Positions 1-42,086 of a DNA stretch of 42,086 nucleotides are shown one piece after another. Numbering within the stretch: position 1 is the stretch's first letter; the number at the start of each line of letters is the position of its first letter. The translations under genes and the position numbers were made by a program. The notes below the pieces were generated by a model. The model did no database searches. It was given only the letters and a program-made list of their open reading frames with translations, and had not been told where the DNA came from. This DNA comes from a virus. The stretch covers positions 12,008 to 54,093 of the IMG/VR virus record IMGVR_UViG_3300030202_000401. The stretch is one strand, 5' to 3'.

Positions 1-292
1 GAAGCAAACTTTGATGGGGGACTCTACTGACGGTATACCTGGTATACCTGGTCTAGGTCCTAAGACTGCTGATAAATTGATTGATGAGATGCCTGATGTA
101 CACACGTATGCAGGTATTGTCATTGAGAAATATATAGAAAAATTTGGAAATAGAGAAGGAATTTGTAAATTTACAGAGACGTTCAACCTTGTATATATGT
201 TGCAAACTCCTGATGAGGTATTGCAATGTACAGGATCTTCGCTGCCGCCTTTAAAAACAAATAATGTGGTAGAACATGCGAGTGAAATCTAA
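1..292 (+). CDS. 5'-3' exonuclease (FEN/T7 gp6-like), 3' end only
   Basis: This is the C-terminal part of a flap-type 5'-3' exonuclease, which would remove RNA primers or degrade DNA during phage replication. The open frame runs in from the left edge (first full codon at base 2), so the N-terminal catalytic half is outside the window. The residues LMGDSTDGIPGIPGLGPKTA are the classic helix-3-turn-helix DNA-binding segment of the family (usual pattern GDxxDnipGvpGiGpKTA) and include one of the conserved metal-binding Asp positions. About 96 residues are visible, ending with the typical FNLVYML stretch. A TTG at 11 can be read as a start, but it lies inside the conserved motif and is not the true start. 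The next gene starts 17 bases before this stop, so the two are probably co-translated. Confidence 0.85.
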   Translation, partial: KQTLMGDSTDGIPGIPGLGPKTADKLIDEMPDVHTYAGIVIEKYIEKFGNREGICKFTETFNLVYMLQTPDEVLQCTGSSLPPLKTNNVVEHASEI

Positions 293-1016
293 AGAGGTAA
301 TACTAGTTCCTAAAAATGCTAGAACTTTTACACTAATGCCTAGTGACAGGGGTGCTGTTGAAACGAAAGTTGGAGACAGAATTATAGCTCTTGACACTGG
401 GCACTATACTATATGTAAAGGTGATGTTATTAACGTTAAGAAAAAGCCTTACAAAGTTAATACCATTACTAAAGATATTGTTGGTAAAAAACTAGTATAT
501 AATTTAAGTACTTCAACATTAACAAAGTCTTCAATGTTCGTTATGCCTATGCTAGGCGCGGAACGCAGGCTCTTCATGTTTGATAGTTTATTTGTTAATT
601 GTTTTATCAATACAAAAGAACACAAGAATAAGATAGCATTGCTGTATAGATTTTCTGGTGACAAGCTTTTTCTAAAGTTTGAACAGGCCTTACAGCAGTT
701 TAGAGGGTTTGTAGATTACTACGATCCGTCGCCGCATTTTGTTTTATTTGTTTTTAATGTACCTGATCAACACAAAGAAAACTACGTACACTTTCTGAAT
801 GGTAGATACTCGCAGCTTAGTCCAGACTACAAGGACAAGATTCTAGATTTCCACGGGTTTGACATAGATGGCGCACTAGGCCAGATATTGTTTAAGTCTA
901 CTAGACGCCGTATGAGGCTAGAAGCTGAGCTTGGAGTAGAACTAGACGATAATGCAGAGGTGTACAGTATCATGAATGAAGAAGAGGAGACTTTTAATCC
1001 TAAGATTTATATATGA
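276..1016 (+). CDS. Conserved phage protein of unknown function
   Basis: A 246-residue soluble protein that I cannot assign to a function. The N-terminal 70 or so residues (VILVPKNARTFTL, then alternating hydrophobic residues with GDRII and KGDVINV) look like a small beta domain. The rest is mixed alpha/beta with a C-terminal basic cluster STRRRMRLEAELGV followed by an acidic NEEEETF tail. No signal peptide, membrane segment or catalytic motif is visible. The first in-frame ATG without an intervening stop is at 276, inside the exonuclease gene, and the stop overlaps the uracil-DNA glycosylase start as ATGA at 1013-1016. It therefore sits within a replication and repair operon, which suggests a DNA-metabolism role by context only. 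It resembles conserved hypothetical proteins of other large phages, but I cannot name the family. Confidence 0.75.
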   Translation: MRVKSKEVILVPKNARTFTLMPSDRGAVETKVGDRIIALDTGHYTICKGDVINVKKKPYKVNTITKDIVGKKLVYNLSTSTLTKSSMFVMPMLGAERRLFMFDSLFVNCFINTKEHKNKIALLYRFSGDKLFLKFEQALQQFRGFVDYYDPSPHFVLFVFNVPDQHKENYVHFLNGRYSQLSPDYKDKILDFHGFDIDGALGQILFKSTRRRMRLEAELGVELDDNAEVYSIMNEEEETFNPKIYI

Positions 1017-1735
1017 AAACGTTAGAAACGCAAGTAGGGGATTGGTATCCTCTGCTTAAGCCTTTGTTAGATACAGAGGATTTTAAAAAGATAAGACAGA
1101 CAATTGTACAGTGCAGGTCGCACGGTTTTAAGGTACTACCAGATACTAGTAAAACGTTTAGAGCGTTTAACATGTGTCAGTATAAGGATGTAAAAGTTGT
1201 TATACTAGGTCAGGACCCGTACCATGATGGCAGTGCTACTGGACTTGCGTTTGCAAATGATCCGGACAGTTACAACTCTACTAGTCCTAGTCTACGTAAT
1301 ATTATTACAGCAGTAGAAAAGGACTTTGGTACGCTTAGCATGGACTTTGATATTAGTCTAGAAAGCTGGGCAGAGCAAGGTGTTCTATTACTTAACACAG
1401 CGCTTACAGTGCTGAAGGGTAGCGCGGGATCTCACACAGGTGTGTGGCGTCCGTTTACTCAGCAGTTCCTAGAAGCGTTGTCAAGTTCTAAAGAGAATCT
1501 TATATTTGTATTGTGGGGCAGAAAAGCACAAGATTATGAGAAATTTATTAAGGGAGACCATACTATTCTTAAAGCAGCACATCCTGCTGCCGAGTCTTAT
1601 AGTGGTGGGCGTGCTGGGTTTTTTGATTGCGGCCATTTTAGTAAAATTAATAGCCTTCTCAGTACTCCTATTCGCTGGTGCCCTTCTTGCGATACATTAC
1701 ATCCTGCAAAAACTTTAGAAGAAGCACCATTTTAA
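1013..1735 (+). CDS. ung: Family 1 uracil-DNA glycosylase
   Basis: The enzyme removes uracil from DNA, starting base-excision repair. At 240 residues it has the usual family length. Visible motifs are the water-activating loop GQDPYH (residues 66-71, catalytic Asp68), the uracil-binding LLLNTALTV (125-133), VLWG (167-170), and the Leu-loop region AAHPAAESYSGG (188-199) with catalytic His190. The usual HPSPLS is HPAAES here. After the normal family end near residue 222 there is an extra tail containing CPSC (223-226), which could bind a metal or be a simple extension. The gene overlaps its predecessor by ATGA and its follower by TAATG, so all are in one translationally coupled operon. A uracil-DNA glycosylase is a recurrent gene of crAss-like phages. 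Confidence 0.96.
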   Translation: MKTLETQVGDWYPLLKPLLDTEDFKKIRQTIVQCRSHGFKVLPDTSKTFRAFNMCQYKDVKVVILGQDPYHDGSATGLAFANDPDSYNSTSPSLRNIITAVEKDFGTLSMDFDISLESWAEQGVLLLNTALTVLKGSAGSHTGVWRPFTQQFLEALSSSKENLIFVLWGRKAQDYEKFIKGDHTILKAAHPAAESYSGGRAGFFDCGHFSKINSLLSTPIRWCPSCDTLHPAKTLEEAPF

Positions 1736-2073
1736 TGATGATTAATAGTGGAAAAGAATGGGATCATATGGATACTAAGAACATAAACAAAGAGGTAGAT
1801 CTGCACAAACAGTTTGCTGCAGACTTAGATATAGAGGTTACAAAGATTGCTGATTTGCTAAAGGCTAAGAACTTGGCTTATGGCAACAGCGCTTTGGAAC
1901 CGCTAAACGTATTTAGTAAGCTCGACGCAGTTGAGTCCTTGCTTGTACGTATGGATGATAAACTTGCTAGGATAAGAAACCGTGGCATCTATGATGAAAC
2001 AGAGGACACGGTAGATGATTTAATTGGTTATTTATTTTTACTTAAACTAGCATTGTTAAAAAAGGGGGCATAG
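1735..2073 (+). CDS. DUF1599/Nmad1-like small all-alpha protein
   Basis: A 112-residue all-helical protein resembling the DUF1599 (nucleotide modification associated domain 1) family, a MazG-like group in phages thought to act on nucleotides or modified bases. Family-type positions are AYGNSALEP (residues 48-56), VRMDDKLARIRN (71-82) and ETEDTVDDLIGYLFL (88-102), where acidic residues would hold metal. The open frame extends back to 1678, but the ATG at 1735 is preferred because it overlaps the glycosylase stop as TAATG; the earlier codons lie within the glycosylase gene. A second ATG at 1768 would give a shorter protein. The TAG stop lies inside the terminator hairpin. The family call is from motif memory; other MazG-like pyrophosphatases are possible. 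Confidence 0.75.
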   Translation: MMINSGKEWDHMDTKNINKEVDLHKQFAADLDIEVTKIADLLKAKNLAYGNSALEPLNVFSKLDAVESLLVRMDDKLARIRNRGIYDETEDTVDDLIGYLFLLKLALLKKGA

Positions 2074-2083
2074 CCCCCCTTTT
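2060..2083. terminator. Bidirectional intrinsic terminator between convergent operons
   Basis: The stem AAAAGGGGG (2060-2068) pairs with CCCCCTTTT (2075-2083) around a 6-base loop. A-runs on the left and T-runs on the right make it a rho-independent-type terminator in both directions: four T on the + strand and six on the minus strand. It overlaps the stop of the last + gene and lies just past the stop of the last minus gene. A second perfect 6-bp hairpin (ACTAGC/GCTAGT, 2089-2105) sits beside it and ends in the stop codon of the minus-strand giant gene. Confidence 0.8.
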
Positions 2084-2104
2084 ACTGTACTAGCTCTCTG
2101 CTAG

Positions 2105-5100
2105 TTATAGATTAAACCACTTAAATGCTTCTTCTGGAGTCTTAGACTTTTCAATACCTCTTACGATAGGCAACAAGTCTTCTACTTGCTTTCTTATTTT
2201 TCTATCTCCTTTTTCAAACCTACCAGTTCTTCGCTGGTAGTGTATTCTTTTGTCGTCTACAGGTATGCCGGCTATGTATGGTAGTTCGTAGAAGAATATT
2301 TGCTGTGCTAGGTTTAGGCCATTCTCTAATGGTCGTACAGTTGCAGCTGGCGACTTAGCCATTCTAATTACATCTTTGTATCCAAACAATGGATTCCATT
2401 GCATCATTTCTGTTTGATAACGTCTTGCTTGGTATAGCATAAAGTTACTTACCCAGGTTTCTTCGTCGTCATCTAAGTTAGATAGTGCTGCTACAATAGC
2501 TGCTGCGGCAACAATTGATGATAGTTCTACGGCAGTACGCTTTACATCTGCTTTTTCACTATCTGTCATAGTATCGTATATAGACAGCAAGTTAGGAGTT
2601 TTCTTGTCGTATGCTTCTAAGAACATATTAAAGAAAGTTCTGTACATTCCTTGAGTTACTGTTCCTAGCTCTTCATCTACGTGTAAAGGCTCGCCGTGCC
2701 CAAAACGTCTTCTAATACCTGGATTTATGTAGCGTCTAAATAGCATAAAGAGCTTACCATACCAACGTCTTTCCAGCATTCCTTTGTCAAAGCTTCCTTT
2801 GATCTGGTTTGTGCGTCGAGCTACGCCTCGTATTAAATGTGTAATTTCATTTTTTGTAACATTAGCTACTCTAGGATCTATAGACATACGACCTTTTTCA
2901 TCTATGACTAGCATGTCGTACAAGCTTGCTTCTTTTCCGTTTTCGTTTAGAATTGCATTACCGTCTGCATCTTTTACTTTAGTATTATTTAGAATTGCTA
3001 GCATTCTTGTTCCTGACATCTCATGCTCAAATGCCGCCTGAACAAAAAGGAAGTTTCCAGAATCCATAAGCTTACGGGCTTTAGATCCTACTAGCCTTTG
3101 ACCTTCTCGGTCTGTCATTTCTGTAAGCGCATCAAAGAATTCTATTGCTTTACCAAGCTTAGTAGTAGGCATAAATTTACCTACATCTTTTATTGCTGCT
3201 CCTTCTGACCAGTATTGCTTCTTTGCCCATGCTAGGTCTGCCTTAGTAAAAAATTGACCTGCTATACCTTCTTGCAAGCTAGTCATGTTATCTAATATAC
3301 CCTGGTTTACACCTTGTAAAAAGTTAAACGATAGATTGTTTATAGCTGTAAAACTGTTTATTGCATTAACAGATTTAGATAGATCCCATTTACCTACTTT
3401 AGCTTGGATTTCTTTTTGACCAAACAGGGCCATGTCTAGGAATTCGTCTAAGTGCTTCATTCTCCATGACTCTCCATCTTTACGCTGTGGTAGTTTCATA
3501 CCAAGAGAGTTGGCTATGCTGTTAAGCATTACTGTACCAGAAGAATTAGTTGCAAGCACTCCACGGTTTTGCATTACCTCACGCGCTGTCATTACTTGCC
3601 CAACAATATCTGACTTTTCTGCAAAGTTGTGCGCCATATCTCTAAACTGATATAGGCTACTAGCAATGTCTCTAGACACGTCTTTTGCAGGCACAACATT
3701 TGTATAGTATACAGGAACTTTTTTATCTAATTCTCCTGTAAGACTATTATAGTTACCAAACATGTCATCTGTTTCCATAGGTGATGTTGCTTCTGCAAGT
3801 ATATCTTTTGCAGTTTTCCACGCTCCTTGCTCTTTTAGCCTATCAATATCTTTTTTTCTGATAGTAGGCATTAGGTACGAGTGTGTATCCCATGGGTTTT
3901 TATCCATTCTACTAGTGCCTATTAGATCATGAGCAACCTTAAATTCTTTTCTAACAAAGTCATAGTACTTTTTAAGTCGTGGATTACTTTGGATTTTTTT
4001 ATACTTTTTATTAGCATATATAGACTCCTTAGGCTGTGACCACTCTCCTCTAGGTTTACCTGTAGAAGTGAGATTGTTTCTTTTTATATTTTTTAGTTGC
4101 TGTATTCTAGTTTCGATCATTACTACAGCATCCTCTTTACCTTTATCCTGTGCGTTCTTTTTATATTTTTCTTGCTTAGCAATAGCTCTTTCAAGTTTAG
4201 CTAGCTCTGTTTTCCAGGTAGGACTAGGCTCATGGTTCTTTTCGTACCATGCATCTCGTTCTGCGTTGTATCTCGTTACAGTGTTTCTATTGTTTAGCCA
4301 CTTTTTAAGAGCTGTATCATACTCTCCTTCTGTTTTAAAGTCTCTACGCAAAGGTTTACCGTACTTCTGAGCGAGAGTAGTAAACATTTCTCTTTCTGCA
4401 GCTCTTGCTTTATTTAAATCTAGAGGCTGCACAAGGCTTAATACTTTTATTCTTTGGCGTTTACCGTCTTTCCAGCTATCTATTTCTACTTCTTCTAGCA
4501 GATCTTCGTTAAGTCTTTGTACATCTGCTTCACTTTGTCCTTTTGCAAACTCTGTGTAGGCTTCATTAAGTTCAGGCTTAAAGTCTAAATCTCTTTCGTT
4601 TTTTCTAATATTAGCACCATCAATAAGCTTAGCTAGCATTTGTATAGATTTCTCGTTAGAGTACATAATAGGATCAAAGTAAAAAGCAAACGCACTTTTA
4701 TCTTCGTATGCAGATTCTAACTCTCTTATTAAAGCACCTCTTCCAGGAATCATTTCCTCTCTAATTTGCTGCGCAGTTAATTCTATTCTTGCGTCTTCAA
4801 ACTCTTCTTGAGTTATTTGCTCGTCAGCAAGTTTTTCTTCTAGCTCTTTATATCTCCTATCTCTCTCCTTTAAAATACCACGCCATCTTTTGTGCTCTAA
4901 TACATTGTCAAGCCTTTCTTGAAGAGCAGCATCTATTTTTGTGTTATGGAATGGCTGTAACGCAGCTGCTACCATGGGTATAATATCTTTCTTGTAGCTA
5001 TACTCCATGTCTTCAACCTCTTCGATAATGTCAAAGATTCTTTCTTCCATGTTAGCCAAACGTTCTGTATCAAGACGCGGTCTTGCTTGACCAGTTTTTT

Positions 5101-6547
5101 TGATTTTTCTTTGTTTAGCTCTTACAATATTTTTAAGCTGCTTTATAGTATCCATTGCATCAATGGTCTTTTTCAGCTCATACATGCGGGCCATGTTGGC
5201 CGGCGATGCTGCTTCTTCTGGACTTTGCTTAGATAGAGCCACTAGTCTATCGTACTCAACACGTGCTTTTGATATAGTTTCTGCAGATGCTGCTACGAAC
5301 TTAGATAGGTCTTCTACTTTCTTTACATTAGACAGTGTAACTTTTAGTACTTCTTGTCTATCTAACGCTTTTTCTTTTGCTTTTTGTTGCTCTTCAGTAG
5401 CTTCAGGCAAGTTTCTAATAGCTCTTAACTCTGACTCTACTTGGATTTTTGCTTGGTTTACTAGATCCGTTAATCTTTGTTCGCCTCTACTTTGTTGCGC
5501 ATAAGAACTTAGTGGGTTAATCATTGCAGATGCCCTAAGCTCGTTAGCAAACATTTCCTGCGCAAGAGTAGCAGCTGTTGCAGGTGTAGACTTAATCCCT
5601 AGCTTGTTAAGCATATTAGAGAAAGCTCTAAATATTTTGTTAAGTAGAACCTGTATAGGGCTAGGATTTTTTCTAGTAATCTTAGCTCCTTCTAAACCTA
5701 TTGCTGTAGCTAGCACTTCTTTGTCTAGACGCTCGCCCTGTAGGTCTGGATATTTCTGTTCTACTTGTGTATACAGGTCAGTTCCCTTTAGTTGTGCTAT
5801 AGCGCTAGCCACTGCAGGATGGTCAGTTCCTAGCAGGTCAATGTACACGTGACCAAACTCGTGGTACACTGTGTCGTCCGCCATTATATCAGGATTAAAC
5901 TTTATAGTAACAGGCTCTCCTACCTCATGCGGTTGTACCTCTCCTAATACGTCTAGGCTTGGGTCCATTACAACATCTACTTCTATGCCTACCTTAGAGA
6001 ATGCATTCTTTAGGTGCGTAATCTTTTGCTGGTTTCGGACCTCTGTGTCTTTTTGTCCTTGAGACATTCTACTTTGATCTGATGTATTCTCAGCTCTAGC
6101 CATCTCATCTAGCTGGTAGTCTTGTGCAAACGCACTAGTTTCCCTGCTACGCATGTACTCATCAATGTCTCGACGTGTCTGATATGTTGCATCAGCATTT
6201 GCTTCGCCGTCCTGTGGTATAGATTGTAGCACTGACTCGTTAATAGCTGCTCCAAACAGTCTATTTGTAGGAGAGTATTGTGTAGGCTCTGTTTTCTTAA
6301 TAAAGTTGTAATCTATTAGGCCTGGGTATTTACTGTTAATACGGTCAAGCTCTTTTAGCTGAGTACTAACACCTTTACCTTGCACGACATATAGGTTACC
6401 GTCGTTACGGCGTAGTATACTATTGTCACGTAGTATCTCATATACTCTTTCAGCACTCTTCTTTTCTGGAGCTGTATTATCAAAGTAGCCGTACAGTTCT
6501 GTGTACAGTTTGCTTTCTTTTCCGTCTACAAAATATTTACAAGGCAT
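2105..6547 (-). CDS. Giant probable virion protein with zincin metalloprotease motif
   Basis: A 1480-residue protein, last gene of the minus-strand operon and next to the virion RNA polymerase gene. A zinc metallopeptidase signature is clear: VYHEFGHVYIDLLG with HEFGH at residues 229-233. A plausible third ligand, Glu277 in DKEVLATAIG, lies 44 residues later. Residues 350-900 are strongly charged and helical, probably coiled coil. The C-terminal third has helical, moderately hydrophobic stretches, including SSIVAAAAIVAALS near 1360, which could touch a membrane. The N terminus (MPCK, then GKESKLYTEL at 9-18) resembles that of the neighbouring polymerase. Giant proteins with zincin domains are known in crAss-like phages. 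The likely role is an ejected cargo protein that cuts a host or virion protein or helps DNA entry; its target is unknown. The start overlaps the polymerase stop as TAATG. Confidence 0.85.
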   Translation of the reverse strand: MPCKYFVDGKESKLYTELYGYFDNTAPEKKSAERVYEILRDNSILRRNDGNLYVVQGKGVSTQLKELDRINSKYPGLIDYNFIKKTEPTQYSPTNRLFGAAINESVLQSIPQDGEANADATYQTRRDIDEYMRSRETSAFAQDYQLDEMARAENTSDQSRMSQGQKDTEVRNQQKITHLKNAFSKVGIEVDVVMDPSLDVLGEVQPHEVGEPVTIKFNPDIMADDTVYHEFGHVYIDLLGTDHPAVASAIAQLKGTDLYTQVEQKYPDLQGERLDKEVLATAIGLEGAKITRKNPSPIQVLLNKIFRAFSNMLNKLGIKSTPATAATLAQEMFANELRASAMINPLSSYAQQSRGEQRLTDLVNQAKIQVESELRAIRNLPEATEEQQKAKEKALDRQEVLKVTLSNVKKVEDLSKFVAASAETISKARVEYDRLVALSKQSPEEAASPANMARMYELKKTIDAMDTIKQLKNIVRAKQRKIKKTGQARPRLDTERLANMEERIFDIIEEVEDMEYSYKKDIIPMVAAALQPFHNTKIDAALQERLDNVLEHKRWRGILKERDRRYKELEEKLADEQITQEEFEDARIELTAQQIREEMIPGRGALIRELESAYEDKSAFAFYFDPIMYSNEKSIQMLAKLIDGANIRKNERDLDFKPELNEAYTEFAKGQSEADVQRLNEDLLEEVEIDSWKDGKRQRIKVLSLVQPLDLNKARAAEREMFTTLAQKYGKPLRRDFKTEGEYDTALKKWLNNRNTVTRYNAERDAWYEKNHEPSPTWKTELAKLERAIAKQEKYKKNAQDKGKEDAVVMIETRIQQLKNIKRNNLTSTGKPRGEWSQPKESIYANKKYKKIQSNPRLKKYYDFVRKEFKVAHDLIGTSRMDKNPWDTHSYLMPTIRKKDIDRLKEQGAWKTAKDILAEATSPMETDDMFGNYNSLTGELDKKVPVYYTNVVPAKDVSRDIASSLYQFRDMAHNFAEKSDIVGQVMTAREVMQNRGVLATNSSGTVMLNSIANSLGMKLPQRKDGESWRMKHLDEFLDMALFGQKEIQAKVGKWDLSKSVNAINSFTAINNLSFNFLQGVNQGILDNMTSLQEGIAGQFFTKADLAWAKKQYWSEGAAIKDVGKFMPTTKLGKAIEFFDALTEMTDREGQRLVGSKARKLMDSGNFLFVQAAFEHEMSGTRMLAILNNTKVKDADGNAILNENGKEASLYDMLVIDEKGRMSIDPRVANVTKNEITHLIRGVARRTNQIKGSFDKGMLERRWYGKLFMLFRRYINPGIRRRFGHGEPLHVDEELGTVTQGMYRTFFNMFLEAYDKKTPNLLSIYDTMTDSEKADVKRTAVELSSIVAAAAIVAALSNLDDDEETWVSNFMLYQARRYQTEMMQWNPLFGYKDVIRMAKSPAATVRPLENGLNLAQQIFFYELPYIAGIPVDDKRIHYQRRTGRFEKGDRKIRKQVEDLLPIVRGIEKSKTPEEAFKWFNL

Positions 6548-9500
6548 TATGCTTTACAAAGTTTTAATGGTTGTTCTACACTTTCAGGCATTACTATGTC
6601 TTTAGCTGCTGGCTCAGATACGTAGTTGGCTCCAGGCAGATCTGTTGTGCCTTCGCTAGGTATGATGCTATCCATAGAATCTTTAGACGATAGTATTTCA
6701 TGCATTTTACCAGGAACACCTAGAGGCTGTAGCCTTTTGTAGTTGCCTACAAATGGATTAGCACTTTCTCTAACATACATAATAGGTCCTTCAGTAGGGT
6801 GGTAAGTTACGAAATATGCTGCAAATCCTTTATTTTTTGTGTGGACAGCTGTTTGCTTAGACATTGGTACACTGTTAGGTATGCCAGGAGTCTTAGTTCC
6901 AGGCATTCCTTTGTACCTAACTACAGGTAGTATGTTTCTGCCTCCAGGCTTTGCAGTACCAAAGCTTCTTACAAAGTCATGCACAAAGTCTTGGAAGGTT
7001 TCGTTTAGCAAAGTTGTTTCTGCATTGTTTGCAAAAAACTCTATAGGTGTAAGCGCTATAGGACTATCACTTAGAATGTTTGTAGTAAACGCTTCTACAG
7101 GTATTAGATCAATATACGCACCAGGTCCTGGAGCAAATCCGTTTGTCAGTAGCTGGTTTGCTACTATCATTTTACCTAGTTGTTTAATTTCTGCAGCTTC
7201 TTGCGCATTGTCTTGATTGTTTGCGTAGCTTTCAGGTCTAGTCACCAAAAGAAGTAGATCGTTAGATAACCTATTCTTATCATGCGCAGTTAAATCAGAA
7301 GAGTTGTCAAACTTTACTTTAAACACTTTTGCATTTGCATCATTGTTAGCTGGATCTTCTTGTAAAGATTCTACAAACGAGTTTCTTGATAGGCCAGGAT
7401 ACTTTTCTTTTAGAGCAGTTAATCTAGCTGCTATATTGTTTGGTCCTGTATACATTGCACGTGCTGCTTGCTCTGACATTAGTGGAGCTAACGGGCTGTT
7501 ACGGTCTGCCATCATTTTTAAGAACAAGGCTTTGTCTATAAACTTATGCTGAGCAGGAGTAAGCGTGTTAATGTTTAGGTCCTGTTTTAGTATTTGCTTA
7601 AATGTAAAGAACGCGGGTCTGTTATTAATTAGCCCTGCAGTTTCCGCAGTGTTCAGTGCTGTTTGAAGTATACCACGGTATGCAATAGATATAGGATATA
7701 CAGGTCTTGTACCATCTCTATTAGATGATACAAATTCAGCTCCTCCTTTGATAAGAGACGACTCTGGATCTCTAAAGAATGCATCTTCTCTTTCTAGGTG
7801 TGCAGCAATAGCTGACATCTCATTAACATTCTCTAGTGTGTCTGGAGTTATTAGCTGATTTAACGTTTGTAGTTGTCTACCTACTTCAAAGAATTGCTTA
7901 AAGTTGCCAAGGTATGCAAGTTGTTCTGCAGGAATATTAAGTTCTTCTACTTCTGTTGCTGCCCCAACCGCTGACTCTTCTAACTTAGCACTGCTCATAG
8001 GAGATATTAATTCAGGCACTACTCCTTTATATTTCTTAGCTACAGTGCTTATTGCTTTAGACATTCTATTCAGTCCGTAGCCGTTAACCTTAGATTCTTC
8101 TATTACCTCTTGTATTATAGGCTGTGATAAGAAGTGCACTACATCTTGCACTGGCACACCTACACTTAGCATAAATCCAGCTACAGGCACAGTGTATAAG
8201 TTATCATTAATATCTACTTGTACAGGCTTTTTAGCTGCGTCTACTGCAGCAGATAGGTATAACGATATGTTTTGGTCTACGTATGTACCGTCTACCGCTT
8301 GTATCATGCCTAGCATGTTTAGCGATTCCCCATTAAGATTAATAGCAACTTTACTTTGGAGAGGATTGTTTGACAATACATTGTGACCTGATAAGAAGTT
8401 AGCCCATAGACCGGTTAGTCTTTGTCCAGACTTATTTCTTTCCTCTTGTGTAAGCTCTACAAGTGGATGGTTTCTGTCTTCGATAGTGCCTGCTCTAAGC
8501 AAGTTTGCTCCTAGGTCGTACAGTTTAGGGTCATCTAGAGGGTTAAGCACTTCTCGCAGGTGTGTAGGAGATGTAATTATACTGTCCATTAGACTATATA
8601 ATGCTGTATCCCTTTCTTGCCTGTTCATTTTAGATGGATCTTTTGCAAAGTCTACACCTACACGCTGCATTTTACCATCTACTATTTCTGTTTCAGGCTG
8701 TATAATGTACATTTTATCAATGTCAAAGTCAGATCCCATCTGCACTGTAACTCCTCCAGGGACCATAATAGCTTTCTCATGACTTTCAGGTAAGAAGCCT
8801 ACAACTTTTATCGGCAGTGACGAGTTTTTACCTTGGTTAGGTACACGGTACCCAATTACTTCTAGAACTTTTGGATCTACATCTGCAATGTCTGTTCCAG
8901 GGGATAGCCCTAAGGTACTAGCTTTAATTCTAACCTCTGCTCTATTAGTTCCATCGTACATTCTTAGCTCTCCATCTACACCGTGCCCGCCTGCTTCTGC
9001 TATTTGCACTAGCTCTTTACCCTTAATCATTTGATTAAAAATATCTTGCTTTACAGTGCTTAGTAGTATCTGCTCAAACTTAGCTTGGTAGTTAGGGAAA
9101 GATAGAGGCACTCTAAATCTCCAGTCGTATCTACCGTTTGGTACAATGTCTAGACCTTTTAGGTAGTTGGCAGGCAGCTCTCTGTCTTTTACTTGTTGTG
9201 CAAGTCTGTCTCTTACCTTTTTTAGGTGGTCAAGTTTTGCATCAGCATACTCCTGCGTATCACGCTCAGCTTTTTGCAGACGCGTAATGCCCATACTTTT
9301 ATTAAAGTTGTTAGTATCCTCTAAAATATTTTCTGATACAATGTCTTGGAATCTTGCAAACACTTCTGCGCCTTTCATTGTCTGCCCATCTACAGTATAG
9401 TTAGCATCTGCAACAATGTTAGCAATAATGTTTTTTCTAATTTGCCTAGACATTAGAATTTTCTCTGCCTTTTTCTTTGTTATAATCTGAGGCAGGCGCA

Positions 9501-12500
9501 ATCCTTTAGAGTTCATTATAGTAACGTTAGACGTATCTAGCTCTGCTTGATTTTGTAAATCCTGCACATTACTTTTTGCTCCTTTAGTAGCACTTCGCAT
9601 ATTAATAACGTGCACTTTACCACCTTCCATAGCGTTGTGCATTTTTCGTAGCTCTGGGAACTCGTTTGCTATTTCGTTTGTAACAATTGTGTATGAATTC
9701 TTATCCATAGACAATGTCATTGTACCATTTCTAAGCGTAAGCTCTTCGTGATAAGGCTTGATAGGATAAATAGACACAGGGTTGCCATTATCATCTACCC
9801 ATCCCAAACCAGCTTTATCATTTGCATAGGCCTGATTGTCTCTTTCGCCCCATTGCCCCATTCCTTGCATTATACCACGGTACATTTCTGTGCTAATAAA
9901 AGACTGCGCATCAGTTTTTTCTAAGCCCGCATTTGCATTAGTATACTTTTCAGATATTGTGTTAGCTACTTCTACGCTGTTACCTGCTGCAATTAAATTG
10001 TCTCGCATTCTATCAGCAACCTGGTTAGCTCTATCTGAATCTATAAAGTTAAAATCTGCTACTGTAATTGCGTTGTAATAAGGCATCATACCATACGTAG
10101 GATCGCCTTTAGCTTCTCCAGCAATTAGTAATTTTTGCCCTGGCGTTGTAACTAGGGCCATACGCTTATAGAAGTCTTTAGTGTCTTTTGTAAATCCAAA
10201 CCCGCCTCTTAACAATTTAGCTGCTTCTATACGCCCAACAAAGTCATTAAAGACAAAGCTTTTTACAAAGTCTTTTCTAGTAGACATGTCTGTATGCACT
10301 TCTTCTCTTAATGTAATGTCAAACTTTTCTATTTGCGCAGTAACATCGTCTTCGTATTTGTTAAGCTTATCTTTAACTTGCTCTACAAGACTGTTAAGTC
10401 TAGCTTCAAAATGCTGACCTGCAGGGCTGATTCTATATCTTTCATTGCCTGATACATATTCTTCCACTTGGCTTGCAAGGCGTTTAAGACCTTCTTTGCT
10501 AGTAGGACTTCCTGGCATATACTCTTCATGCAAGTTTAAACCTTCTAGTTGAGCTCCATCTTCTGTAAAAATAGTGCCGTCTGCGTTAGTAGGAATAGAT
10601 CCTTTTTTATAGTGATAGCCTTCTATAAGTTTTGAGGTATCTCCTGTTAGTCTAGCACGTTTAACCTGTTTATCTGCCTGGTCTAGCCTAGCTAAGTCTT
10701 GTAGTATTAGCCCTTTAATTATATCTTCTTTAGATACTCCTGCTGCTTGTTGGTTATCATACCTAGGCTGGATCATAAAGTCTAGATTTCTACCAGGCAT
10801 TGTAGGTATAGCTATTCTAGTTAGCGATGCATTATTATTATTTGCAAAAGCATTTAGCCTTACAATAAGTGATGACCTAGATGACTGCTCGTCGTAGTCA
10901 CTTATGTTGCCGTTAGCTTCTTTTAAAGAGTCTAAAGATCTTATTCCTTCCTCTTCAAACGCTTCTCTAAAAGTAGGACTATTTAAAAGACGTGTTACTA
11001 AAACAGACTGGTGACGGAAATCAGATCCTGGATTATACAAAGGGTCTTGCAGCATTGTCTGCAGAAGCTCGTTACCTTGCTTAGACTTTATATTTAAAAC
11101 TACCTCGTCTAAAGTTGTTGGTAGGTTTACAGGGTAGTACGATTTGTTTGTACCACTTATAAAAGATCCTATGTACTTACTGTCAAACAGAGGTGCTATA
11201 GAAGCTATCTTGTTTATAGTTGACCCCTCTCTTGTGTAGATGTTTTTATTTTGCCTAGCTACTTCTCGTAAACTTGCCAGCGGTTTCTTTTTACCTCTGT
11301 ACGATGGGTTAATGTAGTTGTTAAATAACAACATTCCATTTGCAGGTCTGCCACCTATAAATCCACCTATCGTAAAATACCTAGTTAAATTAGCTTTTGT
11401 AGTTTCTAAGGTAGGTCCGTACTGCATTCCTAAACTCCATAAGTAATCTCCTAATGCATCTACTGCCTCACTAGGTACTGGGTCATTAGGTCTAAGATTT
11501 GTAGTAGCCCTTTCTAGTCGTTCCCAAGCATTGTCAGCAGCTGCTAGCTTTTCTGGGATTACTTCTAAATTGCCTTCTGCATCTTCTTTGTATAAAGCCC
11601 TAGGATTAGGAGCCTGCCTCTCAATAGAGTTATTGTTGTATCTAGTACGGTAACGACGTGCTGTATCGTTCTCGTTAGGGTTAGACATTTTAGTAGTAAC
11701 CTTTACATTACCCTCTGCATCTATCCCGCGTTCTATTCTAAATAAAAGAAACTGCTTGTAAGCTAGCGCAAAGTTAGAAAATATTGCTGCTTGCTGATTA
11801 GGCTCTAGCCCTCGTAGTCGTTCTACTATAGGAGTAAGTTCTGGTTTGTATTTAGCTCGCTGCTCTAACTCTGCTAGCATAGCTGGAAAGCTTGGCTGCT
11901 CTGCTGTAGCTTGCGCTAATTCTCCATACACCATATCAATAGGCATATCAGTTTGGTAGCCTTGGCCTAATAATTTTTTTAGTATAGAATTTGGATTATC
12001 GTACTTGATTCCTGCAAGAGCGCTTTTAGCTTCAGCTGATAAACGATCTCTAGGGTTTTCTTGCAGTCTTGCTACACTGTATATACGTACAGGAGTCTCG
12101 TCCATTTCTACTAGCATTTCCCCTTCGCTAGTCATCTTCATTCCATGGTTAGCCAAGCGGTCTTGTATTTTATCTCTCCACCCTACAGTTTCAATGTTGC
12201 CTGTAGCTTCATTAACTTGACTGTTCCATCTATCGTAGACGTCAAAAAATACTATCTCTCCTACAGGCGTAAGTGTTACTCCTTCAGGTAAGTTATTTCG
12301 TAGGGCATTAAAGTCTCTACCACTTTCTTTCCAGGTATTGTATAGGTCTACTGCTGTGTTAAGATCTTCTTGAGATCTGCTAAGGCCCTCAAAACTTTCA
12401 CCTAATAGCATTTTTGCAAGTGTGCCGTTATCTATAGGCTTGCCTTTAGCATCTAGACCAGGGTTAAAGAAATCATTTACACTATTAGGGTTTCTAAAAA

Positions 12501-12948
12501 ACTCTGGATTTTGCTTACGTGCTTCAGACACAAATGTAGATGCAATGTCTAGTATCTCTGTTTCTAGCGCTGGATCAACTAAGTTTTGCGCTTTCGTTAC
12601 TGCAATACTTTGTGCATTTGCTCTTGCTTTTGCAGCTACTCCTGCTTTTGTAACAGTTAGCAGATCACCGTTAGTGTTCATCCACTCTACCTTACCATTG
12701 CCGTATATAAGTTTAGGCTCACCATTATCATCAGTAAACAGACTATCAGCCGCTTTAGGATTAGAATCCCACTTCATACCAAACCAGTCTGTAAACTCTT
12801 TAGTTTGTGTATATGCATATATCTCGTAAGCGTCCTGATTACCAACGATTGTTGCTAGCTCTTTGTACAGCTCAGAAGATTTACCGTTAGGAGCATTTAC
12901 TCCAACAACAGCACCTGTCTTTTTATCTCTTATTATTTTACACGCCAT
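6547..12948 (-). CDS. crAss-like virion DNA-dependent RNA polymerase
   Basis: A 2133-residue single-chain RNA polymerase, likely packaged in the virion and injected to transcribe early phage genes. The active-site signature is GSDFDIDKMYI with the metal-binding triad Asp1407, Asp1409 and Asp1411. This is the crAss-like (QDE-1-related, double-psi beta-barrel) form of the cellular DFDGD motif and matches that reported for gp66 of Cellulophaga phage phi14:2, which is of similar length. About 39 residues upstream, GYRVPNQGK (Arg1368, Pro1370) corresponds in spacing to the RxP element before DFDGD in cellular beta-prime subunits. The N terminus carries MACK, GKSSELYKEL (22-31) and an EFTDWFG...DDNGEPKLIY stretch (51-82) like that of large polyvalent phage proteins. 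The gene is coupled by TAATG overlaps to giant proteins on both sides. The activity call rests on motif, length and context. Confidence 0.93.
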   Translation of the reverse strand: MACKIIRDKKTGAVVGVNAPNGKSSELYKELATIVGNQDAYEIYAYTQTKEFTDWFGMKWDSNPKAADSLFTDDNGEPKLIYGNGKVEWMNTNGDLLTVTKAGVAAKARANAQSIAVTKAQNLVDPALETEILDIASTFVSEARKQNPEFFRNPNSVNDFFNPGLDAKGKPIDNGTLAKMLLGESFEGLSRSQEDLNTAVDLYNTWKESGRDFNALRNNLPEGVTLTPVGEIVFFDVYDRWNSQVNEATGNIETVGWRDKIQDRLANHGMKMTSEGEMLVEMDETPVRIYSVARLQENPRDRLSAEAKSALAGIKYDNPNSILKKLLGQGYQTDMPIDMVYGELAQATAEQPSFPAMLAELEQRAKYKPELTPIVERLRGLEPNQQAAIFSNFALAYKQFLLFRIERGIDAEGNVKVTTKMSNPNENDTARRYRTRYNNNSIERQAPNPRALYKEDAEGNLEVIPEKLAAADNAWERLERATTNLRPNDPVPSEAVDALGDYLWSLGMQYGPTLETTKANLTRYFTIGGFIGGRPANGMLLFNNYINPSYRGKKKPLASLREVARQNKNIYTREGSTINKIASIAPLFDSKYIGSFISGTNKSYYPVNLPTTLDEVVLNIKSKQGNELLQTMLQDPLYNPGSDFRHQSVLVTRLLNSPTFREAFEEEGIRSLDSLKEANGNISDYDEQSSRSSLIVRLNAFANNNNASLTRIAIPTMPGRNLDFMIQPRYDNQQAAGVSKEDIIKGLILQDLARLDQADKQVKRARLTGDTSKLIEGYHYKKGSIPTNADGTIFTEDGAQLEGLNLHEEYMPGSPTSKEGLKRLASQVEEYVSGNERYRISPAGQHFEARLNSLVEQVKDKLNKYEDDVTAQIEKFDITLREEVHTDMSTRKDFVKSFVFNDFVGRIEAAKLLRGGFGFTKDTKDFYKRMALVTTPGQKLLIAGEAKGDPTYGMMPYYNAITVADFNFIDSDRANQVADRMRDNLIAAGNSVEVANTISEKYTNANAGLEKTDAQSFISTEMYRGIMQGMGQWGERDNQAYANDKAGLGWVDDNGNPVSIYPIKPYHEELTLRNGTMTLSMDKNSYTIVTNEIANEFPELRKMHNAMEGGKVHVINMRSATKGAKSNVQDLQNQAELDTSNVTIMNSKGLRLPQIITKKKAEKILMSRQIRKNIIANIVADANYTVDGQTMKGAEVFARFQDIVSENILEDTNNFNKSMGITRLQKAERDTQEYADAKLDHLKKVRDRLAQQVKDRELPANYLKGLDIVPNGRYDWRFRVPLSFPNYQAKFEQILLSTVKQDIFNQMIKGKELVQIAEAGGHGVDGELRMYDGTNRAEVRIKASTLGLSPGTDIADVDPKVLEVIGYRVPNQGKNSSLPIKVVGFLPESHEKAIMVPGGVTVQMGSDFDIDKMYIIQPETEIVDGKMQRVGVDFAKDPSKMNRQERDTALYSLMDSIITSPTHLREVLNPLDDPKLYDLGANLLRAGTIEDRNHPLVELTQEERNKSGQRLTGLWANFLSGHNVLSNNPLQSKVAINLNGESLNMLGMIQAVDGTYVDQNISLYLSAAVDAAKKPVQVDINDNLYTVPVAGFMLSVGVPVQDVVHFLSQPIIQEVIEESKVNGYGLNRMSKAISTVAKKYKGVVPELISPMSSAKLEESAVGAATEVEELNIPAEQLAYLGNFKQFFEVGRQLQTLNQLITPDTLENVNEMSAIAAHLEREDAFFRDPESSLIKGGAEFVSSNRDGTRPVYPISIAYRGILQTALNTAETAGLINNRPAFFTFKQILKQDLNINTLTPAQHKFIDKALFLKMMADRNSPLAPLMSEQAARAMYTGPNNIAARLTALKEKYPGLSRNSFVESLQEDPANNDANAKVFKVKFDNSSDLTAHDKNRLSNDLLLLVTRPESYANNQDNAQEAAEIKQLGKMIVANQLLTNGFAPGPGAYIDLIPVEAFTTNILSDSPIALTPIEFFANNAETTLLNETFQDFVHDFVRSFGTAKPGGRNILPVVRYKGMPGTKTPGIPNSVPMSKQTAVHTKNKGFAAYFVTYHPTEGPIMYVRESANPFVGNYKRLQPLGVPGKMHEILSSKDSMDSIIPSEGTTDLPGANYVSEPAAKDIVMPESVEQPLKLCKA

Positions 12949-15900
12949 TAGTTACAACCTTGATCTAATTGATTTTTTGCTATTGTATTAGCCATACCTC
13001 CTTGTCCCATTAGCCTGCGCAGCTCTTCGAGATTTACTTCTTGCTCAGTGCTAGAAGTTTTTGGAGACTCTGTGTTTTCTACTATCTCTTGCACGGTAGT
13101 ACCTTTTAAGTTGCCTTTTGCAAACTTAACTCCTATATTATTAAACACACTACCTCGTACGTTTGTTACGTCTGTAGTTAATATTGCGCTATGTCCAAAC
13201 CTACCAGCTATATCACCAGTCTCTGGACTAGCATTGTTGTCAGTACCAAATAGGTAGTCTTGGTAGTTGTCGTAAGATATACCTGTTACCTTAGATACAT
13301 ACGGCGCATTAGCATTTGACGCTGCAATATCTACATTGTACTTTTTCTTTTCTAAAAACTTTCTTAAGTCTGCCGTTATACCTCCTCTATTATCCATCTC
13401 TGCATATAAATCTACTATGCCTGTTGATGAGAAATTTGCCTGAAACTCTTTAGTAGCAGCTGGAGCCATTTTACGCCAAGTGTCTGCTGACTCATCGTAC
13501 TGTACAAAGTCAAACCTTGGTGACCCGCCTCTTTGAATAGCTTTAGTAAGCTCGTTTTCATTTATACGAACCATAGCAGTAGCCTTGTTTGATGGAGACC
13601 CGTACACTATATAATTTGTACCATCTTCAAATTGATTAAACTCTAGGAAAGTACTGTTTTGCATAGCATTTTTTCTAGAGTCTGCTGTTTTACTATTTGC
13701 TACTATTTCTGCAGCGTCCGCAAGGTTTCCTTCTCCAAGCTTATTGAATACTACATTTTGTGCCTGCCCGCTAAGCTTAGCAGTGCTTGCAATAGCAAGT
13801 TTAGACTTACCATCAGGACTGTTTTCAGGTCTAATAACTACAGCTATTTGACCAGAAGTAAGGTTTTCAAAGTTTTGATGGTTTCCTAAGTCTGCATCAA
13901 TAGCTTCATTACCTGTTACCCAAGCACTTACTCCTCTATCTGCGCTTACTGCAGCTAGAATAATACTTCCTTCATCGTTCTTTTGGAATACGTCAGTAGG
14001 TTTAGAGAAGTAAGGATCGTATCTATATTGTTGCTCTCCAACTGCATCTACTTCTGTAGGCGTCTGCACTCTTGTATGATTAAGATTTCTTGGAGAAGCT
14101 GCTTTCTGGCTAATAACGCTAGTAACTCTTTCTCCTGACAGCAGTTTTTTTACAAGAGCCCTTCTGTCTGCAGCAGATGCACCGTCAGACTTTTCTAGCT
14201 TACCTACAATCTCTCCATTAATTTTTACATAGATAGGCACCACATCAAACGCTCCTGATACAGATCCGTCTGCAAGAATACGTGGTGACATACGACCGCT
14301 TTCTTTAAAAAAGTCATTCTCGATTAATTGAAACTCTACTTCTGTGCCTACAGGTGATGCAGCTAGTAGCCCTCGATTAGGAATAAGTACCGTTGCATCT
14401 CCATTTAGAACATCCTCATTAGTTTCTACTGCGCCGTTAGGAGAAGCTATTCTTACAAACTTATAGTTAGTTTCTTTTCTTCTTATTACATTGTCGTCGT
14501 TAGCCATGCCTACCCCTATATTACCTCCTGTAGGAGCCTCGTTAGGAGGCACTGCAGTCTGTGCTGCTTCTTGTAGTGCATCTCCAAATGTAGGAGCAGC
14601 TGGATCAACGTCTTCCCAGCTAGCATCATCCATGTCATCAAATAGACCAAGCTGTTCTCCAGCTTGTCCTGTGTCGTTATCTGGAACAGGCTCGTTATTT
14701 ATAGCCTGCTCAATTTTAAGCGCCTCATTATCTGTAGGAGCAGTTACGCTTTCTTCTACTGGACCTTCTACATCAGCCCTCGCGCCTTCAATTTCTCCTC
14801 TAGTATCAGCCTTCTCTCTTGCATTGTCTTCCCTTTCAGCGCTTGCTGCGTCTGAGAGCTCAGCCTCTTCTCGAGGTCCTGCAGTTTCATTACTTCTTTC
14901 ATTTTCTAAACGTTTTAATTGTTGCTGCTCTACAGCTATTGCAGCTTGCAGTTCTTTAATTCTTTCTTGAGCTTCTCGGATTGCAGCTCTTTCAGTGTCC
15001 ATAGTTTTTACGGCCTGCCTCTTACTAGCAATCCACTCATCTGTAGCCTTTTCTGTCGTGCTTGCAGCATTTAACGACTCGACTCTAGCTTTTGCATCAA
15101 GGCCTTTTTCCTTAGATACTTCTATTTGGCTTTGAAGTTCAGTAATTTGATTTTCATGATCTTCAATTACCTGCATTGCTTTATTTTCTGCACGAAGTAT
15201 CTCGTTAGATGTAGGAGTCACAGATTCTCTACGGTACTTTAGTACCTTTTTCATCTCACGAATTCGCGCAGTCAACGAGCGCATTTCTTTGTTTAACGCT
15301 TTTAGTTCAGGATCATTTTTTAGATCTTCTTTAGTTGCACCTGCTTCTTGTATATAAGATGTACGCAGATTATCAGAAGCTTGCAGAGCTGCATCAAACA
15401 GCCGTTCTAATTCATATATCTCTTGCCTTAAGGCTGGTGTAGTTTTGCTACCATGTTTACCAGTAGTAGCTTTCCTTCTAATAATTTCTTCTGCAGCTTT
15501 CTTTTCTAACAAAGCTTGCTCACGGTTTATAGTAGGCTGGCCTTCTACTTTTGCCATTTCAGATAGAATAATGTGGTAAGCCAGTGTTTCTACTCTATCC
15601 TGAGGACCCCATATAACATGTCTGTTGCCCTGCTCATCGAATAAGCTGACAGTTTTTATACCGCCGTCTCTTGTACGTTCTATTGCATCTAGTGGATTTG
15701 TTCTGCGGTTAAAGAATCGTTTACCATCAATAATAAATTCTCTACCATCTGCACTAGCTGCTGTTACGCCTCCAAGGTTTTCTTCTTTAAATGCATCTTC
15801 TACAGGTTCTGCGACGCCCGCATTTATAGCCTCAGCAACCTTTTCTTCTATAGGCTGTCCTTCTTTCTGCTTGTTTAAGGCTGCTTCTGTTTCTGTTATA

Positions 15901-18533
15901 GCTCTAGTTAACCCTGCACGTTGTGTAGGACTAAGACTTTCTGGATCTATGTTTTTTAAATCTTTTAGTCTATCCTCGAGAGACATATTAATTCTCTCTT
16001 GTATAAAGTTATCTGCAGCTGCCTTCTCTGCTGCGTTTAGTGCATCTAGCTTGTCCTCAAGCTGTTGCTTTTGTGCAGGCGTCAAGTCGTTTACATCAGG
16101 AGAATTAGCAACAAGATCTGCTGCTGTAGCAGAGTTGCTAATAGCTTCGTCTAATCTATTTTGAACTTGTTGTTCTTTAGCAATACGCTCATTATTTGCT
16201 ACCTCTTCTTGGAAAGCTTGACGGTAAAAAGGATCAGATACTAGTTTATTATAAGCATTTAATGCACGGTCTGTATCTGACATAAGACCTATATAGTCAT
16301 TTGCCTGTCGGCCAAACTTATCCGCAGCTATTGCACTACCATTAGGGCCCAGCATTTGGTCCTGTATGTTTTTTAATGCTGTAGCTATTGCAGTATTTCT
16401 TTTTACAAGATACTCTTCAGCAGAAGGAGTCTCCTCGCTAAGAGTAACATCTTCCTCAGCAAAGGCTTCAGATATTGCTTTTTTAACATCTATGCCAGAG
16501 TTCTTAAGTGCAGGGTCATTGTCAATAACTTGCTGCATGTCTTTTTGCAAAGACTCCATACGTGCATTTCTATCTGTAATAAGTGCACCGTTATAGATTA
16601 GCTCGTTTCTTAACGCTTGTTGTTGGTTATAGACAGTATCCTCTGCAGCTCTTTCTGCCTCAGTCATCCTCATTCTAGGCAGACCTTTAGTCTTGTCAGG
16701 CAGAGGAAACATTTCATTAACGTTTTCGTACGTAGTTTTTAACTGCTCTAATTTACCTTTAAGATTGTCTACTATTTGAGCTTGACTTTGTCCGCCCGCC
16801 TGATCTGCAAGAGATAGCGTATTGCCGTTTGAATCTACGCCTGTGTATCCATACATCTTTTTAAACTCTCCCTCAGACATGCTTTTAGAGTCTTCTAGCT
16901 TTTCCATAAGCACATCGAACCCTCCCTGATCAAGAATATTGAGCCCATTATTAAAGATCATCTTCATCTGGACATCTTTAAACCCTTTATGGTCTCCTCT
17001 ACTTAGAGCATCTTGCATTTGCTGTATGTAACTTGCATTTGCATTTTCTGCCTGTGCAGCTGCCATAATGTTATCAAAGTACCCTGCATCAATAGCAGCT
17101 TTTAAATTTGCTGCGGCAGCCTTTCTATTTTTGTACTCTCCTCTAACTGCAGCTCCTCCACCTCCCATTAGGCCACCAGTAAGAAAACCTACTAGCATAG
17201 ACTCTCTACCTTCTTGTGTACCAAAAGTTTCTGAGAGTCCTTTCATCATTGCGCCCCATCTGTCACCTACTCCTCCGTCATGATATTTATCAGTATGAAG
17301 AGTGCTTGAGTATATGTTAGACGCAAACTGTAAACCCTCTTGAGTTGCCTCTTCTAGACCTCCTATGGCAACTGGCTTTAGTCTGCTGAGGGCAGTACGC
17401 ATTACACCTCGTTCAGCTAGGGTATCAACTACCTCTCTTTTGGCTGCGTCAAATATGACGTCTTTATTAGCTTTAGTTGCGCCTTTAAATCCTAACGCCA
17501 TCTTACCAAACATTAAGGCGTTTGTACCACTAGTAACAACCATGTTCAGTCCAAAGTTTGCATTACCTGCAGAGATTGCAGCTTTGTCTATTTTAACTTT
17601 TTCTGCATCTGGTATTTGCCACTCATAATCTAAACCATTGTCTTCTAAATACTGTTGTACAAGATCGTCATGCACTCCTCTTTTAGTTTCTCTTGCCTCT
17701 ACAGAAGATTCTGCAAGAGACATCATAATAGCTGCGTCAAGCATTTGCCCTGCTCTTAAAGCAGACTTGCTAATTCCCGCTCCTTTTGCTAAAGTAGATG
17801 CTAGCTTGGTACCTTGAGTAATTGCTTTAGATAGTCTATACATACCTAATAGCTTGCTACCTGCACCTACTGCTTGAACTCCTTTAGCCGCCATTCCTAC
17901 ATACCCTGTCCCTCCAGTTAAAAACATAGTTGCAACAGCTCCAAGACTGTATCCTAATCCATTTGCAACAGTGTCTGCATAGAAGTTAGCTGTCCCCATT
18001 TTTTGCAGAGTTGTCATATTCATCTCTGATTCAGTGTAGTAATTAGGGTAATGCTCACGCATCCACTCATTTGCGCTGTCTACAGTTTGACCAACTACAT
18101 TGTCATAATATTGACCACCTGTTGCAAGCTCCCCAAGCCCAAATAATATTCCTATTGTATTTTCTGCTATAGCTCCTAGAGTAGTAACTCCCGCCTTAGA
18201 TAATCCTCTACCCCATTTTTCTGCTGTAGATTGGTTACGAGCTCTCTGTTCATCCCAGTTTAAATCTTGTCCTAATGCAACGTTATAAGCTTGATACTTA
18301 GATAAGTCATCTCCAGTTCTTCTAGTCCAAGTATGTCCCTGCATTTGTGCAGCTAACTCTCCTGGCTTACCTCCAAATGTAAGTCCCTTTACTTGCGCAG
18401 CTCCTGTAAGAGTTTGCCCAGTCATAGGATTTACTAGTAAGTCTTCTCCAGAAGTTGAATCTATTCCAGGAGCTTGTTCTCCTAGAGTCAATCCAGTCAT
18501 AGGATTTACAAGGGATGTATTTTCTTCTGCCAT
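12948..18533 (-). CDS. Giant probable virion cargo/ejection protein, 1861 residues
   Basis: Function not recognised from motifs. The N-terminal 50 residues contain LVNPMTG twice. Residues 100-230 hold several glycine- and alanine-rich hydrophobic stretches (for example AIAENTIGILFGLGELATG and YSLGAVATMFLTGGTGYVG), and another lies near 445-455 (FLTGGLMGGGG); such segments suit a protein that passes through or forms a channel in membranes. Residues about 1030-1210 are long charged helices, likely coiled coil, followed by an acidic low-complexity linker at about 1215-1270. The C-terminal 450 residues look like a globular beta-rich region. It starts one base after its upstream neighbour's stop and overlaps the polymerase start as TAATG. 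Its place beside the polymerase matches the cargo proteins of crAss-like virions. No signal peptide was seen. Confidence 0.75.
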   Translation of the reverse strand: MAEENTSLVNPMTGLTLGEQAPGIDSTSGEDLLVNPMTGQTLTGAAQVKGLTFGGKPGELAAQMQGHTWTRRTGDDLSKYQAYNVALGQDLNWDEQRARNQSTAEKWGRGLSKAGVTTLGAIAENTIGILFGLGELATGGQYYDNVVGQTVDSANEWMREHYPNYYTESEMNMTTLQKMGTANFYADTVANGLGYSLGAVATMFLTGGTGYVGMAAKGVQAVGAGSKLLGMYRLSKAITQGTKLASTLAKGAGISKSALRAGQMLDAAIMMSLAESSVEARETKRGVHDDLVQQYLEDNGLDYEWQIPDAEKVKIDKAAISAGNANFGLNMVVTSGTNALMFGKMALGFKGATKANKDVIFDAAKREVVDTLAERGVMRTALSRLKPVAIGGLEEATQEGLQFASNIYSSTLHTDKYHDGGVGDRWGAMMKGLSETFGTQEGRESMLVGFLTGGLMGGGGAAVRGEYKNRKAAAANLKAAIDAGYFDNIMAAAQAENANASYIQQMQDALSRGDHKGFKDVQMKMIFNNGLNILDQGGFDVLMEKLEDSKSMSEGEFKKMYGYTGVDSNGNTLSLADQAGGQSQAQIVDNLKGKLEQLKTTYENVNEMFPLPDKTKGLPRMRMTEAERAAEDTVYNQQQALRNELIYNGALITDRNARMESLQKDMQQVIDNDPALKNSGIDVKKAISEAFAEEDVTLSEETPSAEEYLVKRNTAIATALKNIQDQMLGPNGSAIAADKFGRQANDYIGLMSDTDRALNAYNKLVSDPFYRQAFQEEVANNERIAKEQQVQNRLDEAISNSATAADLVANSPDVNDLTPAQKQQLEDKLDALNAAEKAAADNFIQERINMSLEDRLKDLKNIDPESLSPTQRAGLTRAITETEAALNKQKEGQPIEEKVAEAINAGVAEPVEDAFKEENLGGVTAASADGREFIIDGKRFFNRRTNPLDAIERTRDGGIKTVSLFDEQGNRHVIWGPQDRVETLAYHIILSEMAKVEGQPTINREQALLEKKAAEEIIRRKATTGKHGSKTTPALRQEIYELERLFDAALQASDNLRTSYIQEAGATKEDLKNDPELKALNKEMRSLTARIREMKKVLKYRRESVTPTSNEILRAENKAMQVIEDHENQITELQSQIEVSKEKGLDAKARVESLNAASTTEKATDEWIASKRQAVKTMDTERAAIREAQERIKELQAAIAVEQQQLKRLENERSNETAGPREEAELSDAASAEREDNAREKADTRGEIEGARADVEGPVEESVTAPTDNEALKIEQAINNEPVPDNDTGQAGEQLGLFDDMDDASWEDVDPAAPTFGDALQEAAQTAVPPNEAPTGGNIGVGMANDDNVIRRKETNYKFVRIASPNGAVETNEDVLNGDATVLIPNRGLLAASPVGTEVEFQLIENDFFKESGRMSPRILADGSVSGAFDVVPIYVKINGEIVGKLEKSDGASAADRRALVKKLLSGERVTSVISQKAASPRNLNHTRVQTPTEVDAVGEQQYRYDPYFSKPTDVFQKNDEGSIILAAVSADRGVSAWVTGNEAIDADLGNHQNFENLTSGQIAVVIRPENSPDGKSKLAIASTAKLSGQAQNVVFNKLGEGNLADAAEIVANSKTADSRKNAMQNSTFLEFNQFEDGTNYIVYGSPSNKATAMVRINENELTKAIQRGGSPRFDFVQYDESADTWRKMAPAATKEFQANFSSTGIVDLYAEMDNRGGITADLRKFLEKKKYNVDIAASNANAPYVSKVTGISYDNYQDYLFGTDNNASPETGDIAGRFGHSAILTTDVTNVRGSVFNNIGVKFAKGNLKGTTVQEIVENTESPKTSSTEQEVNLEELRRLMGQGGMANTIAKNQLDQGCN
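18418..18509 (-). repeat. Two 17-bp direct repeats encoding the LVNPMTG motif
   Basis: The same 17 bases (ccagtcataggatttac on the + strand) occur at 18418-18434 and 18493-18509, 75 bases apart. They encode the two LVNPMTG copies near the N terminus of the 1861-residue protein. The bases around them also agree partly, so this is an internal duplication of a short peptide motif rather than a regulatory site. Confidence 0.7.
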
Positions 18534-18534
18534 A

Positions 18535-21114
18535 TTACTTAGGAAGTCTGGTTCTAAATGTTTGCTTGTCTTCTATATTTTGCTCAATAATTTCAGCAAC
18601 TGCATTAGACCCCATACTTACAGTGCCGCCAGATATAATATTACCGTCTGCATCTAAAATGTTAACAATCCCGCCTGTAGCTTTTCCTTCTTTTTCAAAT
18701 ACATATTCTAAAGCCCCAGTAACAATACCATTTTCATCTAAGAACTCTAAAATAGCTCCAGGACGTCCATGTACACGGTGCATATCTAACTCCTGCTCTA
18801 CTCTATAAAGTGGGTTAGTAAACAGTACATTTAAGCCAGACTGTTCTAGGTTACTCGTAGGAACTAAGATGTCTTTACTAATTAGCTGACCATCTGCATT
18901 TTTACCTTCTACAGTAAATTGGAGAACTTGCATGCCGCCTATTGTAGTTTTTGGATACTTAATATCTGTTACTTTAGGAGTGTCGACAATCTCCATAACG
19001 TCCTTTAATGCAGCTCTAGTACCATAGCCTTCTGTATTAGCAGTTTCTTGTACTTGCCCATCGTAGTAGATCTTAAAGTTTTCAGGTAAAACCTTGCCAA
19101 CAAATGCATTTTTCATAGCAGCAGTATTTGCTCTAACCTCTGCATTTGTAGAACCTGGAGCATTGGTGCTTACCATGTCTCCTGCTATTAATTTTTCAGT
19201 TTTCTTTAGTTCTGCATTAAGAAGGTCATCTGACACCTCACGAACGTCATACATATCAGCTAGTATATCATCAACGTCTCTATCAGCAAACTGCCTATCT
19301 GCCAAATTCTCAGGGCCAAATATAGATAGAGGACCCTTTAACCCAAACCAGTTGGTTGAATATCCAAATCCTCGTACGGACTCCCATCCTGGGACAAATG
19401 TCCCATCTTCCTTGCTACCACTGTGCGCTCTTGCGTTTCTGCCACTAGCTAGCAACTTTAAATCGTCCATAGAGATTCTATATACGCCATCTTCACCGTA
19501 CCCACTTTCGTAATTAGTGTCTTTATTTGCGACTCGACCTCCCATATATGCCTTCAGTATATCCCATTGCAGCTCTTCATTACCTATTGTGTCTGGCATT
19601 ATGCCAGTTATAACATCAAAAAGCTCTTGTGCACCTGTAACTGCTCGCATGTCAGACTGCCTTTTTTCTTCACTCTCTCCTGTTACTGCAGCAGCATCTG
19701 CCATCCTTTCTTCTTGCAAATGTCTCTGAATCCTTATAGACTGAAGTTGAGATTTATATTGCTCTACTAAAGCTGGATTAGCGTTAGCAGGAATATTTGT
19801 GCCATTTAATATATCTTCTGCAGTAAGAGGACGTTCAGCGCCTAGCTGCTCATTAATAGTCTGCAGTAAACTGTCTTCTTGTAGAAGGCTTGATTCTAAG
19901 TACGCATTAATACTCTTTAGATCTGCTCCACCAGGATTGTTAATTTGAGTAACACCGCTGTCGACCATAACTTCAGGTAAATATGACTCTAGTTCATGCT
20001 TATACCTTGCCACGAACAGGTCATCATAAGTAATGTCTTCATTAGTCCATACATTTTCTCTTACATACTTAGCGTAGGCAGCTCCATACTCTCTTTCTAT
20101 TTCAGAATTCTTTACAGATTGTAACATAAACTGTTTACGAAGAGCCATCATTTCTTCAGGAGTCTCTACTCCTGTACCCTCTAGCATTTCGCTATACCTT
20201 TTTATCTGTGCTTCTAAGGCAGCAGCTTCTTCAGTTTTTCCTTCACTAATAGCTTTTTGCAGCATGCCCCTAAGTCCTCCCATATTATCTGGGTCATTTA
20301 TGTCTCCGTCTAACGCAGCAAGAAGTTGCTGTTGAATGTCTTCGTCAGTTACATTATACGTTCTAAGCGAAGCAAACTGGTTAAGAGAAGACTGCACATC
20401 AGGCCTACTTAACAGGTCTTGCATAACTACATCTATGTCTTCTTTAGGAACTATTTCCCATTCTGTGCCTCTTTTTATTGCCCATTGTCCAGGTTGACCT
20501 ATAATTTTACCATCCCTGTCGTACAGTGTCTGCGCAAGCTGCTTAGTCTCCGTACCGCCTTTACGCGCATTGTAGCCCTGCATTGCCTTATCAAACTCTG
20601 CACTAATATCTACATCTCCAACTAAGTTTACACCGTTAAAAAAACTTCCTTCATCAATACTACCATCTTCATTTGTCTGCAGACCTTTATAGTCATGCAT
20701 AGAAGCAGCTAAAGCTAACTGTGCAGTTTGATCATATATTCCACCTTCTCCAATTTTAGAGTTTTGTAGCTCTTTTAAAGCCTCTTGATATGCAGCAAAC
20801 TTCTTATAGTTCTGCTCCAAAGGAGTGTACCTAGTCTGGAAGTCTCTAGCACTTCTAGCTACATCCATACCCATTGTTTCATAGTCGCCACGAGCTGCTC
20901 TCTCCTGTAAAGCATTCCGAGTGTCATTTTCTAGCTGCATCTTTAAAGCTTGGTCTCCTTCAAAGTCAGCAACTGTCATTTGATCTACAGCACCAGCAAT
21001 AGCGTCATCCGCATTAAATGCTTGCTCAAACCTTTGACGCAGTGTCTCATTAATCTTAACACTGTTTTGGTCTCTATAAACCGTTTGATATGGGGTTAGT
21101 TGGTACCTTCTCAT
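18535..21114 (-). CDS. Probable internal virion protein, 859 residues
   Basis: Function not recognised. This is an acidic, mostly helical soluble protein without a signal peptide or clear membrane segment. Its first 30 residues (PYQTVYRDQNSVKINETLRQ) and the following helical ADFEGD...RGDYE region look like a motif I associate with other large marine phage structural proteins. The C-terminal 200 residues are more beta-rich. It lies between two large probable cargo or structural genes, overlaps the 1148-residue gene's stop as TAATG and is followed after one base by the 1861-residue gene. By position it corresponds to the cargo proteins found after the muzzle gene in crAss-like phages. A scaffold or ejection role is equally possible. 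Confidence 0.72.
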   Translation of the reverse strand: MRRYQLTPYQTVYRDQNSVKINETLRQRFEQAFNADDAIAGAVDQMTVADFEGDQALKMQLENDTRNALQERAARGDYETMGMDVARSARDFQTRYTPLEQNYKKFAAYQEALKELQNSKIGEGGIYDQTAQLALAASMHDYKGLQTNEDGSIDEGSFFNGVNLVGDVDISAEFDKAMQGYNARKGGTETKQLAQTLYDRDGKIIGQPGQWAIKRGTEWEIVPKEDIDVVMQDLLSRPDVQSSLNQFASLRTYNVTDEDIQQQLLAALDGDINDPDNMGGLRGMLQKAISEGKTEEAAALEAQIKRYSEMLEGTGVETPEEMMALRKQFMLQSVKNSEIEREYGAAYAKYVRENVWTNEDITYDDLFVARYKHELESYLPEVMVDSGVTQINNPGGADLKSINAYLESSLLQEDSLLQTINEQLGAERPLTAEDILNGTNIPANANPALVEQYKSQLQSIRIQRHLQEERMADAAAVTGESEEKRQSDMRAVTGAQELFDVITGIMPDTIGNEELQWDILKAYMGGRVANKDTNYESGYGEDGVYRISMDDLKLLASGRNARAHSGSKEDGTFVPGWESVRGFGYSTNWFGLKGPLSIFGPENLADRQFADRDVDDILADMYDVREVSDDLLNAELKKTEKLIAGDMVSTNAPGSTNAEVRANTAAMKNAFVGKVLPENFKIYYDGQVQETANTEGYGTRAALKDVMEIVDTPKVTDIKYPKTTIGGMQVLQFTVEGKNADGQLISKDILVPTSNLEQSGLNVLFTNPLYRVEQELDMHRVHGRPGAILEFLDENGIVTGALEYVFEKEGKATGGIVNILDADGNIISGGTVSMGSNAVAEIIEQNIEDKQTFRTRLPK

Positions 21115-24100
21115 TACTCTGTTTCTTCGGTTTCTGTATTACCAGTTGGTACAGGCTCGTTAATTTTAATACCAAAGATTTTAGCAATGTCTTCATTGGT
21201 ATACGGCTTACCTGTTCTTTCGTTGATTTTGCCTAGCAGCATTTGGCGTATTCTATTTCTTTCATAGACTCCAAAAGTGCCCGCAGATCTAGCTAAGGCC
21301 TGCTCTGCTTGATAGCTCATAACATCTCCAGCTAAACCAGCAGCTCCTGATGCTAACCTATCAAGTCCCATCATCTTCTGATTTTCTTCAGCAATTCTTT
21401 GTTGCTCTTTAAGCTGTGTATTAATGCTGTCTACTTGCATTCTGTTTCTAACATTTTGTATATCTGCCTGCATACCCATCTGAGCTTCAGCATTTGCAAT
21501 CTGAGTGTTAGCTTTAGCTTCTGCTGCAGCAATTTGCATATCGCCAGTTTGCTTACGTCTGTAAGCTGCCATCTTACTTATAATGTTAGCTGGCCCGCCT
21601 CCGCTAGTTTCAATAAATCTATTTAACGCTCTATTATCTGCAGCGTTAGCCATACGCTCTGCGTTATAGCTTACTCTATCTAGGTTAGGAGCTTTAATCC
21701 TACCAGGAGCCCCCATTAGTTTTTGTGCCTTTTCTTTATGTAGCATAGCGTACATAGCAGGCCCTAACTGAGCAACACCTGCTGCAATAGCTAAGTTTGG
21801 AACATCTTTATATAGTCTGTCTAAAGCTTTCTTTTCTGCTCTAGTTAGACCATCTGCTCCTTTAGTAGTTTCATTAGTGCTTATAGTGCCATCTTCTTTA
21901 GGAACTGTGCTACGCTCCATAAGAATTTTGTCATCTCTATCATTAAGAGTATTAGGGTCTCCGTCATAATCATAAGAGCCATCTGTATTTCGATTAAGAA
22001 GAGTAAGTTCACTAGCAGGAATCGTTTCTAACTTTAACATATCTTCTCCTCTTGTACTTGGCCCTGCACTGCCTGATCCTCCACCAGTGTTAGACTGATT
22101 ATTATTAGTAGGTGGAGTCTTGTCTTGTTCCTGAGACGCTTTTCCAGTAAGGAAACCTTCTTGGTCTCTACTTTCAAAATACTCTGACTCTTTATATTGA
22201 GTTCTTATAGGAGCTTGGATATTATAAAACGCAGATGCCTGCATATGTTCAACTGATCCAGGCATTGTAACTGTTCCATCTGGTAGTATGAAAGATTCCA
22301 TACCACTAGTACGAGTTCTACGAATAAGTCCTCCATATGCATTTACAGAATTTAATGCGCTATTAGGATTATCTGGGCCATATGGATCGCTTTCAGTATC
22401 GTATGGATTTACACCAGGGTTAAATCCTGCGAGTTGGAATTTTCTAGGACCTCCTGCACGCATTTCTACTGCATCAGGGTTTCTACCAGCTGCACGCTCT
22501 TGCATCTTAGCTAGTAGATTAATATCTTTTTGATTACCTCCTTTACGAAGTATGTCTTTATGTCTTTGCGCAAATGATTTTCCGCCTAGCTTTAAGTGCT
22601 GAGAGAAAAAGTAATCACGCTTACCGCCTTGTTTTTTCATATTTACTTTATCCATTGTTTCTCCTCCCTCAACCTCAGTTTGCGGATCTAAAAGTATACC
22701 GCCTTTCTCATGGCTTGCACCTTTAAACTCTACCGCATCAGATCCTGGTATAGGTTTCATCATACCTCCTGGTAGTTTTACGCCTCCCGTACCAAAGGTT
22801 TTTAAACCCCCCTGCCTATAGTCTAAACCCATTAATGGCAATTTAGCCATAGCATAATACTTATCTGCTTCTTCACTAACAGTATCTGGATCTACATTTT
22901 TATTTGTTGTTTGAATATTGCTTACAACAGCATCTTTTATTGCTCTTGCAAACTCTGCTTTACTCATGCCCATCTGTTTTCTCAGAGGTCTTAAATTCGA
23001 TACCTTTGCGCCTCTAGCAATACGAACAGCGTCCCAAAATCCAAAATTTGTGCCCTCTTTCTGATTTTCTTTTACTGTCTGATTTACATTATATTCTGTA
23101 CGATTTATCGTATTTAGTAAATTACCTCTATCCTCTAAAGACATATTTTTAAAAGCATCACTAAGTCCTGGAATACTTTTTGCTATATCTTCAATCCTTT
23201 GATTTCTTATATGTACTAATCCAGCTATTTTATTATATGCTCTATCCTTAAAGCCTGCGTTTTGGTACTTGTTTGCAATTTTTTCTACTCGTTCAGACTG
23301 CCCCTTATGCATCTTAGATGCTTTAGCTAGCTCTTTAGAAATCTTTAAAAGTCTCTTAGAACTAGTCTTTCTTTCTCCTCCCATCTTAGCCATGTCTGTC
23401 CCAAAGTCATAACCTGAATACATTCTAGACTTCATAGCTTCTTGCCTCATTCGTGCGCCAATTCTAGACTCAGCAGCTTTTTGCTTTGCTTGAGCCCTAT
23501 CTTCTGCTTTTAAGGCAGAGCCTCTTTCAACAAGACCTTTTCCTACTCCATACAGTCCTCCAGCAATTCCACCTATAAGCCCTGATATTGGAGCTAATGG
23601 TCCACCAATAGCTGCTCCTATCGTTCCCCCTACTGACGCTCCAGTTGCAGCAGAAGATAATATACCACCTGTTGCTTCTCCTACATTCCATGTAGTTGGG
23701 TCATCATCGTCTGCGACATATTTTGTTACCTCTCCTATTACTTTTGCATAAGGAGCTACAGCGCCCATAGTAGATGAAATCCCCGCTGCTGTAGAACCTG
23801 CAATACCAGCACTTCCACTTGCTCCTTCAGCTGCTGCAGCCGCTTTAGATGCTCCAGTTTGTAAAACATTACCTCCTGATACGCCAGTTACTGTTGCGTC
23901 TTGCACTGCAGTACCAGCAAACGTATCGGCAGCTGCTTGTGCTTGTATATCTTGCAACGTTGTGCCAGGCTTTAAAGACATTAGCGGTTGTCCGCTAGCG
24001 TCAGCTACTGCAACTGTTCCTCTAGGAGCAGCATCTAGACCTGGCATGTCATAAAGATTTTTACCTGTCTTAATTAAGCTAGGATCGTACTTAGATATTG

Positions 24101-24560
24101 ACGTTGCAATTTGTCCAGGAGTAAGCTGCCCAGCCTCTTCTAACATTGCATTACGCGTTTCTAAAGTATCTACAAGCTTTTCTCCACTTTTTACAACTGC
24201 TTGTTCTCCCGCAGCAATGTTCTGCTGCTGTTGCTGAAGTCTAGCTTGTGCATCATCTATGTAAGATGTGTCCTGCTGTGTCTCGATTAGCTGTCTTGCG
24301 TAATCGTCTAAAAGCTCATCACTAGATTGTTGATATACAGTAGCTGCTGTTTCTTGTTGGCCTGGAATTACATTAGGCCCGTACATAGGAGGCGCTTGTA
24401 AACCGCCTGCTAGATAGGAACGCATGCCCCCTGCTCTTTTAGGAAAGCCTGCTTTCATGTTAGCATAAGCTTTATCGCTAATAGTGCTTTTACTTTTAGA
24501 CCTAGACGTACCTGCCTTTTTTCTTTTATTTATATTATAATATAGTCCTTTCCTTGCCAT
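21114..24560 (-). CDS. Large probable virion protein with GLYY tag and glycine-zipper segment
   Basis: An 1148-residue protein, immediately after the muzzle gene (2-base gap). It starts with a short basic tag (KGLYYNINKRKKAGTSRSKS, residues 4-23) that is closely matched in the 166-residue protein encoded at 30492-30992. Residues about 290-340 are Gly/Ala rich and hydrophobic (GGTIGAAIGGPLAPISGLIGG), a glycine-zipper type stretch that could insert in a membrane. At about 580-710 is a Gly-punctuated region with VKLPGGMMKPIPGSDAVEF, GGILLDPQTEVEGGE and RDYFFSQHLKLGGKSFA, which I recall from structural proteins of Bacteroidota phages. The C-terminal 250 residues are helical and Gln/Ala rich. Likely a packaged or ejected structural protein; the exact role is unknown. 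Confidence 0.78.
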   Translation of the reverse strand: MARKGLYYNINKRKKAGTSRSKSKSTISDKAYANMKAGFPKRAGGMRSYLAGGLQAPPMYGPNVIPGQQETAATVYQQSSDELLDDYARQLIETQQDTSYIDDAQARLQQQQQNIAAGEQAVVKSGEKLVDTLETRNAMLEEAGQLTPGQIATSISKYDPSLIKTGKNLYDMPGLDAAPRGTVAVADASGQPLMSLKPGTTLQDIQAQAAADTFAGTAVQDATVTGVSGGNVLQTGASKAAAAAEGASGSAGIAGSTAAGISSTMGAVAPYAKVIGEVTKYVADDDDPTTWNVGEATGGILSSAATGASVGGTIGAAIGGPLAPISGLIGGIAGGLYGVGKGLVERGSALKAEDRAQAKQKAAESRIGARMRQEAMKSRMYSGYDFGTDMAKMGGERKTSSKRLLKISKELAKASKMHKGQSERVEKIANKYQNAGFKDRAYNKIAGLVHIRNQRIEDIAKSIPGLSDAFKNMSLEDRGNLLNTINRTEYNVNQTVKENQKEGTNFGFWDAVRIARGAKVSNLRPLRKQMGMSKAEFARAIKDAVVSNIQTTNKNVDPDTVSEEADKYYAMAKLPLMGLDYRQGGLKTFGTGGVKLPGGMMKPIPGSDAVEFKGASHEKGGILLDPQTEVEGGETMDKVNMKKQGGKRDYFFSQHLKLGGKSFAQRHKDILRKGGNQKDINLLAKMQERAAGRNPDAVEMRAGGPRKFQLAGFNPGVNPYDTESDPYGPDNPNSALNSVNAYGGLIRRTRTSGMESFILPDGTVTMPGSVEHMQASAFYNIQAPIRTQYKESEYFESRDQEGFLTGKASQEQDKTPPTNNNQSNTGGGSGSAGPSTRGEDMLKLETIPASELTLLNRNTDGSYDYDGDPNTLNDRDDKILMERSTVPKEDGTISTNETTKGADGLTRAEKKALDRLYKDVPNLAIAAGVAQLGPAMYAMLHKEKAQKLMGAPGRIKAPNLDRVSYNAERMANAADNRALNRFIETSGGGPANIISKMAAYRRKQTGDMQIAAAEAKANTQIANAEAQMGMQADIQNVRNRMQVDSINTQLKEQQRIAEENQKMMGLDRLASGAAGLAGDVMSYQAEQALARSAGTFGVYERNRIRQMLLGKINERTGKPYTNEDIAKIFGIKINEPVPTGNTETEETE

Positions 24561-24562
24561 TA

Positions 24563-27500
24563 TTACCTATAGAATTTTTTTGCAGCTACGTCCGTAGCAT
24601 ACAAATTTATTAAATTTTTATCGGAATTACTACAAATTAGTCGAATTCCTACCCATTTATCTGAAAACTTTCTCTGCGTGTTCCATGATTTATTAACATC
24701 TATAAAACTATTGTTTATAGTTTCATTCATTCCTGACACATTGAACATAGTATTTGAACTAGTTACTTGTACAGTTTCTGTTATTGTTCCTGCAACGTTT
24801 ACACCCGTTAGCCCATAGTTACTTCCACTATGCCCAGGACCGTCACCGTAATAAACAATATCTCCTGAATTAACTAAATTTGCTAAGTCTCTAAACTTAT
24901 TTATTTTCCATTCATTTCCAATACGACGTACATTCATCATATACTCAATCTCTTGTTCGTCAGATATTTGATGTGTTGTATACACATAGAAACTAGTAAA
25001 TCCTGGCCTATGCTTAAGAACTTGTCCTCTACCGTCTACTCCTCCTTGTAGTCCACTATACACATCTAATGTATAGTTAAAGCTATAGAAAACTTTGTCA
25101 TCATCTTTAGCTTTATTGTATATAAACTCAAACTCAAATGGGAATGTAGTGCCATAGAATCTACCAGGATGAAAGCCAAAGTCATTATAATCCTCAGAAA
25201 ATGTTTGCTTATGCTTCCACAAATCATAAGAGCCTTCATTTGCAGAAACAATAAAGTCATTTGTGTAACTGTAGATATAAGGAATGTAGTCATGGAAAGA
25301 TACCCAGATATTTAACTCTCCATCAAAAGATGCTGTCCACCCGTCTTTAGTAAAGTAATCTGTGTCTGTCCATAAGACAGGAAACTCTTTAATAACATAA
25401 TTACCCTGAACATCTAGTAACGGCTTATTATGTACAAATTGATTTAAAGAATCGCTCCAAACCATATTTTCATCGTTTACCGTAGTAGTGTATGCATCAA
25501 TAAATAGTTGCGTAGGCTTTAAATCTCTCTTAGTTAAAAGTATTCTGTCAAACTGCTCATCCCATGTTGCGTGAAATCCAATTCCTTGTATAGGATTGTC
25601 AAAATCATCTGGCAGCCCATACTCTACTAGAGCATATGGTATGTTATCCCTAAACCAATTTTCTAGGCCTGACTTTCCAATATCGTATATTCTGTCTTTA
25701 ACTAGCAATACTTTTTTATTTCTGTAGTCCATACAAAAATATCCATGCGGACAAACTAATGATACCCATTGAGATACAGTACCACCGTAGCCAGCCTCTG
25801 TTTGCATTAGTTCGTCTGGCGCTTGTTGAAATATGTCACCTCCGCCTACAAACGCTTCTAAACCATCTTGCAGCTGTAAAGTCTGTTTACCTTTTGTTTT
25901 AAATATACTGTCCTCAGTATGTATATACATAAGGTTGTTAAACACTACAAGCTTCCAAATGTCTCCACGATTACGTGGCATATCCTTAAACTCTAATGTT
26001 AGGAATACCCTGTAATTATCTATTAAACTAGTATCGTCTGCTTTAGCAGATCTTTGTATTCTAGTCTTAAAGATAGTAGGGTCAGCTTCTCTAAGTGGAA
26101 ATGGGATTGCAGGTTTAACATCTGCTACACCTAAGTCGTAGACAGAGTTATACTTCATATTATCAACGTCTGATAAGTCTACCTCAGCTTTTATATCAAG
26201 TACTTTTTTAGCTGGGCTGCCAGGGAAATACGAAGTATCTACACCAGTCTCATGTCTAAAGTTAATGTTTGTGCTAGATTCTGCAATTGTGTATAACAGA
26301 CATTTATGGTCTTTAGGCGAAACGCCACCAAGCTCAGGCCTGTGTGTTAATCTATAACCATGTCTGCACAAGAAAGTATCGCCTCCAAAAATTACATCAG
26401 TTTCTCCAGTCCAGGAATCTGGTGTATCACCAGTATCGCCTACAATAAAGTTATTTATATCATCTCCTAAAACTTCATACCCTGTCCACACAAGCTCTTG
26501 AGTATCAAACGATAAATACATATCTGTTTTAAATGCTTGTAGATTATGTATCTGCATTTTAACACTCTTACTAGAACTGTTATTTTCTGCAGATGCATAT
26601 GAAAATTGACTCTGCGCTCCAGGCACTTGGTGCCACGACGCTCCTTCTCCAGCTTCTCTAAAGTTGTAACTCACATTCCTATCTTCAGTATCAAAGCCTA
26701 GCATTATACATGACTCTCCGCCTAAATTATATATTCGTTTACCAAAGCCTAAAGACCTACCATCAAAAATAGCGTCTGATTGTAAATATGTTTTGCACTT
26801 TTCTCTAAGTGGAAAATGCAAATGCGGATTACCACTAGATGCTCTATCGTATTCTGTACCTAGATGCAACGATACGTGACTTCTTTTTTGCATACAAGCT
26901 TGAGTTAAATCATCGTTTACATCAGAATAAAAGTGCCCAGGCCCTCTAAAAGAAATAAATCTTACAGAATACTCATGTGTTGTATGTGTTGAAGGTACTA
27001 AACTTCTTGCTTTCTCTAGCAGATAGTGGTCGTGAAAAACTGCTTCGCTTATTTTATTTTCATATAATGTGCCAGGAGCTAAAATAAATGCTTCACGCTC
27101 CCCGTTTCCTGGCTGATCATCACATGCAGATAGTTCAGCATCATCCCATTCTTTATCTTGTTTAGTATTTTTAAGTAAGTCTTGTCCGAGTACTCTTCTA
27201 TTAGCGTGATTACGCTCTGCATAGTAAATTTTAAATCCTTGAACTTTATCAGCAATAGACTGGGGTATTTTTATATTATCAAGTTTTACACCTAAAGGTC
27301 TAACGTCGTGAGAAATAGTACCCCGTGCATTTGTTACTACTGTTTCTGTAACAGCCCATACAAAATAAGCTGCTATAATCTTATCAACATTACTATTAAC
27401 AGGGTTAGTTCCACCAATTGCTCCGTCTCCTTCTTCTTGTTCAACGTGTATACCATCATCATTAACTTCAATTATTGTAGCTCCAACGTGCCCAGTAGCA

Positions 27501-29533
27501 CTCAGACTATTGGGCCCCCTAGTCCATACAAATTGTCCTTGTTGCCCTTCATCTGGAACAGCAAAAATCCAATCGTTGTCATCTTGAAAGTTTTCGTAAC
27601 CTTGTGACGCAGTCATCCAGTCATCACTTGGATTTCCTATTTCAGTTATAACACCATCTGGCCCTGCAACGTACTGGTCGCTAAATGGCATAATAACAAC
27701 CGGAGGGCTTTCACTGCCTGCCTCTTCTCCCCAAGCATCGTTATTTTCAGAAGGGCTTTCACCACAAGCAAAGTAATAAACATTAGTTACTGTTTCTGTT
27801 TGGATAGCATAAAGATTTACATTGTCTCCAGCAATAGAAGACCTTTCATCGTTCCAATTTGTAGGCATACGATGGTGCCTAACAGGCTGTCCTCTTAAAT
27901 CTCCAATTTGTGTTGCTCCATCATATACAAGATAGTCTTCAGTATTAGGATATACTTCATTTTTGTTTTGCCAAAAATTCATATCCTTAGCCCCGTTTAT
28001 CTTTGACATGTCATAAAAATGAAACAGCTGTCCTGACTCATTTGTTATATCTAGTAGCTTGTTATCTTGCACCGGACTAGTTTCAGAGTATCCTTCACTA
28101 GGTTCAGTGTTTTCCATTTCATTAGAAAACGTACTTCCTAACTTTCCAATGTCACGTGTGTCTATCCCTGTAAGCTGTGCACGTCCTGGAATGTGATATG
28201 CATACGACATAGATCCATCATTAAGAATAAACGCTATGTAAAATGCATATACTTCGTCTCTAGTATATCCTCTTTTATTGTCTGTACTAGATGCTAAGTT
28301 ATTTATATCTCTAAACCCCTGCTCTTTTGTTATACCAGGATCTGGATGTTCGTCTAAATACCCATACATTAAATTGTCCATACTTAGCTCGTATGGATCA
28401 AATGGATCTAAAGTTTCTACACGGCTAGAAAGTCCTATTGCATTAGCGTATCTTTGGTAGCCTACATCTTTAGTACCTGAAAGATTCCCTAAATACAATA
28501 CACTATCAAGCTGAGCAAGTGTTTTTGCTGTTTCATAAGAAACAGTATCTACAATTACTTCTTCTACTGATTTAGATTCATAGCCTTCAAGCATAGAAAA
28601 TGTTATAGTAGTAGTAGTGTCAGAAATATCTATGTCATTAAGCTTATATGCAAATTCTGCTTCTTCTGAAATCCTAACTACTACTACAGGACGTAAGTAT
28701 TCGTAATCTCTATTAAGATTACTAACGTTCCATACAATAGATTTACCAGTTTGTGAATCAGCAGGGCACCCGTCATACCTTTCAATAGGCCTAACAGCCT
28801 CGTCATCTTCTACAACAGGCACACCTAAAGAGTATGATACAAAGTTTGTCTGCGTAAAGTTTTCATCTACATATGCTAGAAACAAAAAGTAAGTTCCTGA
28901 CTTTAATGCGCCTCCATTAGCAATAGACCCAAACTCAATTCTAGGAACTGGCCCAGCGTGCGGAAACAAGTTTAGTCTATCTATGTAATTAGTATTATTG
29001 CTAAGAAATTCTGGATGCTTATTGTATAGTATAGTGTAGAAAAAAGGATTGCTTTCACTTTGAAAAGATAACTGCCTAGTAACATTTAATGTCCTTGGAA
29101 AATTGTAGTTATCTGTCCAGTAAATTATAAGATTTTGATCTGCATCTAACTTATATGTACCTTCAATAGGATAGTCTTTATTAAATTTTAAATCAAAATC
29201 ATTACCGCCTGGCGCAGCACCTGCTTCAGTTTGCAAAACAATAGTAGCTACTCCATTATCTATAACTGTAATACGAGACTGTCCTGGTACTTCAAGTCCG
29301 TCCTGAGGTTGAGTTACAGTAGTTGAAAACACAATAATACGACCATCGGTAATTTCAATAGTACCAAGGATAATATGACCGTCTCCTATACTAACGTGTG
29401 TAGAATTACCATGTTCATTTACTACTGCACCTACGCGCTTACTTAGGATTGCATTTTTTGCATACCTGTAAGTGCCCTCAGGTTGATCTATTGGACCTGT
29501 GTCTTTATTTAAGCCTTGTACGTATTTAGCCAT
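24563..29533 (-). CDS. Tail muzzle / tail-stabilization protein, crAss-like
   Basis: At 1656 residues and almost wholly beta-rich, this is the large protein that forms the distal tail (muzzle; P22 gp10-like stabilization protein) in crAss-like phages. The start AKYVQGLNKDTGPIDQPEGT followed by YRYAKNAIL is the conserved beginning of this family as I remember it. The C-terminal KWVGIRLICSNSD...INLY with a final KKFYR also fits. There is no signal peptide or membrane segment. The start overlaps the stop of the 319-residue connector gene as TAATG, the standard ring-then-muzzle order, and the probable cargo genes follow. The middle contains many aromatic residues in short strands, consistent with propeller-like domains, but I cannot place domain borders. 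Confidence 0.82.
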   Translation of the reverse strand: MAKYVQGLNKDTGPIDQPEGTYRYAKNAILSKRVGAVVNEHGNSTHVSIGDGHIILGTIEITDGRIIVFSTTVTQPQDGLEVPGQSRITVIDNGVATIVLQTEAGAAPGGNDFDLKFNKDYPIEGTYKLDADQNLIIYWTDNYNFPRTLNVTRQLSFQSESNPFFYTILYNKHPEFLSNNTNYIDRLNLFPHAGPVPRIEFGSIANGGALKSGTYFLFLAYVDENFTQTNFVSYSLGVPVVEDDEAVRPIERYDGCPADSQTGKSIVWNVSNLNRDYEYLRPVVVVRISEEAEFAYKLNDIDISDTTTTITFSMLEGYESKSVEEVIVDTVSYETAKTLAQLDSVLYLGNLSGTKDVGYQRYANAIGLSSRVETLDPFDPYELSMDNLMYGYLDEHPDPGITKEQGFRDINNLASSTDNKRGYTRDEVYAFYIAFILNDGSMSYAYHIPGRAQLTGIDTRDIGKLGSTFSNEMENTEPSEGYSETSPVQDNKLLDITNESGQLFHFYDMSKINGAKDMNFWQNKNEVYPNTEDYLVYDGATQIGDLRGQPVRHHRMPTNWNDERSSIAGDNVNLYAIQTETVTNVYYFACGESPSENNDAWGEEAGSESPPVVIMPFSDQYVAGPDGVITEIGNPSDDWMTASQGYENFQDDNDWIFAVPDEGQQGQFVWTRGPNSLSATGHVGATIIEVNDDGIHVEQEEGDGAIGGTNPVNSNVDKIIAAYFVWAVTETVVTNARGTISHDVRPLGVKLDNIKIPQSIADKVQGFKIYYAERNHANRRVLGQDLLKNTKQDKEWDDAELSACDDQPGNGEREAFILAPGTLYENKISEAVFHDHYLLEKARSLVPSTHTTHEYSVRFISFRGPGHFYSDVNDDLTQACMQKRSHVSLHLGTEYDRASSGNPHLHFPLREKCKTYLQSDAIFDGRSLGFGKRIYNLGGESCIMLGFDTEDRNVSYNFREAGEGASWHQVPGAQSQFSYASAENNSSSKSVKMQIHNLQAFKTDMYLSFDTQELVWTGYEVLGDDINNFIVGDTGDTPDSWTGETDVIFGGDTFLCRHGYRLTHRPELGGVSPKDHKCLLYTIAESSTNINFRHETGVDTSYFPGSPAKKVLDIKAEVDLSDVDNMKYNSVYDLGVADVKPAIPFPLREADPTIFKTRIQRSAKADDTSLIDNYRVFLTLEFKDMPRNRGDIWKLVVFNNLMYIHTEDSIFKTKGKQTLQLQDGLEAFVGGGDIFQQAPDELMQTEAGYGGTVSQWVSLVCPHGYFCMDYRNKKVLLVKDRIYDIGKSGLENWFRDNIPYALVEYGLPDDFDNPIQGIGFHATWDEQFDRILLTKRDLKPTQLFIDAYTTTVNDENMVWSDSLNQFVHNKPLLDVQGNYVIKEFPVLWTDTDYFTKDGWTASFDGELNIWVSFHDYIPYIYSYTNDFIVSANEGSYDLWKHKQTFSEDYNDFGFHPGRFYGTTFPFEFEFIYNKAKDDDKVFYSFNYTLDVYSGLQGGVDGRGQVLKHRPGFTSFYVYTTHQISDEQEIEYMMNVRRIGNEWKINKFRDLANLVNSGDIVYYGDGPGHSGSNYGLTGVNVAGTITETVQVTSSNTMFNVSGMNETINNSFIDVNKSWNTQRKFSDKWVGIRLICSNSDKNLINLYATDVAAKKFYR

Positions 29534-30492
29534 TATCCTCTATATAGTGTTTCTCTTTCGTTTAGGTTTTCAAAGAAAAGTTCATGCGCGTTTACATCAG
29601 GAACTAAGCGCACCCATTGATTCATGTATGATTCATACTTGTCAATGTCTGGGTAGTTAGCTGCATTCCTTGCTTGTGTACAGTAGTATCTCCACTTCTG
29701 ATCTGCAAAATTGTAGTCTATTCTGTTTGTAGGTTTATCGTAACCGCCTAATAATAGCTGCTTAAATATGTACCAGAACATAGCCTCTTTGTAGCTAATA
29801 TCGTCTGGTACCAATGGGAAACAGTCAGCGTCGGTAGGAAATGCCATATAGCTTAGGCAGATCTTACCTGATTCAAAAGACGTTTTGATGTAATCACAGT
29901 CTACAATGTAGCTATCTCTGTGACTAGCAAACTCGTTACTACAACCTTCGCAGTGCATACTAGCATGGAAAGTGCTTGCACCATATGCCAAAGGCTTTAG
30001 TGCAGCACTGTCCCCAAAATAGATCCCCTCTAAAACGGTTATCCTGCTAATAAGTTCTCGTAGCTCTGTAACATTTGACTTGTAGTTTGTGTCATAGAGC
30101 TCTAAGTCTGTGGTTGTAATGTCAGATGTAAAAGTACCGTCTGCAGACTTATTGACCTTGTCTTCTAAGTTTGCATTATACTCTGCAATAGTAGCTTTTA
30201 AGTCTCTAACCTGTCTAGTTACCTCATCTAGTTCTGTAGACGAAGCAGGTGTTACAGTGTTATTAACAGCTACCTGATTAATGAAATAAAGATCTGACGG
30301 CAGTAGCGTCTTATGGTCTTTAATATCCAACACACATTGTTTTTGACACAATTGCGCAGACGCACCAATGTGCTCTAAAGCTTCACCAATCCACTCTACA
30401 GCGTCATCAATCCAGTTAGCGTTATTAGGTTTAAGGTCGCGCATAACCTTTCTAATAATAGCTTTACTTGATATTTCTTTATATACACTCAT
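29533..30492 (-). CDS. Tail connector / ring protein next to the muzzle
   Basis: A 319-residue probable connector component. The helical N terminus KAIIRKVMRDLKPNNANWID followed by DAVEWIGEALEHIG is a conserved opening in crAss-like and other Bacteroidota phages. A middle coiled-coil segment (residues about 85-165) is followed by a conserved block with KICLSYMAFPTDADCFPLVP and AMFWYIFKQLLLGG, resembling tail-adaptor proteins that contact the portal or ring stack. Position directly upstream of the muzzle gene corresponds to the ring protein R1 (gp43) of phage crAss001; that equivalence is positional inference. Two Cys pairs (QLCQKQC and CEGC) are notable. It overlaps both neighbours by TAATG. 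Confidence 0.72.
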   Translation of the reverse strand: MSVYKEISSKAIIRKVMRDLKPNNANWIDDAVEWIGEALEHIGASAQLCQKQCVLDIKDHKTLLPSDLYFINQVAVNNTVTPASSTELDEVTRQVRDLKATIAEYNANLEDKVNKSADGTFTSDITTTDLELYDTNYKSNVTELRELISRITVLEGIYFGDSAALKPLAYGASTFHASMHCEGCSNEFASHRDSYIVDCDYIKTSFESGKICLSYMAFPTDADCFPLVPDDISYKEAMFWYIFKQLLLGGYDKPTNRIDYNFADQKWRYYCTQARNAANYPDIDKYESYMNQWVRLVPDVNAHELFFENLNERETLYRG

Positions 30493-30992
30493 TACTCAAA
30501 TATATTTTCAACTGGCGGCTCTAGGAATCCTCCGCCCTCTTTTTTCTTTTTATGTTTTGCTGCAAACTTTCTAGCAGCTTCCTTACTGCCAAAGCCCCAC
30601 TTCTTAAGAGCTAGAGCTAAACGTGTAGGCTCTCCATTAGCTTTTTTCATAGGACCATCCATTCCTCCAAAACGTGCAGCAAACGACACACGTCGTGGGC
30701 TAGTCCCCGAACTTAATTGAGATTTTAAGTTAGAACCTTCTGCTTTTGCAGATTTTCTACCTTTTGCATTAAGCCCACCAGTAGGGCTTTGTCCTTCCTT
30801 ACGCGTCCACGCAGGACTTTTAAAACCGCCCTTCTTTTTCTTAGCGGTCTTAGCAGATCGTTCTAGGGCTTCGTCAGATACTGTGCCTTTACCAGGCTTA
30901 GAAGTCCCACGTTTCTTAGCACGGTTCATATAGTAATACAAACCTTTCTTAGCACGTCTGCCGTCTTTAGTTGTATGATATTTACTTGCCAT
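30492..30992 (-). CDS. Small basic virion-associated protein with GLYY tag
   Basis: A 166-residue, very Lys/Arg-rich protein. Residues 15-43 (KKGLYYYMNRAKKRGTSKPG and then TVSDEAL) closely match the N terminus of the 1148-residue virion protein. The C terminus is GGGFLEPPVENIFE (153-166), similar in type to the GGFLSEP end of the 146-residue protein two genes upstream. The segment GFGSKEAARKFAAKHKKKK (about 134-152) is a basic helix. No enzyme motif is visible. Because it lies inside the connector module and shares end motifs with other probable structural proteins, it may be a DNA-binding or packaging-tag protein of the particle; this is inference. Confidence 0.7.
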   Translation of the reverse strand: MASKYHTTKDGRRAKKGLYYYMNRAKKRGTSKPGKGTVSDEALERSAKTAKKKKGGFKSPAWTRKEGQSPTGGLNAKGRKSAKAEGSNLKSQLSSGTSPRRVSFAARFGGMDGPMKKANGEPTRLALALKKWGFGSKEAARKFAAKHKKKKEGGGFLEPPVENIFE

Positions 30993-31465
30993 TAGTTCTT
31001 TCTAAATTTTAAGTAGGCTAACTCGTCATGCTTTAAAAGCTCTCGTAGTTTACCCTTGTTACCTTTAATACCTCTAGTAGCATCAAATCTATAGGCTGTT
31101 TTGTTTTTGACTCTACACCTACTCTTTCGCCAGTAGTACTTTAGGTACTCACCGTCGGTATAGTAGATGTGCCATTTTACACCTTCTCCAGTGTCTTTGT
31201 TATACAGATCTTTTCCTTCACTTATAAGCTCGTCTTTGTATTTATTAGACTCGCCCCAGTCAATTGTAGGAATACGAGGATCTCGCTCTTTACGTATAAC
31301 AGACAATGTAGATAGGTTGTGGCCCATATGAAACTCTTTGCCTTCTAGAAGATAATCAATAATCTGCATATTAAACTCACTACATATAGCTACAAAAATA
31401 TCCTTTGGCACAGAGCCATTAGTCTTCTTGTAGTCTTCGTATATGTGTGAGATAGTATGCTGCAT
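30992..31465 (-). CDS. IHF/HU-like protein of the crAss structural module
   Basis: A 157-residue basic protein. Residues about 19-73 follow the HU/IHF layout: helix-helix VPKDIFVAICSEFNMQIIDY, then LLEGKEFHMG, then a strand LSTLSVIRKERDPRIP, where HU proteins have the dimer core, GxGtF and RxxRNP. The C-terminal 80 residues (IYYTDGEYLKYYWRKSRC, then NKTAYRFDATRG and KLRELLKHD) are an extension not found in bacterial HU. crAss-like phages carry IHF-type subunits close to the tail connector genes, which supports this reading. A ring or other connector protein is the main alternative. Both ends overlap neighbours by TAATG. Confidence 0.62.
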   Translation of the reverse strand: MQHTISHIYEDYKKTNGSVPKDIFVAICSEFNMQIIDYLLEGKEFHMGHNLSTLSVIRKERDPRIPTIDWGESNKYKDELISEGKDLYNKDTGEGVKWHIYYTDGEYLKYYWRKSRCRVKNKTAYRFDATRGIKGNKGKLRELLKHDELAYLKFRKN

Positions 31466-31905
31466 TAATCGTTATCTAAATCAAATGTGCTAGGCTCAGA
31501 TAAGAATCCTCCAGTTTTGTACATAGCTTTTTTGCTGCCTCCCATACCCTTCTTAGCTGCAGGCTTCATACCGCCATACATCTTCTTCTTCATACCGCCT
31601 TTGCCGTACATCATCTTTTTCTTCTTATGCTTACCGCCATGCTTCATTTTAGACTTCTTGCTCTTAACAGCGCTCTTCATAGATTCTGTCTTATTGCCAT
31701 CTCCGTCCATATCAAGATAGTCAGGCTTAGCTCCGCCTTTCTTCATTGCCTTTGGAAGGTTGCCCATTGTGTTCATTCCGGCCATGTTAACTCCACTCAT
31801 ACTTCCTACTCCTCCGTACATCATGTATCCCATTTTATTACGCACGTTTTGTGGTAATTTTTTTAAACCTTTTTGGTTTGCTTTTGGTTTCTTTAGTTTT
31901 CCCAT
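31465..31905 (-). CDS. Lys/Gly/Met-rich small phage protein with Asp-rich loop
   Basis: A 146-residue, highly basic low-complexity protein. The open frame reaches 31992, but the ATG at 31905 is chosen because it lies 7 bases after the upstream stop, whereas earlier codons overlap the end of that gene. Visible parts are PDYLDMDGDGNKTESM (residues 61-76), an EF-hand-like Asp-rich loop that recurs in marine phage proteins; repeats of MMYGKGG/KMYGGM/GGSKKAMY; and a C terminus TGGFLSEPSTFDLDND. The ending resembles that of the 166-residue protein downstream. Probably a structural or DNA-associated particle component. The composition makes homology weak evidence, so no function is claimed. Confidence 0.68.
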   Translation of the reverse strand: MGKLKKPKANQKGLKKLPQNVRNKMGYMMYGGVGSMSGVNMAGMNTMGNLPKAMKKGGAKPDYLDMDGDGNKTESMKSAVKSKKSKMKHGGKHKKKKMMYGKGGMKKKMYGGMKPAAKKGMGGSKKAMYKTGGFLSEPSTFDLDND

Positions 31906-31912
31906 TTTAAAT

Positions 31913-32605
31913 TTAATTTCTAGTTCTTGGTGTTGGTGCTGTAGCTTGATCCTGCATTGTATCATTTGTTGTGTCGTTCTTAGAAGAAGCAAGTAACATT
32001 AACTCGCCGCTCATAATCCCTTGCGTGATAGTCTGTATCATATCCATAGGGATAGGAAAGTCCATATCATCATCATAACAATCTGATCCATCACAATCAA
32101 ACTTAGCTACGTCCTCAGGGTCTTCAAACACCCCTCGAACATTAATAAATTGTAGACCGTCAGCCTCATAAATATACATATAATCTTCTATCATATATGC
32201 TTTACGCTTTTTCTTAGCATATTTATCGTACGGAAGCCACTGTACTACATGTGACTCTACTAACGGAATAGTGCCTAATCCAGTTACATCGCTAACGTGT
32301 GTAATAGCATCTCTAAAGCTAAATCGTATAGTTTTAGGAATTTTCCTGACAGTTTTGTAAACAGCACACTCTACAGGTAAATCGCAACATTTAGATGCAT
32401 CTACCTTTTCTAACTCTAGACAGCCTAGATCTTGTTCCAAGTGTCGAGTTATCATACCATTACGAGTAAAGTCCCTACGGATTAGCATTGCTCGATAGTA
32501 TTTAATATTAAACTTAATCTGCGAGATAGATATATGGTCATTGTTATTTGACCTGCCACCTCGAACTAAGTTTAAGATATTGTATGCTATTTCATTCAGT
32601 GTCAT
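31913..32605 (-). CDS. Tail tubular / ring-type connector protein
   Basis: A 230-residue protein whose first 60 residues (MTLNEIAYNILNLVRGGRSN, then QIKFNIKYYRAMLIRRDFTR) follow the opening of a conserved structural family of crAss-like and other Bacteroidota phages, often compared with P22 gp4-type tail tubular proteins. A Cys-containing segment QDLGCLELEKVDASKCCDLP comes next, then beta-rich sequence. The end is acidic (FDCDGSDCYDDDMDF) with a Thr/Asn-rich tail. There is no signal peptide or enzymatic motif. It stands at the head of the connector genes. The family match is by recall, and which ring it forms cannot be told from sequence. Confidence 0.68.
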   Translation of the reverse strand: MTLNEIAYNILNLVRGGRSNNNDHISISQIKFNIKYYRAMLIRRDFTRNGMITRHLEQDLGCLELEKVDASKCCDLPVECAVYKTVRKIPKTIRFSFRDAITHVSDVTGLGTIPLVESHVVQWLPYDKYAKKKRKAYMIEDYMYIYEADGLQFINVRGVFEDPEDVAKFDCDGSDCYDDDMDFPIPMDMIQTITQGIMSGELMLLASSKNDTTNDTMQDQATAPTPRTRN

Positions 32606-32608
32606 TTC

Positions 32609-33739
32609 TTATACGTTAGTTTGTAAATATCCTTCATAGCCACGTGCTTTACTCCATATATGTGCTTGTCCGGTTCTTTTAGCTTCATAACCCATCATCT
32701 TGTGCCAAGCGTCATTAGCACAGATAGATGGCAAAAATCTTACTTTAACGCCTCTATATTCATTTACCATTTCTTTATGTAAATGTCCACAGTGTACCTC
32801 TCTAAACTTTGCATTAGCAAATAGCATAGGTCTTTCTGTAGCCATTATCAATGGCATTTCTGCTGGTTTTTCTTTGTCTCCGTGTGTATACATAATCATA
32901 TTGACACCGTAGGTGTAATACTTTCTTGAATCAACATTGTTATCTACATTCACAGTTTCGTCGTTTTTAAAGAACGCTCGCAAGTATTCCCCTGCATAAA
33001 ACATTCTTTCGTAGTCATGGTTGCCTTGGACAACTACAACATCTACTGGAGCAGCCTCGCTCAGAAACCTAATTGCGCGTACCATAAGATTACAGTAACC
33101 TACAAATGTTTCCTGCCAGTCTGCAGAATCCTGCTGAGGTGTACCTTTCGTGGTAGCACGGGAATAACCCTCAGAGTTCATACCGTCATTACCTACCGGT
33201 AACACTATCCTCTCTATATTAAGGCCGTCTGCCTTGGCTAAGAGATCTTTTACGGTATTCATATACTCCTCCTCAGCTTCGTCAAGAGTTTGTCCAGTAT
33301 ACTTACCATAGTGAATGTCGGGTAATGACACCTCATAAGCAACTGGGTCTTGAACTGTGTCGTAGCTTTTTTCAACCTTTGGGCTGTAAGACTCTAACAA
33401 AGAGATTAGCTCTTCTTTAGCTTTCTTCATTAAGTCGTCTTCTGTTTTTACTACGACAGAAAATCTATGTTCTCCATGCATATTCTGCCAAAACTTAACT
33501 GATGCTACATCGTCTTCATCAATCTCGTTTTCTTTTAAGAACTTTTTGAACTCACTTATCTCAGACTGGTTTACATTGTCTAAGTCAAAGTCAGCTCCTT
33601 TAGCTTCAATTCTTGCCTCCTTCAACGCATGTCGACAAGTCTCTACACTACAATTTAGCCTTTCAGACAAGCGCTCAGCTCCCTCTTTCAGGTAACCTGG
33701 CCTATCTTTTAGAAATGCTTTTACTTCGTCTTTAGTCAT
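32609..33739 (-). CDS. Calcineurin-like metallophosphoesterase with N-terminal HTH-like segment
   Basis: A 376-residue enzyme of the metallophosphoesterase superfamily. The metal-binding motifs appear in order: LPDIHYGK (Asp141, His143), GND (183-185, in place of the usual GDxxD/GDE), GNHD (239-242), THGD (His286) and CGHLH (His319, His321). Residues about 14-46 (GYLKEGAERLSERLNCSVET followed by a basic helix) look like a helix-turn-helix, so the enzyme may bind DNA. A metallophosphoesterase is a recurrent gene of crAss-like phages. The substrate is unknown; nuclease or phosphodiesterase activity is plausible. It lies between the holin and connector genes with short gaps (18 and 3 bases). Confidence 0.9.
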   Translation of the reverse strand: MTKDEVKAFLKDRPGYLKEGAERLSERLNCSVETCRHALKEARIEAKGADFDLDNVNQSEISEFKKFLKENEIDEDDVASVKFWQNMHGEHRFSVVVKTEDDLMKKAKEELISLLESYSPKVEKSYDTVQDPVAYEVSLPDIHYGKYTGQTLDEAEEEYMNTVKDLLAKADGLNIERIVLPVGNDGMNSEGYSRATTKGTPQQDSADWQETFVGYCNLMVRAIRFLSEAAPVDVVVVQGNHDYERMFYAGEYLRAFFKNDETVNVDNNVDSRKYYTYGVNMIMYTHGDKEKPAEMPLIMATERPMLFANAKFREVHCGHLHKEMVNEYRGVKVRFLPSICANDAWHKMMGYEAKRTGQAHIWSKARGYEGYLQTNV

Positions 33740-33757
33740 AATATATTGGTTTATAAA

Positions 33758-34159
33758 TTACTTTTTTAAGTTTCTTCCTTTTTCAAACGATCTACCTCCA
33801 AAGTATGCTCCAATTACAGTAATTAAAGTAAGCTGTAGAAGATCTGTCCATTTCTCTTCTACTTGGAAATTAACTGCTCCAGCGTCTATAAAAATCAAGA
33901 GCATTGTACATACTATTAAGAATACAAGAACCATAGGTCTTACATTCTTTGACAGCCAAGAGTCAGACTTAAGGTCTGCTTCCCATCGAGAGGTAATATT
34001 CTTCTCCATCTCAACTTCGTAGTTAGCTATCAATTCTTTTATTTTTCTCTTAGCTTCAAGCTTTTCTTCCTTAGATGTGGTTAATCCATCTAAAGCGTTA
34101 CCAACCCCTTCTACAAGGTCAGCTGCTCCTCCGCTAAATATTTTTCCTAATATACTCAT
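33758..34159 (-). CDS. Holin of the GTA_holin_3TM type
   Basis: A 133-residue membrane protein resembling the 3-TM holin family (Pfam GTA_holin_3TM). It begins with an amphipathic, Gly-rich segment (SILGKIFSGGAADLVEGVGN), continues with a charged helix TSKEEKLEAKRKIKELIANY, and then has the family-type SWLSKNVRPMV before two strong membrane segments (about 75-93 and 106-122). The frame is open to 34246, but ATG 34159 is chosen because it lies one base after the previous stop and gives the family-type N terminus. Holins make holes in the inner membrane at the end of infection. The likely partner is the M15 peptidase encoded about 2 kb upstream. Confidence 0.82.
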   Translation of the reverse strand: MSILGKIFSGGAADLVEGVGNALDGLTTSKEEKLEAKRKIKELIANYEVEMEKNITSRWEADLKSDSWLSKNVRPMVLVFLIVCTMLLIFIDAGAVNFQVEEKWTDLLQLTLITVIGAYFGGRSFEKGRNLKK

Positions 34160-34160
34160 A

Positions 34161-34622
34161 TTAATATTGTCTTCCTGTTGGCGCTGAGGCTGCAGAGGAT
34201 TGTCTATTTCCTCCCGCCGAGTACCCTGTGTTATAGTTTTTATCAATGTTATACGCTAACGCTACGTCTGCTGTTTCCGAGCTATTAGCAAGTTTAATTT
34301 TTAAATCAGACTTGCGCTCATAGACACACGGAGAACCGTCAAATATATCAATAGCAGCACCCGCAGGAATAACTAAACTTTTAATAAAGTAAAAAGTAAA
34401 AAATTCTTCAAACAACACATCTCCTCCTAAATCGAATTCCGCAGTAGCCATATTTTTTCTTTCAAGATAAACGTCTACAGTAATATCTGAAGAGTGGGTA
34501 TTTGCTATTCTAGCTTTACTAAGTGTAACTAAATCTAAGTACCTAGAATCATTAGAATCTGGAAATCCATTTAAAAGTGTTACCACCCTTACCCCGGTTA
34601 TATTTTTGTAAGAATACTTCAT
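34161..34622 (-). CDS. Small beta-rich phage structural protein
   Basis: A 153-residue protein, predicted mostly beta. The pattern SKARIANTHSSDITVDVYLE, then a Phe-rich strand and LVIPAGAAIDIFDGSPCVYE with DLKIKLA, resembles a small jelly-roll-like decoration or appendage protein seen in marine phages. The C-terminal 25 residues are Ser/Ala/Gly rich and probably disordered. No signal peptide. It overlaps the upstream gene as TAATG and sits between the tail-fibre group and the holin. Function unknown; the structural reading is inference from fold pattern and position. Confidence 0.65.
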   Translation of the reverse strand: MKYSYKNITGVRVVTLLNGFPDSNDSRYLDLVTLSKARIANTHSSDITVDVYLERKNMATAEFDLGGDVLFEEFFTFYFIKSLVIPAGAAIDIFDGSPCVYERKSDLKIKLANSSETADVALAYNIDKNYNTGYSAGGNRQSSAASAPTGRQY

Positions 34623-34915
34623 TACGTTAGTGTTAATGTTGTTGATTTGCTTACTCCACCGTTTGTTACAGTCATTACAATACTGTAAGATGTCTTACCC
34701 TTAACCGTAGTAGTTATCATATCACCAAAGGCTATCGTTGTGCTACTACCTACGGTTATAGCTGCATCAATAGAATTTATTTTAGCGATCATAACGTCCA
34801 CCTTATCATGCATAGCATTAATAAGCGTGTGCTCTGGTCCTCTATACTTTGACGGTGGTATAGCGTCGTCTTTTTTGTTAGTGCCTTTAGCAGACTCCAT
34901 TGTTGATATAGCCAT
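34622..34915 (-). CDS. Small hypothetical protein in the tail-fibre group
   Basis: A 97-residue protein with no recognised family. The first 50 residues are charged and helical (YRGPEHTLINAMHDKVDVMI); the rest is Thr/Ser/Val-rich beta (GSSTTIAFGDMITTTVKG and a final STTLTLT). This helix-then-beta layout fits a short trimeric fibre or fibre-associated protein. It lies 2 bases after the tail-fibre gene and overlaps the next gene by TAATG, so the three are likely co-expressed. Function is not established. Confidence 0.6.
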   Translation of the reverse strand: MAISTMESAKGTNKKDDAIPPSKYRGPEHTLINAMHDKVDVMIAKINSIDAAITVGSSTTIAFGDMITTTVKGKTSYSIVMTVTNGGVSKSTTLTLT

Positions 34916-34917
34916 GA

Positions 34918-36159
34918 TTAAGAGTGTGTTCCTGTTATGTGTAAATTAAAAATTGTAGTTTGATTATGGTTATTAGTTTGCTTTTGCATAAACCAGAAAA
35001 TTCTATCACGTGAACTAAAATCTCCTCCGCTACTAATAGTAAAAAAAGCATTAAAAGTTTTGTCAGTATTAGTTGTTATAGTAGGTGTAGTAAACATATG
35101 GGTTAAAGTTATAGTACTTGCATTAGCACTAGCTCCAGCTTTATAAAATCTAAACTGAAGTGTATCATTACCATTACTTTCACCCTGTATGTCAAACCGT
35201 GTTATAGCTCCATCTCCGGGTGCTATCCAAAAGCACCCTCTAATGTGGTCAGCTGGTAATGACGTTGGATCTGTAGTACTTCCATTTAACGAACCACTTG
35301 AAGACACATATTTATACTCTGTATCGTTATCAGAAGGAGAAATAAACGAGGCGTTTTTGTTCCATGTAACATTAGAGCTAACATACTCTTTAATAGCGCC
35401 AGAAGACATAATGTGATCGTCTTCATCTTCAAATTCAGAACCTACATCTATATCAGCAATAGCGTGACCACCAACACTTAAGCTACCAGTAACAGTTGCG
35501 TTACCAGCTATAGTAGTTGTTGAAGCAGCGCCGTATCCAAGGCCAACGTCAACTATGTTGTTCGTTCCGTGACCTGTTGCAGTCAGCGCCTGTTGTAACG
35601 CTGAAGTGCTACCATTACTTGTGGCAACTGTAAAAGACACTTTACCTGCTTCATCAGTGTCAGTGACCGATTCTATTTCAGCTAAAATTCGAGCAAAAGA
35701 AGTTACCTGATTTGCAGAGTTGAAAGCAGTAAATCTAAATGTGCCTACTTCGTCTCCATTACCAGAATTACCCGTTGATTGCCTAGTCATAAGAATTTCT
35801 GGAGATTCAGCATCAGGATTAGCATTAACCAATTGAACTGTTGGTTTTCCACTATTAACGCTCGTTACAACTAAGTCGTTAGTAGTCCCGTTGTAAGTTA
35901 AAAAAGGTTCAACGCTAGCTTCATCAGCGTCTTTATACGTCAACACCCCATTTGCTGTGTTGCCATCAAAAGCTATACCACCTGAACCACCGCCTATATC
36001 ATTCAACACTTCAGCTCCAGTTCTATAACCAACCTTATCATTAGCGTCTACCACCAAAAACTTATCTGTATCAGCACCAGGATCGGCAAGATCTTCCAGG
36101 TAAACGTCATCACGAAACCTAGAAATAAAACTCCATATATGTTGCCCAATCCACTTCAA
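34918..36159 (-). CDS. Tail fibre / appendage protein
   Basis: A 413-residue probable fibre protein. It starts with TTG at 36159, giving KWIGQHIWSFISRFRDDVYL, an N-terminal anchor I recognise from fibre-like proteins of other marine phages; the next in-frame ATG would remove this conserved part. There follow an Asp/Gly-rich linker (DPGADTDKFLVVDANDKVGY), a Thr/Ser/Asn-rich repeat region (TATGHGTNNIVDVGLGYG, then NATVTGSLSVGG) typical of trimeric fibre shafts, and a C-terminal beta domain (residues about 260-413) that may bind the host. There are no cysteines and no signal peptide. It precedes two small beta proteins. The receptor specificity cannot be read from sequence. Confidence 0.75.
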   Translation of the reverse strand: MKWIGQHIWSFISRFRDDVYLEDLADPGADTDKFLVVDANDKVGYRTGAEVLNDIGGGSGGIAFDGNTANGVLTYKDADEASVEPFLTYNGTTNDLVVTSVNSGKPTVQLVNANPDAESPEILMTRQSTGNSGNGDEVGTFRFTAFNSANQVTSFARILAEIESVTDTDEAGKVSFTVATSNGSTSALQQALTATGHGTNNIVDVGLGYGAASTTTIAGNATVTGSLSVGGHAIADIDVGSEFEDEDDHIMSSGAIKEYVSSNVTWNKNASFISPSDNDTEYKYVSSSGSLNGSTTDPTSLPADHIRGCFWIAPGDGAITRFDIQGESNGNDTLQFRFYKAGASANASTITLTHMFTTPTITTNTDKTFNAFFTISSGGDFSSRDRIFWFMQKQTNNHNQTTIFNLHITGTHS

Positions 36160-36160
36160 A

Positions 36161-36616
36161 TTAGATCACTTTGTATTTAGTTCTACCTTTGTCCTTGTAT
36201 GCTAGTAAGCATCTGTTTCTGTTTTCTTCCTCAGATACATAGCTTATATGTACCCATGCAGGATTACTATCGTCACCAAATTCCCATATAATTTGATCAA
36301 AGTCTAGATTCTCTTTTATGTAGTTATACATCTCTGCATTTGTTTTATGCCCAAATGTATCATCTAGATCTACAGCCTGTCCTTTACAATGCTGTGACCT
36401 AGAACTACCGCCAATAGCCTTATTTAATTCTACTGACCTAAAGAAACTATTAATCTTGATAGGACCACCTACCCAAGATCTTAGAGGCTCAAATACCTTT
36501 TCAGCTAATACTTTCATATTAGCCAATTGCTCATCGTTAGGTATATTATCTATACCTCGACGTATTGCAGTATTACTATGCCTGCCTTCTTTATCGCTTA
36601 TATGCTTACTTATCAT
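36161..36616 (-). CDS. M15-family zinc peptidase, probable endolysin
   Basis: A 151-residue peptidase resembling the M15 D-Ala-D-Ala carboxypeptidase / L-Ala-D-Glu endopeptidase type, cutting peptidoglycan stem peptides. The zinc site is complete: SQHCKGQAVDLD (His76, Asp83) and WVHISY (His123), with Glu112 in WEFGDD as likely catalytic base. The segment KINSFFRSVELNKAIGGS is the usual region before the first motif. The length is that of a single catalytic domain without a cell-wall-binding part, normal for a Gram-negative host. No signal peptide is seen, so release would need the holin. It could also be a virion-borne enzyme for entry, since it sits among fibre and structural genes. Confidence 0.9.
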   Translation of the reverse strand: MISKHISDKEGRHSNTAIRRGIDNIPNDEQLANMKVLAEKVFEPLRSWVGGPIKINSFFRSVELNKAIGGSSRSQHCKGQAVDLDDTFGHKTNAEMYNYIKENLDFDQIIWEFGDDSNPAWVHISYVSEEENRNRCLLAYKDKGRTKYKVI

Positions 36617-36620
36617 CTAC

Positions 36621-36986
36621 TTATGCAGGCTTAGTCCAATATCCATATTCTACTACGCAAGCTGCTGTATCTGCTTGAAGTTCAAATCCTGTATCAGGCC
36701 ATAATGGAAAGAATAAAAATTCTCCTGGATTTAAAACTCCAAAAGTTGTACCGCCTGCAGTTGAAACTTTAACAAAGTTTGTACTATCTGTATTTTTAAT
36801 ATATACATAAGTTCTTAAAGCTTGAGCTGTTGTTAAAATTTCTGTAGGACTACTGTGGCTTATAGAAATTCTAGCTGCGTTAATAGCAGGCTCTTGCGTA
36901 GTTAACACGTCAGATGCACTAAGGTTTAAAGCATCGCTTGTAGCATTAGAACTAGACAATGTTAGTTTTGCTGTTAATGTTGCCAT
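36621..36986 (-). CDS. Small beta-rich phage structural protein
   Basis: A 121-residue Thr/Ala/Ser-rich protein with a likely beta-sandwich layout: TLTAKLTLSSSNATSDALNL, RTYVYIKNTDSTNFVKVST, and FGVLNPGEFLFFPLWPD. This pattern is common in small virion decoration or appendage proteins of marine phages. No membrane segment or catalytic motif is visible. It lies 4 bases before the M15 gene and 11 bases after the T9SS cargo gene. Function unknown; the structural reading comes from pattern and context only. Confidence 0.65.
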   Translation of the reverse strand: MATLTAKLTLSSSNATSDALNLSASDVLTTQEPAINAARISISHSSPTEILTTAQALRTYVYIKNTDSTNFVKVSTAGGTTFGVLNPGEFLFFPLWPDTGFELQADTAACVVEYGYWTKPA

Positions 36987-36997
36987 TTTATTTATTT

Positions 36998-39220
36998 TTA
37001 ATTTTTAACAATCTTGTGATCTATTATAAATTCATTGTATGAAACCCTCACATAATAGATTCCATTTGAATACTTGCTAAGATCTAACATATTTACATTA
37101 GTTACATCTAAGACTTTTTTACCTGAGCTATTATAAACTACGGCATCTACAGTAGAGTTTGCAGCAATATTAACTATGTCAGATGTAGGATTAGGATAAA
37201 AACTTATCTTACCCTCCCTTAAATCGTCTACTGTCAATGGTCCGTCCCAGCCGTCCTCACAGTAGTCATAAAGCGTTGAACATGTAGAATCCCAAGAGTT
37301 GTCACAACAATAAGGATCTACAGATATAACCCACTCAAAGCACCCGTTAGGTAAATAGTATATGTCACCTACTGCGCATCCTGCAGAGTAATAACAAGAC
37401 TCTGTAGCCGTATTGGCTAGTGGATCATAGTTTACTGCCTGCGCGTCCGTGCAGCCCTCCACAATTTCAATGCACGAATCATTGTCAGTGTTAGCATCAG
37501 GGTCATAATTAAAGGCATTAGGATCAGTGCAGCCATATATATAAGGTATGCAACTGCCATTTTCTGTATTCGCTGTCGGGTCATAGTTAAACTGTGTAGG
37601 GTCTGTGCAGCCAAAGATTATTGGAATACACTCTCCCGCATCTGTAGCTGCAGCGTTATAATTAAATGCTGTTGGGTCTTGACATCCTACTACTTCTAAC
37701 TCATCACATACTCCATCGCCGTCATAGTCATTGACACAGCTATTATTACAATCATAGTACTGCACAGGGTAGTTGCACTCTGAACTAGTGTTAGCTTCTG
37801 CGTCGTAGTTACAAGCTGTTTCGTCAGTACATCCATATACATAAGGTATACAGCTATCGCCGCAATAAGGTGTAAAATGGTATACTTTCCACTCTGGCGC
37901 ACTAAACGGCTGTAGAGCTCCTTGGCCATTGTTTAGAAAAGGATTGCTACCCTCAGATAATAAAGTGTCTCCAGCTTGGTTGATAGCATATACAGAGTTG
38001 TGTAATGTCTGAAATGCAAGTTCTTGCGCAGATGACTGCTGGCCTCCATCTTGGAAATAGTATATATCAACCTCTTCGTCTGAGTCAAGTATTATGTCCC
38101 ATGATTCTGAAAATATACCAGGACCTATAGTAAATAACCATTGCTGATCTCCCTGTTTCATGCCAATACCTGACATACCCCAACCATCACCCGCATCGTC
38201 TTCTAAAACAATTTGTATACTGCAAGGGCTAGTGTTGTCTGATATAGTAGCTAAACTATCATAGTTCATAGCTTCAGGGTTTGTACATCCCCAAGTATGT
38301 AGAGTCATACACGTATCCTGTACTGTAGCATCTGGGTTGTAATCTACATAGTCATCATCCATACAACCAACTACATCAGGTGCTGGTGGACAAGGCTCAG
38401 TAAATATAGGTCCAGAGTATTCTGTGGTACCACCAAACTCTGTAAATGCTAAATCTTCTAGCTCCCATATAACGCTATCACAAGCAGTAATAATACAACC
38501 GCCGTCTTGACCTCCGGATGCAGATCCGTTAAGCCCGTCGCCAAACTGATCTATTAACACTAGTTCAAAACCTAATGCTACGCAAAAGTCATACGTGTAA
38601 GTTACTAGCTGGTCACCAAAGTCAAACTCACCAGGTATAACCTGTTCATATAACTGACCATTAGATAAGTTAACTATATTAAAACCTGTTTCGCCAGGCC
38701 ACGTGTCAAGAGTTAACTGCATAGACACTTGCGTCTCAAGAGAATCACATTCTATAATTTCGCAACTACCATCATCTTGGTTAGCCCACGGATTATAGTT
38801 ATCTGCTGCCTCATTCATGCAGCCAGGTAGTACAGGTAGACAGGGCTCTAGCACAAACGGTATTGTATCTATAGCTTCAGCAAACTCATAGTTAAACTCT
38901 TCAAGTCCACACGTGTTTGTTATCCCAAAGAAACCTTGTCCAAATGAACAGCATATGCCATCACCAAATGAATCGTACATAATAAACGCATACTCGCCCG
39001 CAGGTAAGAAAACCATTATGTTAGTTAGCGTGTTGTTTGCAAGTGGTGGACTTACTGCTACTGTATTGCTATCAGAATTAATTATTTCCCATGATGATTC
39101 ACCACCATAGTTATCTGTCTGCACGGTAACATTTAACCAACTAGCATCATCAGGCTGCGCAACTGCACAACTAGCTACTAGCCAAAATATTACTACAAGT
39201 ATGTATCCTAACTTTTTCAT
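36998..39220 (-). CDS. Exported multidomain protein with T9SS C-terminal sorting domain
   Basis: A 740-residue phage-encoded secreted protein. Residues 1-21 form a Sec signal peptide (KKLGYILVVIFWLVASCAVA, then Q). Three related beta modules carry GDG motifs (DSFGDG 83-88, DQFGDG 224-229, DDAGDG 341-346). Cys-rich repeats of the type GCTDPxAxNYDPxANxxxxSC begin at Cys134, 286, 312, 464, 513, 538, 564 and 590, and a calcium-type YDGDGVCDE lies at 499-507. The last 70 residues (FYPNPTSDIVNI, then NSSGKKVLDV, YSNGIYYVRV and a Lys-rich end) are a type A sorting domain for the Bacteroidota type IX secretion system. The product should therefore be displayed on, or released from, the host surface. 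Such proteins are ordinary in Flavobacteriia but unusual in a phage operon, so host origin is likely. Role unknown. Confidence 0.88.
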   Translation of the reverse strand: MKKLGYILVVIFWLVASCAVAQPDDASWLNVTVQTDNYGGESSWEIINSDSNTVAVSPPLANNTLTNIMVFLPAGEYAFIMYDSFGDGICCSFGQGFFGITNTCGLEEFNYEFAEAIDTIPFVLEPCLPVLPGCMNEAADNYNPWANQDDGSCEIIECDSLETQVSMQLTLDTWPGETGFNIVNLSNGQLYEQVIPGEFDFGDQLVTYTYDFCVALGFELVLIDQFGDGLNGSASGGQDGGCIITACDSVIWELEDLAFTEFGGTTEYSGPIFTEPCPPAPDVVGCMDDDYVDYNPDATVQDTCMTLHTWGCTNPEAMNYDSLATISDNTSPCSIQIVLEDDAGDGWGMSGIGMKQGDQQWLFTIGPGIFSESWDIILDSDEEVDIYYFQDGGQQSSAQELAFQTLHNSVYAINQAGDTLLSEGSNPFLNNGQGALQPFSAPEWKVYHFTPYCGDSCIPYVYGCTDETACNYDAEANTSSECNYPVQYYDCNNSCVNDYDGDGVCDELEVVGCQDPTAFNYNAAATDAGECIPIIFGCTDPTQFNYDPTANTENGSCIPYIYGCTDPNAFNYDPDANTDNDSCIEIVEGCTDAQAVNYDPLANTATESCYYSAGCAVGDIYYLPNGCFEWVISVDPYCCDNSWDSTCSTLYDYCEDGWDGPLTVDDLREGKISFYPNPTSDIVNIAANSTVDAVVYNSSGKKVLDVTNVNMLDLSKYSNGIYYVRVSYNEFIIDHKIVKN
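37385..37837 (-). repeat. Tandem GCTDPxAxNYDPxAN protein repeats
   Basis: Five near-contiguous copies of a roughly 25-residue Cys/Asn/Asp-rich unit (about 75-80 bases each) lie within residues 462-612 of the T9SS cargo. The central three copies (starting Cys538, Cys564, Cys590) are the most alike, suggesting recent duplication. The unit has paired cysteines and Asp/Asn ladders, so disulfide and calcium stabilisation on the cell surface is plausible. Related but more diverged copies lie further N-terminal. Confidence 0.8.
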
Positions 39221-39589
39221 TTAAAAATCGCTATAAATTATCTCATCAATTACTCCTTGCACATCTTTACGTGTAGCTTCCATCTGCATCATTATGTTAG
39301 CTTGAAATCTTTCAACTTCTTTGCCATTAAATACTACAATAGTAGGTACTACTACAATATTGTAATCTGCTTGATAGGTGCCTTCGTCAATGCTAACACT
39401 CATAACCTCACAGTCTGTAAGCTTACCTAAGTAATCCACACTGTTGGTTTCGTTCCAACTAGCATTAAACTGTACTACACATATGTCGCTGCCGCAAAGA
39501 TTTTGACCTATAGCTGTTCCGCTTATAAACATAAATAGCATAACCAGCAAATATGTTAGCACTGTTCCAAAGTTCATTGAGTCTTCCAT
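39221..39589 (-). CDS. Exported thioredoxin-fold protein lacking the CxxC site
   Basis: A 122-residue protein with an N-terminal hydrophobic segment (residues 7-25, TVLTYLLVMLFMFISGT) followed by AIGQ, which could be a signal peptide or an anchor. The mature part follows the thioredoxin layout: strand CVVQFNASWNE (37-47), an acidic strand MSVSIDEG (63-70), cis-Pro turn VVVPTIVVFNGKEVERFQAN (80-98) and a final helix. Where thioredoxins have WCxxC, this has WNET (45-48), so classical redox chemistry is not expected. Cys32 and Cys37 lie just before. ATG 39589 is chosen because the frame's earlier ATG (39607) lies inside the upstream gene. It stands directly before the T9SS cargo (TAAATG), so it may help fold or hold that Cys-rich protein; this is inference. 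Confidence 0.7.
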   Translation of the reverse strand: MEDSMNFGTVLTYLLVMLFMFISGTAIGQNLCGSDICVVQFNASWNETNSVDYLGKLTDCEVMSVSIDEGTYQADYNIVVVPTIVVFNGKEVERFQANIMMQMEATRKDVQGVIDEIIYSDF

Positions 39590-39590
39590 T

Positions 39591-39809
39591 TTACTTTTTA
39601 TTAGCAAACTTTTCTACACCGCTAATTCCAAACGACCCCAAAACTACCCACACAAAAGAGTTGTATACAAATTCGTTAATTACTAAATCATTACCTACGG
39701 CTCCAGATACAGTATCCACAAGCATCACTACCACCATTATGGCAAATGCTACAAAGCCAACTATTGCTTTTTCGTTCCATTCGTTATTGTCTTTAAATAT
39801 TTCAAACAT
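39591..39809 (-). CDS. Small two-helix membrane protein
   Basis: A 72-residue protein with two hydrophobic helices, about 15-37 (AIVGFVAFAIMVVVMLVDTV) and 47-63 (VYNSFVWVVLGSFGISG), joined by a short polar loop, and a charged N terminus. Size and shape fit a small holin or holin-like protein, but no family motif decides this. It begins 4 bases after the upstream coiled-coil membrane protein and ends just before the thioredoxin-like gene. With the 3-TM holin at 33758-34159 it would be a second candidate membrane-permeabilising protein, or an antiholin. Confidence 0.65.
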   Translation of the reverse strand: MFEIFKDNNEWNEKAIVGFVAFAIMVVVMLVDTVSGAVGNDLVINEFVYNSFVWVVLGSFGISGVEKFANKK

Positions 39810-39813
39810 GTTA

Positions 39814-40095
39814 TTACAGATTATCTATTTTTTCTTCGATACGTTTCATATCGTCCTTAATCTCAGTCACATCTTCCTGAGTAGTCATAATAGTTTGACG
39901 GATCAATTGATCTTTCATATCAAACTCCATACGAGTAACTTCTGAAGGTAGTGGTTCGGGTAGCTCTTTTGCTTCCGCTATATCCGCTTGTAGTGTAAAC
40001 CACATGCCTATAAGGGCAGCTAATCCTGCTACACCCATACCTATTGTTTTGAGGTCAAATGTTACTTTAGTATCCTCGCCTATTTGCTTAGCCAT
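39814..40095 (-). CDS. Single-TM coiled-coil protein, possible inner-membrane spanin
   Basis: A 93-residue protein with a short N-terminal tail, one membrane helix (about 17-35, TIGMGVAGLAALIGMWFTLQ) and a charged coiled coil (about 56-93, MEFDMKDQLIRQ through KRIEEKIDN). This topology is that of inner-membrane spanins and of several small phage membrane proteins. No lipoprotein partner (outer-membrane spanin) was found within or beside it, so the lysis role is tentative. The start overlaps the stop of the 57-residue gene as TAATG. Confidence 0.65.
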   Translation of the reverse strand: MAKQIGEDTKVTFDLKTIGMGVAGLAALIGMWFTLQADIAEAKELPEPLPSEVTRMEFDMKDQLIRQTIMTTQEDVTEIKDDMKRIEEKIDNL

Positions 40096-40268
40096 TATAC
40101 TTCAAATCCAAAGTTTAATATCATAAATCTAAATTTTTTCTTCTCGCACTCTGACGGGCAGAATAGGCAAGCTTTCACTTGAAAGATTGTTATAGTACCT
40201 AGTCTAAATGACACTTCGTACTTTTCCTTTTTGTTACCAGCTTTCCAGCTATTTATCCAATTAATCAT
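40095..40268 (-). CDS. 57-residue Cys-rich protein
   Basis: A small gene in the only space between the nuclease and spanin-like genes. It starts at ATG 40268, overlapping the nuclease stop as ATGA, and stops at TAA overlapping the next ATG as TAATG, so both ends are tightly coupled. The product begins MINWINSWKAG, has a beta-like VSFRLGTITIFQVKA, then CLFCPSEC (Cys34, 37, 41) and a basic/aromatic end KKKFRFMILNFGFEV. The CxxCxxxC set could bind zinc or an iron-sulfur centre. No family recognised. Confidence 0.7.
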   Translation of the reverse strand: MINWINSWKAGNKKEKYEVSFRLGTITIFQVKACLFCPSECEKKKFRFMILNFGFEV

Positions 40269-40642
40269 GATTTCTTTCTTTTACCGCCATGGTATTCAAC
40301 CGCATGGCCTTCTGTTATTAAAAGTTTATTAAGAGACACCATAGTAAAGCTATCAGAGCTATCTACTGTATCTACATAAATTTCACCTAGAACCCTTCCG
40401 TACTTTCCAATCTCTTTTGATTCTAAAGTAAAAGTATCGTTCTCGTCAAGAATAGATTGTACCCTAGCCTTTGCAGCTAAGCCTCTTTCTTTCTCTTCAA
40501 GATCCCTAGTCCTAGACTCAGGAGTGTTTATTCCTGCAAACCTAACTCGTTTGTTAACACTTATGTCAAACCCAAGGTCTATGTTGACATCAATTGTGTC
40601 ACCATCTATTACTCGATCTAATGTTGCTTTATAAGTATACAT
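40265..40642 (-). CDS. Staphylococcal nuclease-like (SNase) thermonuclease
   Basis: A 125-residue nuclease with the SNase OB-fold. Visible are ATLDRVIDGDTIDVNIDLGF (calcium-site Asp residues), VRFAGINTPESR (Arg34 and Glu42, matching Arg35 and Glu43 of the Staphylococcus enzyme), ERGLAAKARV, and KYGRVLGEIYV (Arg83, matching Arg87). All catalytic residues are therefore present, and hydrolysis of DNA or RNA with calcium is expected. No signal peptide is visible, so it would act in the cytoplasm or after lysis. The C terminus is basic (GGKRKKS). It is one base after the outer-membrane protein gene. Possible jobs are host DNA breakdown, nucleotide recycling or attack on competing DNA; the sequence does not decide. 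Confidence 0.92.
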   Translation of the reverse strand: MYTYKATLDRVIDGDTIDVNIDLGFDISVNKRVRFAGINTPESRTRDLEEKERGLAAKARVQSILDENDTFTLESKEIGKYGRVLGEIYVDTVDSSDSFTMVSLNKLLITEGHAVEYHGGKRKKS

Positions 40643-40643
40643 G

Positions 40644-41687
40644 TTAAAATATTACGTAGTTAGCTCCAACAGTAAAGTCATGCCACTCTCTGTTCCAGTA
40701 TTTGTTGTATTTCCCCTCTAAAAATACACCTAAATTTTTATTAAGTCTCCACCCAAAAATAAGCCCTGCGCCGTAGTCAAGCCATTGTTCACCTTCAGTA
40801 GTCTCAAAGTATGAATACTCACCTCCAGTATTAAGGTGATATGGTATTACGCTTACCCAATTGTGAAACCAAAAGTCATCCGTAAAATGATAGTAGTCAT
40901 ACCCTACAACTGCAGAGTAGTTCCATTGATCTGGCAGCTCGCTTCTTTTTCTTGCTACGTAATCATCTATAACTTCTGGTATTACTACCTCTGTCCAAAC
41001 ATCTGAACTTTGCGCACACAACTCACCGTTTGGGTCATAGTACTCACTAGCCTGCACATCTACAGAATATCCTTCCTGTATTGCTAGCTGTGTGTAATGT
41101 ATATTATTATTATCTAGTAGCCATTCTGCTAGTGGGTCATAGCCATACGGCTCTGATATACGCTGTACTAAACCAATGTTAAAACTAAATTTATCGTTTA
41201 CATTTAATCTAAATCTTTCAGACCCCTCAAAGTATCTAACATCCGCAAAACCATCTTGCAAGTACTCAGCTTTAGCAATCCAGTTTTGAGCTACGTAACG
41301 CAAGAAGTAGTCTTGGTCTAAAAAGTTTCTGCCCTGCTGTCTACGCCAATCAGCCTCAAATAAAAACTCAAAACCTTTTACTTTACCTATGGTAGCGGCA
41401 TCACTGTAAGATCGCTCTGTTCCGTTGTAGAACGTATTAGCTCTGTTCTCATATCCAAACCTAGCAATCTTACGCACTCCTACAGTAAACGAGTAATCAA
41501 ACGGAGTTTCTACAATATCTGTCTGCAGTCCGTTTGTTACAGAGTAAAGATTGTCGTCAGCTATAGAATTACCACCGCTAAAAGCTGCATAAAAAGTAGA
41601 AAACTTAAATGCCTTTTTTAGCGTTTGCGCTTCTACTGTAAACACACAGCAAAAAATACTTAGTATTATTAAAATTATTTTTCTCAT
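40644..41687 (-). CDS. Outer-membrane beta-barrel protein encoded by the phage
   Basis: A 347-residue exported protein. Residues 1-20 are a signal peptide (RKIILIILSIFCCVFTVEA, then Q). The mature part is rich in alternating aromatic and polar strands (for example GFEFLFEADWRRQQGRNF, WNYSAVVGYDYYHFTDDFWF and WLDYGAGLIFGWRLNKNL) and ends in NYVIF, a C-terminal aromatic typical of outer-membrane barrels. Two cysteines lie in the signal peptide and one in a predicted loop. It has no plug domain, so it is not a TonB receptor. A barrel made during infection could alter permeability, block phage receptors or aid lysis; I cannot tell which. Its ATG overlaps the upstream stop as TAATG. Confidence 0.78.
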   Translation of the reverse strand: MRKIILIILSIFCCVFTVEAQTLKKAFKFSTFYAAFSGGNSIADDNLYSVTNGLQTDIVETPFDYSFTVGVRKIARFGYENRANTFYNGTERSYSDAATIGKVKGFEFLFEADWRRQQGRNFLDQDYFLRYVAQNWIAKAEYLQDGFADVRYFEGSERFRLNVNDKFSFNIGLVQRISEPYGYDPLAEWLLDNNNIHYTQLAIQEGYSVDVQASEYYDPNGELCAQSSDVWTEVVIPEVIDDYVARKRSELPDQWNYSAVVGYDYYHFTDDFWFHNWVSVIPYHLNTGGEYSYFETTEGEQWLDYGAGLIFGWRLNKNLGVFLEGKYNKYWNREWHDFTVGANYVIF

Positions 41688-42086
41688 TAATCTTTGTATT
41701 GTTTATATCTATTTCCTATAGCTTGTAGAGAAGCTGTTGTTGTAGGAGGTACATTAGATCCAGTGTAAATTCTAACATCAAGTAGTTCAGCGTTTAGAGG
41801 CTCTGTTTCTCCACTGTGAGAACCTATTTCTGACAAATTACACTGATTGCTAAACCCTCCATCTACAGCAGTTTGACCTATTAGGTCTCCATCTATGTTA
41901 TAATAAAACTGCTGAGCGCCCGTCTGGTAAAGTATTAAAACTTCTACATCACTTCCAAAAGTATAGTTTGTACTAGAGTTAGCAGTACTATTAATAGCTG
42001 TTGTTACCTCTGATCTTTTAGTTGTAGCAGCGTTCCATGTTACACCAGTACCCCCAGCTGCTATTTGTAAGTATCCATCAGCAGAG
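41687..42086 (-). CDS. Lectin-like (LamG/concanavalin-type) appendage protein, C-terminal part
   Basis: The frame is open to the right edge of the window, so only the last 132 residues are visible. They read as a beta-sandwich: GVTWNAATTKRSEVTT, YTFGSDVEVLILYQTGAQQF, YYNIDGDLIGQTAVDGGFSN, and an ending LNAELLDVRIYTGSNVPP...GNRYKQYKD. This is the pattern of LamG/concanavalin-type jelly rolls, where the RIY...L...GN ending closes the domain. Such domains are often found in phage fibres or glycan-binding appendages. The fold call is from pattern alone. Start and full length are unknown. Confidence 0.6.
   Translation of the reverse strand, partial: SADGYLQIAAGGTGVTWNAATTKRSEVTTAINSTANSSTNYTFGSDVEVLILYQTGAQQFYYNIDGDLIGQTAVDGGFSNQCNLSEIGSHSGETEPLNAELLDVRIYTGSNVPPTTTASLQAIGNRYKQYKD

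Follow-up and report, generated by a model that had tools for sequence, protein, structure and literature searches.

Viruses of Bacteroidota appear to share a gene cassette that pairs a T9SS-tagged protein with a predicted outer-membrane barrel

Phage proteins addressed to the type IX secretion system (T9SS) of the host are already known. Cryophage has three variable T9SS type A cargo genes, for which a role in superinfection exclusion was suggested (Bellas et al. 2020, PMC7468147). A second report describes T9SS-tagged ORFs in BACON-phage cluster 2 (de Jonge et al. 2019, PMC6949934). A sequence-only reading of the gene studied here pointed to no described function for such a gene in crAss-like phages; phage T9SS cargo as such is covered by these two reports. 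Type A cargo is normally taken by PorV to the attachment complex and type B cargo by a PorP/SprF barrel (PMC11205867), so a phage-encoded barrel beside a type A cargo gene is unusual. Phage action on the envelope of the infected cell is exemplified by the superinfection-exclusion lipoprotein Llp of T5, which sits in the outer envelope of the host and prevents adsorption to cells already infected and to debris; exclusion proteins are often early (PMC9586334). Phages of Porphyromonas gingivalis encode proteins with Q-rule signal peptides, which suit Bacteroidota export; these proteins are presumed to alter the surface of the host, but the T9SS goes unmentioned in that report (0 occurrences in the text; PMC10367356).

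We analyzed a stretch of 42,086 bases (the window), which comprises bases 12008-54093 of a 59,895-base IMG/VR virus record, and a T9SS type A cargo gene within it. Judged by its sequence and that of its relatives, the gene is a member of a conserved four-gene cassette that encodes the cargo, a predicted outer-membrane barrel, a protein with a transmembrane (TM) and a charged helix, and a putatively exported thioredoxin-fold protein. The view of a single T9SS cargo gene is therefore right as to the type A cargo and too narrow as to the locus, which has a barrel of its own. As in Cryophage, the proteins are phage-encoded, end in type A sorting domains, and presumably travel through the host T9SS, and the cargo genes vary between phage variants (PMC7468147). 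However, the Cryophage cargo proteins, all from a single phage, are an endoglucanase, a GH39, and a PA14 protein; none of these domains is present in the cargo studied here, which belongs to a fixed cassette that links it to a barrel in many phages. BACON phages likewise show T9SS sorting domains in Bacteroidetes phages, near head genes, whereas the present cargo has no BACON match, and no barrel or cassette is described in the accessible part of that article (PMC6949934). Type B cargo with PorP/SprF also pairs a T9SS substrate with an outer-membrane beta-barrel (PMC11205867), but here the tag is type A and the barrel has no PorP_SprF profile match. A literature search found no study of such a cassette. 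Within the literature searched, what is new is thus not phage T9SS cargo but its fixed association with a barrel and helpers and the exchange of its heads. Earlier reports of phage use of the T9SS concerned scattered, variable genes; here a fixed cassette is under purifying selection in scores of viral contigs.

The cargo gene and its parts are as follows.
36998..39220, (-) strand: T9SS type A cargo gene, a single unbroken ORF with an ATG start, 740 aa (profiles, relatives, dN/dS)
39158..39220, (-) strand: SPI-type signal peptide (residues 1-21) that obeys the Bacteroidetes Q-rule through Gln at +1 (sequence and hydropathy scan)
37931..39154, (-) strand: swappable head of beta-rich domains D1-D3 (residues 23-127, 159-283, and 335-430)
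37385..37840, (-) strand: Cys-rich repeat array, residues 461-612, units GC(T/Q)D..A.NY....A.......C
37241..37384, (-) strand: conserved Cys-rich cap, residues 613-660, ..DPYCC...WD..C....YC
37001..37198, (-) strand: T9SS type A C-terminal sorting domain, residues 675-740, YPNP...KIVK

Two profiles identified the sorting domain: PF18962 matched residues 675-740 with 38.7 bits (E 1.2e-9; Pfam cut-off 27), and TIGR04183 gave 38.9 bits (E 6.3e-10; NCBIfam cut-off 23), which places the tail above the cut-off in the TIGR04183/Por_Secre_tail search that the sequence-only reading had proposed. A profile built from the cargo relatives matched solved T9SS tails in the PDB, among them the endonuclease I tail of 8glk (E 1.2e-6) and gingipain R tails. 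In an AlphaFold2 model the tail forms a confident C-terminal beta-sandwich (pLDDT about 78-89). Foldseek superimposed this prediction on the NucA CTD in a solved T9SS complex (8glk_D) at 2.1 A, with a TM-score of 0.81 by target length and probability 1.0, and the seven-strand beta-sandwich of a CTD was recovered with both 8glk_D and 7pq4. TIGR04183 was matched individually by 46 of 49 cargo relatives, with the tag always at the extreme C terminus.

The N terminus carries an export signal that follows the Q-rule for Bacteroidetes signal peptides (PMC5837995). Its hydrophobic core scores 3.5 on the KD scale, and the predicted cleavage site falls between MKKLGYILVVIFWLVASCAVA and QPDD, that is, after AVA, with Gln at +1. 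Signal peptides were called by hydropathy and cleavage-motif scan only; this simple scan finds a Q-rule signal peptide in 76 of the 77 barrel relatives and in 57 or more of the 73 cargo relatives. Among the misses listed, most stem from an over-long choice of start or from a truncated ORF. The lipobox expected of an Llp-like lipoprotein does not hold up in the family: the candidate Cys18 is missing in several relatives, and Gln at +1 is kept. After the signal peptide the cargo contains 37 Cys and six GC(T/M/Q)...A.NY....C repeat units. Thus the signal peptide (by scan), the Cys-rich repeats and the type A sorting domain (by both profiles) do occur together in one phage gene, as had been read from the letters. 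Each of D1, D2, and D3 has a D..GDG motif, with Cys repeats between the domains, and the Cys cap is the most conserved region of the cargo (all-pairs identity 0.70). Pfam revealed no enzyme or carbohydrate-binding domain, and a structure search with the whole cargo returned, besides the tail, only low-probability, large-rmsd matches for the head. Profile, fold, signal peptide, and conservation together support the assignment of ORF 36998-39220 as a phage-encoded T9SS type A cargo. The protein is very probably exported via the T9SS of the host, and we infer that this host has a working T9SS.

The genes around the cargo gene are as follows.
36161..36616, (-) strand: M15 peptidase, endolysin-like, downstream neighbor (PF08291, phrog_894)
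36621..36986, (-) strand: 121-aa protein of a family repeated beside the cassette in many relatives (44 loci)
39221..39589, (-) strand: thioredoxin-fold protein that lacks CxxC and is putatively exported (hydrophobic N terminus), directly adjoining the start codon of the cargo gene
39591..39809, (-) strand: 72-aa hydrophobic membrane protein, holin-like by eye (sequence)
39814..40095, (-) strand: 93-aa conserved cassette protein with one TM helix followed by a charged helix (sequence)
40095..40268, (-) strand: 57-aa Cys-containing small protein, a frequent cassette member (31 loci)
40265..40642, (-) strand: staphylococcal-nuclease-like protein, an occasional neighbor and not core (PF00565, phrog_452; 3 loci)
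40644..41687, (-) strand: predicted outer-membrane beta-barrel, 347 aa, core cassette member, with a signal peptide ending in VEA before Gln and a C-terminal Phe

Within the window, neighboring cassette genes either touch or share a few bases and are therefore probably one operon. A profile of the thioredoxin-like family matched 53 PDB sequences, of which almost all bear the name thioredoxin (the best at E 1.7e-4). In the family alignment FNASWN or FNASFN replaces WCGPC, so conventional redox activity is not expected of the protein. Two further Cys of the family are conserved, at 92 and 97%. The 93-aa protein was found in 74 loci at 67-99% identity and has weak PHROG matches to families of unknown function. 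The 72-aa protein has no significant PHROG match, and the small membrane proteins matched holin and spanin PHROGs only at E 0.1-0.4. Members of the 120-140-aa family (window 36621-36986; L003, L007, and L008) often stand as tandem copies beside the cassette.

The AF2 model of the barrel has about 12-14 long alternating strands (pLDDT 72), and its best structural matches are outer-membrane barrels (EstA, Z 12.7; KdgM, OmpG, Tsx, NanC, and CymA). A FadL entry, at Z 9.2, ranks lower among many barrels, with no convincing NCBIfam match. Because many outer-membrane barrels score at similar Z, we claim no specific family. PorV and SprF are not among the listed structural matches, an absence that is uninformative. 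No PorP/SprF match was found with PF11751 at E 1 in 18 cassette records, where the PF11751 control itself matched only below the cut-off, or at E 0.1 in an hmmscan of 35 barrel members. Comparison with PDB sequences and Pfam gave nothing convincing, and SH3_5 and other weak matches were judged to be chance. The modeled fold points to a new outer-membrane beta-barrel.

The extent of the cassette was assessed from a barrel scan that found 450 related viral stretches, 80 of which were kept for analysis, a few contigs being fetched twice. A tagged cargo lies in the locus of 85 of 90 barrels (within 400 bp in 79), and the 5 without cargo are near contig ends. Conversely, all 84 tag-bearing ORFs in the fetched loci are cargo relatives. 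Four cargo matches have no tag: contig ends truncate three of them, and the remaining one, own_47, is a different protein that shares only the repeats. The usual gene order is cargo, (57-aa protein), barrel, 93-aa protein, thioredoxin-like protein; in the window, L008, L009, and L088 the barrel comes first and the cargo last. Linkage of cargo and barrel in two different gene orders suggests that the linkage is selected. Each of 17 other cassette records, like the record of the window, has one and only one TIGR04183 match, whereas MW202828 and NC_055854, two annotated relatives of the L003 terminase, have none. Many viruses of Bacteroidota thus appear, from these comparisons, to carry a cassette with a T9SS-tagged protein and an outer-membrane barrel.

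Outside these contigs the picture differs by gene part. A survey of phage genomes for T9SS tails, which had been suggested from the sequence alone, gave a divided answer: the cargo and barrel, like the thioredoxin-like protein, had no tblastn match in 50,697 phage records, whereas the cargo tail alone had three weak matches, two in records of >600 kb and unannotated where read. The tail alignment is too variable for a scan of the collection. Possible T9SS-like tails, both unannotated and at E about 5e-3, lie at L110:3501-3710 (a 642-kb uncultured phage) and L111:1944-2150 (a faecal phage scaffold).

The cargo gene evolves under constraint, with dN/dS about 0.08 for the whole gene (33 pairs), 0.05 for the repeats, and a median of 0.31 for the tail, which indicates that cargo and tag are kept under purifying selection. 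The heads behave differently. Barrels 96-97% identical occur with D1 domains only 13% identical; in L018 and L022, for instance, the barrel is 96% and the Cys cap 98% identical, but D1 is 13% identical. In comparisons of the window with L008 and L009, identity is 87-94% for D1 and D2 but only 60% for the barrels. Across phages, the identity of the heads shows no relation to that of the barrel (rho 0.00 to 0.11). Thus the N-terminal heads are exchanged between phages, whereas barrel and tail are retained; such exchange would be expected if the heads bind a target. Tail and cap identity follow the barrel over all loci (rho 0.73-0.78). We considered this covariation as proof of contact between cargo and barrel and rejected it: in the window the cargo and barrel genes are separated, and there the relation of tail to barrel is lost, so gene linkage explains the covariation, which does not support physical pairing.

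GCTD repeats also occur in large untagged ORFs (886-2316 aa) of G005, G008, G011, and G014. An untagged 434-aa ORF on the window scaffold, beyond the right-hand N gap (L017:4586-5890), has two GCTDP..NY..DDGSC-type repeats. The untagged ORFs are possible virion adhesins. If they are, cargo and virion may share a ligand, which would favor masking of a receptor by the cargo.

We propose that the cassette is a late surface-display module that makes the dying cell and the debris it leaves poorer targets for adsorption, a reading that we favor with less than even confidence as a whole. Three of the products (cargo, barrel, and thioredoxin-like protein) begin with an export signal, followed in the first two by the Bacteroidota-specific Gln at +1. 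The host translocon should recognize the type A tag at the cargo end and pass the cargo through the outer membrane, into which the barrel seems built for insertion. The thioredoxin-like and TM proteins might assist the folding or transport of the Cys-rich cargo, or link the periplasm with the membrane. The cargo would be anchored on the cell or shed nearby, and its exchangeable heads would bind a surface structure that serves this phage or its rivals as receptor. Infected cells and debris would then no longer adsorb virions, and progeny would not be wasted. The proposal builds on the established export signals, tag, fold, gene linkage, selection, and head exchange; to these it adds host T9SS export, late timing, surface retention, and a role, all of which we infer. 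The L003 cassette lies between a portal and a virion structural (capsid-type) gene, so late expression is likely. This late-type neighborhood also counts against the favored reading, given the early timing of many exclusion proteins. T5 Llp offers a precedent by analogy for the role proposed for the cargo, not for its mechanism: Llp is a small periplasmic lipoprotein acting on FhuA, whereas the cargo is large, SPI-type, T9SS-tagged, and multidomain (PMC9586334). The broader idea of a widespread surface-remodeling system, in which a dedicated phage barrel and periplasmic helpers deliver and hold a T9SS-exported protein with exchanged heads resembling receptor-binding tips, so that competition among viruses of Bacteroidota would be fought by altering the infected cell through the host T9SS, strikes us as rather unlikely. 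With its named barrel and helpers, the cassette makes it possible to test the idea that Bacteroidota phages govern the outer surface of the cells they infect.

Late position and the small membrane proteins would also suit a part in lysis, in which the cassette and the neighboring endolysin break or detach the outer membrane and replace spanins, none of which was seen. The M15 gene adjoins the cassette in the window, L008, L009, and L088. However, the cassette stands without an adjoining M15 gene in most relatives (M15 was present in 3 fetched loci), the TM protein has no lysis-family match above noise, and exchanged, target-like heads would be odd in a lysis component; we consider this explanation improbable. 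Quite improbable, too, is that the cargo binds glycans, particles, or neighboring cells while the barrel admits a solute, so that the infected cell feeds or clusters and progeny meet new hosts. The barrel fold does rank with substrate-specific channels (KdgM, NanC, OmpG, CymA), and the Cys repeats and GDG domains look adhesive, but rank among barrels is not function, the cargo lacks any Pfam enzyme or carbohydrate-binding domain, and a lytic cycle leaves little time for feeding.

The single conserved type A tag per genome could mean that the cargo occupies the T9SS or its attachment machinery, leaving host surface proteins, including phage receptors, undelivered, with the head being secondary. 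We think this very unlikely, since the elaborate exchanged heads would be needless and the tail is less constrained than the repeats. Phages borrow Ig-like folds, and related repeats occur in the large untagged ORFs, so the tail might be such a fold in a fiber or decoration assembled in the cytoplasm; the conserved Q-rule signal peptides, the strictly C-terminal tag that matches sorting-domain profiles, and the constant partnership with an exported barrel make a virion protein highly improbable.

Least tenable is an origin of the cargo gene in host DNA or a false assembly join, which T9SS tags typical of Bacteroidota genes and a scaffolded record with two 10-N gaps might suggest but which the recurrent context excludes. 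The full record joins three contigs, and its 10-N runs (G000 11998-12007 and 54094-54103) fall exactly at the window ends (1 and 42086), not at the cargo gene; only the outer parts of the record are scaffold-linked. The cargo gene lies inside the gap-free contig of 42,086 bases, its neighbors include virion structural families, a nuclease, and the M15 endolysin-like gene, and the same operon recurs in other viral contigs, which together argue against contamination. Cargo relatives 67-84% identical are present in 13 other viral contigs, and the join or contamination that had been named as a possible refutation was thus not found. The scan of bacterial genomes matched one contig, by the tail alone, and the barrel had only one weak, 65-residue match in 395 genomes (the class of one Bacteroidetes MAG). 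In a comparison of flanks, the cassette partners were shared while other genes of the contigs were mostly unlike the window genome.

The crAss-like affiliation suggested by the sequence-only reading is tentative: a structural protein of the window genome is ~24% identical to those of Flavobacterium Fpv phages, with one crAssphage record in the tally, and the window record is in all likelihood incomplete. All 18 other records searched contain a terminase from a single PHROG family, though only marginally in a 165-kb record that has a clear Terminase_6N gene instead. The window record has no terminase of that family, because it is partial or divergent.

Several other features of the scaffold stand apart from the cassette. 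Window 2105-29533 holds six consecutive giant ORFs (859-2133 aa), three of them without any PHROG match. In the left part of the scaffold, an ORF at L016:2421-3275 has a GCLYNCSYCYM motif and resembles radical-SAM photoproduct lyases by eye, and L016:7503-10229 and L016:10324-11496 are RIIA- and RIIB-like genes (PHROG lysis inhibitor families).
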